Assembly (NCBI GenBank): GCA_946477855.1
Contig: CAMKZU010000001.1
Span: 1 to 64,000, forward strand
Source: an uncultured Lactobacillus sp.
GTDB taxonomy: Bacteria > Bacillota > Bacilli > Lactobacillales > Lactobacillaceae
Direction of reading: 5' to 3'
Length of the DNA stretch: 64,000 nt
The notes beneath the pieces were generated by a model. It worked only from the letters and a program-made list of their open reading frames with translations. It was not told the DNA's origin and searched no databases. The position numbers and the translations under genes were made by a program. Shown one piece after another: positions 1-64,000 of the stretch. The first letter of the stretch is position 1; each line of letters begins with the position of its first letter.

Positions 1-156
1 TTTTTATATACTATACAGTAGTTAAAACACTATTTACTATATATGAATATTTTTATAAACCTTATACTAACTTGATTTGTGGGATTAATTTTAATATTTG
101 AAAAAAAGCTATATAAAATAGTAGTTATATACTGTTTATTTGAAAAAAGTGCAAAA

Positions 157-197
157 AAAGTGCCGGAAATGTTATTTCTAACATTTTCCGACACTTT
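157..197 (-). terminator. Rho-independent terminator of the giant surface protein gene
   Basis: Inverted repeat aaagtgccggaaatgtta..taacattttccgacacttt just after the stop codon at 215, with A/T-rich flank. Confidence 0.8.
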
Positions 198-214
198 ATT
201 TAAGCTATTTCAAT

Positions 215-3200
215 TTAAAAGTTAGCTTTTTTAACAAAACGTCCTTTTGAAATAATGAAATATCTCTTGCCGTTTATTTTGACTGAATTACCATAAGTCT
301 TAACTGACTTACGTTTCTTCAAAACTTTCTTGTTTGCACGATGACCATATTGGTTGTAAACATAGGCATTGTGCTTTAACTTCAACTTCTTGGCATCGAT
401 ATTGCCGGCTGCAATAAACATACCATCAGGAAGTTCGTAGTAAACCTTGCCGTTGACTGTCTTCTTACCAACAGTTCCAACTTGAGAACCTGCTTGGAAG
501 ATCAACTTGTTAGCACGCGTACCGTTCTTATCATAGAGGTAAGCATTGTGCATCAAAGTCTTCTCTACAGTAACTTGAGGTTTTTCAGCAACTGCACTGG
601 TTGGAACTACTTCAGCCTTTGCAGTACCTGCAGCTACAACACCTTTAGCAAAGTTAGCAGCTTTAACAAAGCGATTCTTGCCAATGATGAAGTACTTCTT
701 GCCACGAATCTTGACAGCTGCACCGAAGGTCTTAATTAGTTTGCCCTTCTTGTATACACCAGTCTTCTTTACCCGTTTGCCGAATTGGTTGTAGATATAT
801 GCGTTATGCTTCAGCTTACGAGTAGAATGATCAATGTTACCAGCAGCAACGTAGTAGACCTTGTTCTTAGCACCTTTATCAACAAGGATGTAGTAGACTT
901 TACCATTGATGGTCTTAGTACCATAAGTAGTCAAGACTGAACCAACTCCGAGAGTAATCTTGTTAGCACGTTTACCAGTTTCATCATAGAGGTAAGCATT
1001 GTGCATCAGAGTTACATCTGAAGAGTTACTCATATCAACTTTCGTACCATCATCCTTATTCGTATTAGAAGTATTGTCTGCAGTTGGGTTCTTTGCTGGT
1101 ATTACTGGTTGAATTGGAGTAGCTATTCCACCACCATTATTGTTGTTATCACCATGAAGAATCTTATCGATTGTAGAAGTGTCAGAACAATCTTGATGGA
1201 TTTGGTGGATACCATTACCACGAATATTATCAATATCAGTTACATTGTCAGCTTTATCGATCTTATCCTTGGCATCTTTAGCGTCCTTATCAATCTGTTC
1301 ATTAATCTTATTCTTATCAGCATCAGTGTAATCAGTGCCGTCCTCATGCTTTAGATGGTTAACTTTATCTTTAGCAATATCAACTGCATCGTCAATTGCG
1401 CCTTTAGAAATTTCTTTATCAGCGTTGGTCTTATCAGAGTTGATACCATTTTGTGATGAACTATGAACATGCTTGTTCTTTTCGTAAGCATCATCAGTCT
1501 TAGGCGTCTTGCTATCATCACCAAACTCATTGTGAATCGTATCTACCGCATCACTATGGTTCTGGGAAATTTCGCTGTTAGCGTGAGAAACATTCGGATC
1601 ACCTTCGGCTTCAGCATCATTAATTACAACATTGATATCATTATGAGCATCATTTTTAATCTGATCAATCTTATCTTTGTTAGATGCGGCAGTACCATTA
1701 GAAGAATCGATCTGGTTGATCTTGTCCTTGGTGTCTTCAACAACCTTATCAACGTCACCCTTTAGACGATCCTTGGTATTGTCATCCAACTTATCATTAT
1801 TATCAATATCAGTCTTAGCTTTATTAGCTTCGTTCTTAACTTCTTGAAGAGCATTCAACTTATTAAGAGAAGTCATACCCTTATCGTAAGCTGAACTTGC
1901 ATCCTTAATGTTCTCAGCTTTATTAATTGCTGTAATGGCATTATTAATATCGTCGAGGTAGTCTTTGTAATCAGGATCAGCCTTTTGACCAGAGGTTAAT
2001 TTATCAAGACCTGATTGTAAACCAGCTACACCGTCCGTACCGGTCAAAGCATTCTTTTGTTCATCAGCGAACCATTCACTAGGTTTAGTGCAGATGGCGT
2101 CAATTGCTTTACCAATCTCGTCCTTATTAGTTGGAACATCCTTAATGTCTTTCTTACCATCAATATCAGACTTTTCATCGGTAAAGGCCTTATCAATTGC
2201 ATCAGTAGCTTTTTGCTTTTGATCTGCAGTTAACTGTGAGCCCTTAATAACGTCATGCGCTTGAGCACGTTTATCATTAAGTATGGTTTCAGCAGTTGTC
2301 TTAGCACCCTCAAGTTTAGCTTGATCAACGATATCTTTGATTCCAGTTACTTTATTACCATTTTCATCAAAGCCATCAACAGTATTTTGAATAATTGTAT
2401 TTGCTTCAGATGTTACCTGTTCAGGAGTCTTATCTTTACCATTTTCATCTTTATCAGGAATATTAATGATCTGATCCTTAGCTTGTTCAACGAGCTTGTC
2501 AACTTGATCCTTCAAAGGCTTTTGATCAGCAGCAGACATACCTGAGTTTTCGATGGCATTGATCTCTTCTTGATGTTTCTGCTCAAGTCTAGCAATTGCG
2601 TCATTCTTAGCCTTAACAATATCGGCTTTTTGTTGAGCAAGTTTCTTAACTTTATCAATTCCAGCTTCACCAAAGTCAACTGTTTCGTTACCTTCAGGAA
2701 TACCCTTTTCAGCATTATCAACCTTGGTGTTGGCATCGTTAAATGCATCCTCGCTTGCACCTTTTGCTAAAGTAACATCATTGATTTTAGAAATAGCCTT
2801 ATTCTTGGCAGCTTCAACTTGCGCCTTAAGTTCTGCGATAGTGTCAGCTGGTAGACCAGCCTTATTCTTATCAGTTTGAGCAAAACCATCAATTGTCTTT
2901 TCAGCAGCAGCAGCATACTGGTTGATAGCAGCAATCTGTTTATTCTTTTCTGCAAGAAGCTTAGTTGGTAATTTAGCTAATTCAACAGCGTGTTCGGCAT
3001 CCTTTTCAATTTTATCTAGATCATCGTCAGCAGATGCTTGATAAATATTGCTAATTCCATTTTGAACTGCATTGTCGATATCAGCTTCACCTTGAGCAAG
3101 TTCGTTTTCATCAAGGACATCATTGCCATTTTCATCTGTCTTAAGTTTGTTAAGGTCATCCTTAGCTTTATTAGCAGCATCCTTCAAAGTCTTGATGTGG

Positions 3201-6200
3201 TCAACCTTATTGCCGTAATTATCAGTCAGACCGGTAATAGCGTTGACACCGTCTTGCGCAGCATTTTCAATTGCTTTTATTGGATTTTTAGCATCATTTT
3301 GAGCATTTTGAATGTTCTTAGCTGCTTTAGCACGCTCTTTTTCGATTGCGTCCTTCATTTGTTTAGCAAGCTCTTTATCATTCTTGCCTAGTTCGTCAGC
3401 TTTTCCATTAGCCACGTTAACTGCATCTGTTAGCTTGCCCAAAGCCTTGTTAACGGCTTCCGTCTTTTCTACATCTGAAGTGATTTCGTTTAAAGCATTA
3501 TTACCATCATTTTGGGCTTTGTTAATAGTAGTTGGATCTCCAGCTTGGGAAATAGCTCCTTTGGCTTTATCAACAGCCTCTGTTACCTTATCCTTAAGAG
3601 CTTTGGCTTGATCGTGATTTAACTTACCATCTTTTTCATCTTTATCTATACGATCGTTGATCTTATCGGCAGCAGTCTGAATGTTGTCTTTAGCAGTTTG
3701 CTTATCTTTAGCTATCTGTGCTGTATCAGTACCATTACCATTACCATTATCACCTTGATGATTGATTTCTTTATTGATATCATCTTTACCATTTTGTTGA
3801 GCATTGTTGATATCGTCAGGCGTTTCGGCATGATCAATCTTGTCTTTAGCCTTGTCACGATCATTGTTGATATTAATGATGATTTTGTCTTTATCGTCTT
3901 TACTAATGGTATTGTCTTTATTAACTTTATCAATAGCATTATCGGCAGTCTTGTCAACATCTGCTTTAGCAACATTCTTAGCAGCTTGGAATTTCGCATC
4001 TGACAGGGCTTTATCAATCTTGTCCTTGCCAAGGCCTTTTTCAGTTTCGATATCTGTTTCAGCAGCACCTTCAATTCTGATATGTGCTCTATCGTGAGCA
4101 GCTTGAGCCTGATCTTTAAATTGCTTCTTTTGATCAGCAGTTAAGTCAGTCAGCTTGTCAATAGCAGAGTCGGTATCAGCAAGTTCTTGAGCAAGTTCAG
4201 CATTAGCCTTATTCTTTTTAGCCCAAAGAGCGTCATCAGCACTTGCATCACCAGTACCAGAATCTTTAATGTTTTTAATACTGTTAAGAGCATTGTCTTT
4301 AATTTGAAGTACTGTCGAACTGGTAGTAGCGGCATTAATATCTGCAATTCCCAGTTTAGCAACGTCATCGACACCATCTTTGTCTCTCTTGTTGGTCAAC
4401 TTATCCTTAGCGGCTTGTGCGGCATCCTTAACAGCTTGAACAGCGACAACCTTAGTCATTGCTACGTTAGCTGTATCACCTGTAGTATTGATAGAATTGA
4501 TGGCATCATTAGTTAAGCCACTAATAGTATCTTTATCGAAGGCTTTATCAATTGCGGCCTCAGCTTGTTCAGCAAGTGCTGGAATATCTTTGACAGCCTT
4601 ATCGTATGCAGCCTGAGCTTGCTTCTTCTCATCGTCAGTTAAAGCACCATATGCATCCTTTAAGTTCTGTAAAGCTGTCTTTTGAGCACCATCAATTTTG
4701 GCCTTTGCTTCGTTTTTGGCCTTGTCCATATCAGCCTTATTGGCCTTAGCTTCAGCTTGTAGGATGCTAGTCTCACCGTCTTTTTCAGCTTTATTAGCAT
4801 CTTCAACTGTAAGTTGCTTGCCAACTACTGCTTGAGCATCATCACGAGCTTTTTGAATATTGGTAGTGGCTGCACCCTTGTCAGCATCTGACATAGTTGA
4901 GCTGTTAATCCGATCAATTGCTTTTTGAGCATAGTCATTTAACTTTTGCTTATCATCCGATATTGTCTTGTCTAAGCCCTTTGCTTTGCCAAGAATATTC
5001 TCCATATTGGTAATCCCGGCATCACTTTGAGAATTAATCTTAGCAACAGTATTAGAAGTTGGGTCTTTAACCTTCTTGACAGCATCGTTATACGCATTTT
5101 GCAGGTCAGTCTTAATACCAGCTTTACCAGCGGTACTGATATTGGTTAAACCGTCAATAGCTGCATTATCTGTATTGAATTCATGTTGTAAATCAGTTAG
5201 AGCTTTGTCTCTAGCAGATTGCAAGTCAGCATTATTTCTAATGTCGTTTAAGTCTTCAATACCTGCATTGTGAGCTGAGTTAACGGTATTCTTATCAGCA
5301 GCGCTAACGGCTTGCTTAGCATTATTTAAAGTAGAAGAAATCTGGTCAAAGTAGTTATTCTTTTCAGTGTTAGACAAGTTAGGATCTGCTTGAATATGGT
5401 CATGCAGTGCTTGAGCTTGATCTTCCAAATCTGCGATCGCGTTATTCTTAGCTTTTGCTAAGTCGACTTTGTCTTTATCTTGAGAAACGCTGTCAGCAAC
5501 TGCCTTCATAGCATTGATTCCAGTGTTCTTGTCAGTAACAACGTCTGCTGGAGTATGGTCATTAGATACAGCAGTTATCGCAGTTGTATAGGCATTGTCA
5601 ATATCATCAAGGTCTTTTACCCAATCATCGTCAGAAAGCGTCCCATTCTTATGAGCATCATTAACAATTCCCTTGTCAGTATCCTTTTCAGCATTCAATT
5701 CTGCAATTGCTTGTGCTTTAGCAGCTGTAACTTGGCCTAAAACAAGATCACCATTAATGTTGCTTTCACCGTCTTTTTCAGCAGTATCCATAGCATCTTT
5801 GTTACTTGCTGAGTTGATGGCATTGGTTGCTGAAGCAGCATGCTTATCAATCAAATCTTTGTAGTATTGCTTGTTACTTGGGCTGAGGTACTTGTCAGGA
5901 ATCTTGTCAATAGCATCCTTAGCGTTTGTAGCTGCATCTTGCAATGCTTTAAGTTGAGAACTCTTCTCCTTATTAAGACCTGCTAAATCTTTGCTTGAAG
6001 CTGTGGCCTTAACACTATTAATCTTGTCAATTGCTGCCTGTTTATCAGCTGTGATCTTAGCAGGGTCAGTATCTTTATTGACATTGTCAACACCCTCAGT
6101 AGCATCGGCTTTAATAGTGTTAATTAATGAATTTCTATCTCCATCAGATAAGTTAGGATATTTAGCTTTATCATTAATTTCTTTAATAGCATTGTCTCTT

Positions 6201-9200
6201 GCTTGATTAATGGCGTTGATAGCATCATTCTTGTTACCAAGTGAGGATTTATTTATTAGTAAGTTGTTTAAAGCGTCGATACCATCTTTAGTGGCAGTAT
6301 TGACATCGTCAAGAGTGTTAGTCTTAGGATCATCAATCTGGTCCTCGTAGCCAGTCTTGTTGCTATTAGCTAATAAATCCTTAGCTGCTTGCTTTGCTTT
6401 TTCAATATCATTAGCAGTCAAGCCCTTAACTTTTTCAAGCTTACTTTCAACATCTTTTTCAGCTTGATCAAGTTGCTTCTTAGCAGATTCTTTGTAGGCT
6501 GCTAAAATAGCTTCCTTACCCTTAGTAATATCACTACCAATGTCACTGGCTGCGGTGTGTCCAGCTATATCATCTTCAGCCTTCTTAGCAGCAGCATCAA
6601 TACCAGCATCTGTGTCAACACCAAGATTGCTCTTAGCTTCATCTGCATAATCTTGAACTTGCTTCTTAGCAGATTCCTTGAAACTATTCCCAACATTTGT
6701 CTTACCATCTTTTAAGTTGCCAGTAACCATTGCAACGGAACTTGACTGACCAATTAAAGTATTGGCGTTATTAACAGCTTGATCAATATTATCGTCTGAT
6801 TTTACACCAAGTGCACCTTTATCGGTATTAGCCATGTCAGTAAGCTGTTTCTTAGCAGCTGTCTTATAGTTGTTTAGGACGTTGGTCTGACCTGTAGTCA
6901 TATCATTCTTGATATCATTAAAATCAGTGTGACCATCAATAGCTTTTGCAGCATCACTAACTGCCTTATCAATGTTGGTGTCGGATTTAACTCCAAGACC
7001 GGTTTCAGCAGCAGTAGCGTCTTTTTGAACTTTAGCTTTTGCAGCATCCTTTAGTTCGCCTAAAATGGTTGATTTGGCATCATTTTCAGCCTTAACTATG
7101 TCAGTAGCATTGTCAATGTTATCCAGTTCTTTCTTTAAAGCTGGATCAATAACTGAATCAGGTGAAGGAATACCTAAAGCAGTCTTGCCCTTTTCAGTAT
7201 AACCAGCAACTTCGGCTTTTGCAGCTGTCTTATTAATCTTGTCATTAACTGCTTTTTGGATTCCTGTAATGTCATCAATAGTGTTAGCTGGATTATAAAT
7301 TGAATTCTTATCATTCGAAGGATTTGCTAAAGCGGCATTTTCAGCGCTAGTAATGGCGTCAATGTATGGCGCCTGTTCATTTTCAGTTAAGCCTGATTGC
7401 TTCACGCGATTAATTGCGTCTTGTGCAGCGGTATCAATAGCTTGTTTTGCTGTATCTTTGGCCTTTTCAGCAGCTTGAAGTTGATCAACCACTTTCTGTG
7501 CTGGATCCATAGCATCTTTTAAAGCTTTTAATGCAGCTTCTTCACGTTTAGATACTTCATCTACGTTTCCTGCACCATATACTGACTTACCTGAATCGTA
7601 ACCAGGATCCGATGCAGTTTGTGCTACTTTTATAGCGCTATTAATTGCATTTTCAAGAGCAACTTGTTCTTTAGATTTAGGATTAGACTTAGGAAATTGA
7701 CTATCTAAAGTATTGGCATCTTTAATTTTCGATTTAATATTATTAGCTGCAGTGTCCTGTGCTATTTTTAAGATGCTCACAATTACTGGCCGTTCTTTGC
7801 TCTCTACATCCAATGGATTGTATTCAATAAAGTTAGCGGTAGGTGTTAGTTTAATTTTAGTGTTGGAATTAATCTGACTAACAATATCAGCAGGTACATT
7901 AACCTTAAATATATAATTACCATTTTCAGATTTGGTAACTTCACCTGCAAACTTAGTTGGCAAATCATCAGCATCATTATTCGTATATTGATATGGAGGA
8001 TCATCGATCTTATTATTTAAGCTTATTGTACCTTTTCCACTATCTATCTCTGCCATGATATATGCTTTAGTGCCAAGAGGTAAAATCAGTTTAAATGGGT
8101 TCTTTGGGTCTGAATCAGGTCCATCCTTTTCATTCTTATAACCATCTACAATTCCAGAAATTGTCCAAGAACCATCTTTTTTGCCGGAAGCATCAACATT
8201 TGCTTTGGCAGTAACACTTTCAGGCTTGATATCTAAAAATCCAGAAGAATTAGCCGGACCAAAGGCAATATCATTATACCCAATGTTAGTTGGATCAGAG
8301 AAAGCAGCAGTAATAATATCAGAGAAAATTTTATCAAAGCTTATTGGTGTATTCAATTGAGCCATTTGATTTAGATAGTCTTTAATGTTGGTTAATTTTG
8401 GATCTTGAAAGTAAGGTAATTTTTGAATTTTGCTCCACTTTTCAGGTGTAAACATGTATTCGCCATTTTTACCACCTTGTCCATTAAGCAATACAAGTTT
8501 ATCAACCATAATGGATTTATCTTTATGAACTTGTAAAACATGGAATGGTGGTAAAGTTAGACCCTGATCACCTAAAAAGTTTAATTTCTGGCGCACATTA
8601 GTAATCGTGATAGCATTATCACCAATAATGCTAGTGCCAGAAGAGTGGTTAGCAGAACAGTTTAATACTAATGAAGTAGGGTTATTAACAATTAACTTAC
8701 CATTACCTTCGACATTAACTAAAATTATATCGTTTGTACCGGCTCCGGTTCCGGCTCCAATAGATTTATCACCATTTAGCCGAATATTGAAAGCACCATT
8801 TTCAATATCAGCCTTATTACCAATATTAACTAATGTACCCTTATAATCACCCATATCTTGACCAGTAATATTTAAGGCACCATTTGGTTTAACAGTAAAG
8901 TTACCCTTATCTTTTATTAAATAGCCACTATTATTACCTGAGATATCGCCATTAGTTGTAATGTCTACTGTTCCACCAGTGCCATCACCATTGCTGTCAA
9001 TAACAAATTCGGTGTTACCATTATTTAAATTAATAGCTTGAGCTTGTTTTTTGTCAAGCTTTCCAGCGTAATCTGATTGTCCCAGATTAATTGTTAAATG
9101 ACCTTTAACGTTTACAGAACCTTTACCATTGATCCAAATAGCATATATAGTACCATGTTCACCACTATTTGCGTTAAATTTGCCATCATTATTCTTAAGA

Positions 9201-10582
9201 GGGTTTAAAGTTACGTCTGCACCTTTAGCGATATAAACATTATCATTATTACCATTCATTTCAATAGCAGTACCGTTGAGAGTGTTGCCGACAAACTTAC
9301 TACCCTCATCAAAATAAAGTGAATTGTAAGCACTAGTAAATTCAAATATTTGCTGGTTATCTCCGCCGCCCTTAGCTTGTGAACCATCTACAAGGCTCGT
9401 GTAAGCATTTCTAACTTGGTCAACAGTAACAGTGTCTTTAATATGGATTTCGTTATGATCTCCAACATATAAAACCTGTGAACCATGGAAGTCGACATCA
9501 TCAAGAGTTATTACAGCCGTATTATCTGTATTATCTGGATAAGTAGTATAGCGATAGTCATTTGTTCTTGCTACCCCATAAAAGTCTGAACTCCAAATAG
9601 TAACATTTTTATAGGTCAGGTCTAACTTTTCCCTTCCTTGTAAATTAGGATGAGAGCCCTTAAAATCAATAATGTGTCTTCCACTGCCGCCTGAAGTAAT
9701 TAATAATTTGCGACCAGGAAAATGTATATTCTTCTCAGTCTGTGTGGTGACATCAGACACAATATTATTCATAATATCAATTTCATTAATAACAGTGCCT
9801 TCAGGCAAATATTTTTTATCTAATGTCAGCGCAGTTTGAAATTGGTGCCATGTTGTTACTTTAGCAACATTTCCAATAATAAAAGGTGTATAATCGTCAA
9901 CTTTTGTCTGAACTGCTTTCCCATCTAATCCTGTTTTATCAGTAGTAGTGGTGGTATCTTCATCAGAAACAGTAGTATCCTTATCTGAATTAGTATCGCC
10001 AGTCACATCAGCCGGCAACTTACTGCTATCAGAATTTTGATCATCCGAACCAGTTATGTCAGTTGGAGTCTTATCAGTAGTGGTATCTTGATTGCCTTCA
10101 TCTGAGCCAGTTGCAGGAGTAGTTGTACTATTACCAGTTGAATCAGCTGTAGTGGTTTCCTGCTTATCTTTATCTGCAGTATCCTTACCAGCTTTATCTT
10201 TGGTAGTATCAGCCTTGTCCTTAGCTGTAGTATTTTTTACTTCATCACTCTTTGAATCTTTTAAGAATGAACTCAAACCTGAAAAAGTTGACAAGTCAGT
10301 CTCAGTCTTCTTCTTAGAAGCAGTGGCATCAACCTTAGTTGTATCCTTAGTACTTGTTTCTTTAGTTTCAGTATTCGACTTGTCTCTATTAGACTCCTCA
10401 CTTACTTGTTGGGCAGGTTCAACAGTGTCGGCTTTTACGCTTTGACTATTCAAACCAAAGAAGGTGAAACCTAACAAAACAGAAGCAGCACCAATACTCA
10501 ATTTACGAATTGAGAAGTGATCCTGCTTGTCCTGCATCTCCATCTTTCTTAATCTTTCATTGTAATTATTTTTACCTAGCAT
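215..10582 (-). CDS. Giant YSIRK-signal surface adhesin: beta-helix-like N-terminal region, long DUF1542/FIVAR-like helical repeat stalk, C-terminal SLAP domains
   Basis: Signal motif FSIRKLSIGAASVLLG; start moved from 10657 to ATG at 10582 (MLGKNNYNERLRKMEMQDKQDHFSIRKLS) because of a good RBS (aggaagga); two copies of the LMHNAYLYD...AGNID...LKHNAYIYNQ...KKANF SLAP module at the C-terminus; no LPXTG seen. Confidence 0.9.
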   Translation of the reverse strand: MLGKNNYNERLRKMEMQDKQDHFSIRKLSIGAASVLLGFTFFGLNSQSVKADTVEPAQQVSEESNRDKSNTETKETSTKDTTKVDATASKKKTETDLSTFSGLSSFLKDSKSDEVKNTTAKDKADTTKDKAGKDTADKDKQETTTADSTGNSTTTPATGSDEGNQDTTTDKTPTDITGSDDQNSDSSKLPADVTGDTNSDKDTTVSDEDTTTTTDKTGLDGKAVQTKVDDYTPFIIGNVAKVTTWHQFQTALTLDKKYLPEGTVINEIDIMNNIVSDVTTQTEKNIHFPGRKLLITSGGSGRHIIDFKGSHPNLQGREKLDLTYKNVTIWSSDFYGVARTNDYRYTTYPDNTDNTAVITLDDVDFHGSQVLYVGDHNEIHIKDTVTVDQVRNAYTSLVDGSQAKGGGDNQQIFEFTSAYNSLYFDEGSKFVGNTLNGTAIEMNGNNDNVYIAKGADVTLNPLKNNDGKFNANSGEHGTIYAIWINGKGSVNVKGHLTINLGQSDYAGKLDKKQAQAINLNNGNTEFVIDSNGDGTGGTVDITTNGDISGNNSGYLIKDKGNFTVKPNGALNITGQDMGDYKGTLVNIGNKADIENGAFNIRLNGDKSIGAGTGAGTNDIILVNVEGNGKLIVNNPTSLVLNCSANHSSGTSIIGDNAITITNVRQKLNFLGDQGLTLPPFHVLQVHKDKSIMVDKLVLLNGQGGKNGEYMFTPEKWSKIQKLPYFQDPKLTNIKDYLNQMAQLNTPISFDKIFSDIITAAFSDPTNIGYNDIAFGPANSSGFLDIKPESVTAKANVDASGKKDGSWTISGIVDGYKNEKDGPDSDPKNPFKLILPLGTKAYIMAEIDSGKGTISLNNKIDDPPYQYTNNDADDLPTKFAGEVTKSENGNYIFKVNVPADIVSQINSNTKIKLTPTANFIEYNPLDVESKERPVIVSILKIAQDTAANNIKSKIKDANTLDSQFPKSNPKSKEQVALENAINSAIKVAQTASDPGYDSGKSVYGAGNVDEVSKREEAALKALKDAMDPAQKVVDQLQAAEKAKDTAKQAIDTAAQDAINRVKQSGLTENEQAPYIDAITSAENAALANPSNDKNSIYNPANTIDDITGIQKAVNDKINKTAAKAEVAGYTEKGKTALGIPSPDSVIDPALKKELDNIDNATDIVKAENDAKSTILGELKDAAKAKVQKDATAAETGLGVKSDTNIDKAVSDAAKAIDGHTDFNDIKNDMTTGQTNVLNNYKTAAKKQLTDMANTDKGALGVKSDDNIDQAVNNANTLIGQSSSVAMVTGNLKDGKTNVGNSFKESAKKQVQDYADEAKSNLGVDTDAGIDAAAKKAEDDIAGHTAASDIGSDITKGKEAILAAYKESAKKQLDQAEKDVESKLEKVKGLTANDIEKAKQAAKDLLANSNKTGYEDQIDDPKTNTLDDVNTATKDGIDALNNLLINKSSLGNKNDAINAINQARDNAIKEINDKAKYPNLSDGDRNSLINTIKADATEGVDNVNKDTDPAKITADKQAAIDKINSVKATASSKDLAGLNKEKSSQLKALQDAATNAKDAIDKIPDKYLSPSNKQYYKDLIDKHAASATNAINSASNKDAMDTAEKDGESNINGDLVLGQVTAAKAQAIAELNAEKDTDKGIVNDAHKNGTLSDDDWVKDLDDIDNAYTTAITAVSNDHTPADVVTDKNTGINAMKAVADSVSQDKDKVDLAKAKNNAIADLEDQAQALHDHIQADPNLSNTEKNNYFDQISSTLNNAKQAVSAADKNTVNSAHNAGIEDLNDIRNNADLQSARDKALTDLQHEFNTDNAAIDGLTNISTAGKAGIKTDLQNAYNDAVKKVKDPTSNTVAKINSQSDAGITNMENILGKAKGLDKTISDDKQKLNDYAQKAIDRINSSTMSDADKGAATTNIQKARDDAQAVVGKQLTVEDANKAEKDGETSILQAEAKANKADMDKAKNEAKAKIDGAQKTALQNLKDAYGALTDDEKKQAQAAYDKAVKDIPALAEQAEAAIDKAFDKDTISGLTNDAINSINTTGDTANVAMTKVVAVQAVKDAAQAAKDKLTNKRDKDGVDDVAKLGIADINAATTSSTVLQIKDNALNSIKNIKDSGTGDASADDALWAKKNKANAELAQELADTDSAIDKLTDLTADQKKQFKDQAQAAHDRAHIRIEGAAETDIETEKGLGKDKIDKALSDAKFQAAKNVAKADVDKTADNAIDKVNKDNTISKDDKDKIIININNDRDKAKDKIDHAETPDDINNAQQNGKDDINKEINHQGDNGNGNGTDTAQIAKDKQTAKDNIQTAADKINDRIDKDEKDGKLNHDQAKALKDKVTEAVDKAKGAISQAGDPTTINKAQNDGNNALNEITSDVEKTEAVNKALGKLTDAVNVANGKADELGKNDKELAKQMKDAIEKERAKAAKNIQNAQNDAKNPIKAIENAAQDGVNAITGLTDNYGNKVDHIKTLKDAANKAKDDLNKLKTDENGNDVLDENELAQGEADIDNAVQNGISNIYQASADDDLDKIEKDAEHAVELAKLPTKLLAEKNKQIAAINQYAAAAEKTIDGFAQTDKNKAGLPADTIAELKAQVEAAKNKAISKINDVTLAKGASEDAFNDANTKVDNAEKGIPEGNETVDFGEAGIDKVKKLAQQKADIVKAKNDAIARLEQKHQEEINAIENSGMSAADQKPLKDQVDKLVEQAKDQIINIPDKDENGKDKTPEQVTSEANTIIQNTVDGFDENGNKVTGIKDIVDQAKLEGAKTTAETILNDKRAQAHDVIKGSQLTADQKQKATDAIDKAFTDEKSDIDGKKDIKDVPTNKDEIGKAIDAICTKPSEWFADEQKNALTGTDGVAGLQSGLDKLTSGQKADPDYKDYLDDINNAITAINKAENIKDASSAYDKGMTSLNKLNALQEVKNEANKAKTDIDNNDKLDDNTKDRLKGDVDKVVEDTKDKINQIDSSNGTAASNKDKIDQIKNDAHNDINVVINDAEAEGDPNVSHANSEISQNHSDAVDTIHNEFGDDSKTPKTDDAYEKNKHVHSSSQNGINSDKTNADKEISKGAIDDAVDIAKDKVNHLKHEDGTDYTDADKNKINEQIDKDAKDAKDKIDKADNVTDIDNIRGNGIHQIHQDCSDTSTIDKILHGDNNNNGGGIATPIQPVIPAKNPTADNTSNTNKDDGTKVDMSNSSDVTLMHNAYLYDETGKRANKITLGVGSVLTTYGTKTINGKVYYILVDKGAKNKVYYVAAGNIDHSTRKLKHNAYIYNQFGKRVKKTGVYKKGKLIKTFGAAVKIRGKKYFIIGKNRFVKAANFAKGVVAAGTAKAEVVPTSAVAEKPQVTVEKTLMHNAYLYDKNGTRANKLIFQAGSQVGTVGKKTVNGKVYYELPDGMFIAAGNIDAKKLKLKHNAYVYNQYGHRANKKVLKKRKSVKTYGNSVKINGKRYFIISKGRFVKKANF

Positions 10583-11194
10583 ATTTATCCTTCCTAAAAA
10601 GTATGTATGATTAGTATGTTCGAATACTATTTTAGGATTGAAAAAAGCAATTGTCAATATAATATCTAAGTCAAATATAGTATTTATAAATAACCATACT
10701 ATAAAAATTGATAAATTTTAAAAATTAAAAAACGTTATAAACATTAAAAATTTTGTTAAGCTGTAACTTTCTATGCTAAAAATAACATTATAAGAGACAT
10801 AAAAATTGACTTTTATTTTCTTTTATGAAACTAATAATTAGTATAAAAAATTTAGTGAAATTAATAACTATGTTTTTTTGCATAAGTTAAAACACCAAAA
10901 AGTACTCTGCAAGAACCGCATTTTTGTTATACAAATGAGGTTAGGAAAATAATAAAATATTTTTCGTCTCTTAATTGGAAAATACACGAGAATTGCTTGA
11001 GTTTAATAACAAATTTATTTTTTTCTCTTGAAAAATTTGTAATAAAGAACTTGCTTTTGTAATATATTTGTACAATTTTCTAAAATTTTCATCGCCTATA
11101 GCAAATAGTTAGAAAAAAAGTATTATTAAATATATACCGATAATTTTTTGAAAAATAAAAACTTTTTTCTGAAACAGATATTTAGTTTTCTGTC

Positions 11195-11226
11195 TTGACA
11201 AAAGTTATGATGCTTAGTACTATAAT
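11195..11226 (+). promoter_or_regulatory. Sigma-A-type promoter for structured RNA
   Basis: TTGACA (11195-11200), 17 nt, TACTAT (11218-11223), overlapping TATAAT (11221-11226). Confidence 0.6.
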
Positions 11227-11228
11227 AA

Positions 11229-11463
11229 TTGATCTGAGTCGATCGAATAGCTTAATTGTATAAGGTTGACCGGTCAAACATAAGACATGCGAGATAGTAA
11301 ATAACTTTCGAATCGGAAAACTATCTTCAAAGATAGGATCCATATTCGTTGCGATACATCTCATTTTTTGAACACTGCGGGTTCAACAAGCATTGTTTTG
11401 CTATGTTTCGATGACTCGGATTTCTTGAGAATATTAGGAAACGGTCTATGGACCGTTTTTTTG
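11229..11463 (+). ncRNA. Structured ncRNA, closed long hairpin, 6S RNA-like candidate
   Basis: 5' arm ATCTGAGTCGATCGAA (11232-11247) pairs with 3' arm TTCGATGACTCGGAT (11407-11421); interior complementary segments (GAGAT/ATCTC, GATAGT/ACTATC); upstream promoter; terminator acggtctatggaccgttttttt at 11441-11462. Confidence 0.5.
11441..11462 (+). terminator. Rho-independent terminator of ncRNA
   Basis: acggtc-tatg-gaccgt followed by T-run. Confidence 0.75.
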
Positions 11464-11475
11464 TTTGGAGATTTT

Positions 11476-11757
11476 ATGGCTATAAAAGTTGTTATCACTA
11501 TATATCTTGCAATATTACTTTTGACTGCCTTTTATTTATGGCATAATCGCCACAGTCATTTTTTAATCTATGATAGTAAAAACATTTCTAACTTCAGCTC
11601 TATCATGTCCTGGACTGCGATTATCTTGGGTTTAGAAACTTTATTGGGTCTAGTTTTAGTATTTCAGGCAAATAAGTATCTTAATTTAATTACCCTAGCT
11701 CTCAGCAGCATCACGATTTTAATTTTTAGTCTTTTACTTAATCAAAAGGGTGATTAA
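11476..11757 (+). CDS. Small membrane protein (3 predicted TM helices)
   Basis: ATG at 11476 preceded by ttggag; MAIKVVITIYLAILLLTAFYLW...; upstream start at 11368 would overlap the ncRNA. Confidence 0.7.
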   Translation: MAIKVVITIYLAILLLTAFYLWHNRHSHFLIYDSKNISNFSSIMSWTAIILGLETLLGLVLVFQANKYLNLITLALSSITILIFSLLLNQKGD

Positions 11758-11801
11758 TTGCACTAAAATTTGGTAAAATAATGGTAAGAGAGGTGTTTTA
11801 A

Positions 11802-12257
11802 ATGATGAAACAATATCACCGTATTCAAGTCGCAGTTGATGGTTCGAAGGAAGCCGACCTAGCTTTTAAAAAAGCTATCTCTGCTGCTAAACGGAATGAT
11901 GCTGCATTGGAAATTCTGCATGTCATTGATACCAGATCTTTCCAAAATGTTTCTAGCTTTGATTCAGAGATGGTTGAGCAAGTATCAAACGATGCTAAGG
12001 AAAAATTGCAGAATTATTACAAGCAAGCTACGCAAGCTGGCGTCAAGGAAGTTCACTACTCAATTGAATTTGGAGCTCCCAAGGCAATCATTGCCCACCA
12101 GTTTCCTAAAAAGCACCAAGTTGATTTAATTGTATTAGGAGCTACTGGTCTGAACGCTGTTGAGCGCATACTAATCGGCAGTGTAACAGAATACGTTACC
12201 AGAACTGCTGATTGTGACGTCTTAGTCTGCCGTTCAAACGAAAACTTAACCAAGTAA
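11802..12257 (+). CDS. Universal stress protein UspA family
   Basis: RIQVAVDGSKEADLAFKKA...DLIVLGATGLNAVERILIGSVTEYVTRTADCDVLVCR. Confidence 0.93.
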   Translation: MMKQYHRIQVAVDGSKEADLAFKKAISAAKRNDAALEILHVIDTRSFQNVSSFDSEMVEQVSNDAKEKLQNYYKQATQAGVKEVHYSIEFGAPKAIIAHQFPKKHQVDLIVLGATGLNAVERILIGSVTEYVTRTADCDVLVCRSNENLTK

Positions 12258-12259
12258 AA

Positions 12260-12295
12260 AAGAGCATTTCATTTTTGACGTGAAATGCTCTTTTT
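12260..12295. terminator. Bidirectional terminator between uspA and rodA-like gene
   Basis: agagcatttcatttttgacgtgaaatgctctttttg. Confidence 0.85.
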
Positions 12296-12311
12296 GTGTG
12301 TTATTAAATTT

Positions 12312-13505
12312 TTAGAAATCGCCTGCTTGGCTAAACATGTAGTCTTTATTATGAAACTTCATGGACAAAATCATCCCAATACCAATCATATTTCCAATAA
12401 GGGCTGAACCACCTTGGGAGATAAACGGCAACGGAATACCTGTGAGCGGCAAGAGATCAATACTCATACCAATATTTTCAAACACATGGAAAAGTATCAT
12501 CATAATTACGCCGGTTGAGACGTAGGAATAAAAGGCGTTTTTAGTATCAAATGTGATACGTACCATCTGCACAATTAAGTATAAGTAAAGCAGAATGACG
12601 GCTACACTACCAACAAAGCCGAATGATTCACCAATTACTGAATAAACCATGTCAGAGCCCCGCACTGGTACGTAAACACTCAGCTTGCCAAAGCCATTGC
12701 CAAAAATTTGTCCAGAACCAATCGACTGCATACTTTGCCACAATTGATAGGCAGCTTTAGAAGTATCAGTAGATGGATTCAGCCAAGACATAATACGTCT
12801 GAACTGGTATGGCTGGAAAAAGTGACTTAAAATTGATTGTCCTCCGGGCGTGGTAACCATGTAAATGACCACAACTCCCAAGACAAAAACTGCCGCAAAC
12901 ATTGGTGCAATTATCTTCCAGGAAATACCGGAAACCAGCACCACGCCACCAACAATTGCAATGAAGACCAGCATCGTACCGAAGTCATTTTGCAATTTTA
13001 ACAGTATGGCAATCGGTAACAGCCAAGCTAGCATTTTACCGATTAAAATCCAGTCATTTTTGATAGTATGAGCAAACTTATCGTTATGTTCACGCACGAC
13101 CCGCGCCAGCATTAATATAAAGGCTGGTTTCATGACTTCAGATGGCTGAAAAGAAATTGGCCCGAGCTTAAACCAGCTTTTGGCACCGGCATCTGCAGCA
13201 ATACTACGATTATAAAAGAACAAAACCGCAATCAAGAGCAAGATGCCAAGTCCATAAACATACGGCGCGATGCGGAAAAGTTGCTCAGCATCAAACTGAA
13301 TTACAAACACAACGATGGCCACCGAAATAATATACCAAAGTCCTTGCATTGCCACAGCTTTAACCGGGCTACCCATGTGACTGGGATCGTCAACCGCCGC
13401 AAAATAAATGGAATAAAGGCCCACTGCTGCTAGCAGCAATACAGGGACAACAATATTCCAGGCAATGCGATCAAAAAGACTGGATTTATTTTGTACTTTG
13501 ACCAT
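12312..13505 (-). CDS. rodA: FtsW/RodA/SpoVE family SEDS protein (rod shape type)
   Basis: Polytopic; GFGKLSVYVPVRGSDMVYSVIGESFGFVGS; GIPLPFISQGGSALIGNM. Confidence 0.9.
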   Translation of the reverse strand: MVKVQNKSSLFDRIAWNIVVPVLLLAAVGLYSIYFAAVDDPSHMGSPVKAVAMQGLWYIISVAIVVFVIQFDAEQLFRIAPYVYGLGILLLIAVLFFYNRSIAADAGAKSWFKLGPISFQPSEVMKPAFILMLARVVREHNDKFAHTIKNDWILIGKMLAWLLPIAILLKLQNDFGTMLVFIAIVGGVVLVSGISWKIIAPMFAAVFVLGVVVIYMVTTPGGQSILSHFFQPYQFRRIMSWLNPSTDTSKAAYQLWQSMQSIGSGQIFGNGFGKLSVYVPVRGSDMVYSVIGESFGFVGSVAVILLYLYLIVQMVRITFDTKNAFYSYVSTGVIMMILFHVFENIGMSIDLLPLTGIPLPFISQGGSALIGNMIGIGMILSMKFHNKDYMFSQAGDF

Positions 13506-13521
13506 TAATTATCACAACCTA

Positions 13522-13749
13522 TTATTTTTCATGTAAAGCAAAGTATGAAAGCAAATCATTAATGCTGCTTTCTAAGCTTTTGGCATACAAGATGCTATTG
13601 GTTTTACCAGTTGTAGCCCGGTAACGACCAGCAATTTTTTCAATTACTCCAATAGATTTTTTCTGAGGGATTACTACTTCCCAGGTCGGGTTTTCTTTTC
13701 CCTTGACTTCATTAATTTCAACGTTAATATTTTCAGGTTTTTTTGACAT
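13522..13749 (-). CDS. DUF2969 family protein
   Basis: MSKKPENINVEINEVKGKENPTWEVVIPQKKSIGVIEKIAG...; typical position beside mbl/rodA in lactobacilli. Confidence 0.75.
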   Translation of the reverse strand: MSKKPENINVEINEVKGKENPTWEVVIPQKKSIGVIEKIAGRYRATTGKTNSILYAKSLESSINDLLSYFALHEK

Positions 13750-13757
13750 AAATTCTC

Positions 13758-14051
13758 CTACTTTATATTTGGATGAAACTTTTTCGCTATGATTTCATCT
13801 TCATATCGTTCTGGATGGGGATTGCGAAAAATTGTAAATTTATCTGGTACCGGATCAACTCCACCGCGCACAAAAGGATTGCAACGCAATATCCGGCAAA
13901 TTCCCATTATTAGTCCTAAAAATGGCCCAAATTTGGTCAGTGCATCAACCATATAAGTTGAGCAGGTCGGATAATAACGGCAAGACTTTGGCAAAGCCGG
14001 AGAAATAAATCTCTGGTAGATTCTAACTAAATAAATCAGTATTTTCCGCAA
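13758..14051 (-). CDS. yidD: Membrane protein insertion efficiency factor YidD
   Basis: [35 protein letters not shown]...[14 protein letters not shown]. Confidence 0.95.
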
Positions 14052-14068
14052 ATCGAGCCTCCAAAAAA

Positions 14069-15058
14069 TTAGTGGCGCTGATGCTTTTCAATGTTCTTGA
14101 GCAAAATCCCAGTACCAAGTGCTACAGCTTCCAGTGGATGATCGGCTGTAAGTACCGGCACTTTAAGGTAATATGAAATCAGCTTGTCAATATTTTTCAA
14201 AAGTGCCCCGCCACCAGTCAGCATAATGCCACGATCAATGATATCCGCCGAAAGCTCAGGTGGTGTTTTTTCCAAAACTTCTTTAGTAGACGCGATAATA
14301 GTCATCAAGCCATCGTGGAGTGCTTCCTGGATTTCCGGTGCAGTCACGGTAGCCTGTTTTGGCAGACCATCAACCACGTCACGTCCACGAACAGTGATTG
14401 TTTCGTCCTTGTCTGGTTCAAAGGCACTACCAATTTCAATTTTAATTTGTTCAGCGGTACGTGAGCCAATCAGCAAGTTATGCTTATTTTTGATATAAGA
14501 AACAACTGCCTGGTTCATATGATCACCGGCATAGCGCAGTGATTGACTGGTAACAATTTCACCCATGGACAGCACAGCAATATCAGTAGTACCACCGCCA
14601 ATATCGATTACGATGTTGCCTTGAGGTTTAAAAATATCAAGACCAGCACCGACAGCAGCAACTTTAGGCTCAAAATCAAGGTAGACTTTGCCACCGCCAG
14701 ATTTTTCAGCAGCCTGAATAATCGCCTTCTGTTCAATTGATGTTACTCCTGTAGGAGCACAAATCAAAATATTTGGCTTGGACATAAAGCCCTTGACGTT
14801 CAGCTTTTCAATAAAGTAGGACAGCATCGCTTCAGTGATGTCGAAGTCAGCAATAACACCATTTTTTAAAGGACGAATTACGCGGATATTGCCCGGAGTT
14901 CTTCCTACCATCTTGTATGCTTCAGTTCCGACAGCTACTACTTTATTTGTACTTGTATTAACGGCAACAACTGAGGGCTCATTTAAGACAATTCCCTTGC
15001 CGGAAACATTAATGAGCACGTTTGCTGTTCCTAAATCTATTCCTATATCTCTTGCCAC
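14069..15058 (-). CDS. mbl: MreB/Mbl rod shape-determining protein
   Basis: [32 protein letters not shown]...[17 protein letters not shown]. Confidence 0.93.
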
Positions 15059-15139
15059 GATAATCCTCCATCATATTCAATGTATATTTTACCATAAAGA
15101 TTTCAAGTTTGTTTGGTACTTTATCCGCTTTACCAAGTC

Positions 15140-15370
15140 TTAAAAGAAATTACTTAATTGCAAAGAAGTATCAATTAATGTGATTAAAAAATTACCAACA
15201 AGAAAACCTAGAGCAATCGCAGCAAAAATTAGCAGCAGTTGTGCTTCAAAGACCCTGTTTTTACGAATTATTTTTTCAATGCGGACACTTTTCATAATCT
15301 GAAAGGACAAGCCGATCATAATTAAATAAATTACTATACTAATTAAGGCATGGACGCCAAGTTGAAACAT
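15140..15370 (-). CDS. DUF1146 family membrane protein
   Basis: MFQLGVHALISIVIYLIMIGLSFQIMKSVRIEKIIRKNRVFEAQLLLIFAAIALGFLVGNFL; ATG at 15370 preferred over ORF-track start at 15466, which lies beyond a terminator. Confidence 0.8.
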   Translation of the reverse strand: MFQLGVHALISIVIYLIMIGLSFQIMKSVRIEKIIRKNRVFEAQLLLIFAAIALGFLVGNFLITLIDTSLQLSNFF

Positions 15371-15401
15371 ATTCTTTCTCACTTTTCTTAAGTCACAATA
15401 A

Positions 15402-15431
15402 AAGCGGACGCACAAAGCAGTGCATCCGCTT
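15402..15431 (-). terminator. Terminator downstream of atpC
   Basis: aagcggacgcacaaagcagtgcatccgctt, T-rich on minus strand. Confidence 0.75.
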
Positions 15432-15443
15432 AAAACTTTAATT

Positions 15444-15881
15444 CTAATTGTCTGAATTGTAAACACTTATTCGATTGATGGCTCTTCTGAGTGCAACCTG
15501 TGCCCTCTCAAGTGATCGCTGGTCATGAGCAGCTTGAGCCTTTTTCAGTGCATTTTGTGCACGTTCTCTAGCTGCCTTAGCCCGAGATACATCAATATTG
15601 CCAGCTCGTTCAGCACTGTCAGCAATTATAGTAGCTACGTTATTGGAAAATTCAAAGTAGCCACCGCTAACAGCAATGTGATTGACAACATTATTCATTT
15701 CGCGGCTTCTTTTAACCTTAATCTCACCTATCGCCAGTGGAGTTAAAATCGGCAAGTGATTATACATCACTGAACGTTGACCATCAATTGCCCGCATTTC
15801 CACAATACTGGAGTGATGAGAAAAAATCAGTCCATCTGGAGTTACAACATTTACCATAAAAAGTTTTTCTGGATCTGCCAT
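15444..15881 (-). CDS. atpC: ATP synthase F1 epsilon subunit
   Basis: [49 protein letters not shown]. Confidence 0.96.
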
Positions 15882-15892
15882 TTGACATCACC

Positions 15893-17350
<1,458 letters not shown>

Positions 17351-17354
17351 TTAA

Positions 17355-18317
17355 TTATTTCAAAGCATTAGCACCACTGACAATTTCAGTAATTTCAGTA
17401 GTGATTTCTGCTTGTCTTGCACGGTTTAATTTAGTAGTTAAACTCGAAACCAAATCATCAACGTTGTCCGTAGCACTCTGCATTGCAGTCATTGAACTGG
17501 CATGCTCTGCAGTTTTGGCATCCAAAATAGCACCGTAAATTGTAGAGCGGGCATATTGAGGAATTAGTGTTGTTAAAACGGCATTAACATCAGGTTCGAT
17601 ATCGTATTCTAAGTCTTTATGAGCTTCAGCTTCTTTGACACCAATATCAATGTCAACGATCGGCAACATTTTTTCAACCCGAAATGCAGATGATAACGAA
17701 TTAATATGGTGAGTATAACAAACATACAGCTCATCATAAACTCCGTTCAAATACATTTTGATCGCAGTTGAAACAATTGGTAAAACTTCATCAAAAGTAG
17801 GTACATCAGTAATACTGTCATTTTCATACACAACATTAAGATTGTTTTTCTTGAAGAAATCAGCACCTACTGACCCAACGGCTAAGACTTTAACATCTTT
17901 ATGTTCTGCTTTTGAATCCTCAAATAGACCCATCATGTTTTTAATGACAGCACTGTTATAAGATCCGACTAGACCACGGTCACCGGTGATAACCAAATAA
18001 CCAGTAGAGTTGATCTTTTTGCGTGCCTGGACCATATCGGAAACAATTCCCAAGCCAAAGACATTTTCATAGTCAATTTTGCCAATACTTTCTTCGTCAA
18101 TTGCCACATGCTCTTTATGCAAGTGATTGACTACCTCAGCACTCATCAAACGTGATAAAGTTTGCCGCACATGATCATTATAAATTGTGTAACCTTTGTC
18201 TCGCTTTTCAGTTTGGTTTAATTTTGATGCCGAAACCATTCTCATGGCCTCAGTAATTTTACCAGTTTGCTTAACTGAAGCTATTTTCTTCTTCAACGCA
18301 AGTAAAGATGCAGGCAT
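17355..18317 (-). CDS. atpG: ATP synthase F1 gamma subunit
   Basis: [33 protein letters not shown]; operon position. Confidence 0.97.
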
Positions 18318-18328
18318 ATAACTACCTC

Positions 18329-20402
<2,074 letters not shown>

Positions 20403-20403
<1 letters not shown>

Positions 20404-20915
20404 TATTTATTCAGCCCCTTAATAAACTGATCAACCAAATCTTTTTGGTCATCAGCAGATAAATTCTTAGAAATTACTTTTTCCGCAATCGTTACAGAAA
20501 TATCTGCTACTTGTGCACGGGCTTCGTCTAAAGCATCGGCTTTCGCCTGAGCGGCAGCGACCTTTGCTTTTTCATGAATTGAAGCTGCGTTATCATTTGC
20601 TTCTGCCACAATCTGCGTACTGGTTTTTTCAGCATTCGCCTTTGCATCAGTAAGAATTTGCGTTGCTTCTTGTCTTGAGTTCTTCAAGGCAGCTTCACGC
20701 TCATTAGCCAAAACTTCGGCCTTTTTGCGATTGTCTGCAGCCGAATCAAGATCACTGATTACCTTTTGGCGTCTTTTTTCCATCATGTCGGAGACAGGGC
20801 CCCAAGCATAATGCTTAACCAAAAGAAGCAAAATTGCGAAAACAATTAAATACCAGAGGGTATTTCCCAGGTAAATATGACCTGCTGAGGCCGCAAATAA
20901 AATTTGAAATGTCAT
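20403..20915 (-). CDS. atpF: ATP synthase F0 b subunit
   Basis: LGNTLWYLIVFAILLLLVKHYAWGPVSDMMEKRRQKVISDLDSA. Confidence 0.96.
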
Positions 20916-20957
20916 TTACTGCCCTTCTCTCTTTTACCTAAATTATTTTAAATAAAA

Positions 20958-21182
20958 TTAAACGAAGAGAATCAGGAAAGCAACAACAATTGCCAAAATA
21001 GGAACGGCTTCAATCAAACCAACACCGATGAACATAGTTGATCTCAAGTTACCAGCGCTTTCTGGTTGACGGGCCATGCTCTCAACGGTCTTAGTGATAA
21101 CTTTACCATTACCCCAAGAAGCTGCTAAAGCAGCAATACCAGCTACGATAGCTGCTGAGATATATTTAAAAGCTTGTGACAT
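20958..21182 (-). CDS. atpE: ATP synthase F0 c subunit
   Basis: 74 aa, two TM helices, [36 protein letters not shown]. Confidence 0.97.
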
Positions 21183-21200
21183 ATTTAAACCTCCAATAAA

Positions 21201-21914
21201 TTATTCTTTTGTAACCTTTTTTCCAACATAAACCATGGATAAGGTTACGAAAACATATGCCTGGATAGAGCCAATGAAGACAGAGAATCCTTGCCATATC
21301 ATAGCAAGCGGTGCTGCTAAAACCAAAGTGACAACACCAAAGCTAGGAGCAAAGCTGTTACCTATTAAAGTTAACAACACTTCACCTGCATAGATATTAC
21401 CATATAAACGCAAAGATAATGTCAAGAAATTAGTGACCTCTTCAATCATATTAATGGGAAACAGGAAACTAACAGGTTCGGCATAATTGCGCCAATAGCC
21501 ACCAGTACCGAATTTTTGCATTCCAAATGTAAATGAAAGAAGCAAGGTCATCATTGCAAACGACATTGTCGTCACCGGGTCTGCAGTAGGAGATTTAACA
21601 AAGATGTTATCTCCCGCTTTAACCTCTAGGAAGAGGCCTAACTGGTTCATAAACCAAATATAGATGAATAGAACAAAAGCATACAAGGAAAGGTGCTTTC
21701 TAGCATCGACATCACTGACATTGTCTTTAACAATACCATCAGTGAAGTCTATGAGGTATTCCATGATATTTTGCTTTTTATTCGGCTTCATCTCAACTTT
21801 GCGCGATAGCCAGATGCAGACAAACAATACTACAGCTGCCATTAACGTTGAGCCTATGATCCCAGACAGATCAAATGTTAAACCCAGAAATTTAAAAACA
21901 AATGATTGCTCCAA
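21201..21914 (-). CDS. atpB: ATP synthase F0 a subunit
   Basis: SLRLYGNIYAGEVLLTLIG...GSIQAYVFVTLSMVYVGKKV. Confidence 0.97.
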   Translation of the reverse strand: MEQSFVFKFLGLTFDLSGIIGSTLMAAVVLFVCIWLSRKVEMKPNKKQNIMEYLIDFTDGIVKDNVSDVDARKHLSLYAFVLFIYIWFMNQLGLFLEVKAGDNIFVKSPTADPVTTMSFAMMTLLLSFTFGMQKFGTGGYWRNYAEPVSFLFPINMIEEVTNFLTLSLRLYGNIYAGEVLLTLIGNSFAPSFGVVTLVLAAPLAMIWQGFSVFIGSIQAYVFVTLSMVYVGKKVTKE

Positions 21915-22031
21915 TTCTTCGTGACCTCCCTTCTCGTGCCCAAATTATCGAACACTCATACAATATTAACACCATTCAATAATTTTGTGAAAAATGTAAG
22001 CGAATTTTGCGACTATTTTACCTAAAAACAG

Positions 22032-22661
22032 TTATTTCGTACCAAATAGCCTGTCGCCGGCATCCCCCAGACCTGGTGTAATATAGCCGTTTGGCAACAA
22101 TTTTTCATCTTCTGCAGCAGCATAAATATCAACGTCTGGATTTTCTTCTTGAATAGCTTTGACGCCTTCAGGAGCAGCTACTAGTACAGCCAGTTTGATA
22201 ACTTTGACGCCACGCTTTTTAAGCGCACCAATCGCCATATTAGCAGAACCACCAGTAGCAAGCATTGGATCTACAACCAAACATTCACGTTCAGCCACAT
22301 CTTTTGGCATTTTGCAGAAATACTCATGTGGCGTAAGAGTTTCTTCATCCCGGTACATGCCAATTACTCCCACCTTGGCTGACGGAATCATTTCCATAAC
22401 ACCATTAAGCATACCAATACCGGCACGTAAAATTGGCACAATCGTCATCTTTTTGCCGGCAATCTCTTTTTGGGTGGTCTTGCCAATTGGTGTTTCAATT
22501 TCAACATCTTTGAGCGGCAAATCTCTGGTAATTTCATAAGTCATCAGTCCCCCGATTTCACCGACTATCCGCCGAAACTCGTTGGAACTTGTTTCCTTAC
22601 GCCTAATAATTGTTAACTTGTGTTGAATTAACGGATGATTCAAAACCGTAAATTTGCCCAT
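22032..22661 (-). CDS. upp: Uracil phosphoribosyltransferase
   Basis: [50 protein letters not shown]...[10 protein letters not shown]. Confidence 0.97.
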
Positions 22662-22711
22662 CTTTTTCCTCCTATAAACATAATTACGTTTACGAGTATT
22701 TTAATAAAAAA

Positions 22712-22736
22712 AGCAAAGGGTTTAAAGTCCTTTGCT
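22712..22736 (-). terminator. Terminator downstream of Sua5-type gene or upstream attenuator of upp
   Basis: agcaaagggtttaaagtcctttgct. Confidence 0.55.
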
Positions 22737-22745
22737 AGTAAATTT

Positions 22746-23753
22746 TTATTTTGTCTGATAATGGTGGCCTGCAGCTGCCTTATTAAGCCGATTCATGTAG
22801 GCTAAGGTGTCCTCGCTGCCGTTAAATCCCTGCACAAAAATTTGTTTGATTTCGGGCTTATCGTCAAAATAACGCAAGCCTCCGAATAAATTATGATTGG
22901 CATCCGCTAAATTTTGACCTAGATTAAATTTATTAACTGCTGGCAACTTAATTTTTTTAAGCACAGTGGCTAAAGCCATCACTCCTGTCGCACTCGTCAA
23001 TTCTATATTGGCAAAATCCTGCGGATCATCAACCACGACTACTGGAGCACTGGGAGCATAATGGCGGTATTTCATCCCCGGAGCTTTTGGAACATCCTTA
23101 TCAGAAACCTTGCCGCTGTTAATTAAAACTTTTTCACCTAGGGCATTACTCAACTCTTCTGGTGTAATTGCACCAGGACGTAAAACGATTGGCGTTGCAA
23201 CAGAGAGGTCAATAATTGTTGATTCCAAGCCTACTTCTGTTGGCCCGCCATCAATAATTCCGCCAATTTTACCCTTTAAATCATGATAAACATGCTGGGC
23301 TGTAGTTGGACTGGGCTTAGTTGACGTGTTTGCTGAAGGTCCGACAATTGGATAACCCAATTTACTGATTAACTCATGAGTCAAAGCATCATTGGGACAA
23401 CGAAAAGCAACAGTGTCAAGACCACCGGTGACAGCTTTAGGCAAACTGTTTGGTTTAACATAAAGCAAAAGGGTTAAAGGACCAGGCCAAAATTTTTTAA
23501 TTAACTTTTGAGCACGTTCTGGAACTTCTTTGGCATACTTAGACATCATTTGAGCATCAGAAACGGTCACAATTAAAGGATTGTCACTAGGACGACCTTT
23601 AGCTGCGTAAACATTTTTTACAGCTTTTTCATTTGTGGCAATGGCACCTAGGCCATAGACTGTTTCTGTCGGAAAAGCAACCAACTTTCCTTCAGCAAGC
23701 AGCTTTACCGCATCATCTATTTGATCTTGTGAAAAAATTTTTGTTTCCATCAT
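22746..23753 (-). CDS. Threonylcarbamoyl-AMP synthase (Sua5/YrdC/YwlC)
   Basis: AFPTETVYGLGAIATNEKAVKNVYAAKGRPSDNPLIVTV; C-terminal Sua5 domain. Confidence 0.95.
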   Translation of the reverse strand: MMETKIFSQDQIDDAVKLLAEGKLVAFPTETVYGLGAIATNEKAVKNVYAAKGRPSDNPLIVTVSDAQMMSKYAKEVPERAQKLIKKFWPGPLTLLLYVKPNSLPKAVTGGLDTVAFRCPNDALTHELISKLGYPIVGPSANTSTKPSPTTAQHVYHDLKGKIGGIIDGGPTEVGLESTIIDLSVATPIVLRPGAITPEELSNALGEKVLINSGKVSDKDVPKAPGMKYRHYAPSAPVVVVDDPQDFANIELTSATGVMALATVLKKIKLPAVNKFNLGQNLADANHNLFGGLRYFDDKPEIKQIFVQGFNGSEDTLAYMNRLNKAAAGHHYQTK

Positions 23754-24598
23754 TTATTCCACTTTCCCCTAACCATACGTGGTTTGCCGGCTAAATCTTT
23801 TCGAAATTCTATGGTAAAATCAGGCAATTCTTGGGCAAATAACTCTGCCAGCTGGTCTTTTTCACTAAAGCCAAACTCCAAGAAAAATTCGCCGCCACTA
23901 TTTAAATGATCACGCACCTGTTTGACAAATTTCTGATAAAATTCAATTCCGTTTTTTCCACCAAAAAGAGCTTCTTTTGGTTCATTTTCCAGAACATTTT
24001 GGTCCATTACGTCTTTTTCTGTTTCCTTAATATAGGGAGGATTAGAAATAATTTTATCGAATTTTTCCAGTCCAATTAAGATATTGGCTTTACGGACCGT
24101 GACATCGACCTTATGAATCAAAAAGTTTTCTTCGCTTGTTCTTAGGGCCGCATCGGTGACATCAGAAGCATATAAGTCAAGGTCAGTAATTTGTTTTTTG
24201 GCAGCTTCTTTGGCTAGAGCTACAGTGATGCAACCAGAACCGGTGCCTAAATCAAGCACTTTGTCTCCGCTAGTTAGATCTTGCAGAGCCCATTCGACTA
24301 GTTCTTCTGTTTCAAAACGGGGTATTAAAACGCCGCGCTGCACTAAAATTTTGTAACCAAAAAACCAGGAGTAACCCAAAATATACTGAGGCGATATCCC
24401 TTTAGCCAGCTGGCGCACATCTTTTTGTGCCTGTTTAACCTGCTGCAGTGTTAGCTCCATATCTTGTTTTAACTGAAACTCACTTGGACTCAGCTGCAAT
24501 CTTTCAGCCAGCAAAAAGGCGATGTCTTCCGGCCTTGCTTCTGGTGCCGTTTCTGCAGCCCAGATTCTCAAGCTTTTTAAAGTGTCAATCTTAGACAT
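23750..24598 (-). CDS. prmC: Peptide chain release factor N5-glutamine methyltransferase
   Basis: [28 protein letters not shown]. Confidence 0.95.
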
Positions 24599-25679
24599 TT
24601 TGTTCAGCCAGCTCCTCTAGTTGCTTAGTTTGATTATACAAAATCAAAGCATCAATGATTTCATCAAGTTCACCATTCATTACCCGGTCAAGTTTATTAA
24701 GCGTCAAGCCGATACGATGATCAGTCACACGGTTTTGCGGGTAATTATATGTTCTAATACGCTCTGACCTGTCGCCAGTGCCGACAGCATTTTTGCGTTT
24801 GGCATCATACTTGTCCCGGTTTTGACTTTCATAATAATCATAGACACGAGATTTTAAAATCTGCATCGCTTTTTCCCGGTTTTGTTGTTGACTACGTTGG
24901 TCTTGCATTGCGACAACGATTCCTGTCGGCAAGTGCGTCATACGCACAGCACTCGAAGTTTTGTTAATGTGCTGACCACCGGCACCACTTGAGCGGTAGA
25001 CATCAACCCGAATATCTTTAGGATCTAAATCAAGGTCAACCTGTTCGTATTCGGGCATGACAGCAACAGTGGCCGTTGAAGTATGAACACGGCCTTGAGA
25101 TTCAGTTACAGGAACACGTTGCACGCGGTGTGCCCCATTTTCATATTTAAGTTTTGAATAAACCTTGTTGCCAGTAATCATAATAGCAACCCGCTTATAA
25201 CCGCCAACTTCGGTTGGTTCACTGTCGACGATAGAAACCTGCCAGTTTTGTCTTTCTGCATATTTTTCATACATTCTGAGCAAATCGCCAGCAAATAAGG
25301 AGGCTTCATCCCCACCAGCTGCACCCCTAATTTCCATGATAATATCCTTATCATCATTAGGGTCTTTGGGCAGCATTAAAATCTTGATTTCATCTTCAAG
25401 TTTAGCAATATCCTGTTCTAAATCAATATTTTCTTCTTTGGCCATTTCCACCAAATCAGAATCATTTTCATTAGCAATAATATCCTTATTATCAGAGATT
25501 TCTTTTTTATCGGCCTTATATTTGCGGTATTTTTCAACTACATCCCGCAAATCTGCTTCTTCTTTAGAAACCTCCATATACCTTTTAGTATCATTGATAA
25601 CTTCTGGGTCAGCCATCATCTCTTGTAATTCGTCATAATGAGCAACAAGACTTTCAAGCTGTGCCATAATCTTATCCAT
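24591..25679 (-). CDS. prfA: Peptide chain release factor 1
   Basis: [28 protein letters not shown]. Confidence 0.97.
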
Positions 25680-25696
25680 GTTGTTCTAATCCCTTC

Positions 25697-26296
25697 CTAT
25701 CTTGTTTGATCCGGGTGAAAATAATGAAACCGACAAACTGGGTAATAACTTTCATCCCCACCAATTTGAACCTGTTCACCTTCATAAACCGGTTTACCAT
25801 TGTGTATCCGTTGATTCATTGTAGCCTTTCTACCGCAGTAGTGGCAAATCGTTTTGATCTCTTTTATTTTATCAGCAAAAATCAATAAATTCTTGGTTCC
25901 TTCAAATAAATTATTCTGAAAGTCGTTTTTTAAGCCGAAAGTCATTACAGGAATGCATAAGTCATCGACTATTTTGGCGCATTCCACCACATGATGACGC
26001 TCCAAAAACTGAGCTTCATCAACAAACACGCAAGCAATCGCGCCATCTCCACGTGCTTTTTCCTGCTCATTCAACTTTTTTATATAAGCAAAAATATCAA
26101 AATCATGGTCAATCGGAACTGCATTTCTGTGAAGTCCAATTCTTGAGGCCACAGTTCCAACTCCACTGCGGTTATCAATACCGCTTGTTAACAAAGCGAT
26201 TTTACGACCTTGAGCTTCATAGTTATGAGCATCCTTTAGTATCTCTAAAGTTTTGCCACTGCTCATCGTGCCATACTCAAAAAATAATTGTGCCAT
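25697..26296 (-). CDS. tdk: Thymidine kinase
   Basis: [25 protein letters not shown]...VFVDEAQFL. Confidence 0.96.
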
Positions 26297-26439
26297 TTTT
26301 GCTCCTTTGATTCATTTAAATTCACCTAACTAATCTAGTATAATGTAAAAATAAAATATGTGTAGTTAAATGGTTAAAAACTCGTTTTCAGTTTGTGGCT
26401 ATGCTATAGTTGATAATGATTTTAAAGCGAGGGAAGAAA

Positions 26440-27792
26440 ATGAGTTTTAAGTCTGTAATAGCAAAAAGCGCGGGTAAATCAAGTTACTGGTTTTTACATA
26501 ATGTGTTAAAAGGCGGTACCAGTTTTCCCGGCAAATTAGCAATGGACCTGGATCCTGAAATTTTAAAAACACTGGCTGAAGGATATGAAACGGTTATTGT
26601 TACCGGTACAAACGGCAAAACCATGACTACAGCTTTAATCGTGGCTGCACTAAGAGAAAAATATGGCGATGTTTTGACCAATCCATCGGGTTCCAACATG
26701 CAACAAGGAATCGTGACCGCTTTTTTGGCACATAAAAAGAAAAAGTCTTCGAGACCAATTGCAGTGTTAGAAGTTGACGAAGCAAATGTCAAAATGGTGA
26801 CAGAACTGCTTCATCCCAGCGTTTTTGTTTTAACCAATATTTTTCGCGACCAAATGGATCGTTACGGTGAAATCTACACCACTTACGATAAAATTGTTGA
26901 AGGAATTAAACTGGCACCTAAGGCCACTATTATCGCTAATGGTGACGCCAGTATCTTTTCTTCAGTCGACTTACCTAATCATAAAATTTTTTACGGCTTT
27001 AAACTGCCTAGCGATGAGCCGCAAAATGACAGCAAGGCTCCTGTCAATACAGATGGCATCTTATGCCCTAAGTGTGATCATATTTTACATTATCATGAAC
27101 GTATTTATGCCAACTTGGGAGATTTTTTCTGCCCTAACTGCAACTATCACAGACCCGAATTAACATATTCTGTTAACAAAATCATTGAGCAGTCACCAAA
27201 TAAACTCAAATTTCAAATGGGCAAAAAAGACTACAGCATTAACATTGGCGGCACTTACAATATTTATAATGCTCTAGCAGCTTATTCTGTGGCGCGCTAT
27301 TTTGATCTCAGTGAAGATGAAATTGCTCAGGCTCTTGCTAAAAACAAGCGGATTTTTGGCAGACAAGAATTAATTAAATATGAAGGAAAAGAGATTGACC
27401 TGATCTTAGTTAAAAATCCGGTTGGTCTAGATGAGGTGCTGCACATGCTTAACACTGAAAAAGATGATTATTCATTAGTAGCCTTGCTTAATGCCAACCA
27501 CGCTGACGGCATTGACACTTCTTGGATTTGGGATGGTCAATTTGAAGACTTAAATCACGATCAAATTAAAAAGATTCTAGTTGGCGGCGAGCGCTGGCAC
27601 GACATGGGCTTTCGTCTGGAAGTTGCCGGTTTTGATCCGGGTAAAATGGTTACCTGCACCGACAATGAGGAAGTAATTGCCAATCTTGCTAATTTACCAA
27701 CGAAAAAGATTTACATTTTGTCTACCTATACTGCTATGCTGTCTTTACGTAAAACTATGGCTGAGAAAAAGATGATTAAGGCAGGGATGTAA
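26440..27792 (+). CDS. murT: Lipid II isoglutaminyl synthase Mur-ligase subunit MurT
   Basis: VTGTNGKTMTTALIVAALRE; Cys4 ribbon CPKCDHILHYHERIYANLGDFFCPNC; ATG at 26440 has gaggga RBS. Confidence 0.9.
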   Translation: MSFKSVIAKSAGKSSYWFLHNVLKGGTSFPGKLAMDLDPEILKTLAEGYETVIVTGTNGKTMTTALIVAALREKYGDVLTNPSGSNMQQGIVTAFLAHKKKKSSRPIAVLEVDEANVKMVTELLHPSVFVLTNIFRDQMDRYGEIYTTYDKIVEGIKLAPKATIIANGDASIFSSVDLPNHKIFYGFKLPSDEPQNDSKAPVNTDGILCPKCDHILHYHERIYANLGDFFCPNCNYHRPELTYSVNKIIEQSPNKLKFQMGKKDYSINIGGTYNIYNALAAYSVARYFDLSEDEIAQALAKNKRIFGRQELIKYEGKEIDLILVKNPVGLDEVLHMLNTEKDDYSLVALLNANHADGIDTSWIWDGQFEDLNHDQIKKILVGGERWHDMGFRLEVAGFDPGKMVTCTDNEEVIANLANLPTKKIYILSTYTAMLSLRKTMAEKKMIKAGM

Positions 27793-27816
27793 AAAGTAGC
27801 AATAATATAAATTGAA

Positions 27817-27857
27817 AACCCGCAAAGTGTGTAATGAAACATTTTGCGGGTTATTTT
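27817..27857 (+). terminator. Terminator of murT
   Basis: aacccgcaaagtg...cattttgcgggttatttttatttt. Confidence 0.8.
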
Positions 27858-27898
27858 TATTTTGTATTTTGTTTATAATTCAAATTTTAATAATTAAT

Positions 27899-28975
27899 TT
27901 ATATTTTTATAGGATTATAATTCACTGAACTTATCTTATTAAATGATAAATGACTAATATCAACTTCAACATCTTTATCATCAAATACTACTAAATTATA
28001 ATCTTGATTTTCCTTTGATGTCATTGCACTGCCGTACTTTATTCCACTATATTGTGATTTTATAACGTCACTTATATATTGAGTAGGTAAGTAATCTAAA
28101 GAGTTGTACTGACTTCCACTTGGTTTTCTCATATCCTCACAAATTGAATTAAGAATATCGCGATTTATTTGATAGTCAATTAAAAATTCTGGATCCATAC
28201 TACTACCAAATACTGAAATGTTATCTAGTTTCGTTAAATCAACAATTTCTAAATCCTTCTTTAATGTAAATTTTCCAGTTACTACCACATCTCCAACAGC
28301 AGGTCTAATTTCATCAATTGTTAATGACTTATTACTTGATAAATATAAAACTCCTATTCCAGTTGAATTTAGCCTACCAGCAGAAACAAGACTTTTGGGG
28401 GGTATTTTCATATCTCCACTTTGATAATTTTTTCTTTTATTGTCATGATCTATTCTTGAACGATAAAATTTTGTCCCTGCCTTTATAATAATTTTCGTCC
28501 ACTCTAAAAATTTTAAAAATATATCCGGTCTAAAATAATTATTATAAAATCTATTATGATATTTTATATCTTTACAAAAGTCCTTCCAGCTATGATTGCC
28601 CAGTATTGATCGATTACATCTTTCACTTTTCGATTCCAACTGTGGAATTATTGTAATTGATGACACTGGAAAATTATTATTAAAGAGAGCAGTCAAAAAT
28701 TTTTGTATTTCTTCTGCATTAATTGCAAATATGTTCCAATCTTTTTCCAACGAGCTAAAAGTATTTGTTAAATGAACAGAATTTTTATATTTTTTATCTA
28801 CATCTTCTTCATAAACTGACAAAAGATTCTCAAAATCATCTTTAAGTCCAATATCTGAATTAGTATCAAAAATATAATCTACTTCATTATGAATGTCACA
28901 AACATCTTTATGGTTAATTCTTTTAATTCTTTCTATTATATCAGTATCTTTAAAACATTTGACACAAACTTTCAT
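27899..28975 (-). CDS. RES-domain protein with putative zinc-finger (CVKC...CDIH) and HEPN/RES-type N-terminus
   Basis: GTKFYRSRI...MKIPPKSLVSAGRLNSTGIGVLYLSSNKSLTIDEIRPAVGDVVVTGKFTL matches RES-fold arrangement. Confidence 0.75.
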   Translation of the reverse strand: MKVCVKCFKDTDIIERIKRINHKDVCDIHNEVDYIFDTNSDIGLKDDFENLLSVYEEDVDKKYKNSVHLTNTFSSLEKDWNIFAINAEEIQKFLTALFNNNFPVSSITIIPQLESKSERCNRSILGNHSWKDFCKDIKYHNRFYNNYFRPDIFLKFLEWTKIIIKAGTKFYRSRIDHDNKRKNYQSGDMKIPPKSLVSAGRLNSTGIGVLYLSSNKSLTIDEIRPAVGDVVVTGKFTLKKDLEIVDLTKLDNISVFGSSMDPEFLIDYQINRDILNSICEDMRKPSGSQYNSLDYLPTQYISDVIKSQYSGIKYGSAMTSKENQDYNLVVFDDKDVEVDISHLSFNKISSVNYNPIKI

Positions 28976-29883
28976 TTTTTTCTTTCATCTAAATATCTAT
29001 TCATAATTTCTAAATGATGCATAATTGAGTATTTTTTTAATACCCCTAATCCGTGATACAGTTTGGTATCATAATTTTCTCTTAAAATATCAGCTCCCAA
29101 TGAATGATTTTTCTTGGGCTGCCTATCATACCAAACTGCAAATTTTTCGAGAGCCTCAAGTACCTTAGCATTTGGATCCCTAATATCTGAATTACTATCA
29201 GAAGTAAAGTGATGAATTCGAAGTTCATCTTTGTCACCAAAATAAACTAAATGTATTGAAACAGCTAATGGTGCAAAACCATGGTCATTGTACTCCTTTC
29301 CAATTATTGAATAATCACTAAAACCAAAATAACCAGCATTATTAAAGATTTGATGATCTATTGAAAATAACTCATCTTTCTTTTTTAAATAATCTGCGTT
29401 ACGTTCCTGTTTATTAAACTTGTCATCTAATAAAATAAGCTTTTTTGCATTTTGAAATTTCATTTTAAAAGATGTATTATCTGGTATTATTTTAAGCACT
29501 TTATCGTTATCGATTTTTGAAACATCTAGATTAAAAATATCCGAATCTAGAAAAACAGCCGCTGTTTCTTCAGTAGACATTTTTTGTAATATATCAATAT
29601 CAGACTGCGATTTTATAATTCTACCTTTAATAAAGAATTTGCTGTTTCTCGCATCCTTAAATTCCTTCGTATTAATTTTCTTATAGGATCCCACCTGAGC
29701 GTTCTGAATAGCCACAAATTTTTTCTTGTTATCTATCATGTACAGCACTAGTTTTTTAAATTGTGATTTTTCATTTACAGGCTCAATAATTGGCACAATA
29801 TTATTATTAATCTTTTTATTCTTAACTAGTTCTTCAATCGCCTTCAATTCAAATAATTTTCCGCGTAAGTATGGAAAGTACAT
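28972..29883 (-). CDS. sce7725-like / beta-family protein
   Basis: MYFPYLRGKLFELKAIEELVKN...VPIIEPVNE; ATGA overlap with downstream RES gene. Confidence 0.7.
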   Translation of the reverse strand: MYFPYLRGKLFELKAIEELVKNKKINNNIVPIIEPVNEKSQFKKLVLYMIDNKKKFVAIQNAQVGSYKKINTKEFKDARNSKFFIKGRIIKSQSDIDILQKMSTEETAAVFLDSDIFNLDVSKIDNDKVLKIIPDNTSFKMKFQNAKKLILLDDKFNKQERNADYLKKKDELFSIDHQIFNNAGYFGFSDYSIIGKEYNDHGFAPLAVSIHLVYFGDKDELRIHHFTSDSNSDIRDPNAKVLEALEKFAVWYDRQPKKNHSLGADILRENYDTKLYHGLGVLKKYSIMHHLEIMNRYLDERKK

Positions 29884-29896
29884 AATTTAACCCCTT

Positions 29897-30745
29897 TCAC
29901 TTATATTTTTCCTGTAGTCTCTGATTTAGTTCTTCAATTTGTTTTTTCCGATAATCGGAAAAATAAATTACTTCTCTTAAGGCAGGCGAAAAACTTAATA
30001 TTAACGAATTATTATCCTTATATTTATTTAGATAACGGAGTTTAAGCATAGTAGTTAGTTCCTGCTGAGCTATCTCAATCGGTAGCTGTTTAAACATTTT
30101 TAAGCTATCTCTAAAGTAATGGAAATCATCTGCGTTTGATAATTTACCAAAATATTTCAACAAAATTTCTTCATATTCTTTTTTTCTCAATATTTTGAAT
30201 ATTACTGTATGATCGAGAAAATTATTGTATTCATTTGCTTCTCGAATTTTCTTTATAGTGTTTCTTTTAGTTAAAACATATAATCCTACATTTTTATTAA
30301 GTACAGCTTTTTCCACTTTTTTTAGATGAGCTTCATCCATAATGACGTTAACATAAGTAAATGCTTTATAATAATCTAGCAGTTGGCCTTTTAGTCTTTT
30401 TAGGCTATCTAGTCCACTTTTTATTTCGAAAACTTGAGCTTTACCATTTATTAGAATGAAATCAGCAATTGAATTACTGATCGGGAGTTCTCTAATTGCA
30501 CTAGTTGTATTTAAGCTATGTCTACCAATTAATAAATTATTTAATAACTGATTCTTATAATAATATTCATTACGATAATTTCTTTTCATGAAATTATAAA
30601 TGGCGTCAAAAGCGTCCTCTTGAGTTTCAATTTGCTTTGAAAGAGAATACTTATCAATTACTATTTCATTGATCGCACTTTTTCCGCTAGTCAAAATTTG
30701 ATTTATATTTGTTTTTGTGAAAACACGATTAATTAGAGAATCCAT
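29897..30745 (-). CDS. sce7726-like protein with PD-(D/E)XK nuclease-like core
   Basis: IADFILINGKAQVFEIKSGLDSLKRLKGQLLDYYKAF (D...ExK...Q pattern); first gene of the cassette. Confidence 0.7.
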   Translation of the reverse strand: MDSLINRVFTKTNINQILTSGKSAINEIVIDKYSLSKQIETQEDAFDAIYNFMKRNYRNEYYYKNQLLNNLLIGRHSLNTTSAIRELPISNSIADFILINGKAQVFEIKSGLDSLKRLKGQLLDYYKAFTYVNVIMDEAHLKKVEKAVLNKNVGLYVLTKRNTIKKIREANEYNNFLDHTVIFKILRKKEYEEILLKYFGKLSNADDFHYFRDSLKMFKQLPIEIAQQELTTMLKLRYLNKYKDNNSLILSFSPALREVIYFSDYRKKQIEELNQRLQEKYK

Positions 30746-30765
30746 TATATAACTCCTTTAAAAAT

Positions 30766-30794
30766 ATTATAAATGGCTACCCTTACAATCTCAA
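30766..30794 (-). promoter_or_regulatory. Promoter of RES/sce7725/sce7726 cassette
   Basis: TTGAGA (30789-30794), 17-nt spacer, TATAAT (30766-30771) on minus strand; RBS aaaggag follows. Confidence 0.65.
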
Positions 30795-30861
30795 GTGGTA
30801 TTAAACCTAGTATGGATAAATTTAATTTTTAAAAGAGTCAATTAAATAATAAGTTAAGACT

Positions 30862-32463
30862 CTACGCATCGTTTTTTTCTATGTTAAAGATCTTGACGTT
30901 GTTTTCTTGTGCTATTTTTTTGTTAAAGTTGTGAGCCACTTCAATAACAATTGAAGGCAACTGGTAAATTAAGCGGTGTACTTCATCAGCATTTTGATGA
31001 TCCAGGCTAGAGGTAATTTCATCTAGTAAAAAGATCTTCTTATGACGCAGCAGTCCTCTGGCAACAGCCAGTCTCTGCGCTTGTCCACCTGAAAGATTGC
31101 TACCTTGTTCTTTAATTTTAAAATCTAATGCTTTGCTGTCTAGCTCTTTGTATAAACCTACCTTTTTCAGAGAAGCAACTAATTCTTCGTCTGTGAAATT
31201 TTGCAAAAGAGAAAGATTTTCCCGAATCGTTCCTGCAAATAACCAGATATTCTGTGAAATAAACACAAAATCTGAATATTTCAATTTGTGTCCGCCAAAT
31301 TTCACATCACCCATTTCAATTGGAATGTATCCTGCTATTGCATTTAGCAAAGTCGATTTACCAACACCCGAGGGTCCAGTAATAATCATTTTGTCGTTTT
31401 CATTTAGGCTTAAAGACAGGTTTTTAAAAATTTCTCGGTCACCACGTTTAACCGACAGGTTTTCAACAACCAGTTTATTGTCAGTTCCTGGCTGAGAAAC
31501 TTCTTGATTCATTTTTGTTTCAGTCCATGAAATCTTTCTAATTCCTTCTGTACTTTGAATTTGAGTTTCAAAATTAGTCAGTTGCCGGAAACCACCAATC
31601 ACGTGATCCGCAGTAAGAGTCAAGGTAAGAATCGTACTTACTGTGACCCCTAAGATGCTGTTTTTGGCCATCCAAAGCCCTATGAAAATCGGAGTTAAAG
31701 TTATTAATATGGCAAATAACCAAGAAATAAACTGCAGAACATATTGGAAAGCATTCAATTGGTAATATCTTTGTTCCTCATCGTGCAAAGAATGATCAAA
31801 TTTCTGCATAAATAGTTTTTTAACGCCAAAATTCATAATTTCAAAACGCCCTGAAAATAAGTCACGCGTAATCTCTAAAAAATTGGAATTAGAATGGCTC
31901 CACATGTCTGTCTTAATTTTCATCTTTTCTTTCCCCAAATAACTGGGAAGAAGCGACATGAACGATAAAATTAAATAAATCAGACCTAAAACCGGATTAG
32001 TCATTAATACTACAACTGTAGAAGATATGACCGTCATGAGACTTTGAAAAAGCAATAAAAGCGGTTCAAAGTACTTTTCTTCTATCTGTTTGGAAATACT
32101 AGTCATGTTGTTCAAAACTTCAGATGAATCCAAATTAGGATTGTTAAATGAACTGGCAAAATTTGCCCTAAAATAAATGCCTTTTATCTTTTCATTTAAA
32201 ATCTGAATTGCTTTTTGCATTAACAGGCTAAATAAGAAAAGAGAAACATAAACGGTTAAATATGATAAAACTGCAGCTATGCCAAATGCAATCAAACTGT
32301 TTCCGTCTTTGACGTTAAGTCTGGGAATATAACCTAAAATATAACCATTTAATACTCCTTCAAAAGAACTGGTAACGCCAAAGATAAATAAACAAAGTAT
32401 CATCCATGGATTAAGATTGCTCAAAACCCATTTTAGTGTGACATTTACTTCTTTTTTGTTCAT
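30862..32463 (-). CDS. ABC transporter, fused permease/ATP-binding protein
   Basis: N-terminal TM helices; GPSGVGKSTLLNAIAGY; LSGGQAQRLAVARGLLRHKKIFLLDEITSSLD. Confidence 0.92.
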   Translation of the reverse strand: MNKKEVNVTLKWVLSNLNPWMILCLFIFGVTSSFEGVLNGYILGYIPRLNVKDGNSLIAFGIAAVLSYLTVYVSLFLFSLLMQKAIQILNEKIKGIYFRANFASSFNNPNLDSSEVLNNMTSISKQIEEKYFEPLLLLFQSLMTVISSTVVVLMTNPVLGLIYLILSFMSLLPSYLGKEKMKIKTDMWSHSNSNFLEITRDLFSGRFEIMNFGVKKLFMQKFDHSLHDEEQRYYQLNAFQYVLQFISWLFAILITLTPIFIGLWMAKNSILGVTVSTILTLTLTADHVIGGFRQLTNFETQIQSTEGIRKISWTETKMNQEVSQPGTDNKLVVENLSVKRGDREIFKNLSLSLNENDKMIITGPSGVGKSTLLNAIAGYIPIEMGDVKFGGHKLKYSDFVFISQNIWLFAGTIRENLSLLQNFTDEELVASLKKVGLYKELDSKALDFKIKEQGSNLSGGQAQRLAVARGLLRHKKIFLLDEITSSLDHQNADEVHRLIYQLPSIVIEVAHNFNKKIAQENNVKIFNIEKNDA

Positions 32464-32748
32464 GCTTTTACCCCATCTTAGCTTAAGTTATTTAGTTTGT
32501 AATTATAGCAAGATTAAAAACAAATGACTATCAGATGTGAGTAAGAGGTCGGTTTTTCCAGGTAAGTGGTTTAAATAATAAATGGATGTAGCATGAAAGT
32601 AATTGCTAAATGCAGATGTTCTTAAAAAAGTACTCTGCAAGAAAGATTTTGCTATTGGCAAACCAAGCAACTAGAACAAAAACAAGTGGCGAAAAAAAGA
32701 GCTTATTGACCTATTTTTTGCAACTTAGTTTTTAAAATTTACAATTTA

Positions 32749-32764
32749 TAAAAGCGCTTGCATA
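32749..32764 (+). promoter_or_regulatory. Catabolite-responsive element (cre)-like site
   Basis: taaaagcgcttgcata upstream of antiterminator/PTS locus. Confidence 0.5.
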
Positions 32765-32808
32765 ATTGAAAAACTTCTGCTATATTTATCTTGTTAATGA
32801 TAGCGTAT

Positions 32809-32895
32809 GTAACTGGTAATGCAGGCAAGACTACATTGATGACTAAAATTTAGTTTTAAATCTTAGTTATTATTGTTGTTTTTGTCTGCTTTTTT
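32809..32895 (+). promoter_or_regulatory. RAT antiterminator site overlapping a terminator (BglG/LicT type)
   Basis: gtaactggtaatgcaggcaaga; GCAGGCAA can pair with TTGTCTGC (32882-32889) followed by TTTTTT. Confidence 0.8.
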
Positions 32896-32909
32896 AGTGG
32901 CAAACAAAA

Positions 32910-33737
32910 ATGTATAAGATAAAGAAAATACTTAACGTTAATGTTGTTGTTATTGAACAAGATGGTACAGAGTATATTGCTTTTGGGAAAGGAATAGGAT
33001 ATCATGCAAAAATCAATCAAGTTATACCCGATGAAAAAATAAGCCGTATTTATACTTCAGTAGACAATAGTAAGCAAAATGAGCTAATTCAATCTTTGAA
33101 AAAAATACCTGCAAATATTATTAAAACAACAGAAGAAATTGTTGAATTTGCGGAGAAGTTTTTAAATGAGAAGCTGGATGCAAGTATTTTCTATTCACTT
33201 TCAGATCACTTATATTTTGCCACTCAAAGATTAGAGCAAAATTTAACTCTGGGAAATAGAATATACTTAGAAATGAAAACCTATTTTAAAGATGAATTTA
33301 AAATAGGTATATTCTCACTAAATATTATTGAAAAAAATTTGGGCATCAAAATGCCACAAGAAGAAGCAGCAAATATAGCTTTTCATATTATAAATGCATC
33401 AAGCAAAGATGAAAGTAGTAATGTCTTAGAAATTTCCAGAATGATTGATAACATTTTACAAACTTTACGAGTTATTAGTCACGGAAAGTTAAAGTATGAG
33501 GGAATAAATTATGATCGCTTTGTGACACACATAAAGTTTTTTGCAGAAAGATATATAAATGATCAAATGTTTGCGGATGACCCTACTTTACTCGAAAAGG
33601 TGTCTGATTTATATCCCGAAGCAAGTAAAATTGCTTTTAAACTAAAGCAAACTTTAGAAGTGATATATACCAAAAGAATTTCAAAGGAAGAATTAGCTTA
33701 TCTTATTATTCATATTCACAGAGTAATGATGTATTAA
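32910..33737 (+). CDS. BglG/LicT family transcription antiterminator (CAT + 2 PRD)
   Basis: MYKIKKILNVNVVVIEQDGTEYIAFGKGIGYHAK; YLIIHIHRV. Confidence 0.93.
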   Translation: MYKIKKILNVNVVVIEQDGTEYIAFGKGIGYHAKINQVIPDEKISRIYTSVDNSKQNELIQSLKKIPANIIKTTEEIVEFAEKFLNEKLDASIFYSLSDHLYFATQRLEQNLTLGNRIYLEMKTYFKDEFKIGIFSLNIIEKNLGIKMPQEEAANIAFHIINASSKDESSNVLEISRMIDNILQTLRVISHGKLKYEGINYDRFVTHIKFFAERYINDQMFADDPTLLEKVSDLYPEASKIAFKLKQTLEVIYTKRISKEELAYLIIHIHRVMMY

Positions 33738-33743
33738 AGGAGA

Positions 33744-35621
33744 ATGTATATGAGAAGCAATAAAGAAGTGACTAATTTAATAGTTGAAAATATTGGAGGG
33801 GCAAATAATATTTCAAGTATGTATCATTGTGCCACCCGCATTCGCTTTAATCTAAAAGATAAAACGAAATTCAACTATCAGTTTTTAAGAGAACAACCAG
33901 AAATTTTAGGCGCGGTCCAGTCTGGGGAAGAGTCACAAGTTATAATTGGTGCAAAAGTTGGTGAATATTTTAGGCAAATTCAAAAAGATTACCATATTTC
34001 AAGTGAAAATGAAGAGTCTAACAATATCGAAAAAAATAAAGTCGGCTGGTTTAGGCGATTAATTAATGTTCTAGTGGGAATAATGGCTCCAATCATCACT
34101 GCTTTAATAGCTGGTGGTATGTTTAAAGTTATTATTTCTGTACTGACTACTTTTAACCTAATTTCTATAAAATCTCAAAGCTATGCAGTTCTGAGCTTTA
34201 TGGCTGATGCAGTCTTTTACTTTTTACCTGTAATGCTGGCAGTAAGTGCTGCTGAGTATTTTAAAACCAATAAGTTCTTGTCCATTGCAATTGCTGGTGT
34301 GTTATTGCACCCTAATTGGGCTGCCATGGTAGCTGCAGGCAAGCCTGTTGCACTTTTTGGCATCCCAGTTACTTTAGCTTCATACAGCAGCACTGTAATT
34401 CCAATAATTCTCTGCATTTGGATTCAGTCATACGTTGAAAAATTTGCAGAAAAAGTTTCACCAAATGTTATCAAAACCATGCTAAAGCCATTACTTATAT
34501 TCTTAATTATGGCGCCACTTGCTTTAATTCTAATAGGACCAATAGGATCTTGGTTAGGTAATTTATTGGCGCTTTTAGTTAACACACTTAACAAATATGT
34601 ACCTTGGCTAGTGCCAACTCTTATGGGCACCTTCACCCCACTTCTGGTTATGGTAGGTATGCATGTGGCTCTGACACCTCTAGCCTCTCTGGGATTTGCC
34701 AGTGCAGCAAGAAGTGAAAACGTGCAGGGACCTGGTATGCTTGCTTCAAATATAGCTCAGGCTGGCTGTTCTTTTGCAATTGCGGTAAAAGACAAAACTC
34801 CTAGAAACAGACAAATTGCAACGTCAGCAGGAATTACTGCCCTTTCTGGTATTACCGAACCTGCACTTTATGGTGTCACCTTAAAATACAAGCGTGCTCT
34901 ATATGCAGTTATGGCAGCAGGTGGAATTGCCGGTTTTTATGCTGGGATTACCAAAGTTGTTCGCTATTCTTTTGGCTCGCCTGGTATTTTCACTATTGTA
35001 AACTTTATTGGTAAGCCGGGGAATTTCGTTAATGCAATTATAACTGGGGTTTTAGGCTTTGTATTAGCTTTTGTTTTTACTTACCTATTTGTCAAAATCG
35101 ATCAGCCTTTGACCAAAAGCAATTTAGAAAATAGCACAGGAAATATAATAACTAGTAACAATATTGATAATTCTGAAGAAGTTGTCAGTGCACCTGTTGA
35201 TGGTAAAGTCGTTGCTCTAGATCAAGTGAATGATGAAGTCTTTTCTTCTGAATCTTTGGGTTCAGGAGTTGGAATTATTCCAATCAGTGATTTGATAGTT
35301 TCACCAGTAAATGGAAAGATCACAGTTGCATATAAAACAGGTCATGCCATTGGAATTACCACCCCTCTTGGTAATGAATATCTAATTCACATTGGCATAA
35401 ATACTGTTAACCTTAAAGGAAAGCACTTCAAAGTTCTTACTAAAGAGGGACAAGAAGTCAAAAAAGGTGATCCTCTAGTTCAAGTTGATTTTGAAGCTAT
35501 CAAAAAAGAGGGCTATGATCCAACAGTAATGGTCATTGCTTTAGACAAAAAGAATGACCAATTAACCTTCTTTTCTAAAGATAATGTCACAATTGACAAT
35601 GAAATTTTCAAAATCAATTAA
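33744..35621 (+). CDS. Beta-glucoside-type PTS transporter IIBCA
   Basis: IIB ...ATRIRFNLKD...; IIC; IIA LIHIGINTVNLKGKHF. Confidence 0.93.
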   Translation: MYMRSNKEVTNLIVENIGGANNISSMYHCATRIRFNLKDKTKFNYQFLREQPEILGAVQSGEESQVIIGAKVGEYFRQIQKDYHISSENEESNNIEKNKVGWFRRLINVLVGIMAPIITALIAGGMFKVIISVLTTFNLISIKSQSYAVLSFMADAVFYFLPVMLAVSAAEYFKTNKFLSIAIAGVLLHPNWAAMVAAGKPVALFGIPVTLASYSSTVIPIILCIWIQSYVEKFAEKVSPNVIKTMLKPLLIFLIMAPLALILIGPIGSWLGNLLALLVNTLNKYVPWLVPTLMGTFTPLLVMVGMHVALTPLASLGFASAARSENVQGPGMLASNIAQAGCSFAIAVKDKTPRNRQIATSAGITALSGITEPALYGVTLKYKRALYAVMAAGGIAGFYAGITKVVRYSFGSPGIFTIVNFIGKPGNFVNAIITGVLGFVLAFVFTYLFVKIDQPLTKSNLENSTGNIITSNNIDNSEEVVSAPVDGKVVALDQVNDEVFSSESLGSGVGIIPISDLIVSPVNGKITVAYKTGHAIGITTPLGNEYLIHIGINTVNLKGKHFKVLTKEGQEVKKGDPLVQVDFEAIKKEGYDPTVMVIALDKKNDQLTFFSKDNVTIDNEIFKIN

Positions 35622-35642
35622 AATGTAATTTAACGAACACAG

Positions 35643-35680
35643 AAAAAAGCATAATTCTTAGAAGTGAATTATGCTTTTTG
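35643..35680. terminator. Bidirectional terminator
   Basis: aaaaaagcataattcttagaagtgaattatgcttttt. Confidence 0.8.
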
Positions 35681-35686
35681 ATTATC

Positions 35687-37320
35687 TTAAAAGTTTGCTT
35701 TCTTAACAAATCTATTTTTATCTACAATGTAATATTTTTTATTTTTAATTTTGATGGGATCACCATATGTTTTTGCTGTTGAACCTTTTTTCAAAACTTT
35801 CTTATTCTGGCGATCACCATATTGATTATAAATGTAGGCATTATGTTTTAATTTACGGACTACAGGATCAACATTACCGGCAGCAATGTAATATTTTATG
35901 TTGCTATTGCCCTTATCATTTAGAACGTAAAAATTGCGTCCGCTGATAGTCGTTTTACCATAGGTCATTAGTTTCGAACCAATTTTTAAAATAATTTGGT
36001 TTGCACGAGTACCAGTATTGTCATAAAGATAAGCATTGTGCATCAACACTACAGTCTTTTCGCTGCTTGAACCGTTATTATTGTTTTCGTCTTTGTCCTT
36101 ATTTTCATCATTATTTTCCACTGGATTTGTCGGCTCAACCGGAACGGGATTAGGAGCAGGATAATTATTGTCGGTATCATCTGGTGGTGTTACTAGTTTT
36201 TTCCAAGTATAAGCACCCGGCTTAAGAGATCCATCTTGACTTTTTTGGATTAATTCAGCAGTAGTTAGTTGAGGTTCGTTATTATTATTGATTAATCGCC
36301 ATTTGTTGATAAAGTTCTCTTTATTCGGTGTTTTTTCAGGATTCGGTTGCCCCAAAGCCACATAGGTACTTAATTTTGTTACACCATATCTCTTATTCTT
36401 TTTTATTTCATTGTGAACGTATTTCCACAGATCAAGTATTGGGTATAAACTTGTAGCTAAAACTGAAATCCATAATTTGAATGCAACAATGTTCTTAGTT
36501 ATAAGATAACAAATATAGAAAGAATTTTGTACAGGTTGAATTTGTACGGGTTGAGACTGAATAATAGAATATAAGCCAATAAGACTTACTGACATAACTA
36601 AAAAATTTTTTGTACACATTACTATTGCTTCTGAATAATTTTTTGAGATTTTTTGAGATTTTGTCAAGGAGTATACATATGTCATTACTGCAAATACATA
36701 CAAAAGAACTTCAAAGACCAATAGTATGATTGTGTCAGTTAAATTTTCCATACTAAAACTAACATCGACAATATTTATTTTTGCTTTAAAAACAAAAAAC
36801 GAAATTATCGAGACAATACTAATGAATAATACCGTTATTCTATTAAACGATTTTTCTGCATCTGGTTTTTTAACTTTAAAGTCTACATTTAAAGATAAAG
36901 AATTATCTGTAATAAAATTCCCAAATTTTAAGAATGTCCATGAAAGAAATATAGAAAAAGCAATATATACAATTGAGTATACAAACATTACACACCAATA
37001 ATAATCTTTTCTGAAGACTTGCTTTATTAGCTTTACCAAAAATTCAAATGAAAGAATAGCAAAAATTAATCCAAAAAATAAGCCAAACAGGGTAGAAAGA
37101 ATCTCTACAATTACTATAAACGAAGAGTCTTTATTTTTTTGTTTGTTAAGCTTTTTAAAAGCAAATAATAATCAGTTATACAAATAATCATAACTATAAA
37201 AAAATACTTAAAGATATAACTAATCGGTATGCATAAAAGCAAAATGACTGCAAGACAAATTAAAGGTATTGCGCATATGTGTTTCAAAATAGAATTATTT
37301 TTTCTTCTCAAACGTTTCAT
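35687..37320 (-). pseudogene. Multi-TM membrane protein with C-terminal SLAP domains, split by an A7-run frameshift
   Basis: 37114-37320 (RBS agagg, ATG 37320) and 35687-37039 are in different frames; the second frame is open through the T7 (minus: A7) run at 37134-37140; adding one A joins them. Track start at 37039 is TTG without RBS. Confidence 0.7.
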
Positions 37321-37503
37321 TTTATTTATCCTCTTTAGAAATTAATTTATGATAACAGATTAAAATCAGGATAGTCTATTAATATTTATTATCTTTAGTT
37401 TGGTATTGTTAATTAATTTATTATGTTTATATACAATTTAGTATTTCATATAAAAGTATGTGGTATACTTTCACTAATAATAGTGGTTACAACGAGTACT
37501 ATT

Positions 37504-38166
37504 ATGATTTCAATGACATTATATAAAACCTATACTTGACAATTTAATAAAAGTGAGAAAATTAAACATAAAAATAAAACAATTGGAAAAATTTCCCAAA
37601 AAAGTAGGAGTAAATTTATTGATAATATTAAATATTTTGAATACGATTGTACTTTTAACGAAATATTTGAAGATGACATACAAATAGAAATTAATAATGT
37701 ATTACAATCTTTTGATGAATATCAGAAGATTAAAAAATTTAAAGTTTTTTATTTTCCCAGTAAAAAAACATTAATTGTGCGTGCTCCATCTCAAATTAGT
37801 AATAATTTTATTGAAGCTGTCAAAAGCTGTTTTTCTCAAAAAGTTAATATTCAAGGTACAATGAATTATCCGTTCGATAAACTGCAAAAAAAAGCCAGAA
37901 GTATGCGCGGCTTATATTTTTCTGTTAAACAAACCAATATATCTTCAAAACATTTTTTTGGTCCAAAAGTTGAAAGTGACAAAGAAGCTTCAAAGGCCAT
38001 AAACAATAACAAAGCTACCTATTTGATGTTAAAAATAGATATTTTAAAGAAGAGTAGAACTATAGGTTTCTCAAAAAAAGTTACACTCGTGTTATACAAT
38101 GTTTCCTTAAAAGACTCTTATCTTCAAATAACAAGCGACGTGCTTCACGCTATCAAGTTATGGTGA
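37504..38166 (+). pseudogene. Unknown ORF interrupted by an in-frame TGA at 37537-37539
   Basis: Frame ATG(37504)...TAT ACT TGA CAA TTT AAT AAA ... open through to 38166; ORF track starts only at GTG 37777. Confidence 0.55.
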
Positions 38167-39010
38167 TGTAGATAAAGTTATTTATTATTTTTTTAAGAGC
38201 CTTTTTGTCATCAACAGTAGTTACTGTTAAAGAGTTAGTTTCGAAATCGATATCTAATTTTGTATCTGATTTATCATTCTCCATTATCAATGTTTTAATG
38301 TCAAGTTTTCTGTCAAAAACTATATCATTTTTATTCAAAGACATATCCTTAACAATATATTTATAAAGTGGACAGTAATTTTTCATTTCTATTCTTGAAG
38401 ATAATGCTGTGCCTTTAAAATCTATATTTTCATTTTTTTTTAAAATCGTATAATTCAGGAGTTAAATTACTTATTATTTCTACAACTCTTATAAAAATAT
38501 CAGTAACGGTATTTGAGTCATTATCTGAAACAGAAGTATCAAATGACAAAAATAATTGTGGACTCGAATCATCTAAGTATTTGCTTAATGAGATAAATAT
38601 TGGAATATGTTCAATATTAATTTTTATTTCTATAGTTTCTGCAATTTGCTCTATATGCTCTAAATAAAAATTTTTATTTTTTTCCAATTCTTTTATAAGT
38701 CTGTTGCTAATATTCTGCAAATTAAAATCAGTTGCATAATATGCTTTATATTCATCTTTAAAAATAACGGTATCATTCTTTGCGTGTGCATATATTTTTC
38801 TTAAGAATAAAAAAATCCTTTTTGAATTATTATATAGATATGAAAAAAGCGTATATATTACTGGCGCTATTTTCAATAGAATCATGAAACTAATAAAAAA
38901 GTTTATTTTTTTATTTGTCTGTATTTCTGTATGAACTATTGATATTATTGTGAATATAAGAATTACTACTGAAACAAGTAAGCCAAGATCATGTAAGCGT
39001 TTTTTAACAT
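38153..39010 (-). pseudogene. Unknown TM-anchored protein (~285 aa if repaired), broken by two A-run frameshifts
   Basis: RBS aaaggag and ATG at 39010; adding an A to the A6 run (39000-39005) opens the frame into ORF 38430-38885; removing an A from the A9 run (38433-38441) continues into ORF 38153-38386. Confidence 0.65.
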
Positions 39011-39725
39011 TGTTTTTCTCCTTTTAATCTATTTTTTTAAAAAAGCTTTAATATATTTGAATCAAAAATTTTTAAATAAATATTAGTCATTAGACTTTAA
39101 TTATATAATACTTTAAATATTTATTTCATGACTATTTTATCTGAATAGCCTGATATAAAATGTGCGAAATTTTCTTTAATTTGATAGAACATTCCAGAAT
39201 AACATTGCCCACACACCAAGTCACGTTCTTAGCTAATGTTATTTCTTCAGTAACTATTGTCTTATCCATTGTAATAAGGTTATCTACCTTATCAGCTGCT
39301 AAATTGGTTTTATATCTGGCTTAGTGCGCCACAAGCATATTTAAATCTTGTTTGAAAAATACTTTGAGATTTTCTGTTCCATGGGATGCTTTCCACCATA
39401 TGTGCCCTGCCCTATACCCAGAGAGCTAATATATTTACGCTAATTGCAAGGACAATTACTTATTCTCTTATTCTATAAAAAAGAAAATTTGTACCGATTT
39501 TGCAGTTTCAAACAAAAAAGAAAGTCCAAAATAGACTTTCTTAAGGTAAATAAACTATAAATTATTAAATCTCTGAACACTTGATATTATAGCACTTTTC
39601 AGTACTTAACTATACCAATTTTAAGATATTTTGACTAATCCACCATTGCCAAAAAATTGCACCGAATTTTGCACGTATTGGGATAATTTCAGTTAATTTC
39701 AAAAAATGGCAAAAAATAAAAATGC

Positions 39726-39760
39726 CTTAGTACCAACACTTCAAGCGAGTTGAAACTAAG
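39726..39760 (-). terminator. Hairpin terminator downstream of tRNA pair
   Basis: CTTAGT..CAAC....GTTG..ACTAAG then gcatttttatttttt on minus strand. Confidence 0.5.
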
Positions 39761-39775
39761 ACAAATTACAAAAAT

Positions 39776-39846
39776 TGGGATATCCGGGCTCGAACCGAAA
39801 CATGCAGGAACCAGAAACCTGTGCCTTACCATTTGGCTATATCCCA
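39776..39846 (-). tRNA. tRNA-Gln (anticodon CTG)
   Basis: Minus: TGGGATA TA GCC..GGC A CAGGT TTCTGGT TCCTG CATGT TTCGG TTCGAGC CCGGA TATCCCA; cloverleaf fits, with a T-T mismatch at the base of the anticodon loop. Confidence 0.8.
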
Positions 39847-39855
39847 GTGTTAAAT

Positions 39856-39926
39856 CACCCGCACGAGAATTGAACTCGTAACTCCACCTTGAGAGGGTGG
39901 CGTCTTAACCATTTGACCAGCGGGCA
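39856..39926 (-). tRNA. tRNA-Glu (anticodon CTC)
   Basis: Minus: TGCCCGC TG GTC..GAC..CCACC CTCTCAA GGTGG..ACGAG TTCAATT CTCGT GCGGGTG; weak outer acceptor pairs. Confidence 0.75.
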
Positions 39927-39941
39927 AAATCAACAGTAATT

Positions 39942-39970
39942 ATTATGCTTGAAGAGACAGTTATTGTCAA
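39942..39970 (-). promoter_or_regulatory. Promoter of the tRNA pair
   Basis: TTGACA (39965-39970), 17 nt, CATAAT (39942-39947) on minus strand. Confidence 0.7.
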
Positions 39971-40021
39971 GTACTTTCAGTTCAAAAACTAAATTTAACT
40001 AATAAGGTTTTTAGCCCAAAG

Positions 40022-40060
40022 AAAAACTTTCGGAAAGCTTTTCAATCCGGAAGTTTTTTA
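40022..40060 (-). terminator. Terminator of BglG/GH1/PTS operon
   Basis: aaaaactttcggaaagcttttcaatccggaagtttttt. Confidence 0.65.
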
Positions 40061-40083
40061 TTATTGCCCATATTTTTGACCAA

Positions 40084-40956
40084 CTACACTTTTTTGCAAT
40101 TTTCTTCAACTACTTTGTGTAAATGAACAATCAAGTATATTCTCTCCTGTTTAGTAATCCTCAAGTTAATTTTTTCCCTAATAAACTCATCGAAAGCATT
40201 AATAATTTCAGCCTCCTTAGTCATTTTGGCAGCCAAGTCTTGGTAAAGTCCTTCCTGATCTTCATCAGAAAACAGTTTATTTTCATACACCCTTTCACAA
40301 AAATAATTTAGATGAGTCAAAAATCGTGAATAAGTGAAAGTGTTTTGGTCGATATTGCCACCAATAATCCTTTGAGCTATTTTCTCGAGACTACTCACCA
40401 GCTCAGCTATTTTCCTATTTTTCTGTTGGTCACCAACGTCAACTTCCGCATCCACAAAATGTAAACCAATGCCTGTTGCTTCGCTATACGGTAATAAAAC
40501 ATGCATTTTTTTATTAATCAAATTAACTGCAAATAAACCTATCTGATATTCATTTCTATGGTGAAGTAAGACATCAGGATAGTTGAAATTTTCACCAATA
40601 TTTCCCTCTTTAAATCGCTTTACCACAAAAGAAATATGATCAGCTAACGATAAATAAAGGTAATCTTTAACTTTGATTTGATATTTTTTGGTGGCAAAAT
40701 CTATTATCTCCCTAACCATATTTAGATAAGTTTCGTCTATTGTACTGGCTAGCTGAATAAAGTTTTTCAGCATTTTATTATCGGTTAAGACAAAAATCTT
40801 TTGAATTTCCTCTTTTTTAACAGGATAACCAATTGCTTTATGATAGCCTAGACCCTTGCCCATTAGGATACACTCTGCACCTGATTCATCTAATGCTAAA
40901 ACAAGCGAATTATTCAAAACTTTTAGCACTTTCATCAGCTCACCACCTAGTTGCAT
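40084..40956 (-). CDS. BglG/LicT family transcription antiterminator
   Basis: MKVLKVLNNSLVLALDESGAECILMGKGLGYHKAIGYPV; start likely second Met (MKVLKVL). Confidence 0.92.
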   Translation of the reverse strand: MQLGGELMKVLKVLNNSLVLALDESGAECILMGKGLGYHKAIGYPVKKEEIQKIFVLTDNKMLKNFIQLASTIDETYLNMVREIIDFATKKYQIKVKDYLYLSLADHISFVVKRFKEGNIGENFNYPDVLLHHRNEYQIGLFAVNLINKKMHVLLPYSEATGIGLHFVDAEVDVGDQQKNRKIAELVSSLEKIAQRIIGGNIDQNTFTYSRFLTHLNYFCERVYENKLFSDEDQEGLYQDLAAKMTKEAEIINAFDEFIREKINLRITKQERIYLIVHLHKVVEENCKKV

Positions 40957-40964
40957 ACTATTGT

Positions 40965-42371
40965 TTAGTTGACCAAACCATTGTTTGTAATAACCTTTTG
41001 GTACCAGTAAAAACTATCCTTGGGAATTCGACGTAGATCTTTTAAATCATTATCAGTTCTATTGACGTAAATAAAACCATAACGTTTTTTAAATCCCTGA
41101 TGTGAACTTAACAGATCCATAATTGACCAAGGACAATAACCGATTAGCTTTACCCCATCCTGAATTGCATCATAACAAGCCTGGATATGGTCTGCAAGAT
41201 ATTTTATGCGGTATTGATCATGAATCTTTCCATCCTTTGCCATAATGTCTGGAGTACCTAAACCATTTTCAGTAATAATCATTGGTAAACGAAACTGACG
41301 ATAATATTCATTTAGGACAATTCTCAAGCCCATTGGATCGATTTGAGCACCATATTCCGTTGCGGACAAGTTAGTATTTTTTTCGATCTTAAAATAGCCA
41401 TACAGATCAAAATCCACATCATTTTTCCTTGTACCAAATGGGTGCTTAGCATCGCTCGGCAAGTAACTGGCTACGAGAGTACGGTAGTAATTGACTGCTA
41501 TGAAGTCAGGCTGAGCATCCCGTAATAGTTGCTCATCTTGATCCTGCATTGATGGCAAAATGCCAACTTTTTTAAGGTAATTGCTATAGTACCCAGGATA
41601 TTGACCATGACAATACATTTCTAGAGCATAATTAGTCTTAAAATTATCATTCATTTTAGCAGCCCAAACATCAAGTGGCTTAGTAGATGCCGGATAAGTC
41701 ATGGTGGATGATATTGCCGGTCCTATTTTACCGTTTGGCACCATCTTATGACAATCTTGCATAATGTAGGCACTTGCTACAAACATATTGTAATCCATTT
41801 GTGCTCTGACACGTTCTTTATTCTTGGCTTCAACATGATACATATTTAAGCGCTCGTCTACACGAACCATCAGGTTTTGCTCATTGATCACCTGCCAGTT
41901 CTTGACTCTGTCACCAAATTCTTTAAAACATATTTGGGCGTATCTTCTAAAAGCAGAAATGCAAGATCTGTTTTCCCAGCCGTTGTATTTTTCTACCAGG
42001 GCCAGAGGCAAATCAAAATGATATAAGGTAACAAACGGCTCAATCCCATTTTTGATTAGGCAGTCAATCACTTTATTGTAAAAGTCTATCCCCTTTTGGT
42101 TAACCTGACCATCACCATCAGGAATAATTCTCGCCCAGGCAATGGAAAAACGGTATACTTTAAGACCTAATTCTTTCATTAAAGAAATATCTTCTCGATA
42201 ATGATGATAAAAATCACTGGCTACTTTTGTGTCAGCTTGCTCGGGACCAGCATGAAGAAAAGAATTATAATCTGCAACTGATTCTCCCTTACCATCTTCG
42301 TTCCAGCCGCCTTCAATTTGAAAGGCTGATGAAGATGCACCCCATAAAAAGTCTGGATTAAATTTTTCCAT
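40965..42371 (-). CDS. GH1 6-phospho-beta-glucosidase
   Basis: FLWGASSSAFQIEGGWNEDGKG; WQVINEQN; ITENGLG. Confidence 0.93.
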   Translation of the reverse strand: MEKFNPDFLWGASSSAFQIEGGWNEDGKGESVADYNSFLHAGPEQADTKVASDFYHHYREDISLMKELGLKVYRFSIAWARIIPDGDGQVNQKGIDFYNKVIDCLIKNGIEPFVTLYHFDLPLALVEKYNGWENRSCISAFRRYAQICFKEFGDRVKNWQVINEQNLMVRVDERLNMYHVEAKNKERVRAQMDYNMFVASAYIMQDCHKMVPNGKIGPAISSTMTYPASTKPLDVWAAKMNDNFKTNYALEMYCHGQYPGYYSNYLKKVGILPSMQDQDEQLLRDAQPDFIAVNYYRTLVASYLPSDAKHPFGTRKNDVDFDLYGYFKIEKNTNLSATEYGAQIDPMGLRIVLNEYYRQFRLPMIITENGLGTPDIMAKDGKIHDQYRIKYLADHIQACYDAIQDGVKLIGYCPWSIMDLLSSHQGFKKRYGFIYVNRTDNDLKDLRRIPKDSFYWYQKVITNNGLVN

Positions 42372-42410
42372 ATTTTACCCCTCTATTTAATCATTTTTTA
42401 GACTAAGATA

Positions 42411-44339
42411 TTATGAATTTGATAACAAGTATAACAACTGGTCGTTATTAGTGACGTTATCCTTGTTTGTCGAACCAATCGCTGCATAGTTTTTCGAATT
42501 AGTCACAACAACTGTGGTGGTTAAGTCATAACCTGCCTGTTCAATCTTTTGCATGTCAAATGAAACTATCAGCTGACCCTTCTTGACATGTTCTCCATCC
42601 TGAACATGCTTTTCAAAATACTGTCCATTTAGTTTAACTGTGTCTATGCCAATATGGATCATCATTTCAATTCCATTGTCTAATATTAAACCAACTGCAT
42701 GTAAAGTAGGATATATCATGCTAACTGTGGCGTCTGCAGGAGCCAAAATTTTTCCTGAAGTAGGTTGAACTGCAACGCCTTTACCCAAAACTCCGGATGC
42801 AAAAACTTCATCTGAAACCTGAGTTAGAGGTATCGTTTTACCTTCAACAGGAGAATTTACAGATAAGTCGCAGTCATCTGGAACTAAATCTTCATCAATG
42901 GTTTTAGTAGGATTTTCTTCCTGATTATCCTCAATCTGGTCAGTTTTTGAACTATTTTTTTCTGCAGGAGCTGCATCACTAGGTAAATCATTAAAACCTA
43001 ATATAACTGTTAAAATGCAGGCGCCACCAAAGGCAATTAAACAACCCAAAATGTAACAAACGAAAGCCTTAGTCCCAGCAGAAGCATATACAGGAATGGT
43101 TAAAACACCTTGATTGGCGAAAGCATTTCCGTAAGAGCCACCCCAGCCCATCAAAGCGCCACCTAAAGCGCCACTAATTACTGCATAAATCATGGGCTTT
43201 TTCAAACGCAAGTTAGCACCATAAATAGCCGGCTCGGTAATACCAAACAATGCTGTCACTGTGGCTGAAGCTGCAACAGTTTTCAGATTTTTATTTTTAG
43301 TTTTGAGAAAAACTCCCAAAGCAGCACCAGCTTGTGAAAAGTTTGCTGCACCGGCAAAAGCGAGCAGGTTTTGCCGTCCTGTTTTAGCAACATCGTTTAT
43401 ACCAATCGGAATGATTGCTCTGTGAGCACCAAAAATAACAAGTACACACCAAATACCACCAACAAAGGCACCTAATAAAATCGGACTCAAGTTCATGATA
43501 TAGTGATATGCCCAGTTAACTGCGTTACCAATATAAATACCAATTGGGCCGAAAATCATTAAAGTTGCCGGTACCATAATAAGTAAAGACAAAGTTGGTA
43601 CCATGATAATTTTGAGCACATCCGGCATTATTTTTTTAACAAATTTTTCAACGTAGGCCAGTACAAAAACAGCTATGATGATGGGAACAACCGAGGAAAC
43701 ATAATTTGCCTTGGTAATTCCAATCCCAAACAGCGTTACTGCTTTATTTCCGGTCATCAACTCTACCAAAGTGGGATAGCATAGCGTTGCCCCCAAAGTC
43801 ATAGCTATGTATTCATTGGTTTTAAAAACCTTAGCAGCCGATCTAGCCAAAATCACCGGCATAAAATAAAATAAAGCGTCTGAAGCGGCATTCAAAATAA
43901 TATAAGTATTAAATGTCTTTATATCAACGTGATAGACATTTAAGCCAATTAATGCTGCAACAGCCAGGATACCCTTTAACATTCCCGAAGCAGCAATGGC
44001 CGGAATAGTTGGCGTAAAAATAGCAGTTACAACATTTAAAATCTTTGTACCAATACCAACTTTTTTGTCTTGCTCGTCATTTTCGGTCTCAGTAGTTCCG
44101 AGCAGCGGCATGATTTCATCATAGATTGCTTCAACTTTATTACCTAAAACAACTTGAAATTGACCGCTGGCCTCTACGACCTGAATCACTCCCTCTATAC
44201 TGGAAACTTTATCCGTACTAGCTTTACTTTCGTCTTTTAAAACAAATCTCAATCTGGTAAAACAATGAGTTAAACCAGAGACATTTTCTTTTCCACCTAC
44301 ACCATCTAGGATTTGTAGCGCGATTTTATGATTATCCAT
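42411..44339 (-). CDS. Beta-glucoside-type PTS transporter IIBCA
   Basis: GLTHCFTRLRFVLKD; IIC; MMIHIGIDTVKLNGQYF. Confidence 0.93.
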   Translation of the reverse strand: MDNHKIALQILDGVGGKENVSGLTHCFTRLRFVLKDESKASTDKVSSIEGVIQVVEASGQFQVVLGNKVEAIYDEIMPLLGTTETENDEQDKKVGIGTKILNVVTAIFTPTIPAIAASGMLKGILAVAALIGLNVYHVDIKTFNTYIILNAASDALFYFMPVILARSAAKVFKTNEYIAMTLGATLCYPTLVELMTGNKAVTLFGIGITKANYVSSVVPIIIAVFVLAYVEKFVKKIMPDVLKIIMVPTLSLLIMVPATLMIFGPIGIYIGNAVNWAYHYIMNLSPILLGAFVGGIWCVLVIFGAHRAIIPIGINDVAKTGRQNLLAFAGAANFSQAGAALGVFLKTKNKNLKTVAASATVTALFGITEPAIYGANLRLKKPMIYAVISGALGGALMGWGGSYGNAFANQGVLTIPVYASAGTKAFVCYILGCLIAFGGACILTVILGFNDLPSDAAPAEKNSSKTDQIEDNQEENPTKTIDEDLVPDDCDLSVNSPVEGKTIPLTQVSDEVFASGVLGKGVAVQPTSGKILAPADATVSMIYPTLHAVGLILDNGIEMMIHIGIDTVKLNGQYFEKHVQDGEHVKKGQLIVSFDMQKIEQAGYDLTTTVVVTNSKNYAAIGSTNKDNVTNNDQLLYLLSNS

Positions 44340-44361
44340 AATTTTCCTCTTTTATTTCAAT

Positions 44362-44445
44362 AAAAAAGACCAAACATACGTAAATAAAACCGTTAATCTC
44401 GGTTATTAATTACATACATTTGATCTTGCCTGCATTACCAGTAAC
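44362..44445 (-). promoter_or_regulatory. RAT antiterminator site plus overlapping terminator
   Basis: Minus: gttactggtaatgcaggcaaga then AGATCAAATGTATG able to pair (with GU) with CGTATGTTTGGTCT-TTTTT. Confidence 0.8.
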
Positions 44446-44502
44446 ACGTCAAATAAAAGTTCTTTTATTTTACAAACTTAAATCTAACATTAGAATTCCA
44501 TT

Positions 44503-44518
44503 TATGCAAGCGATTACA
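44503..44518 (-). promoter_or_regulatory. cre-like site
   Basis: Minus TGTAATCGCTTGCATA. Confidence 0.55.
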
Positions 44519-44637
44519 TCAAATTTACCATTAAATCTGTTTTTTAACATTTAAAATTTCATTTGCACTTATTTGCAAAAATAAATCAATGAATTGTATA
44601 TAATAGAGTAAGAAACTTTTAACAAAGGATAGTTTAT

Positions 44638-45648
44638 ATGATTGACTACTCAAACACCCAAAATTTAATTGAATCAATGGTTACGGAACGCATTGTACCG
44701 GGCGTTAACTATGCTTTTTTTAAAAATGACCAAGTTTTCACTTCAACTGTCGGCTTTGCAAGTACTTATCCGACGGTTACGCAGCTTAGTCCGTTTGCCA
44801 TTTATGATTTAGCCAGTCTGACCAAAGTACTTATTACTGAAAATATTTTGCTTAAATTATATCAAGAGGGGCAGCTCAATTTTACTGAACCACTACACGA
44901 CTTTATTCCTGAATTTAAAGATGAACGTGTCCGCCTATTTCATCTGCTTACTCACACCAGCGGAATCCGTGGCTGGATTGAAAAGCGCGACCAATTATCT
45001 CGCGACGATTTAATCAATGCCATCATTCATTTACCTGTCACAGACGAGTTTGAACATAAAATGCGCTATGCCGATACGAATTTTATCTTGTTGGGGTTGG
45101 TTGTTAAAAAAATATTTGGGCAGCCAGTTCAAGAAGTTGGTCAAAAATTAATAATCGAGCCTTCTGGTTTGGAAAACACGACATTCAATCCCCCTAAGGA
45201 CTTATGTGTGCCAACTGCTGTTTACCAAGGAAAAGTTTTACAAGGCGAACCGCACGATCCTAAAGCACGCCAACTTGGTAGTGATTGCGGTTCAGCAGGA
45301 CTTTTCTCCACAATGAATGACTTGGTTAAATTAAGTAAGGGTTACTTGGGCTTGGATAAGCACATCCTGCCCTTCAGTCAAGAACTTGTCGCAATGTTAT
45401 TCGATAATAAAAATCCAGCGGGTGTCAAGCCACGCTCATGGGGCTGGGACTTGCGCTTTGATCCTCAGTTGCACTATCCCCTGATTCTACATACCGGCTT
45501 CACTGGTGTTCTGATGCTTCTTGACCGTGTGAAAAAGTCGGGCTTAATTCTTTTGACCAATCGGATCCACCCTACTGGCCATAATCAAGTCTTTCTAACC
45601 ATGAGAGAAAGAATTATTCAGAGCTTTTTAAAAGAAAACGACGAATAA
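44638..45648 (+). CDS. Serine hydrolase, beta-lactamase/PBP4* family
   Basis: YDLASLTKVL (SxxK), HLLTHTSGIRGWI, ILHTGFTG. Confidence 0.9.
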   Translation: MIDYSNTQNLIESMVTERIVPGVNYAFFKNDQVFTSTVGFASTYPTVTQLSPFAIYDLASLTKVLITENILLKLYQEGQLNFTEPLHDFIPEFKDERVRLFHLLTHTSGIRGWIEKRDQLSRDDLINAIIHLPVTDEFEHKMRYADTNFILLGLVVKKIFGQPVQEVGQKLIIEPSGLENTTFNPPKDLCVPTAVYQGKVLQGEPHDPKARQLGSDCGSAGLFSTMNDLVKLSKGYLGLDKHILPFSQELVAMLFDNKNPAGVKPRSWGWDLRFDPQLHYPLILHTGFTGVLMLLDRVKKSGLILLTNRIHPTGHNQVFLTMRERIIQSFLKENDE

Positions 45649-45681
45649 AAAGCAGCTTCGTTTAATAGAAGCTGCTTTTTT
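45647..45681. terminator. Bidirectional terminator
   Basis: aaaaagcagcttcgtttaatagaagctgctttttt. Confidence 0.85.
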
Positions 45682-45877
45682 AACACTTTTTACGATTTGG
45701 CCAAAAATGATAAACAAGATCAACTACTGCTTGGGCCAGCATACCGCCTGCCATCCAGTACATCGCCATCATCATGTTGCCGGTAAAGGTAAAATAAGCG
45801 GTAATAGCGTAAACGACTACCCACAAGATTTTAAAAAACAAATTATCACACATCATTTGTAAAAAAACTCCCTTCAA
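45680..45877 (-). CDS. Small membrane protein
   Basis: Two hydrophobic helices; RBS region upstream; unknown family. Confidence 0.5.
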   Translation of the reverse strand: MKGVFLQMMCDNLFFKILWVVVYAITAYFTFTGNMMMAMYWMAGGMLAQAVVDLVYHFWPNRKKC

Positions 45878-46226
45878 TTCATTTCAAATTATACCTTTTT
45901 TTAGGCAAAAAATGGGGCTTTTTTTAGTTATTTAATCACCTAAAAGTAGTTTTGCTAAAATTATTTATTTTAATTGTTATTGTTGCAAAATGTTTACATC
46001 CGTAAGCATTAGTAAACTTTTTTTAGAATTATTTTTTTGATGAAAGCATTTTGATCATTTTTGTGAGTTATGTAATTTAATTACTTTTTCAACTATCAAA
46101 AAGGGCTTTAAAATCACAATTCTAAAGTCCTTTTATTTGCTATTCAAAATAATTAAATTTTCGAAGCTGGCTTTGACGCTATTTAAATATTGTTTTAAAG
46201 ACTTTTTATCAAATTCTAATCAAAGC

Positions 46227-47645
46227 CTACTCATCAATTTCCATTTTGGTCACGTTTTTACCATTCGTAGCAATTACTTTTTGATAAAAGTAGAAGCTAT
46301 CCTTGGGATATCTCTTCATATCAAGCATTGACTGATTGTTCCTGTTAACATAAACCAAGCCATAACGCTTGTCCATCCCATCGTTAACACTTAACAAATC
46401 TAAAAATGACCACGGATTAAAGGAAATGACATTAACTCCGTCTTTAATAGCTTCACGTAGTTCAAAAATGTGCCCGTTGAGATACTTGATCCGTTTTGGG
46501 TCATGCACCTGACCGTTTTCAAGTTGGTTACGTTCAGGCCAGCCACACTCAGTAATAATAATCGGAATATGGGGATAACGATCATTGACTTTTTGCAGAG
46601 CAAAACGCAAACCGACAGGGTCATAAGAAAAGTCCCATTCGGAGTTCATCAACCGGTCGTCTGTTACTTTTTCAACATTGGAGATGACACCGGCGAGCAT
46701 TTTGGGGCTTTCTTCATTGCTCAGCTTAAAAACTGACGTTGAATACCAATTTAACCCTAAGAAATTAGCACGTCCGTTTTTTAAAATATCTGCATCCCCT
46801 TCATGGTAATCAAGAGTGATTTTGCTATCTTCCAAGTAACGTAAATAATAACTAGGCAGTTCTCCCCTCAGAGCCACATCCATATCAATAAATGAGATTA
46901 AGTCTTCCATGTTCTTACTTTTGAGTGCATTTTTAGAAGTATGATCATAAGGAAAATTAGTCATATAGGAGACTGCTGGCCCAATCATAGAGTCAGGAAA
47001 CAGATCGTGACAAAGCCGGTATATTTTCGCCTGAGCTAAAAACATATTATAGTTTGAATTTTCGCCTTTTTCTCTTGAGAAGCGCAAATCGTTATCCTTA
47101 ATGCCATTCATTTCAGGGACATTAGCTAGTAGAGATTGTTCATTAATAGTTAACCAATATTTAACTCTATCTCCAAATTCATTAAAGAGCGTTTTGGCAT
47201 AGTTATAAAAATCATTAATGGCCTTGCGATTAGCCCAACCACCATACTGCTTTACTAAAGAAATGGGGCAATCAAAGTGAAACATTGTTACAATAGGCTC
47301 AATTTGATTTTTGATTAGTAAATTGATTAATTTATTATAAAAAGCAATTCCCTTTTGATTAGGTTCTTTATCATTGCCGTGAGGAAAAATCCGCGACCAT
47401 GAAATTGAAAAACGATAACTTTTTAATCCTAATTTTGCCATTAAAGCGACATCTTCTTCAACATGATGATAATGATCAACAGAAACTGAAGTATCTAAAA
47501 ATTTACTTTTTTGAGATCTTAAATCAGCAACCGATTCTCCCTTGCCATCTTCATATGCGGCGCCTTCAACCTGGAAAGCCGAAGTACTAGCTCCCCAGAG
47601 AAAATTTTTAGGAAAATCATCTTGAAGATGAAATTGATTGTCCAT
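46227..47645 (-). CDS. GH1 6-phospho-beta-glucosidase
   Basis: FLWGASTSAFQVEGAAYEDGKG; WLTINEQS; ITECGWPE. Confidence 0.92.
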   Translation of the reverse strand: MDNQFHLQDDFPKNFLWGASTSAFQVEGAAYEDGKGESVADLRSQKSKFLDTSVSVDHYHHVEEDVALMAKLGLKSYRFSISWSRIFPHGNDKEPNQKGIAFYNKLINLLIKNQIEPIVTMFHFDCPISLVKQYGGWANRKAINDFYNYAKTLFNEFGDRVKYWLTINEQSLLANVPEMNGIKDNDLRFSREKGENSNYNMFLAQAKIYRLCHDLFPDSMIGPAVSYMTNFPYDHTSKNALKSKNMEDLISFIDMDVALRGELPSYYLRYLEDSKITLDYHEGDADILKNGRANFLGLNWYSTSVFKLSNEESPKMLAGVISNVEKVTDDRLMNSEWDFSYDPVGLRFALQKVNDRYPHIPIIITECGWPERNQLENGQVHDPKRIKYLNGHIFELREAIKDGVNVISFNPWSFLDLLSVNDGMDKRYGLVYVNRNNQSMLDMKRYPKDSFYFYQKVIATNGKNVTKMEIDE

Positions 47646-47647
47646 AT

Positions 47648-48922
47648 TTACTTATTCTCCTCTTCAAATGCCTGCTTATCTGCAACCCTAAAGAATGGCA
47701 GATAAATCACAAACATCAGTAAAAAGTTAATTAACCAAACTACTGCCCCTTGCCAACCCATAATCATTGTATCAGCAATTATTTTCGGCATTGTCCATGG
47801 CATTCCCATTCCTAAGCTGGGGTTGTAATTAGTAATAAAACCGATCTTTACGGCTAACAAACCGATGCCACCAGAAACAAAGGTTGATAAAACAAAGGGT
47901 ATAAACATCAGTGGGTTTAAAACAATTGGCATACCAAAGATAATAGGTTCATTTATATTGAATAGATTTGGCAAAGCAGAAACCTTAAAGAATTCCTTGT
48001 ACCGCTTAGACTTACTTAGTATTAAACCCATTAAAACCAGACCAAGAGTAGCACCTGCTGCGTCATTATTAGCAAATGCAAAAACTACCAGATTACTCAA
48101 GTATGGAATGGTCTTGCCAGCTTGAAAAGCAGGCGTGCTACCGACCATCATTGAGATAATTAATGGTATAACCACAGATTCGATAGCAGCTGGATGAATT
48201 CCAAATGTAAATAAAACATTGGACAGAGCAAAAATCAGGATTAAAGTTAATGGTGAACCACCGACGTGCATTAACGGCGTGGTTATTAACTTATTAATAA
48301 AGTCAAAAACGTTATTAAACGGAGAAAAATCAAATATTGCCCTTACGATAAAGACAGCAATAAATATGATTATGCCAATTATCAGTGGCTCAATTGAAGA
48401 ACTGACCATACTGGGAACCGAACCTGGCAGTTTAATAGTCAGTTTCTTATTTTTGCTTAATTTAACGTAAAATACTCCGATTAAAATTGACAAAATAATT
48501 GCTACAATTATACCTTCGCTACCCAAATATGTCATTTGAAAAGCGTTAACAGGCTTTTTACCGGGAACAGTTTGTGGCATTAATACGAAAAAGCTGGCCA
48601 AACCGAATAAGCCAGCAACAATTCCGTTTTGCTTGCAGCTTTTGGCATAATTATAAGCAATGGTAAAAGCTATAAAAACAGCTAAAATGTTCATCGTACC
48701 ATTAACAATAGCTGACATTGACGGGGTTATTCCCACCTTGGCAAACCAATCTGCAACAGGTTTGATTGGAAAGCTGGCAAATATTGAGAACACCGAGGCA
48801 CCAATAGTAACTGGTAATGTCATTACCATACCTGAAGATATACTTTGCAAGACCTTATTTTGTCCTAATTTATTTGAAAACGGGACCAGATATTTTTCCA
48901 GCCATTTTTGAAAATTTTTCAT
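47648..48922 (-). CDS. PTS lactose/cellobiose-type IIC
   Basis: Polytopic; NINEPIIFGMPIVLNPLMFIPFVL. Confidence 0.93.
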   Translation of the reverse strand: MKNFQKWLEKYLVPFSNKLGQNKVLQSISSGMVMTLPVTIGASVFSIFASFPIKPVADWFAKVGITPSMSAIVNGTMNILAVFIAFTIAYNYAKSCKQNGIVAGLFGLASFFVLMPQTVPGKKPVNAFQMTYLGSEGIIVAIILSILIGVFYVKLSKNKKLTIKLPGSVPSMVSSSIEPLIIGIIIFIAVFIVRAIFDFSPFNNVFDFINKLITTPLMHVGGSPLTLILIFALSNVLFTFGIHPAAIESVVIPLIISMMVGSTPAFQAGKTIPYLSNLVVFAFANNDAAGATLGLVLMGLILSKSKRYKEFFKVSALPNLFNINEPIIFGMPIVLNPLMFIPFVLSTFVSGGIGLLAVKIGFITNYNPSLGMGMPWTMPKIIADTMIMGWQGAVVWLINFLLMFVIYLPFFRVADKQAFEEENK

Positions 48923-49063
48923 TTTCTACGCTCCTATCTTATTAATTCGCTTTCATTTCTTAAAGTATATGTTCATTGAAATAAGCGAACAATATGCAAA
49001 AGCTAGACAATCTATGTTGATTTCACAGATTTTAGGAAAATAAGAAATCGAAAAAAGAGGCTA

Positions 49064-50074
49064 TCATCTGGTATTAGAACGGTATTTTGCTGGAGAAATG
49101 CCAAAGTAATGTCTAAAAATTTTATAAAAATAGGACGCATTTTCATATCCTACTCTGGCAGCAATCTTCTCGATTGAAGCCTTAGTGTAGGTCAAGTATT
49201 TTGCGGCGACATTCACCCTTTGCAACTGAACCAGTTTAATAAATGACAATCCGGTTTCATTTTTTAAATAATCTGATAAATAATTAGGATTAAAGCCAAA
49301 ATGCTGCGCCATTTGCTCCAATGTGATATCAGAATAATTTTTTTCAATGTAAAGTAACAAGGAAAGCAAATTATTGTTTTTCTTTTTTGAGTCAGTGACT
49401 TGAGCTTCACGATAAAAAGTTTTTCTGATGAGCAAGGAAAACATAGTCAACATTTCTAATTTAATGATCTGGTCAGACTGAATTTTGTCATCATAATATT
49501 CGTCAATGATATCGTAAATAATAGCAGTAATTTTTGAATCATGGTCAATCTCGAACAGACTATATCGCCCTTCACCATGATCTTCGTCTGACAATAAAGA
49601 AAAAAGCAAGTTGGAAATTGAAACGCCCTTACCCTTTGATTGTAAAAAATCAAGTTCATTTAGAGAAAAAGCAGAGGTTCGGAGTTCAATATTTAAAACT
49701 ACACCATTTTTACCAATTGGTTCTACTTTGTGAGGAGTTTTGATACCGATAAAAATCATATTATCCTGATTAACTTTAATACGCTCATGCTCTGTTACTA
49801 CGACACAATTACCTACTAAAGGTATATTAATTTCTACATAATCATGAACGTGAAAAGGAATATATGATTGTACAGGCTGAACAGAAATTGTAATAGAACT
49901 ACTGTTTAAGACGAAGTTATCTGAATATGTATTAAAGAATTCATAAATAGGTTCACTATTAATACGACCAGCAACTTTTAATTTAAAGTCACCTGATTTA
50001 AAATCTTGCAACATAGTATTCCAGTCGCGAAAGCCATTATTCTGGCGTAACATTTGAATTATTTTTTCATGCAT
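49064..50074 (-). CDS. AraC family transcriptional regulator
   Basis: Cupin-like N-terminus, C-terminal two-HTH: IEKIAARVGYENASYFYKIFRHYFGISPAKYRS. Confidence 0.93.
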   Translation of the reverse strand: MHEKIIQMLRQNNGFRDWNTMLQDFKSGDFKLKVAGRINSEPIYEFFNTYSDNFVLNSSSITISVQPVQSYIPFHVHDYVEINIPLVGNCVVVTEHERIKVNQDNMIFIGIKTPHKVEPIGKNGVVLNIELRTSAFSLNELDFLQSKGKGVSISNLLFSLLSDEDHGEGRYSLFEIDHDSKITAIIYDIIDEYYDDKIQSDQIIKLEMLTMFSLLIRKTFYREAQVTDSKKKNNNLLSLLLYIEKNYSDITLEQMAQHFGFNPNYLSDYLKNETGLSFIKLVQLQRVNVAAKYLTYTKASIEKIAARVGYENASYFYKIFRHYFGISPAKYRSNTR

Positions 50075-50211
50075 TTTTGATCCCTTTTAATTAGTGACTT
50101 AAATTCTGTGAAATAGACAGTTTTATCATGTAATTTAACAATAGTTTACTTTTTTACATTAAGTTAAAATGAAGAACAAAGCAAGACATTTCAAAATTTG
50201 GGAGGAAAATA

Positions 50212-51915
50212 ATGACAGATCTAACAAAAAAGCCTTATAACTTATCAAGCGCAGAAATTGATTTTGTCAAAAACAAAGTGGCAAATATGCCACTTTCTGC
50301 TAAAATAGGACAACTTTTCTTTGTAATTGGTGAGGATGAAGACAACACTGACTTAACAGAGTTTGTTAAAAAATATCAACCAGGTGGCATCATGTACCGG
50401 CCTGATAAAGCCCAAAAATTGCAACATGAAATAGCAGTATCTCAAAAAGCAAGTGCAACTCCCCTGTTCATTGCTGCTAATTTGGAAGCTGGCGGCAATG
50501 GTTTATTAACTGAAGGCACATGGTTTGGCAGACCCTTACAGGTTGCCGCTACGGATGACGAACAGAATGCATATAATTTGGGTGATGTATCAGGCTATGA
50601 AGCAAAACAAGTTGGCGGCAACATGTCTTTTGCACCAATTGTTGATTTAGACCAAAACTTCCGCAACCCGATCATGAATGTGCGCACATTTGGTAGTAGC
50701 GAAGAGCGTGTTATCAGAATGTCTGATTCACAAATCAAAGGTCTTAAGGCTAATCATGTTATTCCGGTAGCTAAACACTTCCCTGGAGACGGCGTTGATG
50801 AACGCGACCAACACCTCTTGAGCTCAATTAATTCCTTGCCTGCTGACAAATGGATGGAATCTTACGGGCAAATCTATCATCATTTAATTCAAAATGGTCT
50901 GCCTGCTGTCATGATTGCCCACATTATGCAACCAGCTTGGGAACGTCGCTTACAACCTGGTATTGAAGATAAGGATTTACGTCCTGCATCTACTTCCAAA
51001 TTGCTAATTGATGGCCTTTTGCGCACTGTTCTGCATTTTAATGGTCTCACAATAACTGATGCCACACCAATGATCGGATACAATGCAATTTTGCCACGTT
51101 CAGAAGCCTTACCTGCAACCATTAATGCGGGTATCGACATGATCTTATTCAACAAGGATATCGATGAAGACTATCAATTTGTGACTGACGCAGTCAAAAG
51201 TGGCAAGATTTCTATGGCAAGAGTAAACGAAGCTGTTACCAGAATAATTGCCACTAAAATTGCACAAGGCGTAATGAATACAGAAAATAACCTTTGCGAA
51301 CCTGCATCGCAAGAAATTGATTTAAAATTGGCAGAACATGAAAAATTGGCCGCCAAAGTAGCAAAAGAATCTGTTACTTTAGTTAAAGACCGCGACAAAT
51401 TATTGCCTATTACACCAGAAAAATATCCCCGTGTTCGTTTAGTTGTTTTAGGTGATACAGACGATGGAGGTTTTAAAGAAGGCGGTAAGGTAACCGCAAA
51501 ATTCAAGGAGAAACTGACAGAAAAGGGATTTAAAGTTACAGTTTTTGACCGCAAAAATCTTAATTTTAAAGAGGTTTTCGAAGGTGGAGTGCAATATGAA
51601 AAAGATCAGTTTGACCTGGCATTTTATGTGGCTAACGTTGAAACGGCAAGCAATCAAACCACAACCAGACTTGATTGGATTCATCTAATGGCAGCTGATG
51701 CTCCATGGTTCATGAAGAGCATCCCTACAGTTTTTGTTTCTACTTGTAATCCCTACCACCTCTTTGATATTCCAATGGTTTCAACTTATATTAATGCTTA
51801 CACAGGAAATGATGTCACAATTGATGCTCTTCTGGAAAAAATGATGGGAAATGATAAATTTAGTGGACATAGTCCTGTTGATCCTTTCTGTGGCCGCTTT
51901 GAGACTCACTTATAA
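50212..51915 (+). CDS. GH3-family hydrolase (beta-N-acetylhexosaminidase/NagZ-like)
   Basis: VAKHFPGDGVDERDQHLL; GLTITDATPMIGYNA. Confidence 0.88.
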   Translation: MTDLTKKPYNLSSAEIDFVKNKVANMPLSAKIGQLFFVIGEDEDNTDLTEFVKKYQPGGIMYRPDKAQKLQHEIAVSQKASATPLFIAANLEAGGNGLLTEGTWFGRPLQVAATDDEQNAYNLGDVSGYEAKQVGGNMSFAPIVDLDQNFRNPIMNVRTFGSSEERVIRMSDSQIKGLKANHVIPVAKHFPGDGVDERDQHLLSSINSLPADKWMESYGQIYHHLIQNGLPAVMIAHIMQPAWERRLQPGIEDKDLRPASTSKLLIDGLLRTVLHFNGLTITDATPMIGYNAILPRSEALPATINAGIDMILFNKDIDEDYQFVTDAVKSGKISMARVNEAVTRIIATKIAQGVMNTENNLCEPASQEIDLKLAEHEKLAAKVAKESVTLVKDRDKLLPITPEKYPRVRLVVLGDTDDGGFKEGGKVTAKFKEKLTEKGFKVTVFDRKNLNFKEVFEGGVQYEKDQFDLAFYVANVETASNQTTTRLDWIHLMAADAPWFMKSIPTVFVSTCNPYHLFDIPMVSTYINAYTGNDVTIDALLEKMMGNDKFSGHSPVDPFCGRFETHL

Positions 51916-51927
51916 GGAGGCAGATCA

Positions 51928-54747
51928 ATGTTAAAAATTAAAGATATTTTAGTCAACCATTATACTGAGCCTCTTGGTTATGATTTAGACAACCATTTGA
52001 GAATTGAGTTCAGCGCTGAAGCGAGTCAGATTTCAAGCAATATTCAAAAAAGAATAACAATTGATGCAAATAAACCAATTTTTGACAGTCAGTGGCAACA
52101 ATATGATAACAATTACTTTGACTTCGAATTGGAGCTTAAACCGCGCAAGAGATATGACGTTACTGTTTGGTTAAAAAGCAATGATACTCAAACAAGCGCA
52201 AAAAGTTTCTTTGAAACTGGTAAGATGAATGAGACTTTCACTGCAGAATGGATTGGTAATAAAGAAAAAGATATTCAAAATACACTTTTAAAGAAGAAAT
52301 TTACTTTACCTAAGAAAGTTGTTAATGCACGTCTTTATATTAGCGGTTTAGGTGTTTATGAAGCTTATTTGAACAAGCAAAAAATTGGCGATGAGTTTCT
52401 CGCGCCTGGTGTTACAGCTTATGACAAGCTAATACAGATTCAAACTTATGATGTAACTAAGATGCTGAAGGAAAAATCACAGCAGGAACTTTTGATTTCC
52501 CTTGGTGATGGTTGGTACAAGGGTAACTTCGGCTTTGATGGCGGTAAAGGTTGCATTTATGGTGATCAGCAAATGGCTATCGCTGAGTTGCATATCGATT
52601 ATGATGATGGCAGCAGTCAGATAATAAATACTGACGCCTCATGGCAAACTACTGCTGGTAAAATAACCAAATCAGCCATTTATTATGGTGAAGACTTTGA
52701 CGCTACCAAGAAAATAATTGATTGGCAACCGGCAATTATATTGCATCATTCTAAAGATATATTGCATGATCGTCTAAGCCTGCCATTAAAAGTAAAAGAA
52801 TATTTGCCTGTTAAGGAAATTATTCACACTCCTAAAGGTGAAACCGTTCTTGATTTTGGTCAAAACCAAGCTGGCTGGCCCGAATTTTACAATCACGAAT
52901 CAGCTGGCAAGGAAATCGAGCTGCAAATGGGAGAAATTCTTCAAGACGGCAATTTTTACCGGGATAATCTGCGGGAGGCTCGTGCTGCTTTTCATTATAT
53001 TTCAAACGGTAAACAAAAATGGATCAGACCACATTTTACCTACTACGGTTACCGCTATGTCAAAGTCTCCGGCAATTCCCACCCCTTAAGAAAAGATGAT
53101 TTCAGGGCAGCGGTAATTTATTCCGATCTTGAAATTACTGGTAGTATAAAAACCACTAATGCCAAAGTTAATCGCCTGCTTCAAAACGTTTTATGGAGTC
53201 AAAAAAGCAACTTCTTTGATGTTCCAACAGACTGTCCGCAACGAGATGAGCGTTTAGGCTGGTCTGGGGATGCCGACATTTTTGCCAGCACTGCCATCTT
53301 AAACATGAATGCCTATCCTTTTTTTAAAAAATATGCTAAAGATATGAAAATTGAACAGGCTGCGCATAACGGTATGCTAACAATGTACGCGCCAGCTATG
53401 GGAAATGACAGTGGTGGTGCAGCAATTTGGGGTGATGCAGCGACTGTTATCCCGTGGACTGCCTATCAAGCAACAGCTGATCCCGCTATTTTAAGGCAAA
53501 ACTATTCTAGTATGAAAAACTGGGTAGATTGGATCAGTCAAGCAACCACTACCAAGAACCTTTGGACTGGTTGCTTTCAGTTTGGTGATTGGCTGTCTTT
53601 AGATGGTGAAAATCCTGCGGTTCCTAGCGGAAAGACCGATGAAGATTATATTGCCTCAGTTTATTACGCTTATTCCAGTTGGATTGTTGCTCAAGCAGCA
53701 AAAATTTTGGGTAATACCACTGATGCTCAAAAGTATCAACAACAAGCCCAAACCATTAAAAAAGCAATTAGAGCTGAATTTATTACTAAAAATGGCCGTC
53801 TAGCAATTGATACACAAACTGCATATGCCCTAGCCCTTCATTTTAATCTGGTACCAAAAGAACAGAAAAAACGCGTTGTTAAGGATCTTGTTCAGAGGCT
53901 AAAAAAGGACAACAATCATTTACAAACTGGCTTTATTGGAACGCCCTTTATTTGTCAGGTTTTATCAGAAAATGGCGAACATAAATTAGCAACAGAAATT
54001 TTTCTCAACGAAGATTTTCCAAGCTGGCTCTATGAAGTTAATTTGGGAGCTACTACTATTTGGGAACGCTGGAACTCAGTCTTGCCAGATGGCTCAATGA
54101 ATCCGGAAGGGATGAACTCCCTTAATCACTATTCAATCGGTGCTATTATGCAGTGGGTTTATCAACAAGTTTTGGGACTAAGAAAACAAACCAATGGCTA
54201 TCAAAACGTGCTTTTTGCACCCCAATTTGATTACCGGTTGAAAAAGATTTCAGGTCACTACCACAGTTCATACGGTGATCTCAAAATGGCTTACCAACTT
54301 GAAACTGATGCCCAACATACTATTAAGGTCAACCTTAGCATTCCCTTTGGTCAAAAAGTGACTGTAAAATTACCTAGAGTGAAGGATAAAGTAGAAATTA
54401 ATGGCAAACGAGCATATTTACCTTTGGAATTGACTAACGGTGATTTTACAATTTCCTATGTGCCTGAAAACAGTTATATTGAATACTACAATATCAACAT
54501 GCCAGCCAAACTAATAATGGGTGATCCGGAACTGGTTAAACAGTTAAGACCAATCAATACTGTTTTTGACTTTTTGCAAGATCCCGACAATCTCAAAAAA
54601 TTTGGTGAAAATTCTATGGTAGAATTGAATAGTCTGTTGCCATTTATTAATATTTCAGACGAAGATTTTAACCAAATTAAGAAAATACTTGATACTACGC
54701 CAGTAACAAGTGAAAGGAAGTTTTTAAATGAAAGGCGTTCTCTTTGA
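51928..54747 (+). CDS. Alpha-L-rhamnosidase (GH78)
   Basis: DFGQNQAGW; VPTDCPQRDERLGWSGDADIFA; LGATTIWERWNSVLPDGSMNPEGMNSLNHYSIGAI. Confidence 0.93.
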   Translation: MLKIKDILVNHYTEPLGYDLDNHLRIEFSAEASQISSNIQKRITIDANKPIFDSQWQQYDNNYFDFELELKPRKRYDVTVWLKSNDTQTSAKSFFETGKMNETFTAEWIGNKEKDIQNTLLKKKFTLPKKVVNARLYISGLGVYEAYLNKQKIGDEFLAPGVTAYDKLIQIQTYDVTKMLKEKSQQELLISLGDGWYKGNFGFDGGKGCIYGDQQMAIAELHIDYDDGSSQIINTDASWQTTAGKITKSAIYYGEDFDATKKIIDWQPAIILHHSKDILHDRLSLPLKVKEYLPVKEIIHTPKGETVLDFGQNQAGWPEFYNHESAGKEIELQMGEILQDGNFYRDNLREARAAFHYISNGKQKWIRPHFTYYGYRYVKVSGNSHPLRKDDFRAAVIYSDLEITGSIKTTNAKVNRLLQNVLWSQKSNFFDVPTDCPQRDERLGWSGDADIFASTAILNMNAYPFFKKYAKDMKIEQAAHNGMLTMYAPAMGNDSGGAAIWGDAATVIPWTAYQATADPAILRQNYSSMKNWVDWISQATTTKNLWTGCFQFGDWLSLDGENPAVPSGKTDEDYIASVYYAYSSWIVAQAAKILGNTTDAQKYQQQAQTIKKAIRAEFITKNGRLAIDTQTAYALALHFNLVPKEQKKRVVKDLVQRLKKDNNHLQTGFIGTPFICQVLSENGEHKLATEIFLNEDFPSWLYEVNLGATTIWERWNSVLPDGSMNPEGMNSLNHYSIGAIMQWVYQQVLGLRKQTNGYQNVLFAPQFDYRLKKISGHYHSSYGDLKMAYQLETDAQHTIKVNLSIPFGQKVTVKLPRVKDKVEINGKRAYLPLELTNGDFTISYVPENSYIEYYNINMPAKLIMGDPELVKQLRPINTVFDFLQDPDNLKKFGENSMVELNSLLPFINISDEDFNQIKKILDTTPVTSERKFLNERRSL

Positions 54748-55393
54748 TCTAGATGGAGTCATTGCAGATACATCCGTATACCATTTCCAAGCTTGGAGAA
54801 AATTAATCAAAATTCATTTTAACTTTGAATTGCCAGATAAACTGGAAAAACAAACAAAAGGTGTCAGCCGAACAGATTCTTTAAAGGCAATCTTAAAATT
54901 TTTAAATATCTCCGTGTCACAAGAAAAATTTAATGAAATGACCACTGAAAAAAACAATATTTTTCGGAATTTACTAGCCAGTTTAACCCCCGCTAATATT
55001 TTACCTGGAATTAGTGAACTAATTTCAGCCCTTAAGAAAAATAACGTTAAACTATCTTTGGCTTCTGCTAGTTTAAATGGTCCATTCATTTTGGAAAAAT
55101 TACAGTTGACGGATGCATTTGATGCTATTGCAGATCCCAGTAAAGTTGCCGCTGGTAAACCAGCACCAGACATTTTTATTGCCGCCGCTGAAGCAATTAA
55201 TCTCAAACCACAAGATTGCGTAGGTATTGAAGATTCAATTGCAGGTATCACTGCTATCAACAAGTCAGGTGCTTTGTCGGTTGGCGTGGGCTCTAAAACG
55301 GATCTAAAAGATGCCAAATTACTTTTTCCAAAGACAGCAGCATTAAATTATGATCAAATCGAAACTGCATGGGAAAAATTTAATTTAAATTAG
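54728..55393 (+). CDS. pgmB: Beta-phosphoglucomutase (HAD superfamily)
   Basis: MKGVLFDLDGVIADTSVYHFQAWRKL; GIEDSIAGITAINKSG; overlaps GH78 end by 20 nt. Confidence 0.93.
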   Translation: MKGVLFDLDGVIADTSVYHFQAWRKLIKIHFNFELPDKLEKQTKGVSRTDSLKAILKFLNISVSQEKFNEMTTEKNNIFRNLLASLTPANILPGISELISALKKNNVKLSLASASLNGPFILEKLQLTDAFDAIADPSKVAAGKPAPDIFIAAAEAINLKPQDCVGIEDSIAGITAINKSGALSVGVGSKTDLKDAKLLFPKTAALNYDQIETAWEKFNLN

Positions 55394-55410
55394 GAACTGG
55401 TTTAAAAATA

Positions 55411-55453
55411 AAAACTCGTGAATAAAACAAAATTTGTTTTTCACGAGTTTTTT
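55411..55453. terminator. Terminator of GH3/GH78/pgmB operon
   Basis: aaaactcgtgaataaaacaaaatttgtttttcacgagtttttt. Confidence 0.8.
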
Positions 55454-55517
55454 GATGCTTAAAATAAATTGGTGTAAATAAGGATTGGTTTTTTATGACA
55501 GAATTAAATAATTACAA

Positions 55518-56606
55518 TTATTCACCTAGATAAGCAAAAGCTACCTTTTCATCATAAACATGAAAGACCTTTTCAAAAAGAAAACGGCAAACCATTGCTA
55601 CTAGAACTGGGAATACTATCCAGACAATTAGCGCCATTACAAAATTAATGCTTGCTTTGCCAGCATCTAAGGATGCCAGAGGCCCTACCAGGCCAACGAG
55701 ACCGAAGCCTGCAGAAGCTGGCGTGCCACTAACGTGAAATAGAGCCACTGGGATAGCGGAAAGTGCTGCTGTAATTAATGTTGGTAAAACAATAATTGGA
55801 TGTCTGAAAAGATTGGGCATCATCATTTTCATTGCTCCTAATGCAATTGCAATAGTAACTCCCGATTTATTAGTTCGCCAAGAATGAACGACCAATACGA
55901 GTGTCGTTGCCGCGACTCCCATTGCTGCTGCACCTGCAGAAATACCATTTAATTGGATAGCCATTCCAATTGCCACAGTTGATATTGGTGAAATGATTAG
56001 AATTGCAAACATACAGGAAATTAAAATACACATTAATATTGGCTGTAAATTAGTAAAGGAATTAATTACTGACCCCAGCCATGTGGTGATCTTGCTTACA
56101 TAGGGCAAAATCATCATGCCGATCCAACCTGCTCCTCCACCAACAACGATCGGTGCGGCCACGATTTTGACAGAGCCAAAATGTTGACCAACCATTAATA
56201 AAAGCCCTACGGCTAAGCCAGCCGTAATCATGGTATTAATAAGATCGCCTGTTCCTGCCGAAACAAAGACACCTTGAGCTTTAGTAGCAGGGTTCACAAT
56301 TTGTGGTACAAATTTTGTAACACCAGAGCCAACATAAGCGGCGGCACCCACAATTGCAACGTCCAGTGGAACCATTTTAAATTGAATGGCAATTAATGCC
56401 CCAATTAGCAAAGGTGTAGCACACTGAAAAATCAATAACGCCTGGTTAATAGATGCCGTTACTGAATTTTGACCAAATAGCTTTAAAATTGCACTGACAA
56501 CCGCATTTGGAATCAAACCCACGATTATTCCCGTTGCAGTTCCTGCTAAAATGTTGTTAAGAAAAGTTTTTACTGTTAGTTTGTTAGTATTGGTTGTATC
56601 AGCCAT
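55518..56606 (-). CDS. PTS sugar transporter subunit IIC (EIIC_2-like)
   Basis: Polytopic; LVVHSWRTNKSGVTIAIALGAMKMMMPNLFRHPIIVLPTL; HVSGTPASAGFGLVGLVGP. Confidence 0.85.
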   Translation of the reverse strand: MADTTNTNKLTVKTFLNNILAGTATGIIVGLIPNAVVSAILKLFGQNSVTASINQALLIFQCATPLLIGALIAIQFKMVPLDVAIVGAAAYVGSGVTKFVPQIVNPATKAQGVFVSAGTGDLINTMITAGLAVGLLLMVGQHFGSVKIVAAPIVVGGGAGWIGMMILPYVSKITTWLGSVINSFTNLQPILMCILISCMFAILIISPISTVAIGMAIQLNGISAGAAAMGVAATTLVLVVHSWRTNKSGVTIAIALGAMKMMMPNLFRHPIIVLPTLITAALSAIPVALFHVSGTPASAGFGLVGLVGPLASLDAGKASINFVMALIVWIVFPVLVAMVCRFLFEKVFHVYDEKVAFAYLGE

Positions 56607-56633
56607 ATTTGTACTCCTTTAATATAATAGTGC

Positions 56634-56702
56634 TTAGGTATACATTGTCAGCAAAATAATTTGTGACAAAATCGAAATATGCTGATTGCTAATTCGTCTC
56701 AT
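56634..56702 (-). CDS. 22-aa upstream ORF / leader peptide candidate
   Basis: ggaggaaaaagcaATG AGA CGA ATT... = MRRISNQHISILSQIILLTMYT*, 28 nt before PTS IIC start; below ORF-track cutoff. Confidence 0.5.
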   Translation of the reverse strand: MRRISNQHISILSQIILLTMYT

Positions 56703-56833
56703 TGCTTTTTCCTCCTTAAAATTAATTATTAAGTATTTTATCATCTTATTTAAAAAAGTACACAAAAAAGTTAAAAATAATTTAATTTTTGCTTTTAGAT
56801 ATCATTTGAAACACCTATTTATCAACCGCATAA

Positions 56834-56870
56834 AAAGTCTAATCTCAATATTGTGAGATTAGACTTTTTT
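56834..56870. terminator. Bidirectional terminator
   Basis: aaaagtctaatctcaatattgtgagattagactttttt. Confidence 0.85.
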
Positions 56871-56876
56871 AACTAT

Positions 56877-58253
56877 TTAAACTGATTTAATTTGAACTAT
56901 ACCATCAACTACCGCAAATGATAAACCATAACAGGTATTTTTCTGAATCCGACAGCTCAATACAACACCAGCAATTTCTATAACAGCAATAGTATCGTCA
57001 ATCAATAAAGAAATATCATATTCTTTATTAGGAACCAAATTAACTTGTCTGGACAAACCAATATTTAACATTTGGTACCATCTTAAATTTGGTGTTCTTC
57101 TAACACTTAGTTGCTGTTTATTGAGATCAATATTGAATTCATAGCCCTCTTTGGTATCAGAATTTTCAAAGAATATCAAGGAGAAACTTTTGGTGCCAGG
57201 TTCATACACAATTTTATTTTTCAGTAAATAATGTTTTTTAGGCTGATTACCTTGAAGTTGAGTTTCTGTCCTTTTATATTTTGATTTTATTTTTTGAGAT
57301 TCAAAACTATATCTTTCTGAAACAGTATTAATTAAAGTATCTGGAATTGACGTTTTTAATGATCCATCATTATTCTGAGTAATTTTCAAAGGTAAAAAGG
57401 TACCACCCCATAAATAATTATTTTCGTCCTTTCCAGCTTCTTTAGAAGGTACCCAACCAAAAAGATATCTATTTTTTTCATCACTAGCAGTCCTTGCGGC
57501 ATAATAAGCCCTGCCATTAAAGGTATCTTGTTTTGGAAATAACCAGGGTCCCGTAATTTTTTTACTCATCACATAATGAGTAGTCTTATTAAGATCGTAT
57601 TCAGAATAGACCAAGTACCACCAATCTTTTATTTTAAAAATTTGTGGCATTTCAATCATGGTATATAAATTTGGCGTCCAAAAATCTCCTTTAAAAGTCC
57701 AGTCCTGACTATTTTTTGATGTGTAATAAACCAATCTTCCTGTTTTTGCTTTTAAATCAGAAACTAAACGTGTGCCTAATATTAAAATGTATTCTTGATT
57801 ATCGGGGTTCCAGACAATACTGGGATCCCGCCAATTATCTGAATCATAACCAGTTTGTGGCGAAAGTTCTTTTGCAAGTCCATCTTTGTACCAATGAATC
57901 CCGTCTTTGCTTGAAGCTTTCATTAAAACTTGTGATGAGCAACTTTTATTTACAAAATTACGATTATACCCGGTATAAAAAGCTCTTATATTGTTGTTTT
58001 GTTCAAACACACTACCAGCATAAACAAACTCGTCATGATCTTCTTCAGAACCTTTTTTTAAAACTTCACCATATTCTTTATAATGAACAAAATCGCTGGT
58101 TGTAACTAGTTCCCATCCAAAAGGTTCACCAAAAGGCACGGGATTTCTAGTATCTTTTTGAAAATACAAATAAAATAAGTTGTCATGCCTGTTATAAAAT
58201 GGCATACAATCACCAAAAAAGCAGTTTTTAGGTCTATATAAATATTTTTCCAT
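56877..58253 (-). CDS. Divergent GH32/GH43-clan (five-bladed propeller) glycosidase
   Basis: GDCMPFYNRHDNLFYLYF, NWRDPSIVW, IEMPQIFKI; no WMNDPNG and no signal peptide. Confidence 0.8.
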   Translation of the reverse strand: MEKYLYRPKNCFFGDCMPFYNRHDNLFYLYFQKDTRNPVPFGEPFGWELVTTSDFVHYKEYGEVLKKGSEEDHDEFVYAGSVFEQNNNIRAFYTGYNRNFVNKSCSSQVLMKASSKDGIHWYKDGLAKELSPQTGYDSDNWRDPSIVWNPDNQEYILILGTRLVSDLKAKTGRLVYYTSKNSQDWTFKGDFWTPNLYTMIEMPQIFKIKDWWYLVYSEYDLNKTTHYVMSKKITGPWLFPKQDTFNGRAYYAARTASDEKNRYLFGWVPSKEAGKDENNYLWGGTFLPLKITQNNDGSLKTSIPDTLINTVSERYSFESQKIKSKYKRTETQLQGNQPKKHYLLKNKIVYEPGTKSFSLIFFENSDTKEGYEFNIDLNKQQLSVRRTPNLRWYQMLNIGLSRQVNLVPNKEYDISLLIDDTIAVIEIAGVVLSCRIQKNTCYGLSFAVVDGIVQIKSV

Positions 58254-58270
58254 GTCAGTCCTTTCAAAAA

Positions 58271-59101
58271 TTAAAGAATTTTCAAAGCACTTAGTGCAAA
58301 TGACAAAATAACCATTAACACAATTATTTTGTTTGCACTTACCTTTTTTCTAATCAACCAAAAAGTAATCAAAGTGACCGTTAAAGGTATGATTCCAAGC
58401 ATAATTTGATCTAAAATTTTTTGAAGATCAAAACTCATGCTACCCATTTTAAATTTTAAAATAGTTTTCAGAGTAACAGTGCTAAAAGTCATTGCGCCAA
58501 CCATTATCATACCCAAAATGCCGGCAGCTTTAGTAATAATTTTCATATAACCATTTTTATATGCTTTTTGTATAAAATCTCCGCCTAATTCATAACCGTA
58601 CTTTAAGCCGTAATATCTTGCAATGAAATTAGGAATGTTATAGATAACTAAAAATAAAATAGGTCCAAGAATATTCCCTGCTTTTGCTAAACTAATACCA
58701 ATTCCAGCAGCGATTACTCTAATTGTTCCCCAAAATAGAGAATCACCAATTCCGGAAAGTGGTCCCATCAGACTTGCCTTCACGGCATTAATTGAACTTG
58801 GATCAAAATCGACTATATTTTTGTTTTGTTCTTCCATACTAGAAGCAATTCCCATAGGGAAAGGTGCTAAGGCAGGTGTAATATTAAAATATGCTAATCC
58901 CCTTTTTAAAGCTGAAACTCTTGCTGACTTGTCTTCTGGCTTAGGATACAGTTTTCTTATAAATGGCAAGATCATGTATAAGGCTCCCACACCAGCACCG
59001 TTAATATAATTCCATGTGCCCTGGAGTAGAAAAGAACGCCAAAATATTTTTCTAAAAGTTGTTTTATCCATTATTTCAGTTTTAGTTGTTTTATTAGTCA
59101 T
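58271..59101 (-). CDS. Mannose-family PTS IID
   Basis: FWRSFLLQGTWNYINGAG...MEEQNKN...MGPLSGIGDSLFWGT; start at 59101 has gaggagg RBS. Confidence 0.93.
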   Translation of the reverse strand: MTNKTTKTEIMDKTTFRKIFWRSFLLQGTWNYINGAGVGALYMILPFIRKLYPKPEDKSARVSALKRGLAYFNITPALAPFPMGIASSMEEQNKNIVDFDPSSINAVKASLMGPLSGIGDSLFWGTIRVIAAGIGISLAKAGNILGPILFLVIYNIPNFIARYYGLKYGYELGGDFIQKAYKNGYMKIITKAAGILGMIMVGAMTFSTVTLKTILKFKMGSMSFDLQKILDQIMLGIIPLTVTLITFWLIRKKVSANKIIVLMVILSFALSALKIL

Positions 59102-59912
59102 TGAAAAAATCCTCCTCAAGTGAATTATTTGTGTTATCTTCTGATACTGCTTTTGCCTTCGGAGTTTTCATATTTTTAACTTCCAAAATATTCTTATCTA
59201 TTGATGCAAGAATAAACGCTAGTATGATTCCTATTAAGGCAACTGCTATGATAGGTAACTTTAAATAGCTTGAAAGTACAAATCCTAGAAGTAAATACAA
59301 CATATTTCCCTTTTCATAAATCATATTTAACAGTAACGCGATACCTAATGCTGGAAGCATCTGACCCAAAACTGTAAGCCCATTCATAACTACAGGAGGA
59401 ATAGCTTTTACTAAAGCCGATATTGAACCCGAACCTAAATAAATTCCTAAAAAGCCAATAAGTGCATAAACAAGTGGTCCTCCAAATATGCTTAGGTAAT
59501 GTAATCTTTCAATTGATTTACTCTTATCCTCCTCAGCATACTTTTCAAAAGTACTGAGTAAAAGACCACGTATAAAAATAACTAGTTGATTGACAAAAAC
59601 GGCTAAGAGACTAATTGGAACTGCAAGAGATAGTGCAACAGCAACTCCTTGATGATTTAAAATTGCAAAGGCTGTCCCAAATATAGAACCAGTCATAGAA
59701 TCAGAAGGCATTGCACCACCAATTCCACTGATCCCAAGAAAAATCACTTCTAGTGAGGCTCCCATAATAATTCCCGTTTTTAAATCACCTAAAGCAAGTC
59801 CAACAAGCATTGACATAACAAGTGGACGTCTAATCATTGGATCGGACATGCCACAATCGGAAAAATTTCCCACAAACATTATTAACGCTACCCATAAAGC
59901 TGGTACTAACAT
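59094..59912 (-). CDS. Mannose-family PTS IIC
   Basis: MIRRPLVMSMLVGLALGDLKTGIIMGASLEVIFLGISGIGGAMPSD. Confidence 0.93.
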   Translation of the reverse strand: MLVPALWVALIMFVGNFSDCGMSDPMIRRPLVMSMLVGLALGDLKTGIIMGASLEVIFLGISGIGGAMPSDSMTGSIFGTAFAILNHQGVAVALSLAVPISLLAVFVNQLVIFIRGLLLSTFEKYAEEDKSKSIERLHYLSIFGGPLVYALIGFLGIYLGSGSISALVKAIPPVVMNGLTVLGQMLPALGIALLLNMIYEKGNMLYLLLGFVLSSYLKLPIIAVALIGIILAFILASIDKNILEVKNMKTPKAKAVSEDNTNNSLEEDFFND

Positions 59913-59927
59913 TTTTTTACCTCCTTT

Positions 59928-60431
59928 TTATAACAAACTTGATAATTGCACATCTGGATCTGTAGGTACTGGTTGAACGTTAATCTTTATATTTGTCTCT
60001 AGAAGCTTTTTCAAATCTTTTTCATCATCAGGAGTAATGAAAATATTTTTACTTAACTGCTTTTTGCCCTTCATATCTTCTGATCCGACTCTACCGTAAT
60101 TACCCAAATTAATCAGTGGAATATTGGAAACTTTTTTGGCAATTTTTAACGCGTCCTTTGGTTTATTGACAACTACCATAATCTTCAATTTATCGGATTT
60201 GGGATTATTTAATAATTGAATTGCCTTGTCTAAACTAACAAAAAACGGCTTAATTCCTTCTGGTACAGACATTTTTAATGCCATAATCTGTACTTTATTA
60301 TCCAAAATTTCATCATTGGCAACAACAATGCGGTTCACGTTCAAATATCGACTCCAAACAACAGCCACTTGCCCATGAATTAATCTATCATCAACTCTTA
60401 ATAAACTAATCAAAAAAATCATCCTCCTCAT
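59928..60431 (-). CDS. Mannose-family PTS IIB
   Basis: LLRVDDRLIHGQVAVVWSRYLNVNRIVVANDE. Confidence 0.94.
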   Translation of the reverse strand: MRRMIFLISLLRVDDRLIHGQVAVVWSRYLNVNRIVVANDEILDNKVQIMALKMSVPEGIKPFFVSLDKAIQLLNNPKSDKLKIMVVVNKPKDALKIAKKVSNIPLINLGNYGRVGSEDMKGKKQLSKNIFITPDDEKDLKKLLETNIKINVQPVPTDPDVQLSSLL

Positions 60432-60819
60432 TTTCTTCTTCTAATTCAATTCTCTTTATAGTGTTTTTTCCTGCATTAATTGCGTTCTTAAGGCATGAAT
60501 CAATAGGCTCTTTACTCAAAAGAAGATTCAATACCAACATTGAATTCATTCCTGAAACCAGATAAATATTATTTTGAGTCAAAAAACTCATTAACAATGT
60601 ATTTACGCTGCCACCAGGAAAATCTGAAACCAACACGATCTCATCTTTTTTGTTACTATCAAATATAATCTCATCAATTCTTTCTTTTAAAACCGCTGGA
60701 CTCTCCCCTTCTTTCATGCAAAACGCATACAAGTTATTCTGCTTTCCGCTAATCATTTCCACTGAATTTTTAATTCCTTCTGCCAAACTACCATGACTAG
60801 CTAAAACGAATTTTCTCAT
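60406..60819 (-). CDS. Mannose-family PTS IIA
   Basis: MRKFVLASHGSLAEGIKNSVEMISG. Confidence 0.92.
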   Translation of the reverse strand: MRKFVLASHGSLAEGIKNSVEMISGKQNNLYAFCMKEGESPAVLKERIDEIIFDSNKKDEIVLVSDFPGGSVNTLLMSFLTQNNIYLVSGMNSMLVLNLLLSKEPIDSCLKNAINAGKNTIKRIELEEENEEDDFFD

Positions 60820-60850
60820 TCTTTCACCTCCAAGTTGTCACTAATTACTT

Positions 60851-60867
60851 AGCAAGTATCATGCCAA
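60851..60867 (-). promoter_or_regulatory. Sigma-54 (-24/-12) promoter of the man-family PTS operon
   Basis: Minus TTGGCATGATACTTGCT; TGGCAT-N5-TTGC spacing; adjacent sigma-54 activator gene. Confidence 0.85.
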
Positions 60868-60913
60868 CTTATAATAAACACATCTATAACCAGGTTTTTA
60901 AAAATTAAAACGA

Positions 60914-60950
60914 AAAAGGAAGAGCATTTTTGAGCACTTCCTTAAGCAGA
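60914..60950 (-). terminator. Terminator of levR-like gene
   Basis: aaggaagagcatttttgagcacttcctt hairpin. Confidence 0.55.
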
Positions 60951-60954
60951 TTTT

Positions 60955-63546
60955 TTATTCACTGTTTGTTTTAAATAATTCATAAATAAGAGATAATTCA
61001 TAATCGTTTATTTTTATGTTATACTTTTGTTCAATATTGTGAAAAATCTTATCTGCAACATGGTAAAAATCTTTCTCTTCCTTACTTTTTTCTTGAGTAT
61101 CTTTGCTTTCTTGGTCACTAGTTTGATCAAGCATTAAACGTTCCAGCATCAAAGCTAGATGCATGCATAAACTCAATTTAAACTTATTCGTCAAGGTTAC
61201 ATGATAATAGTTTTCAAATTTTGCTACAATTTCTTGAATTTCAGGTATAACTACGTCAGGATTTAGAAAGCGTAGTCTTCCTTTAATACCACCAATAGTG
61301 AAAAATTTAAGCAGTTCGCTGGTTAATTTATCAACATTTTTTTTAGTTTCTCCCATCTCTTTTAACAATTGCCGTAGTCTTTTATCCCCATCTTCGTCCA
61401 TTATGTCATATAAGTTAAGTACATCTAATTCTTTTTGATGATCAACGTTATTTGTAGTCAATATAAAATTAGTATTCTTAAAATATGACAAATCATGTCT
61501 TTGAAGTGTTGACTTTAGCTCATGATAATCCATAGTAATAATTTCAACGTCTGTCTGCAAAACTTTTTGCAAAATCCTTTTTATTTCCTCAGCAAGTCCT
61601 TCACCGGACATACAAGAAACAATAATATTTGCTTTTTGTGAAATTCCTTCAAAATATTTCACACTCATTGTGCTCGGATAACTTTCAGCTTTTTCTGCGA
61701 TTTTTTTGAAACTTTTATTTTGTTGGATTTGCAAACCTAAATCAAGAGCAATTTCCGTAGTTAAATTATTGATTACCAGTAAATCATTATTTAATAACAC
61801 CTTTACTTCCTTATATAAATTACTTAAGGATCCCATATCAAACAATAAAATTGTCCCATCATATTTTCGTCCTTGTTTTCTAATGTAAAGCTCAATTTTT
61901 TGGGCAATTTCGTGATTAGAAACATTAAGTGGCATATCAAATGCTTCAAATATATAGTTGCCACACAATTCATTTACGATTGCACATATGTCAGAGGCAA
62001 CATTGCCACCATGGCAAACCATAATTGCCAAAAGGTTTTGAGATTCAATTTTCCCAGCAATTTCGTCAAAAACTGCATATAAAAAAATGGGTATAAACCA
62101 GTCATTATTGATATCTACTTTGAAACAGCTTCTGATTTGTTTACACAAATAAACCGTTCGTGGATAATGTTTACTTACTAAAGTTAATAAATTAGATATA
62201 TCAGGCAGATCAGGACATTCCTGGATTACAGATAAAACTTTAGCCGCTTCACATAATTTTTGGCTATTAAGGTATTTGAGTATTCCATATTTTTTGCCAA
62301 TTTTTTCAGTAGCAGTTGCTAACTGCTGCATGAGAAACTTTTCGAAATTTTGGTCATATATTAATAAGACGGAATTCCTTTTAATGTCATGTACAAACTG
62401 GTTTAAAACAAGATTTTGCTCAGAAATTTCTCGATTTTTATTTTCATTGTCATACAAAGTGCTTAACAATGTGCTTAAATATTTTTTTGAGTTTTCCTTT
62501 GCTAAATTTACTAATAAGTCTTGAGAATTTGGCTTAAAAACAAGCCAATCAACATTAGGTCCACTTATATTTTTATTATTAGGAATCTCAATAGCCTTCT
62601 TATCAGAAGAATTAAAATTTTCAGCACATAACAATTTAATTTTGTTTGCTAATGAACCTATGTTGCCCTCCTGCTTTTGGTTAACTAAAACTTGAATAGT
62701 ATTAAACGAAATTTTTATTGTCCGATTTATTCTATTTGCTTCATGTTTCAAAAAGAATTCAATTAGCTGATATTTTTCAACAAGTGGTCTTTCAGAAAAT
62801 CCAGGTAAAGCAATTTTTAGGGGAACTCTTCTTAAAAATGTATTCAACAGTTTATCTTCTATTTTTTCCGTTGTTGCAAAAATAAAACGAACATTAACTT
62901 GCTTAAAATGTTTATTTTCGCCTAACGGATAAAACTTACCAGAATCTAGTAAAACAAATAACTTTTCCTGACTTTCCCGAGGCAACCGATGTACCTCATC
63001 TAAAAACAAATAGCCATTATCTGCTTGATCAACCAATCCGGTTTTATCAGTGTCCGCTCCTGTAAAAGCGCCTTTCTTATAGCCAAAAAGGACAGATGAT
63101 AAAAGTTCTGGATTATTAGCATAATCCGCACAATTCAAAACAACAAAATGTGTGCCTTTGTTAATAACTCCTTCTTGTTGCGCATATTTAAAAATTAATG
63201 ATGCTAAATAGCTTTTTCCAGAACCAGATGGTCCAGTAATAATTAAAGGAAAACCACTAGGAGGATAGTTAACAGAAGCTTTACATTGACTAACAATGTT
63301 CTTCAAGCTACCATTTGCTCCAATCAATTGCTCAAAAGCGTCTTGACTATTAGATATCAGTTGCCAATAAACAGGTTTGGTACCCTTTTTAAGCAGTAGT
63401 CCTTCATGATATAATTGTGCCAAATATGAACTAGTTACACCTCGAGAAAGGTTCATTGCTTTTGCAACTTCTTTTGTGGTTACCGCAGATTTATCATTTA
63501 ATAGTTGTCTCAACTTTTCAAATACGCGATACTTTGCTTTTTTCAA
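60955..63546 (-). CDS. levR: LevR/ManR-type sigma-54-dependent activator (AAA+, PRD, EIIA domains)
   Basis: GPSGSGKSYLASLIF; GYKKGAFTGADTDKTGLVDQADNGYLFLDEVHRLP (GAFTGA); C-terminal PRD. Confidence 0.92.
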   Translation of the reverse strand: MKKAKYRVFEKLRQLLNDKSAVTTKEVAKAMNLSRGVTSSYLAQLYHEGLLLKKGTKPVYWQLISNSQDAFEQLIGANGSLKNIVSQCKASVNYPPSGFPLIITGPSGSGKSYLASLIFKYAQQEGVINKGTHFVVLNCADYANNPELLSSVLFGYKKGAFTGADTDKTGLVDQADNGYLFLDEVHRLPRESQEKLFVLLDSGKFYPLGENKHFKQVNVRFIFATTEKIEDKLLNTFLRRVPLKIALPGFSERPLVEKYQLIEFFLKHEANRINRTIKISFNTIQVLVNQKQEGNIGSLANKIKLLCAENFNSSDKKAIEIPNNKNISGPNVDWLVFKPNSQDLLVNLAKENSKKYLSTLLSTLYDNENKNREISEQNLVLNQFVHDIKRNSVLLIYDQNFEKFLMQQLATATEKIGKKYGILKYLNSQKLCEAAKVLSVIQECPDLPDISNLLTLVSKHYPRTVYLCKQIRSCFKVDINNDWFIPIFLYAVFDEIAGKIESQNLLAIMVCHGGNVASDICAIVNELCGNYIFEAFDMPLNVSNHEIAQKIELYIRKQGRKYDGTILLFDMGSLSNLYKEVKVLLNNDLLVINNLTTEIALDLGLQIQQNKSFKKIAEKAESYPSTMSVKYFEGISQKANIIVSCMSGEGLAEEIKRILQKVLQTDVEIITMDYHELKSTLQRHDLSYFKNTNFILTTNNVDHQKELDVLNLYDIMDEDGDKRLRQLLKEMGETKKNVDKLTSELLKFFTIGGIKGRLRFLNPDVVIPEIQEIVAKFENYYHVTLTNKFKLSLCMHLALMLERLMLDQTSDQESKDTQEKSKEEKDFYHVADKIFHNIEQKYNIKINDYELSLIYELFKTNSE

Positions 63547-63693
63547 AAAATCATTTCTTTCTTGTGTAAGCCATTACTTTATCTGTATTTAAACACTTTT
63601 TCGCTTTTTGACCAATAAAATTTAATAAAGAAAAAATGCGGTAGAGCTTGAAATTACAGATTCTCAGGCTTTTCCGCACTTATCTTATTTTTT

Positions 63694-63999
63694 CTATAAC
63701 ATTTCTACCAGGTTAATGATAAATTCACCATAATTTTGAGAATTTATCAGTTTAATCACATTATCAATATTAGTAATAATATCAGACAGTTCATCAAATA
63801 CGCTACGAAATAATTGCTTATTATTGGGATCAATTGCTAAAGCTATTACTAAATAAACCTTATTATTATCACTCCATTCAATTCCTTTGGGATTAATAAC
63901 GACAAAACCACGACTTTTTCTGGCAGTCATATTCAATGAATGTGGTATTGCTACTTTGTCAAAAGCTGTAGACGACAAGTTTTCACGTTGTTTAAGCAA
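63694..63999 (-). CDS. EIIA (fructose/Ntr-type) domain, C-terminal part; gene runs off the window
   Basis: VAIPHSLNMTARKSRGFVVINPKGIEW...YLVIALAID; N-terminus lies beyond 64000. Confidence 0.75.
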   Translation of the reverse strand: MLKQRENLSSTAFDKVAIPHSLNMTARKSRGFVVINPKGIEWSDNNKVYLVIALAIDPNNKQLFRSVFDELSDIITNIDNVIKLINSQNYGEFIINLVEML

Positions 64000-64000
64000 C

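Follow-up and report, generated by a model that had tools for sequence, protein, structure and literature searches.

A mobile three-gene operon uniting relatives of the P4 CII and Beta proteins with a RES-domain protein is a candidate anti-phage system

What is the role of a compact operon of three AT-rich genes lodged among core genes of an uncultured Lactobacillus species? The stretch of DNA analyzed herein, called the window, comprises 64,000 nucleotides (positions 1 to 64,000 of contig CAMKZU010000001.1, assembly GCA_946477855.1). An earlier note on this DNA, made from the sequence alone, proposed that the three gene products form a single abortive-infection or interbacterial system composed of a nuclease-like protein, a partner protein, and an effector that targets NAD+. 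Our follow-up leads to a more specific explanation, which we regard as probable by a modest measure. The trio would be a horizontally acquired anti-phage operon, in which a Beta/CII-type module carries a RES effector in place of the membrane toxin Gop.

The cassette is a three-gene operon on the minus strand (30745-27899) whose genes are read in the order sce7726, sce7725, and RES. The first gene (29897-30745, minus strand) encodes a 282-aa protein of family NF033832, which is predicted to be PD-(D/E)XK nuclease-like and is homologous to P4 CII. The second (28972-29883, minus strand) encodes a 303-aa protein of family NF033831 that is a remote homolog of P4 Beta, and the third (27899-28975, minus strand) encodes a 358-aa protein with a zinc ribbon, a helical N-terminal domain, and a RES domain (PF08808), as judged from profile matches and residue patterns. 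Only 13 bp separate sce7726 from sce7725, and the sce7725 and RES genes share an ATGA stop/start overlap (28972-28975, minus strand) that likely couples their translation. All three open reading frames match curated family models, and the gene structure described in the earlier note, including this overlap, is confirmed. So is its impression that the cassette is AT-rich, with a GC content of approximately 27-29%, whereas the core genes to the left of the cassette have 38-41%. The promoter proposed there fares less evenly. A putative sigma-70 type promoter, TTGAGA-17-TATAAT, is indeed present upstream of sce7726 (30766-30794, minus strand), agrees with the consensus at 11 of 12 positions, and is plausible by its location, but it gains no statistical support because promoter-like sites in this AT-rich region are no more common than in shuffles (24 versus a mean of 22.3).

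The cassette lies between murT and an ABC transporter gene, and comparison with related genomes reveals that it is a clean insertion of approximately 3 kb. Four relatives with flanks 94-96% identical to those of the window (G017, G456, G019, and G460) carry an empty site, where the sequence matching window positions 27870-27887 runs straight into position 30872. Because these genomes join window position ~27872 directly to 30872, the inserted segment spans approximately 27873-30871, with ends accurate to about 6 bp. The cassette is also absent from three more relatives at approximately 87% identity. The segment begins just past the murT terminator, and inserted sequence takes the place of a few codons at the end of the ABC transporter gene, whose reading frame still closes. 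The terminator hairpin itself (27817-27852; -16.5 kcal/mol, z -6.3, when folded on the cassette strand) is ancestral to the site, is found in the empty-site relatives, and is now common to murT and the convergent cassette. The same cassette is present in L. laiwuensis, with proteins 99% identical to those of the window. Between these two copies, the dN/dS values are 0.09 for RES and 0.07 for sce7725, and both frames are under purifying selection, whereas sce7726 has just three differences, which are too few to judge. Chance clustering of three open reading frames was rejected on the basis of this selection and the conservation of the trio. A single copy of RES is present in the source assembly, which is approximately 67% complete. 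The genes murT and gatD usually form one operon. In the window, murT (26410-27792) has no adjacent gatD, and the sole GATase_3 (GatD-like) gene found resides on another contig (G000:C4:13803-14384).

The putative effector is the product of the third gene. Its match to PF08808 (1.7e-11, 44.8 bits, gathering cut-off 23.2) locates the RES domain to approximately residues 166-340 of 358. Alignment of 15 RES homologs reveals no variation at R172, R174, R201, Y211, E222, or S316 and almost none at N327 (each present in 14-15 of 15). The RES toxin NatT has the active-site residues R23, R82, Y93, S184, and N193 (PMC11535050), whose counterparts, matched by spacing, are R172/R174, R201, Y211, S316, and N327. 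A mark of the RES family is the presence of Y/N in place of the usual S/E (PMC9503650). Bona fide Xre-RES toxins were sought in Bacilli for mapping these residues by alignment, and because none scored above the cut-off, the assignments rely on residue spacing and on the numbering in the literature. RES toxins use phosphate to split NAD+ (PMC11535050), and the conserved residues suggest that the third gene encodes an NAD+ phosphorylase effector.

The remainder of this protein was described in the earlier note as a putative zinc finger combined with an uncharacterized N-terminal region, perhaps of HEPN/RES type. The former is retained in our analysis as a zinc-ribbon-like start formed by C4, C7, C26, and H29 (C or H at position 29 in homologs), together with the RES domain. 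The latter is not, since the window protein has no match to Pfam HEPN or HEPN/RES-NTD1 models. For the same reason, a HEPN RNase was rejected as its N-terminal domain. One homolog (L060) matches HEPN_RES_NTD1 at 6e-5, which is below the Pfam cut-off, and the N-terminal part may resemble this helical domain, which is shared with HEPN proteins, without being a HEPN RNase. The combination of zinc ribbon, HEPN/RES-NTD1, and RES, which is the architecture of the third gene product, was recorded in 2013 by comparative genomics (PMC3710099); the passages on it do not name sce7725 or sce7726 partners or a system. Long stand-alone RES proteins (approximately 450 aa as annotated in L190) also occur on very many Klebsiella and Escherichia plasmids (L190 and L193; H55-H75), where the gene is flanked by parAB-type genes on one side and a Y-family polymerase gene on the other. 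Neither sce7725 nor sce7726 is annotated beside the stand-alone gene at the L190 and L193 loci examined.

The first gene ties the cassette to a known system. Its product is a member of NF033832 (4.6e-50, 170 bits, curated cut-off 70), matches the PADLOC "cll" model (1e-19), and in tblastn searches against phages finds the cII gene of satellite P4. Because P4 CII scores 151 bits against the sce7726 model, well above the 70-bit cut-off, CII and sce7726 constitute one family. The PD-(D/E)XK core recognized in the earlier note is substantiated by the motif E86-D95-E107xK109-Q121xxxY125, in which E86, D95, E107, K109, and Q121 are invariant and Y125 nearly so among 25 homologs including P4 CII. An AF2 model (pLDDT 94.6) places these residues on the expected strands (82-109) and helix (118-126). 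The best fold matches are all PD-(D/E)XK proteins (NucS, AF1548, SfsA, and EndoMS), and these matches are weak (probabilities of 0.72-0.99 and E values of 0.01-0.1 for NucS, AF1548, and SfsA). We predict from these features that sce7726 is a nuclease-like protein.

The relationship of the second gene product to P4 is more distant. The protein clearly belongs to NF033831 (2.8e-84, 283.5 bits, curated cut-off 60, covering residues 2-298 of 303), in agreement with the resemblance to sce7725/beta-family proteins first noticed. P4 Beta falls outside this NCBIfam family, and the window protein does not match PF14350 (Beta protein family) at the Pfam gathering score. Alignment of sce7725 to a P4 Beta profile with hhalign nevertheless spans 292 columns (95%, P 2.2e-8, 11% identity), which indicates remote homology over the full length. 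Since this homology is of the profile-profile kind only, we consider sce7725 a homolog of Beta and not a member of PF14350. Among PADLOC models, there is also a weak match to the C component of PD-lambda-2 (0.0049). The AF2 model (pLDDT 88.5, pTM 0.90) consists of alternating strands and helices. Its PDB matches are mostly TIM-barrel enzymes with low TM-scores (0.3-0.4), and a better match is seen to an uncharacterized Gordonia phage protein (E 4.4e-10, TM 0.63 by query length). The modeled fold therefore appears TIM-barrel-like, and the invariant polar residues E34, N61, D154, D190, H211, H225, and H290 suggest a ligand or catalytic pocket. Profile searches of PDB sequences with all three proteins returned nothing useful.

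These relationships matter because the gop-beta-cII genes of P4 guard E. coli against phages lambda and P1 (Rousset et al., PMC9122126), and the same paper refers to earlier work in which gop proved toxic when beta was absent (PMC9122126). The reading of the trio as a Beta/CII-type defense module is based on this demonstrated anti-phage activity, on the membership of sce7726 in the CII family, and on the homology of sce7725 to Beta. Both systems are mobile, comprise three genes with the CII-like and Beta-like genes adjacent, and conform to a toxin-plus-partner logic (PMC9122126). However, Gop is a 133-aa membrane-type protein, whereas the trio has a RES enzyme in its place. Likewise, the P4 genes are convergent and the trio genes are codirectional, and sce7725 is much diverged from Beta. 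The PADLOC gop and beta models find no match in the trio, and P4 gop matched itself alone among the open reading frames of the first 76 loci and the window; thus, a gop gene hidden elsewhere in the cassette was rejected. Given the absence of gop and the remoteness of Beta, the trio is not a member of gop-beta-cII, although it may act in a similar way. The link to P4, which is absent from the earlier note, supplies the main argument for defense and predicts which of the genes restrains the toxin.

Among the gathered loci, Beta/CII pairs take two forms. One is convergent as in P4 and has diverse neighbors (for example, ImmA/IrrE and Xre genes), and the other is the codirectional sce7726-sce7725 arrangement. 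At one locus (L073), a HEPN-like protein (8725-9432, minus strand), with a sub-threshold RiboL-PSP-HEPN match and an RNYIAH motif, is located upstream of Beta (7682-8713), at the position where gop would be expected, and is possibly another interchangeable toxin. A second point of comparison is PD-lambda-2, of which the trio is not a member but which likewise includes a Beta-related protein. There, the relative of the P4 antitoxin (C) is needed for defense and not for toxin neutralization (PMC9519451). PD-lambda-2 differs in having HigB-like and Xre-peptidase proteins (HigB/HigA-peptidase), both absent at the trio locus, and, as described, in having no CII-like component.

RES proteins are better known from another context, and it might be argued that the trio is an addiction-type toxin-antitoxin (TA) module, with RES as toxin and sce7725 as antitoxin, which mainly stabilizes the mobile DNA that carries it and plays no part against phages. 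Classic type II TA toxins include those of the RES type, the cassette is a mobile, AT-rich insertion whose counterparts are found on plasmids and in an integrative conjugative element, and no RES TA system has been implicated in immunity according to a 2024 report in EMBO J (PMC11535050). The trio also shares its RES active-site residues with the Xre-RES systems NatR-NatT, ParS-ParT, and MbcA-MbcT. However, no Xre/MbcA/ParS-type antitoxin is encoded at the window locus, the RES protein of the trio has an additional zinc ribbon and helical domain, and a third, nuclease-like gene is retained at every RES locus. Moreover, the P4 relative is anti-phage and some copies of the trio adjoin other defense systems. 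We consider a pure addiction function quite improbable. A classic Xre-RES module in particular was rejected, given the missing antitoxin gene and a score of 12.7 bits for the window RES protein against NF049844 (RES/Xre TA), where the cut-off is 110.

The proposal in the earlier note could have failed had the three genes not co-occurred in other genomes, and a broader survey revealed that they do. When genomes were sampled evenly by species, once from the class (400 genomes) and once from the phylum (399), sce7725 proved to be rare (approximately 2.5% of genomes). Excluding the window, 12 of 15 intact sce7725 loci in these samples are trios with the same order on one strand, one of them with a split RES gene; the remaining three are of an enterococcal type described below. 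A single-sequence scan of genome contigs yielded four loci only, and the curated-family samples gave more. Altogether, 102 sce7725 genes were gathered and reduced to 49 clusters at 90% identity. The trio is found in 30 of these with fixed order and strand (Bacillota, Mycoplasmatota, Pseudomonadota, and phages). Thirteen clusters, all on viral contigs and one ending at a contig edge, are codirectional sce7726-sce7725 pairs without RES, five are of the enterococcal type, and in one the order of sce7726 and sce7725 is reversed. RES adjoining sce7725 without sce7726 was never seen across the 49 clusters. Degraded pieces of all three genes in one genome (L051, G325) and an sce7725 fragment in another (L050, G430) are signs of gain and loss of the cassette.

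In the enterococcal-type loci (L047, L048, L049, L056, and L081, one of which is on an E. faecium plasmid), sce7725 lies behind a different, very conserved protein of approximately 222 aa that is PD-(D/E)XK-like, and RES is absent. This partner matches sce7726 weakly in profile comparison (75%, P 2.5e-5) and also has a D...ExK pattern, and the one example scanned has no Pfam match. No effector gene is apparent, and the arrangement forms a sister two-gene system.

The 13 viral pairs imply that sce7726 and sce7725 are the core of the system and that RES is a coupled effector. Together with the five enterococcal-type loci, they also establish that sce7725 must have some function other than holding RES as its antitoxin, and the pair may defend by itself with RES as a back-up. 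Taken further, the pair alone could constitute the defense, either as a direct-acting nuclease or through superinfection exclusion by prophages, with RES being a dispensable reserve or a fail-safe triggered by inhibition of the pair. The RES-less pairs, several of which adjoin phage repressors or integrases, are consistent with this possibility, as are the conserved nuclease residues of sce7726 and the approximately six gains or losses of RES on the sce7725 tree, at least four of which are forced by well-supported branches. However, 30 of 49 loci, and most of those outside phages, have RES in tight operon coupling, and the known harmful part in P4 is the toxin and not CII. We find it unlikely that the pair alone is the defense.

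Trios are carried by plasmids of Shinella, Rhizobium, Pseudorhizobium, and Moraxella, by a Salmonella integrative conjugative element, and by Staphylococcus, Macrococcus, a Mycoplasma MAG, and prophages or phage contigs. The association with defense genes that was anticipated holds at a few of these loci and fails at the window itself, where the cassette is surrounded by core genes and is outside any defense island. Specifically, the Rhizobium trio is directly downstream of a complete OloA-OloB pair (1.5e-104 and 1.1e-195; Olokun), the S. schweitzeri trio (L010) is downstream of a type I restriction enzyme gene, another trio (G529) has a ThsB-type TIR gene nearby (Thoeris-like), and the Salmonella element includes a caspase gene. 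The scan of 116 neighbors, which yielded these types and a few others, is descriptive. On an S. aureus plasmid (NZ_CP077929.1; L002, 5989-6852), a lone sce7726 gene without sce7725 or RES sits behind a type I restriction enzyme gene and looks like a deletion remnant.

The same neighborhoods bear on the interbacterial role also entertained in the earlier note, wherein the RES protein would be a contact-dependent or secreted toxin accompanied by immunity proteins. ART-fold enzymes do occur among polymorphic toxins. However, the loci examined include no trafficking domain, toxin-carrier gene, or other secretion or immunity architecture, the gene order with two conserved partners is constant, and the homologous system is anti-phage. 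An interbacterial function is highly improbable on these grounds.

If the trio is indeed a defense operon of the Beta/CII type, the sce7726/CII-like and sce7725/Beta-like proteins would form a sensing and restraining core. In the resting cell, the Beta-like protein, perhaps together with the CII-like protein, would hold the RES enzyme inactive. Infection would disturb this core, perhaps through phage nucleic acid encountered by the nuclease-like protein, and the released RES enzyme would split NAD+ with phosphate and arrest growth. We infer restraint by sce7725, sensing by sce7726, and an abortive outcome, as well as the NAD+ targeting, toxicity, neutralization, and defense ascribed to the trio. 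The outcome would then be akin to that of Thoeris, DSR2, short Argonaute, and CBASS-TIR, if RES removes NAD+ upon infection, although those systems use TIR or SIR2 enzymes and RES is an ART-fold NAD+ phosphorylase. Points against this mechanism are the remote link to Beta, the different gene arrangement, the RES-less loci, and the location of the window copy outside a defense island.

A broader and more tentative idea, to which we give somewhat less than even credence, is that a CII-like nuclease and a Beta-like barrel form a general phage-sensing and toxin-restraining chassis that is used across phyla with exchangeable killers. P4 would have the membrane toxin Gop in this position, PD-lambda-2 would combine HigB/Xre-peptidase with its Beta protein, and the trio would have the RES NAD+ phosphorylase. 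The RES version would confer immunity via NAD+ phosphorolysis to ADP-ribose-1''-phosphate. If true, this would be a departure from TIR or SIR2 chemistry. We found no description of the trio in the literature covered, which consisted mostly of open-access papers, such that an earlier description is possible; the accessible text of open publications that name sce7725 or sce7726 gives no mechanism. The trio probably represents an undescribed but widespread form of a known kind of bacterial anti-virus system. Two widespread "sce" families without an assigned function thereby gain a testable role and become tied to the old phage-genetics puzzle of gop, beta, and cII in P4. Immunity driven by RES, which according to a 2024 paper in EMBO J (PMC11535050) had not been shown for any RES TA system, also gains a concrete candidate in the trio.

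Elsewhere in the window, a stretch at approximately 36500-39500 has a GC content of 24-26% and few plausible genes, and is a candidate for recently acquired DNA. Beside it is an open reading frame (35687-37039) resembling that of a membrane or surface protein.
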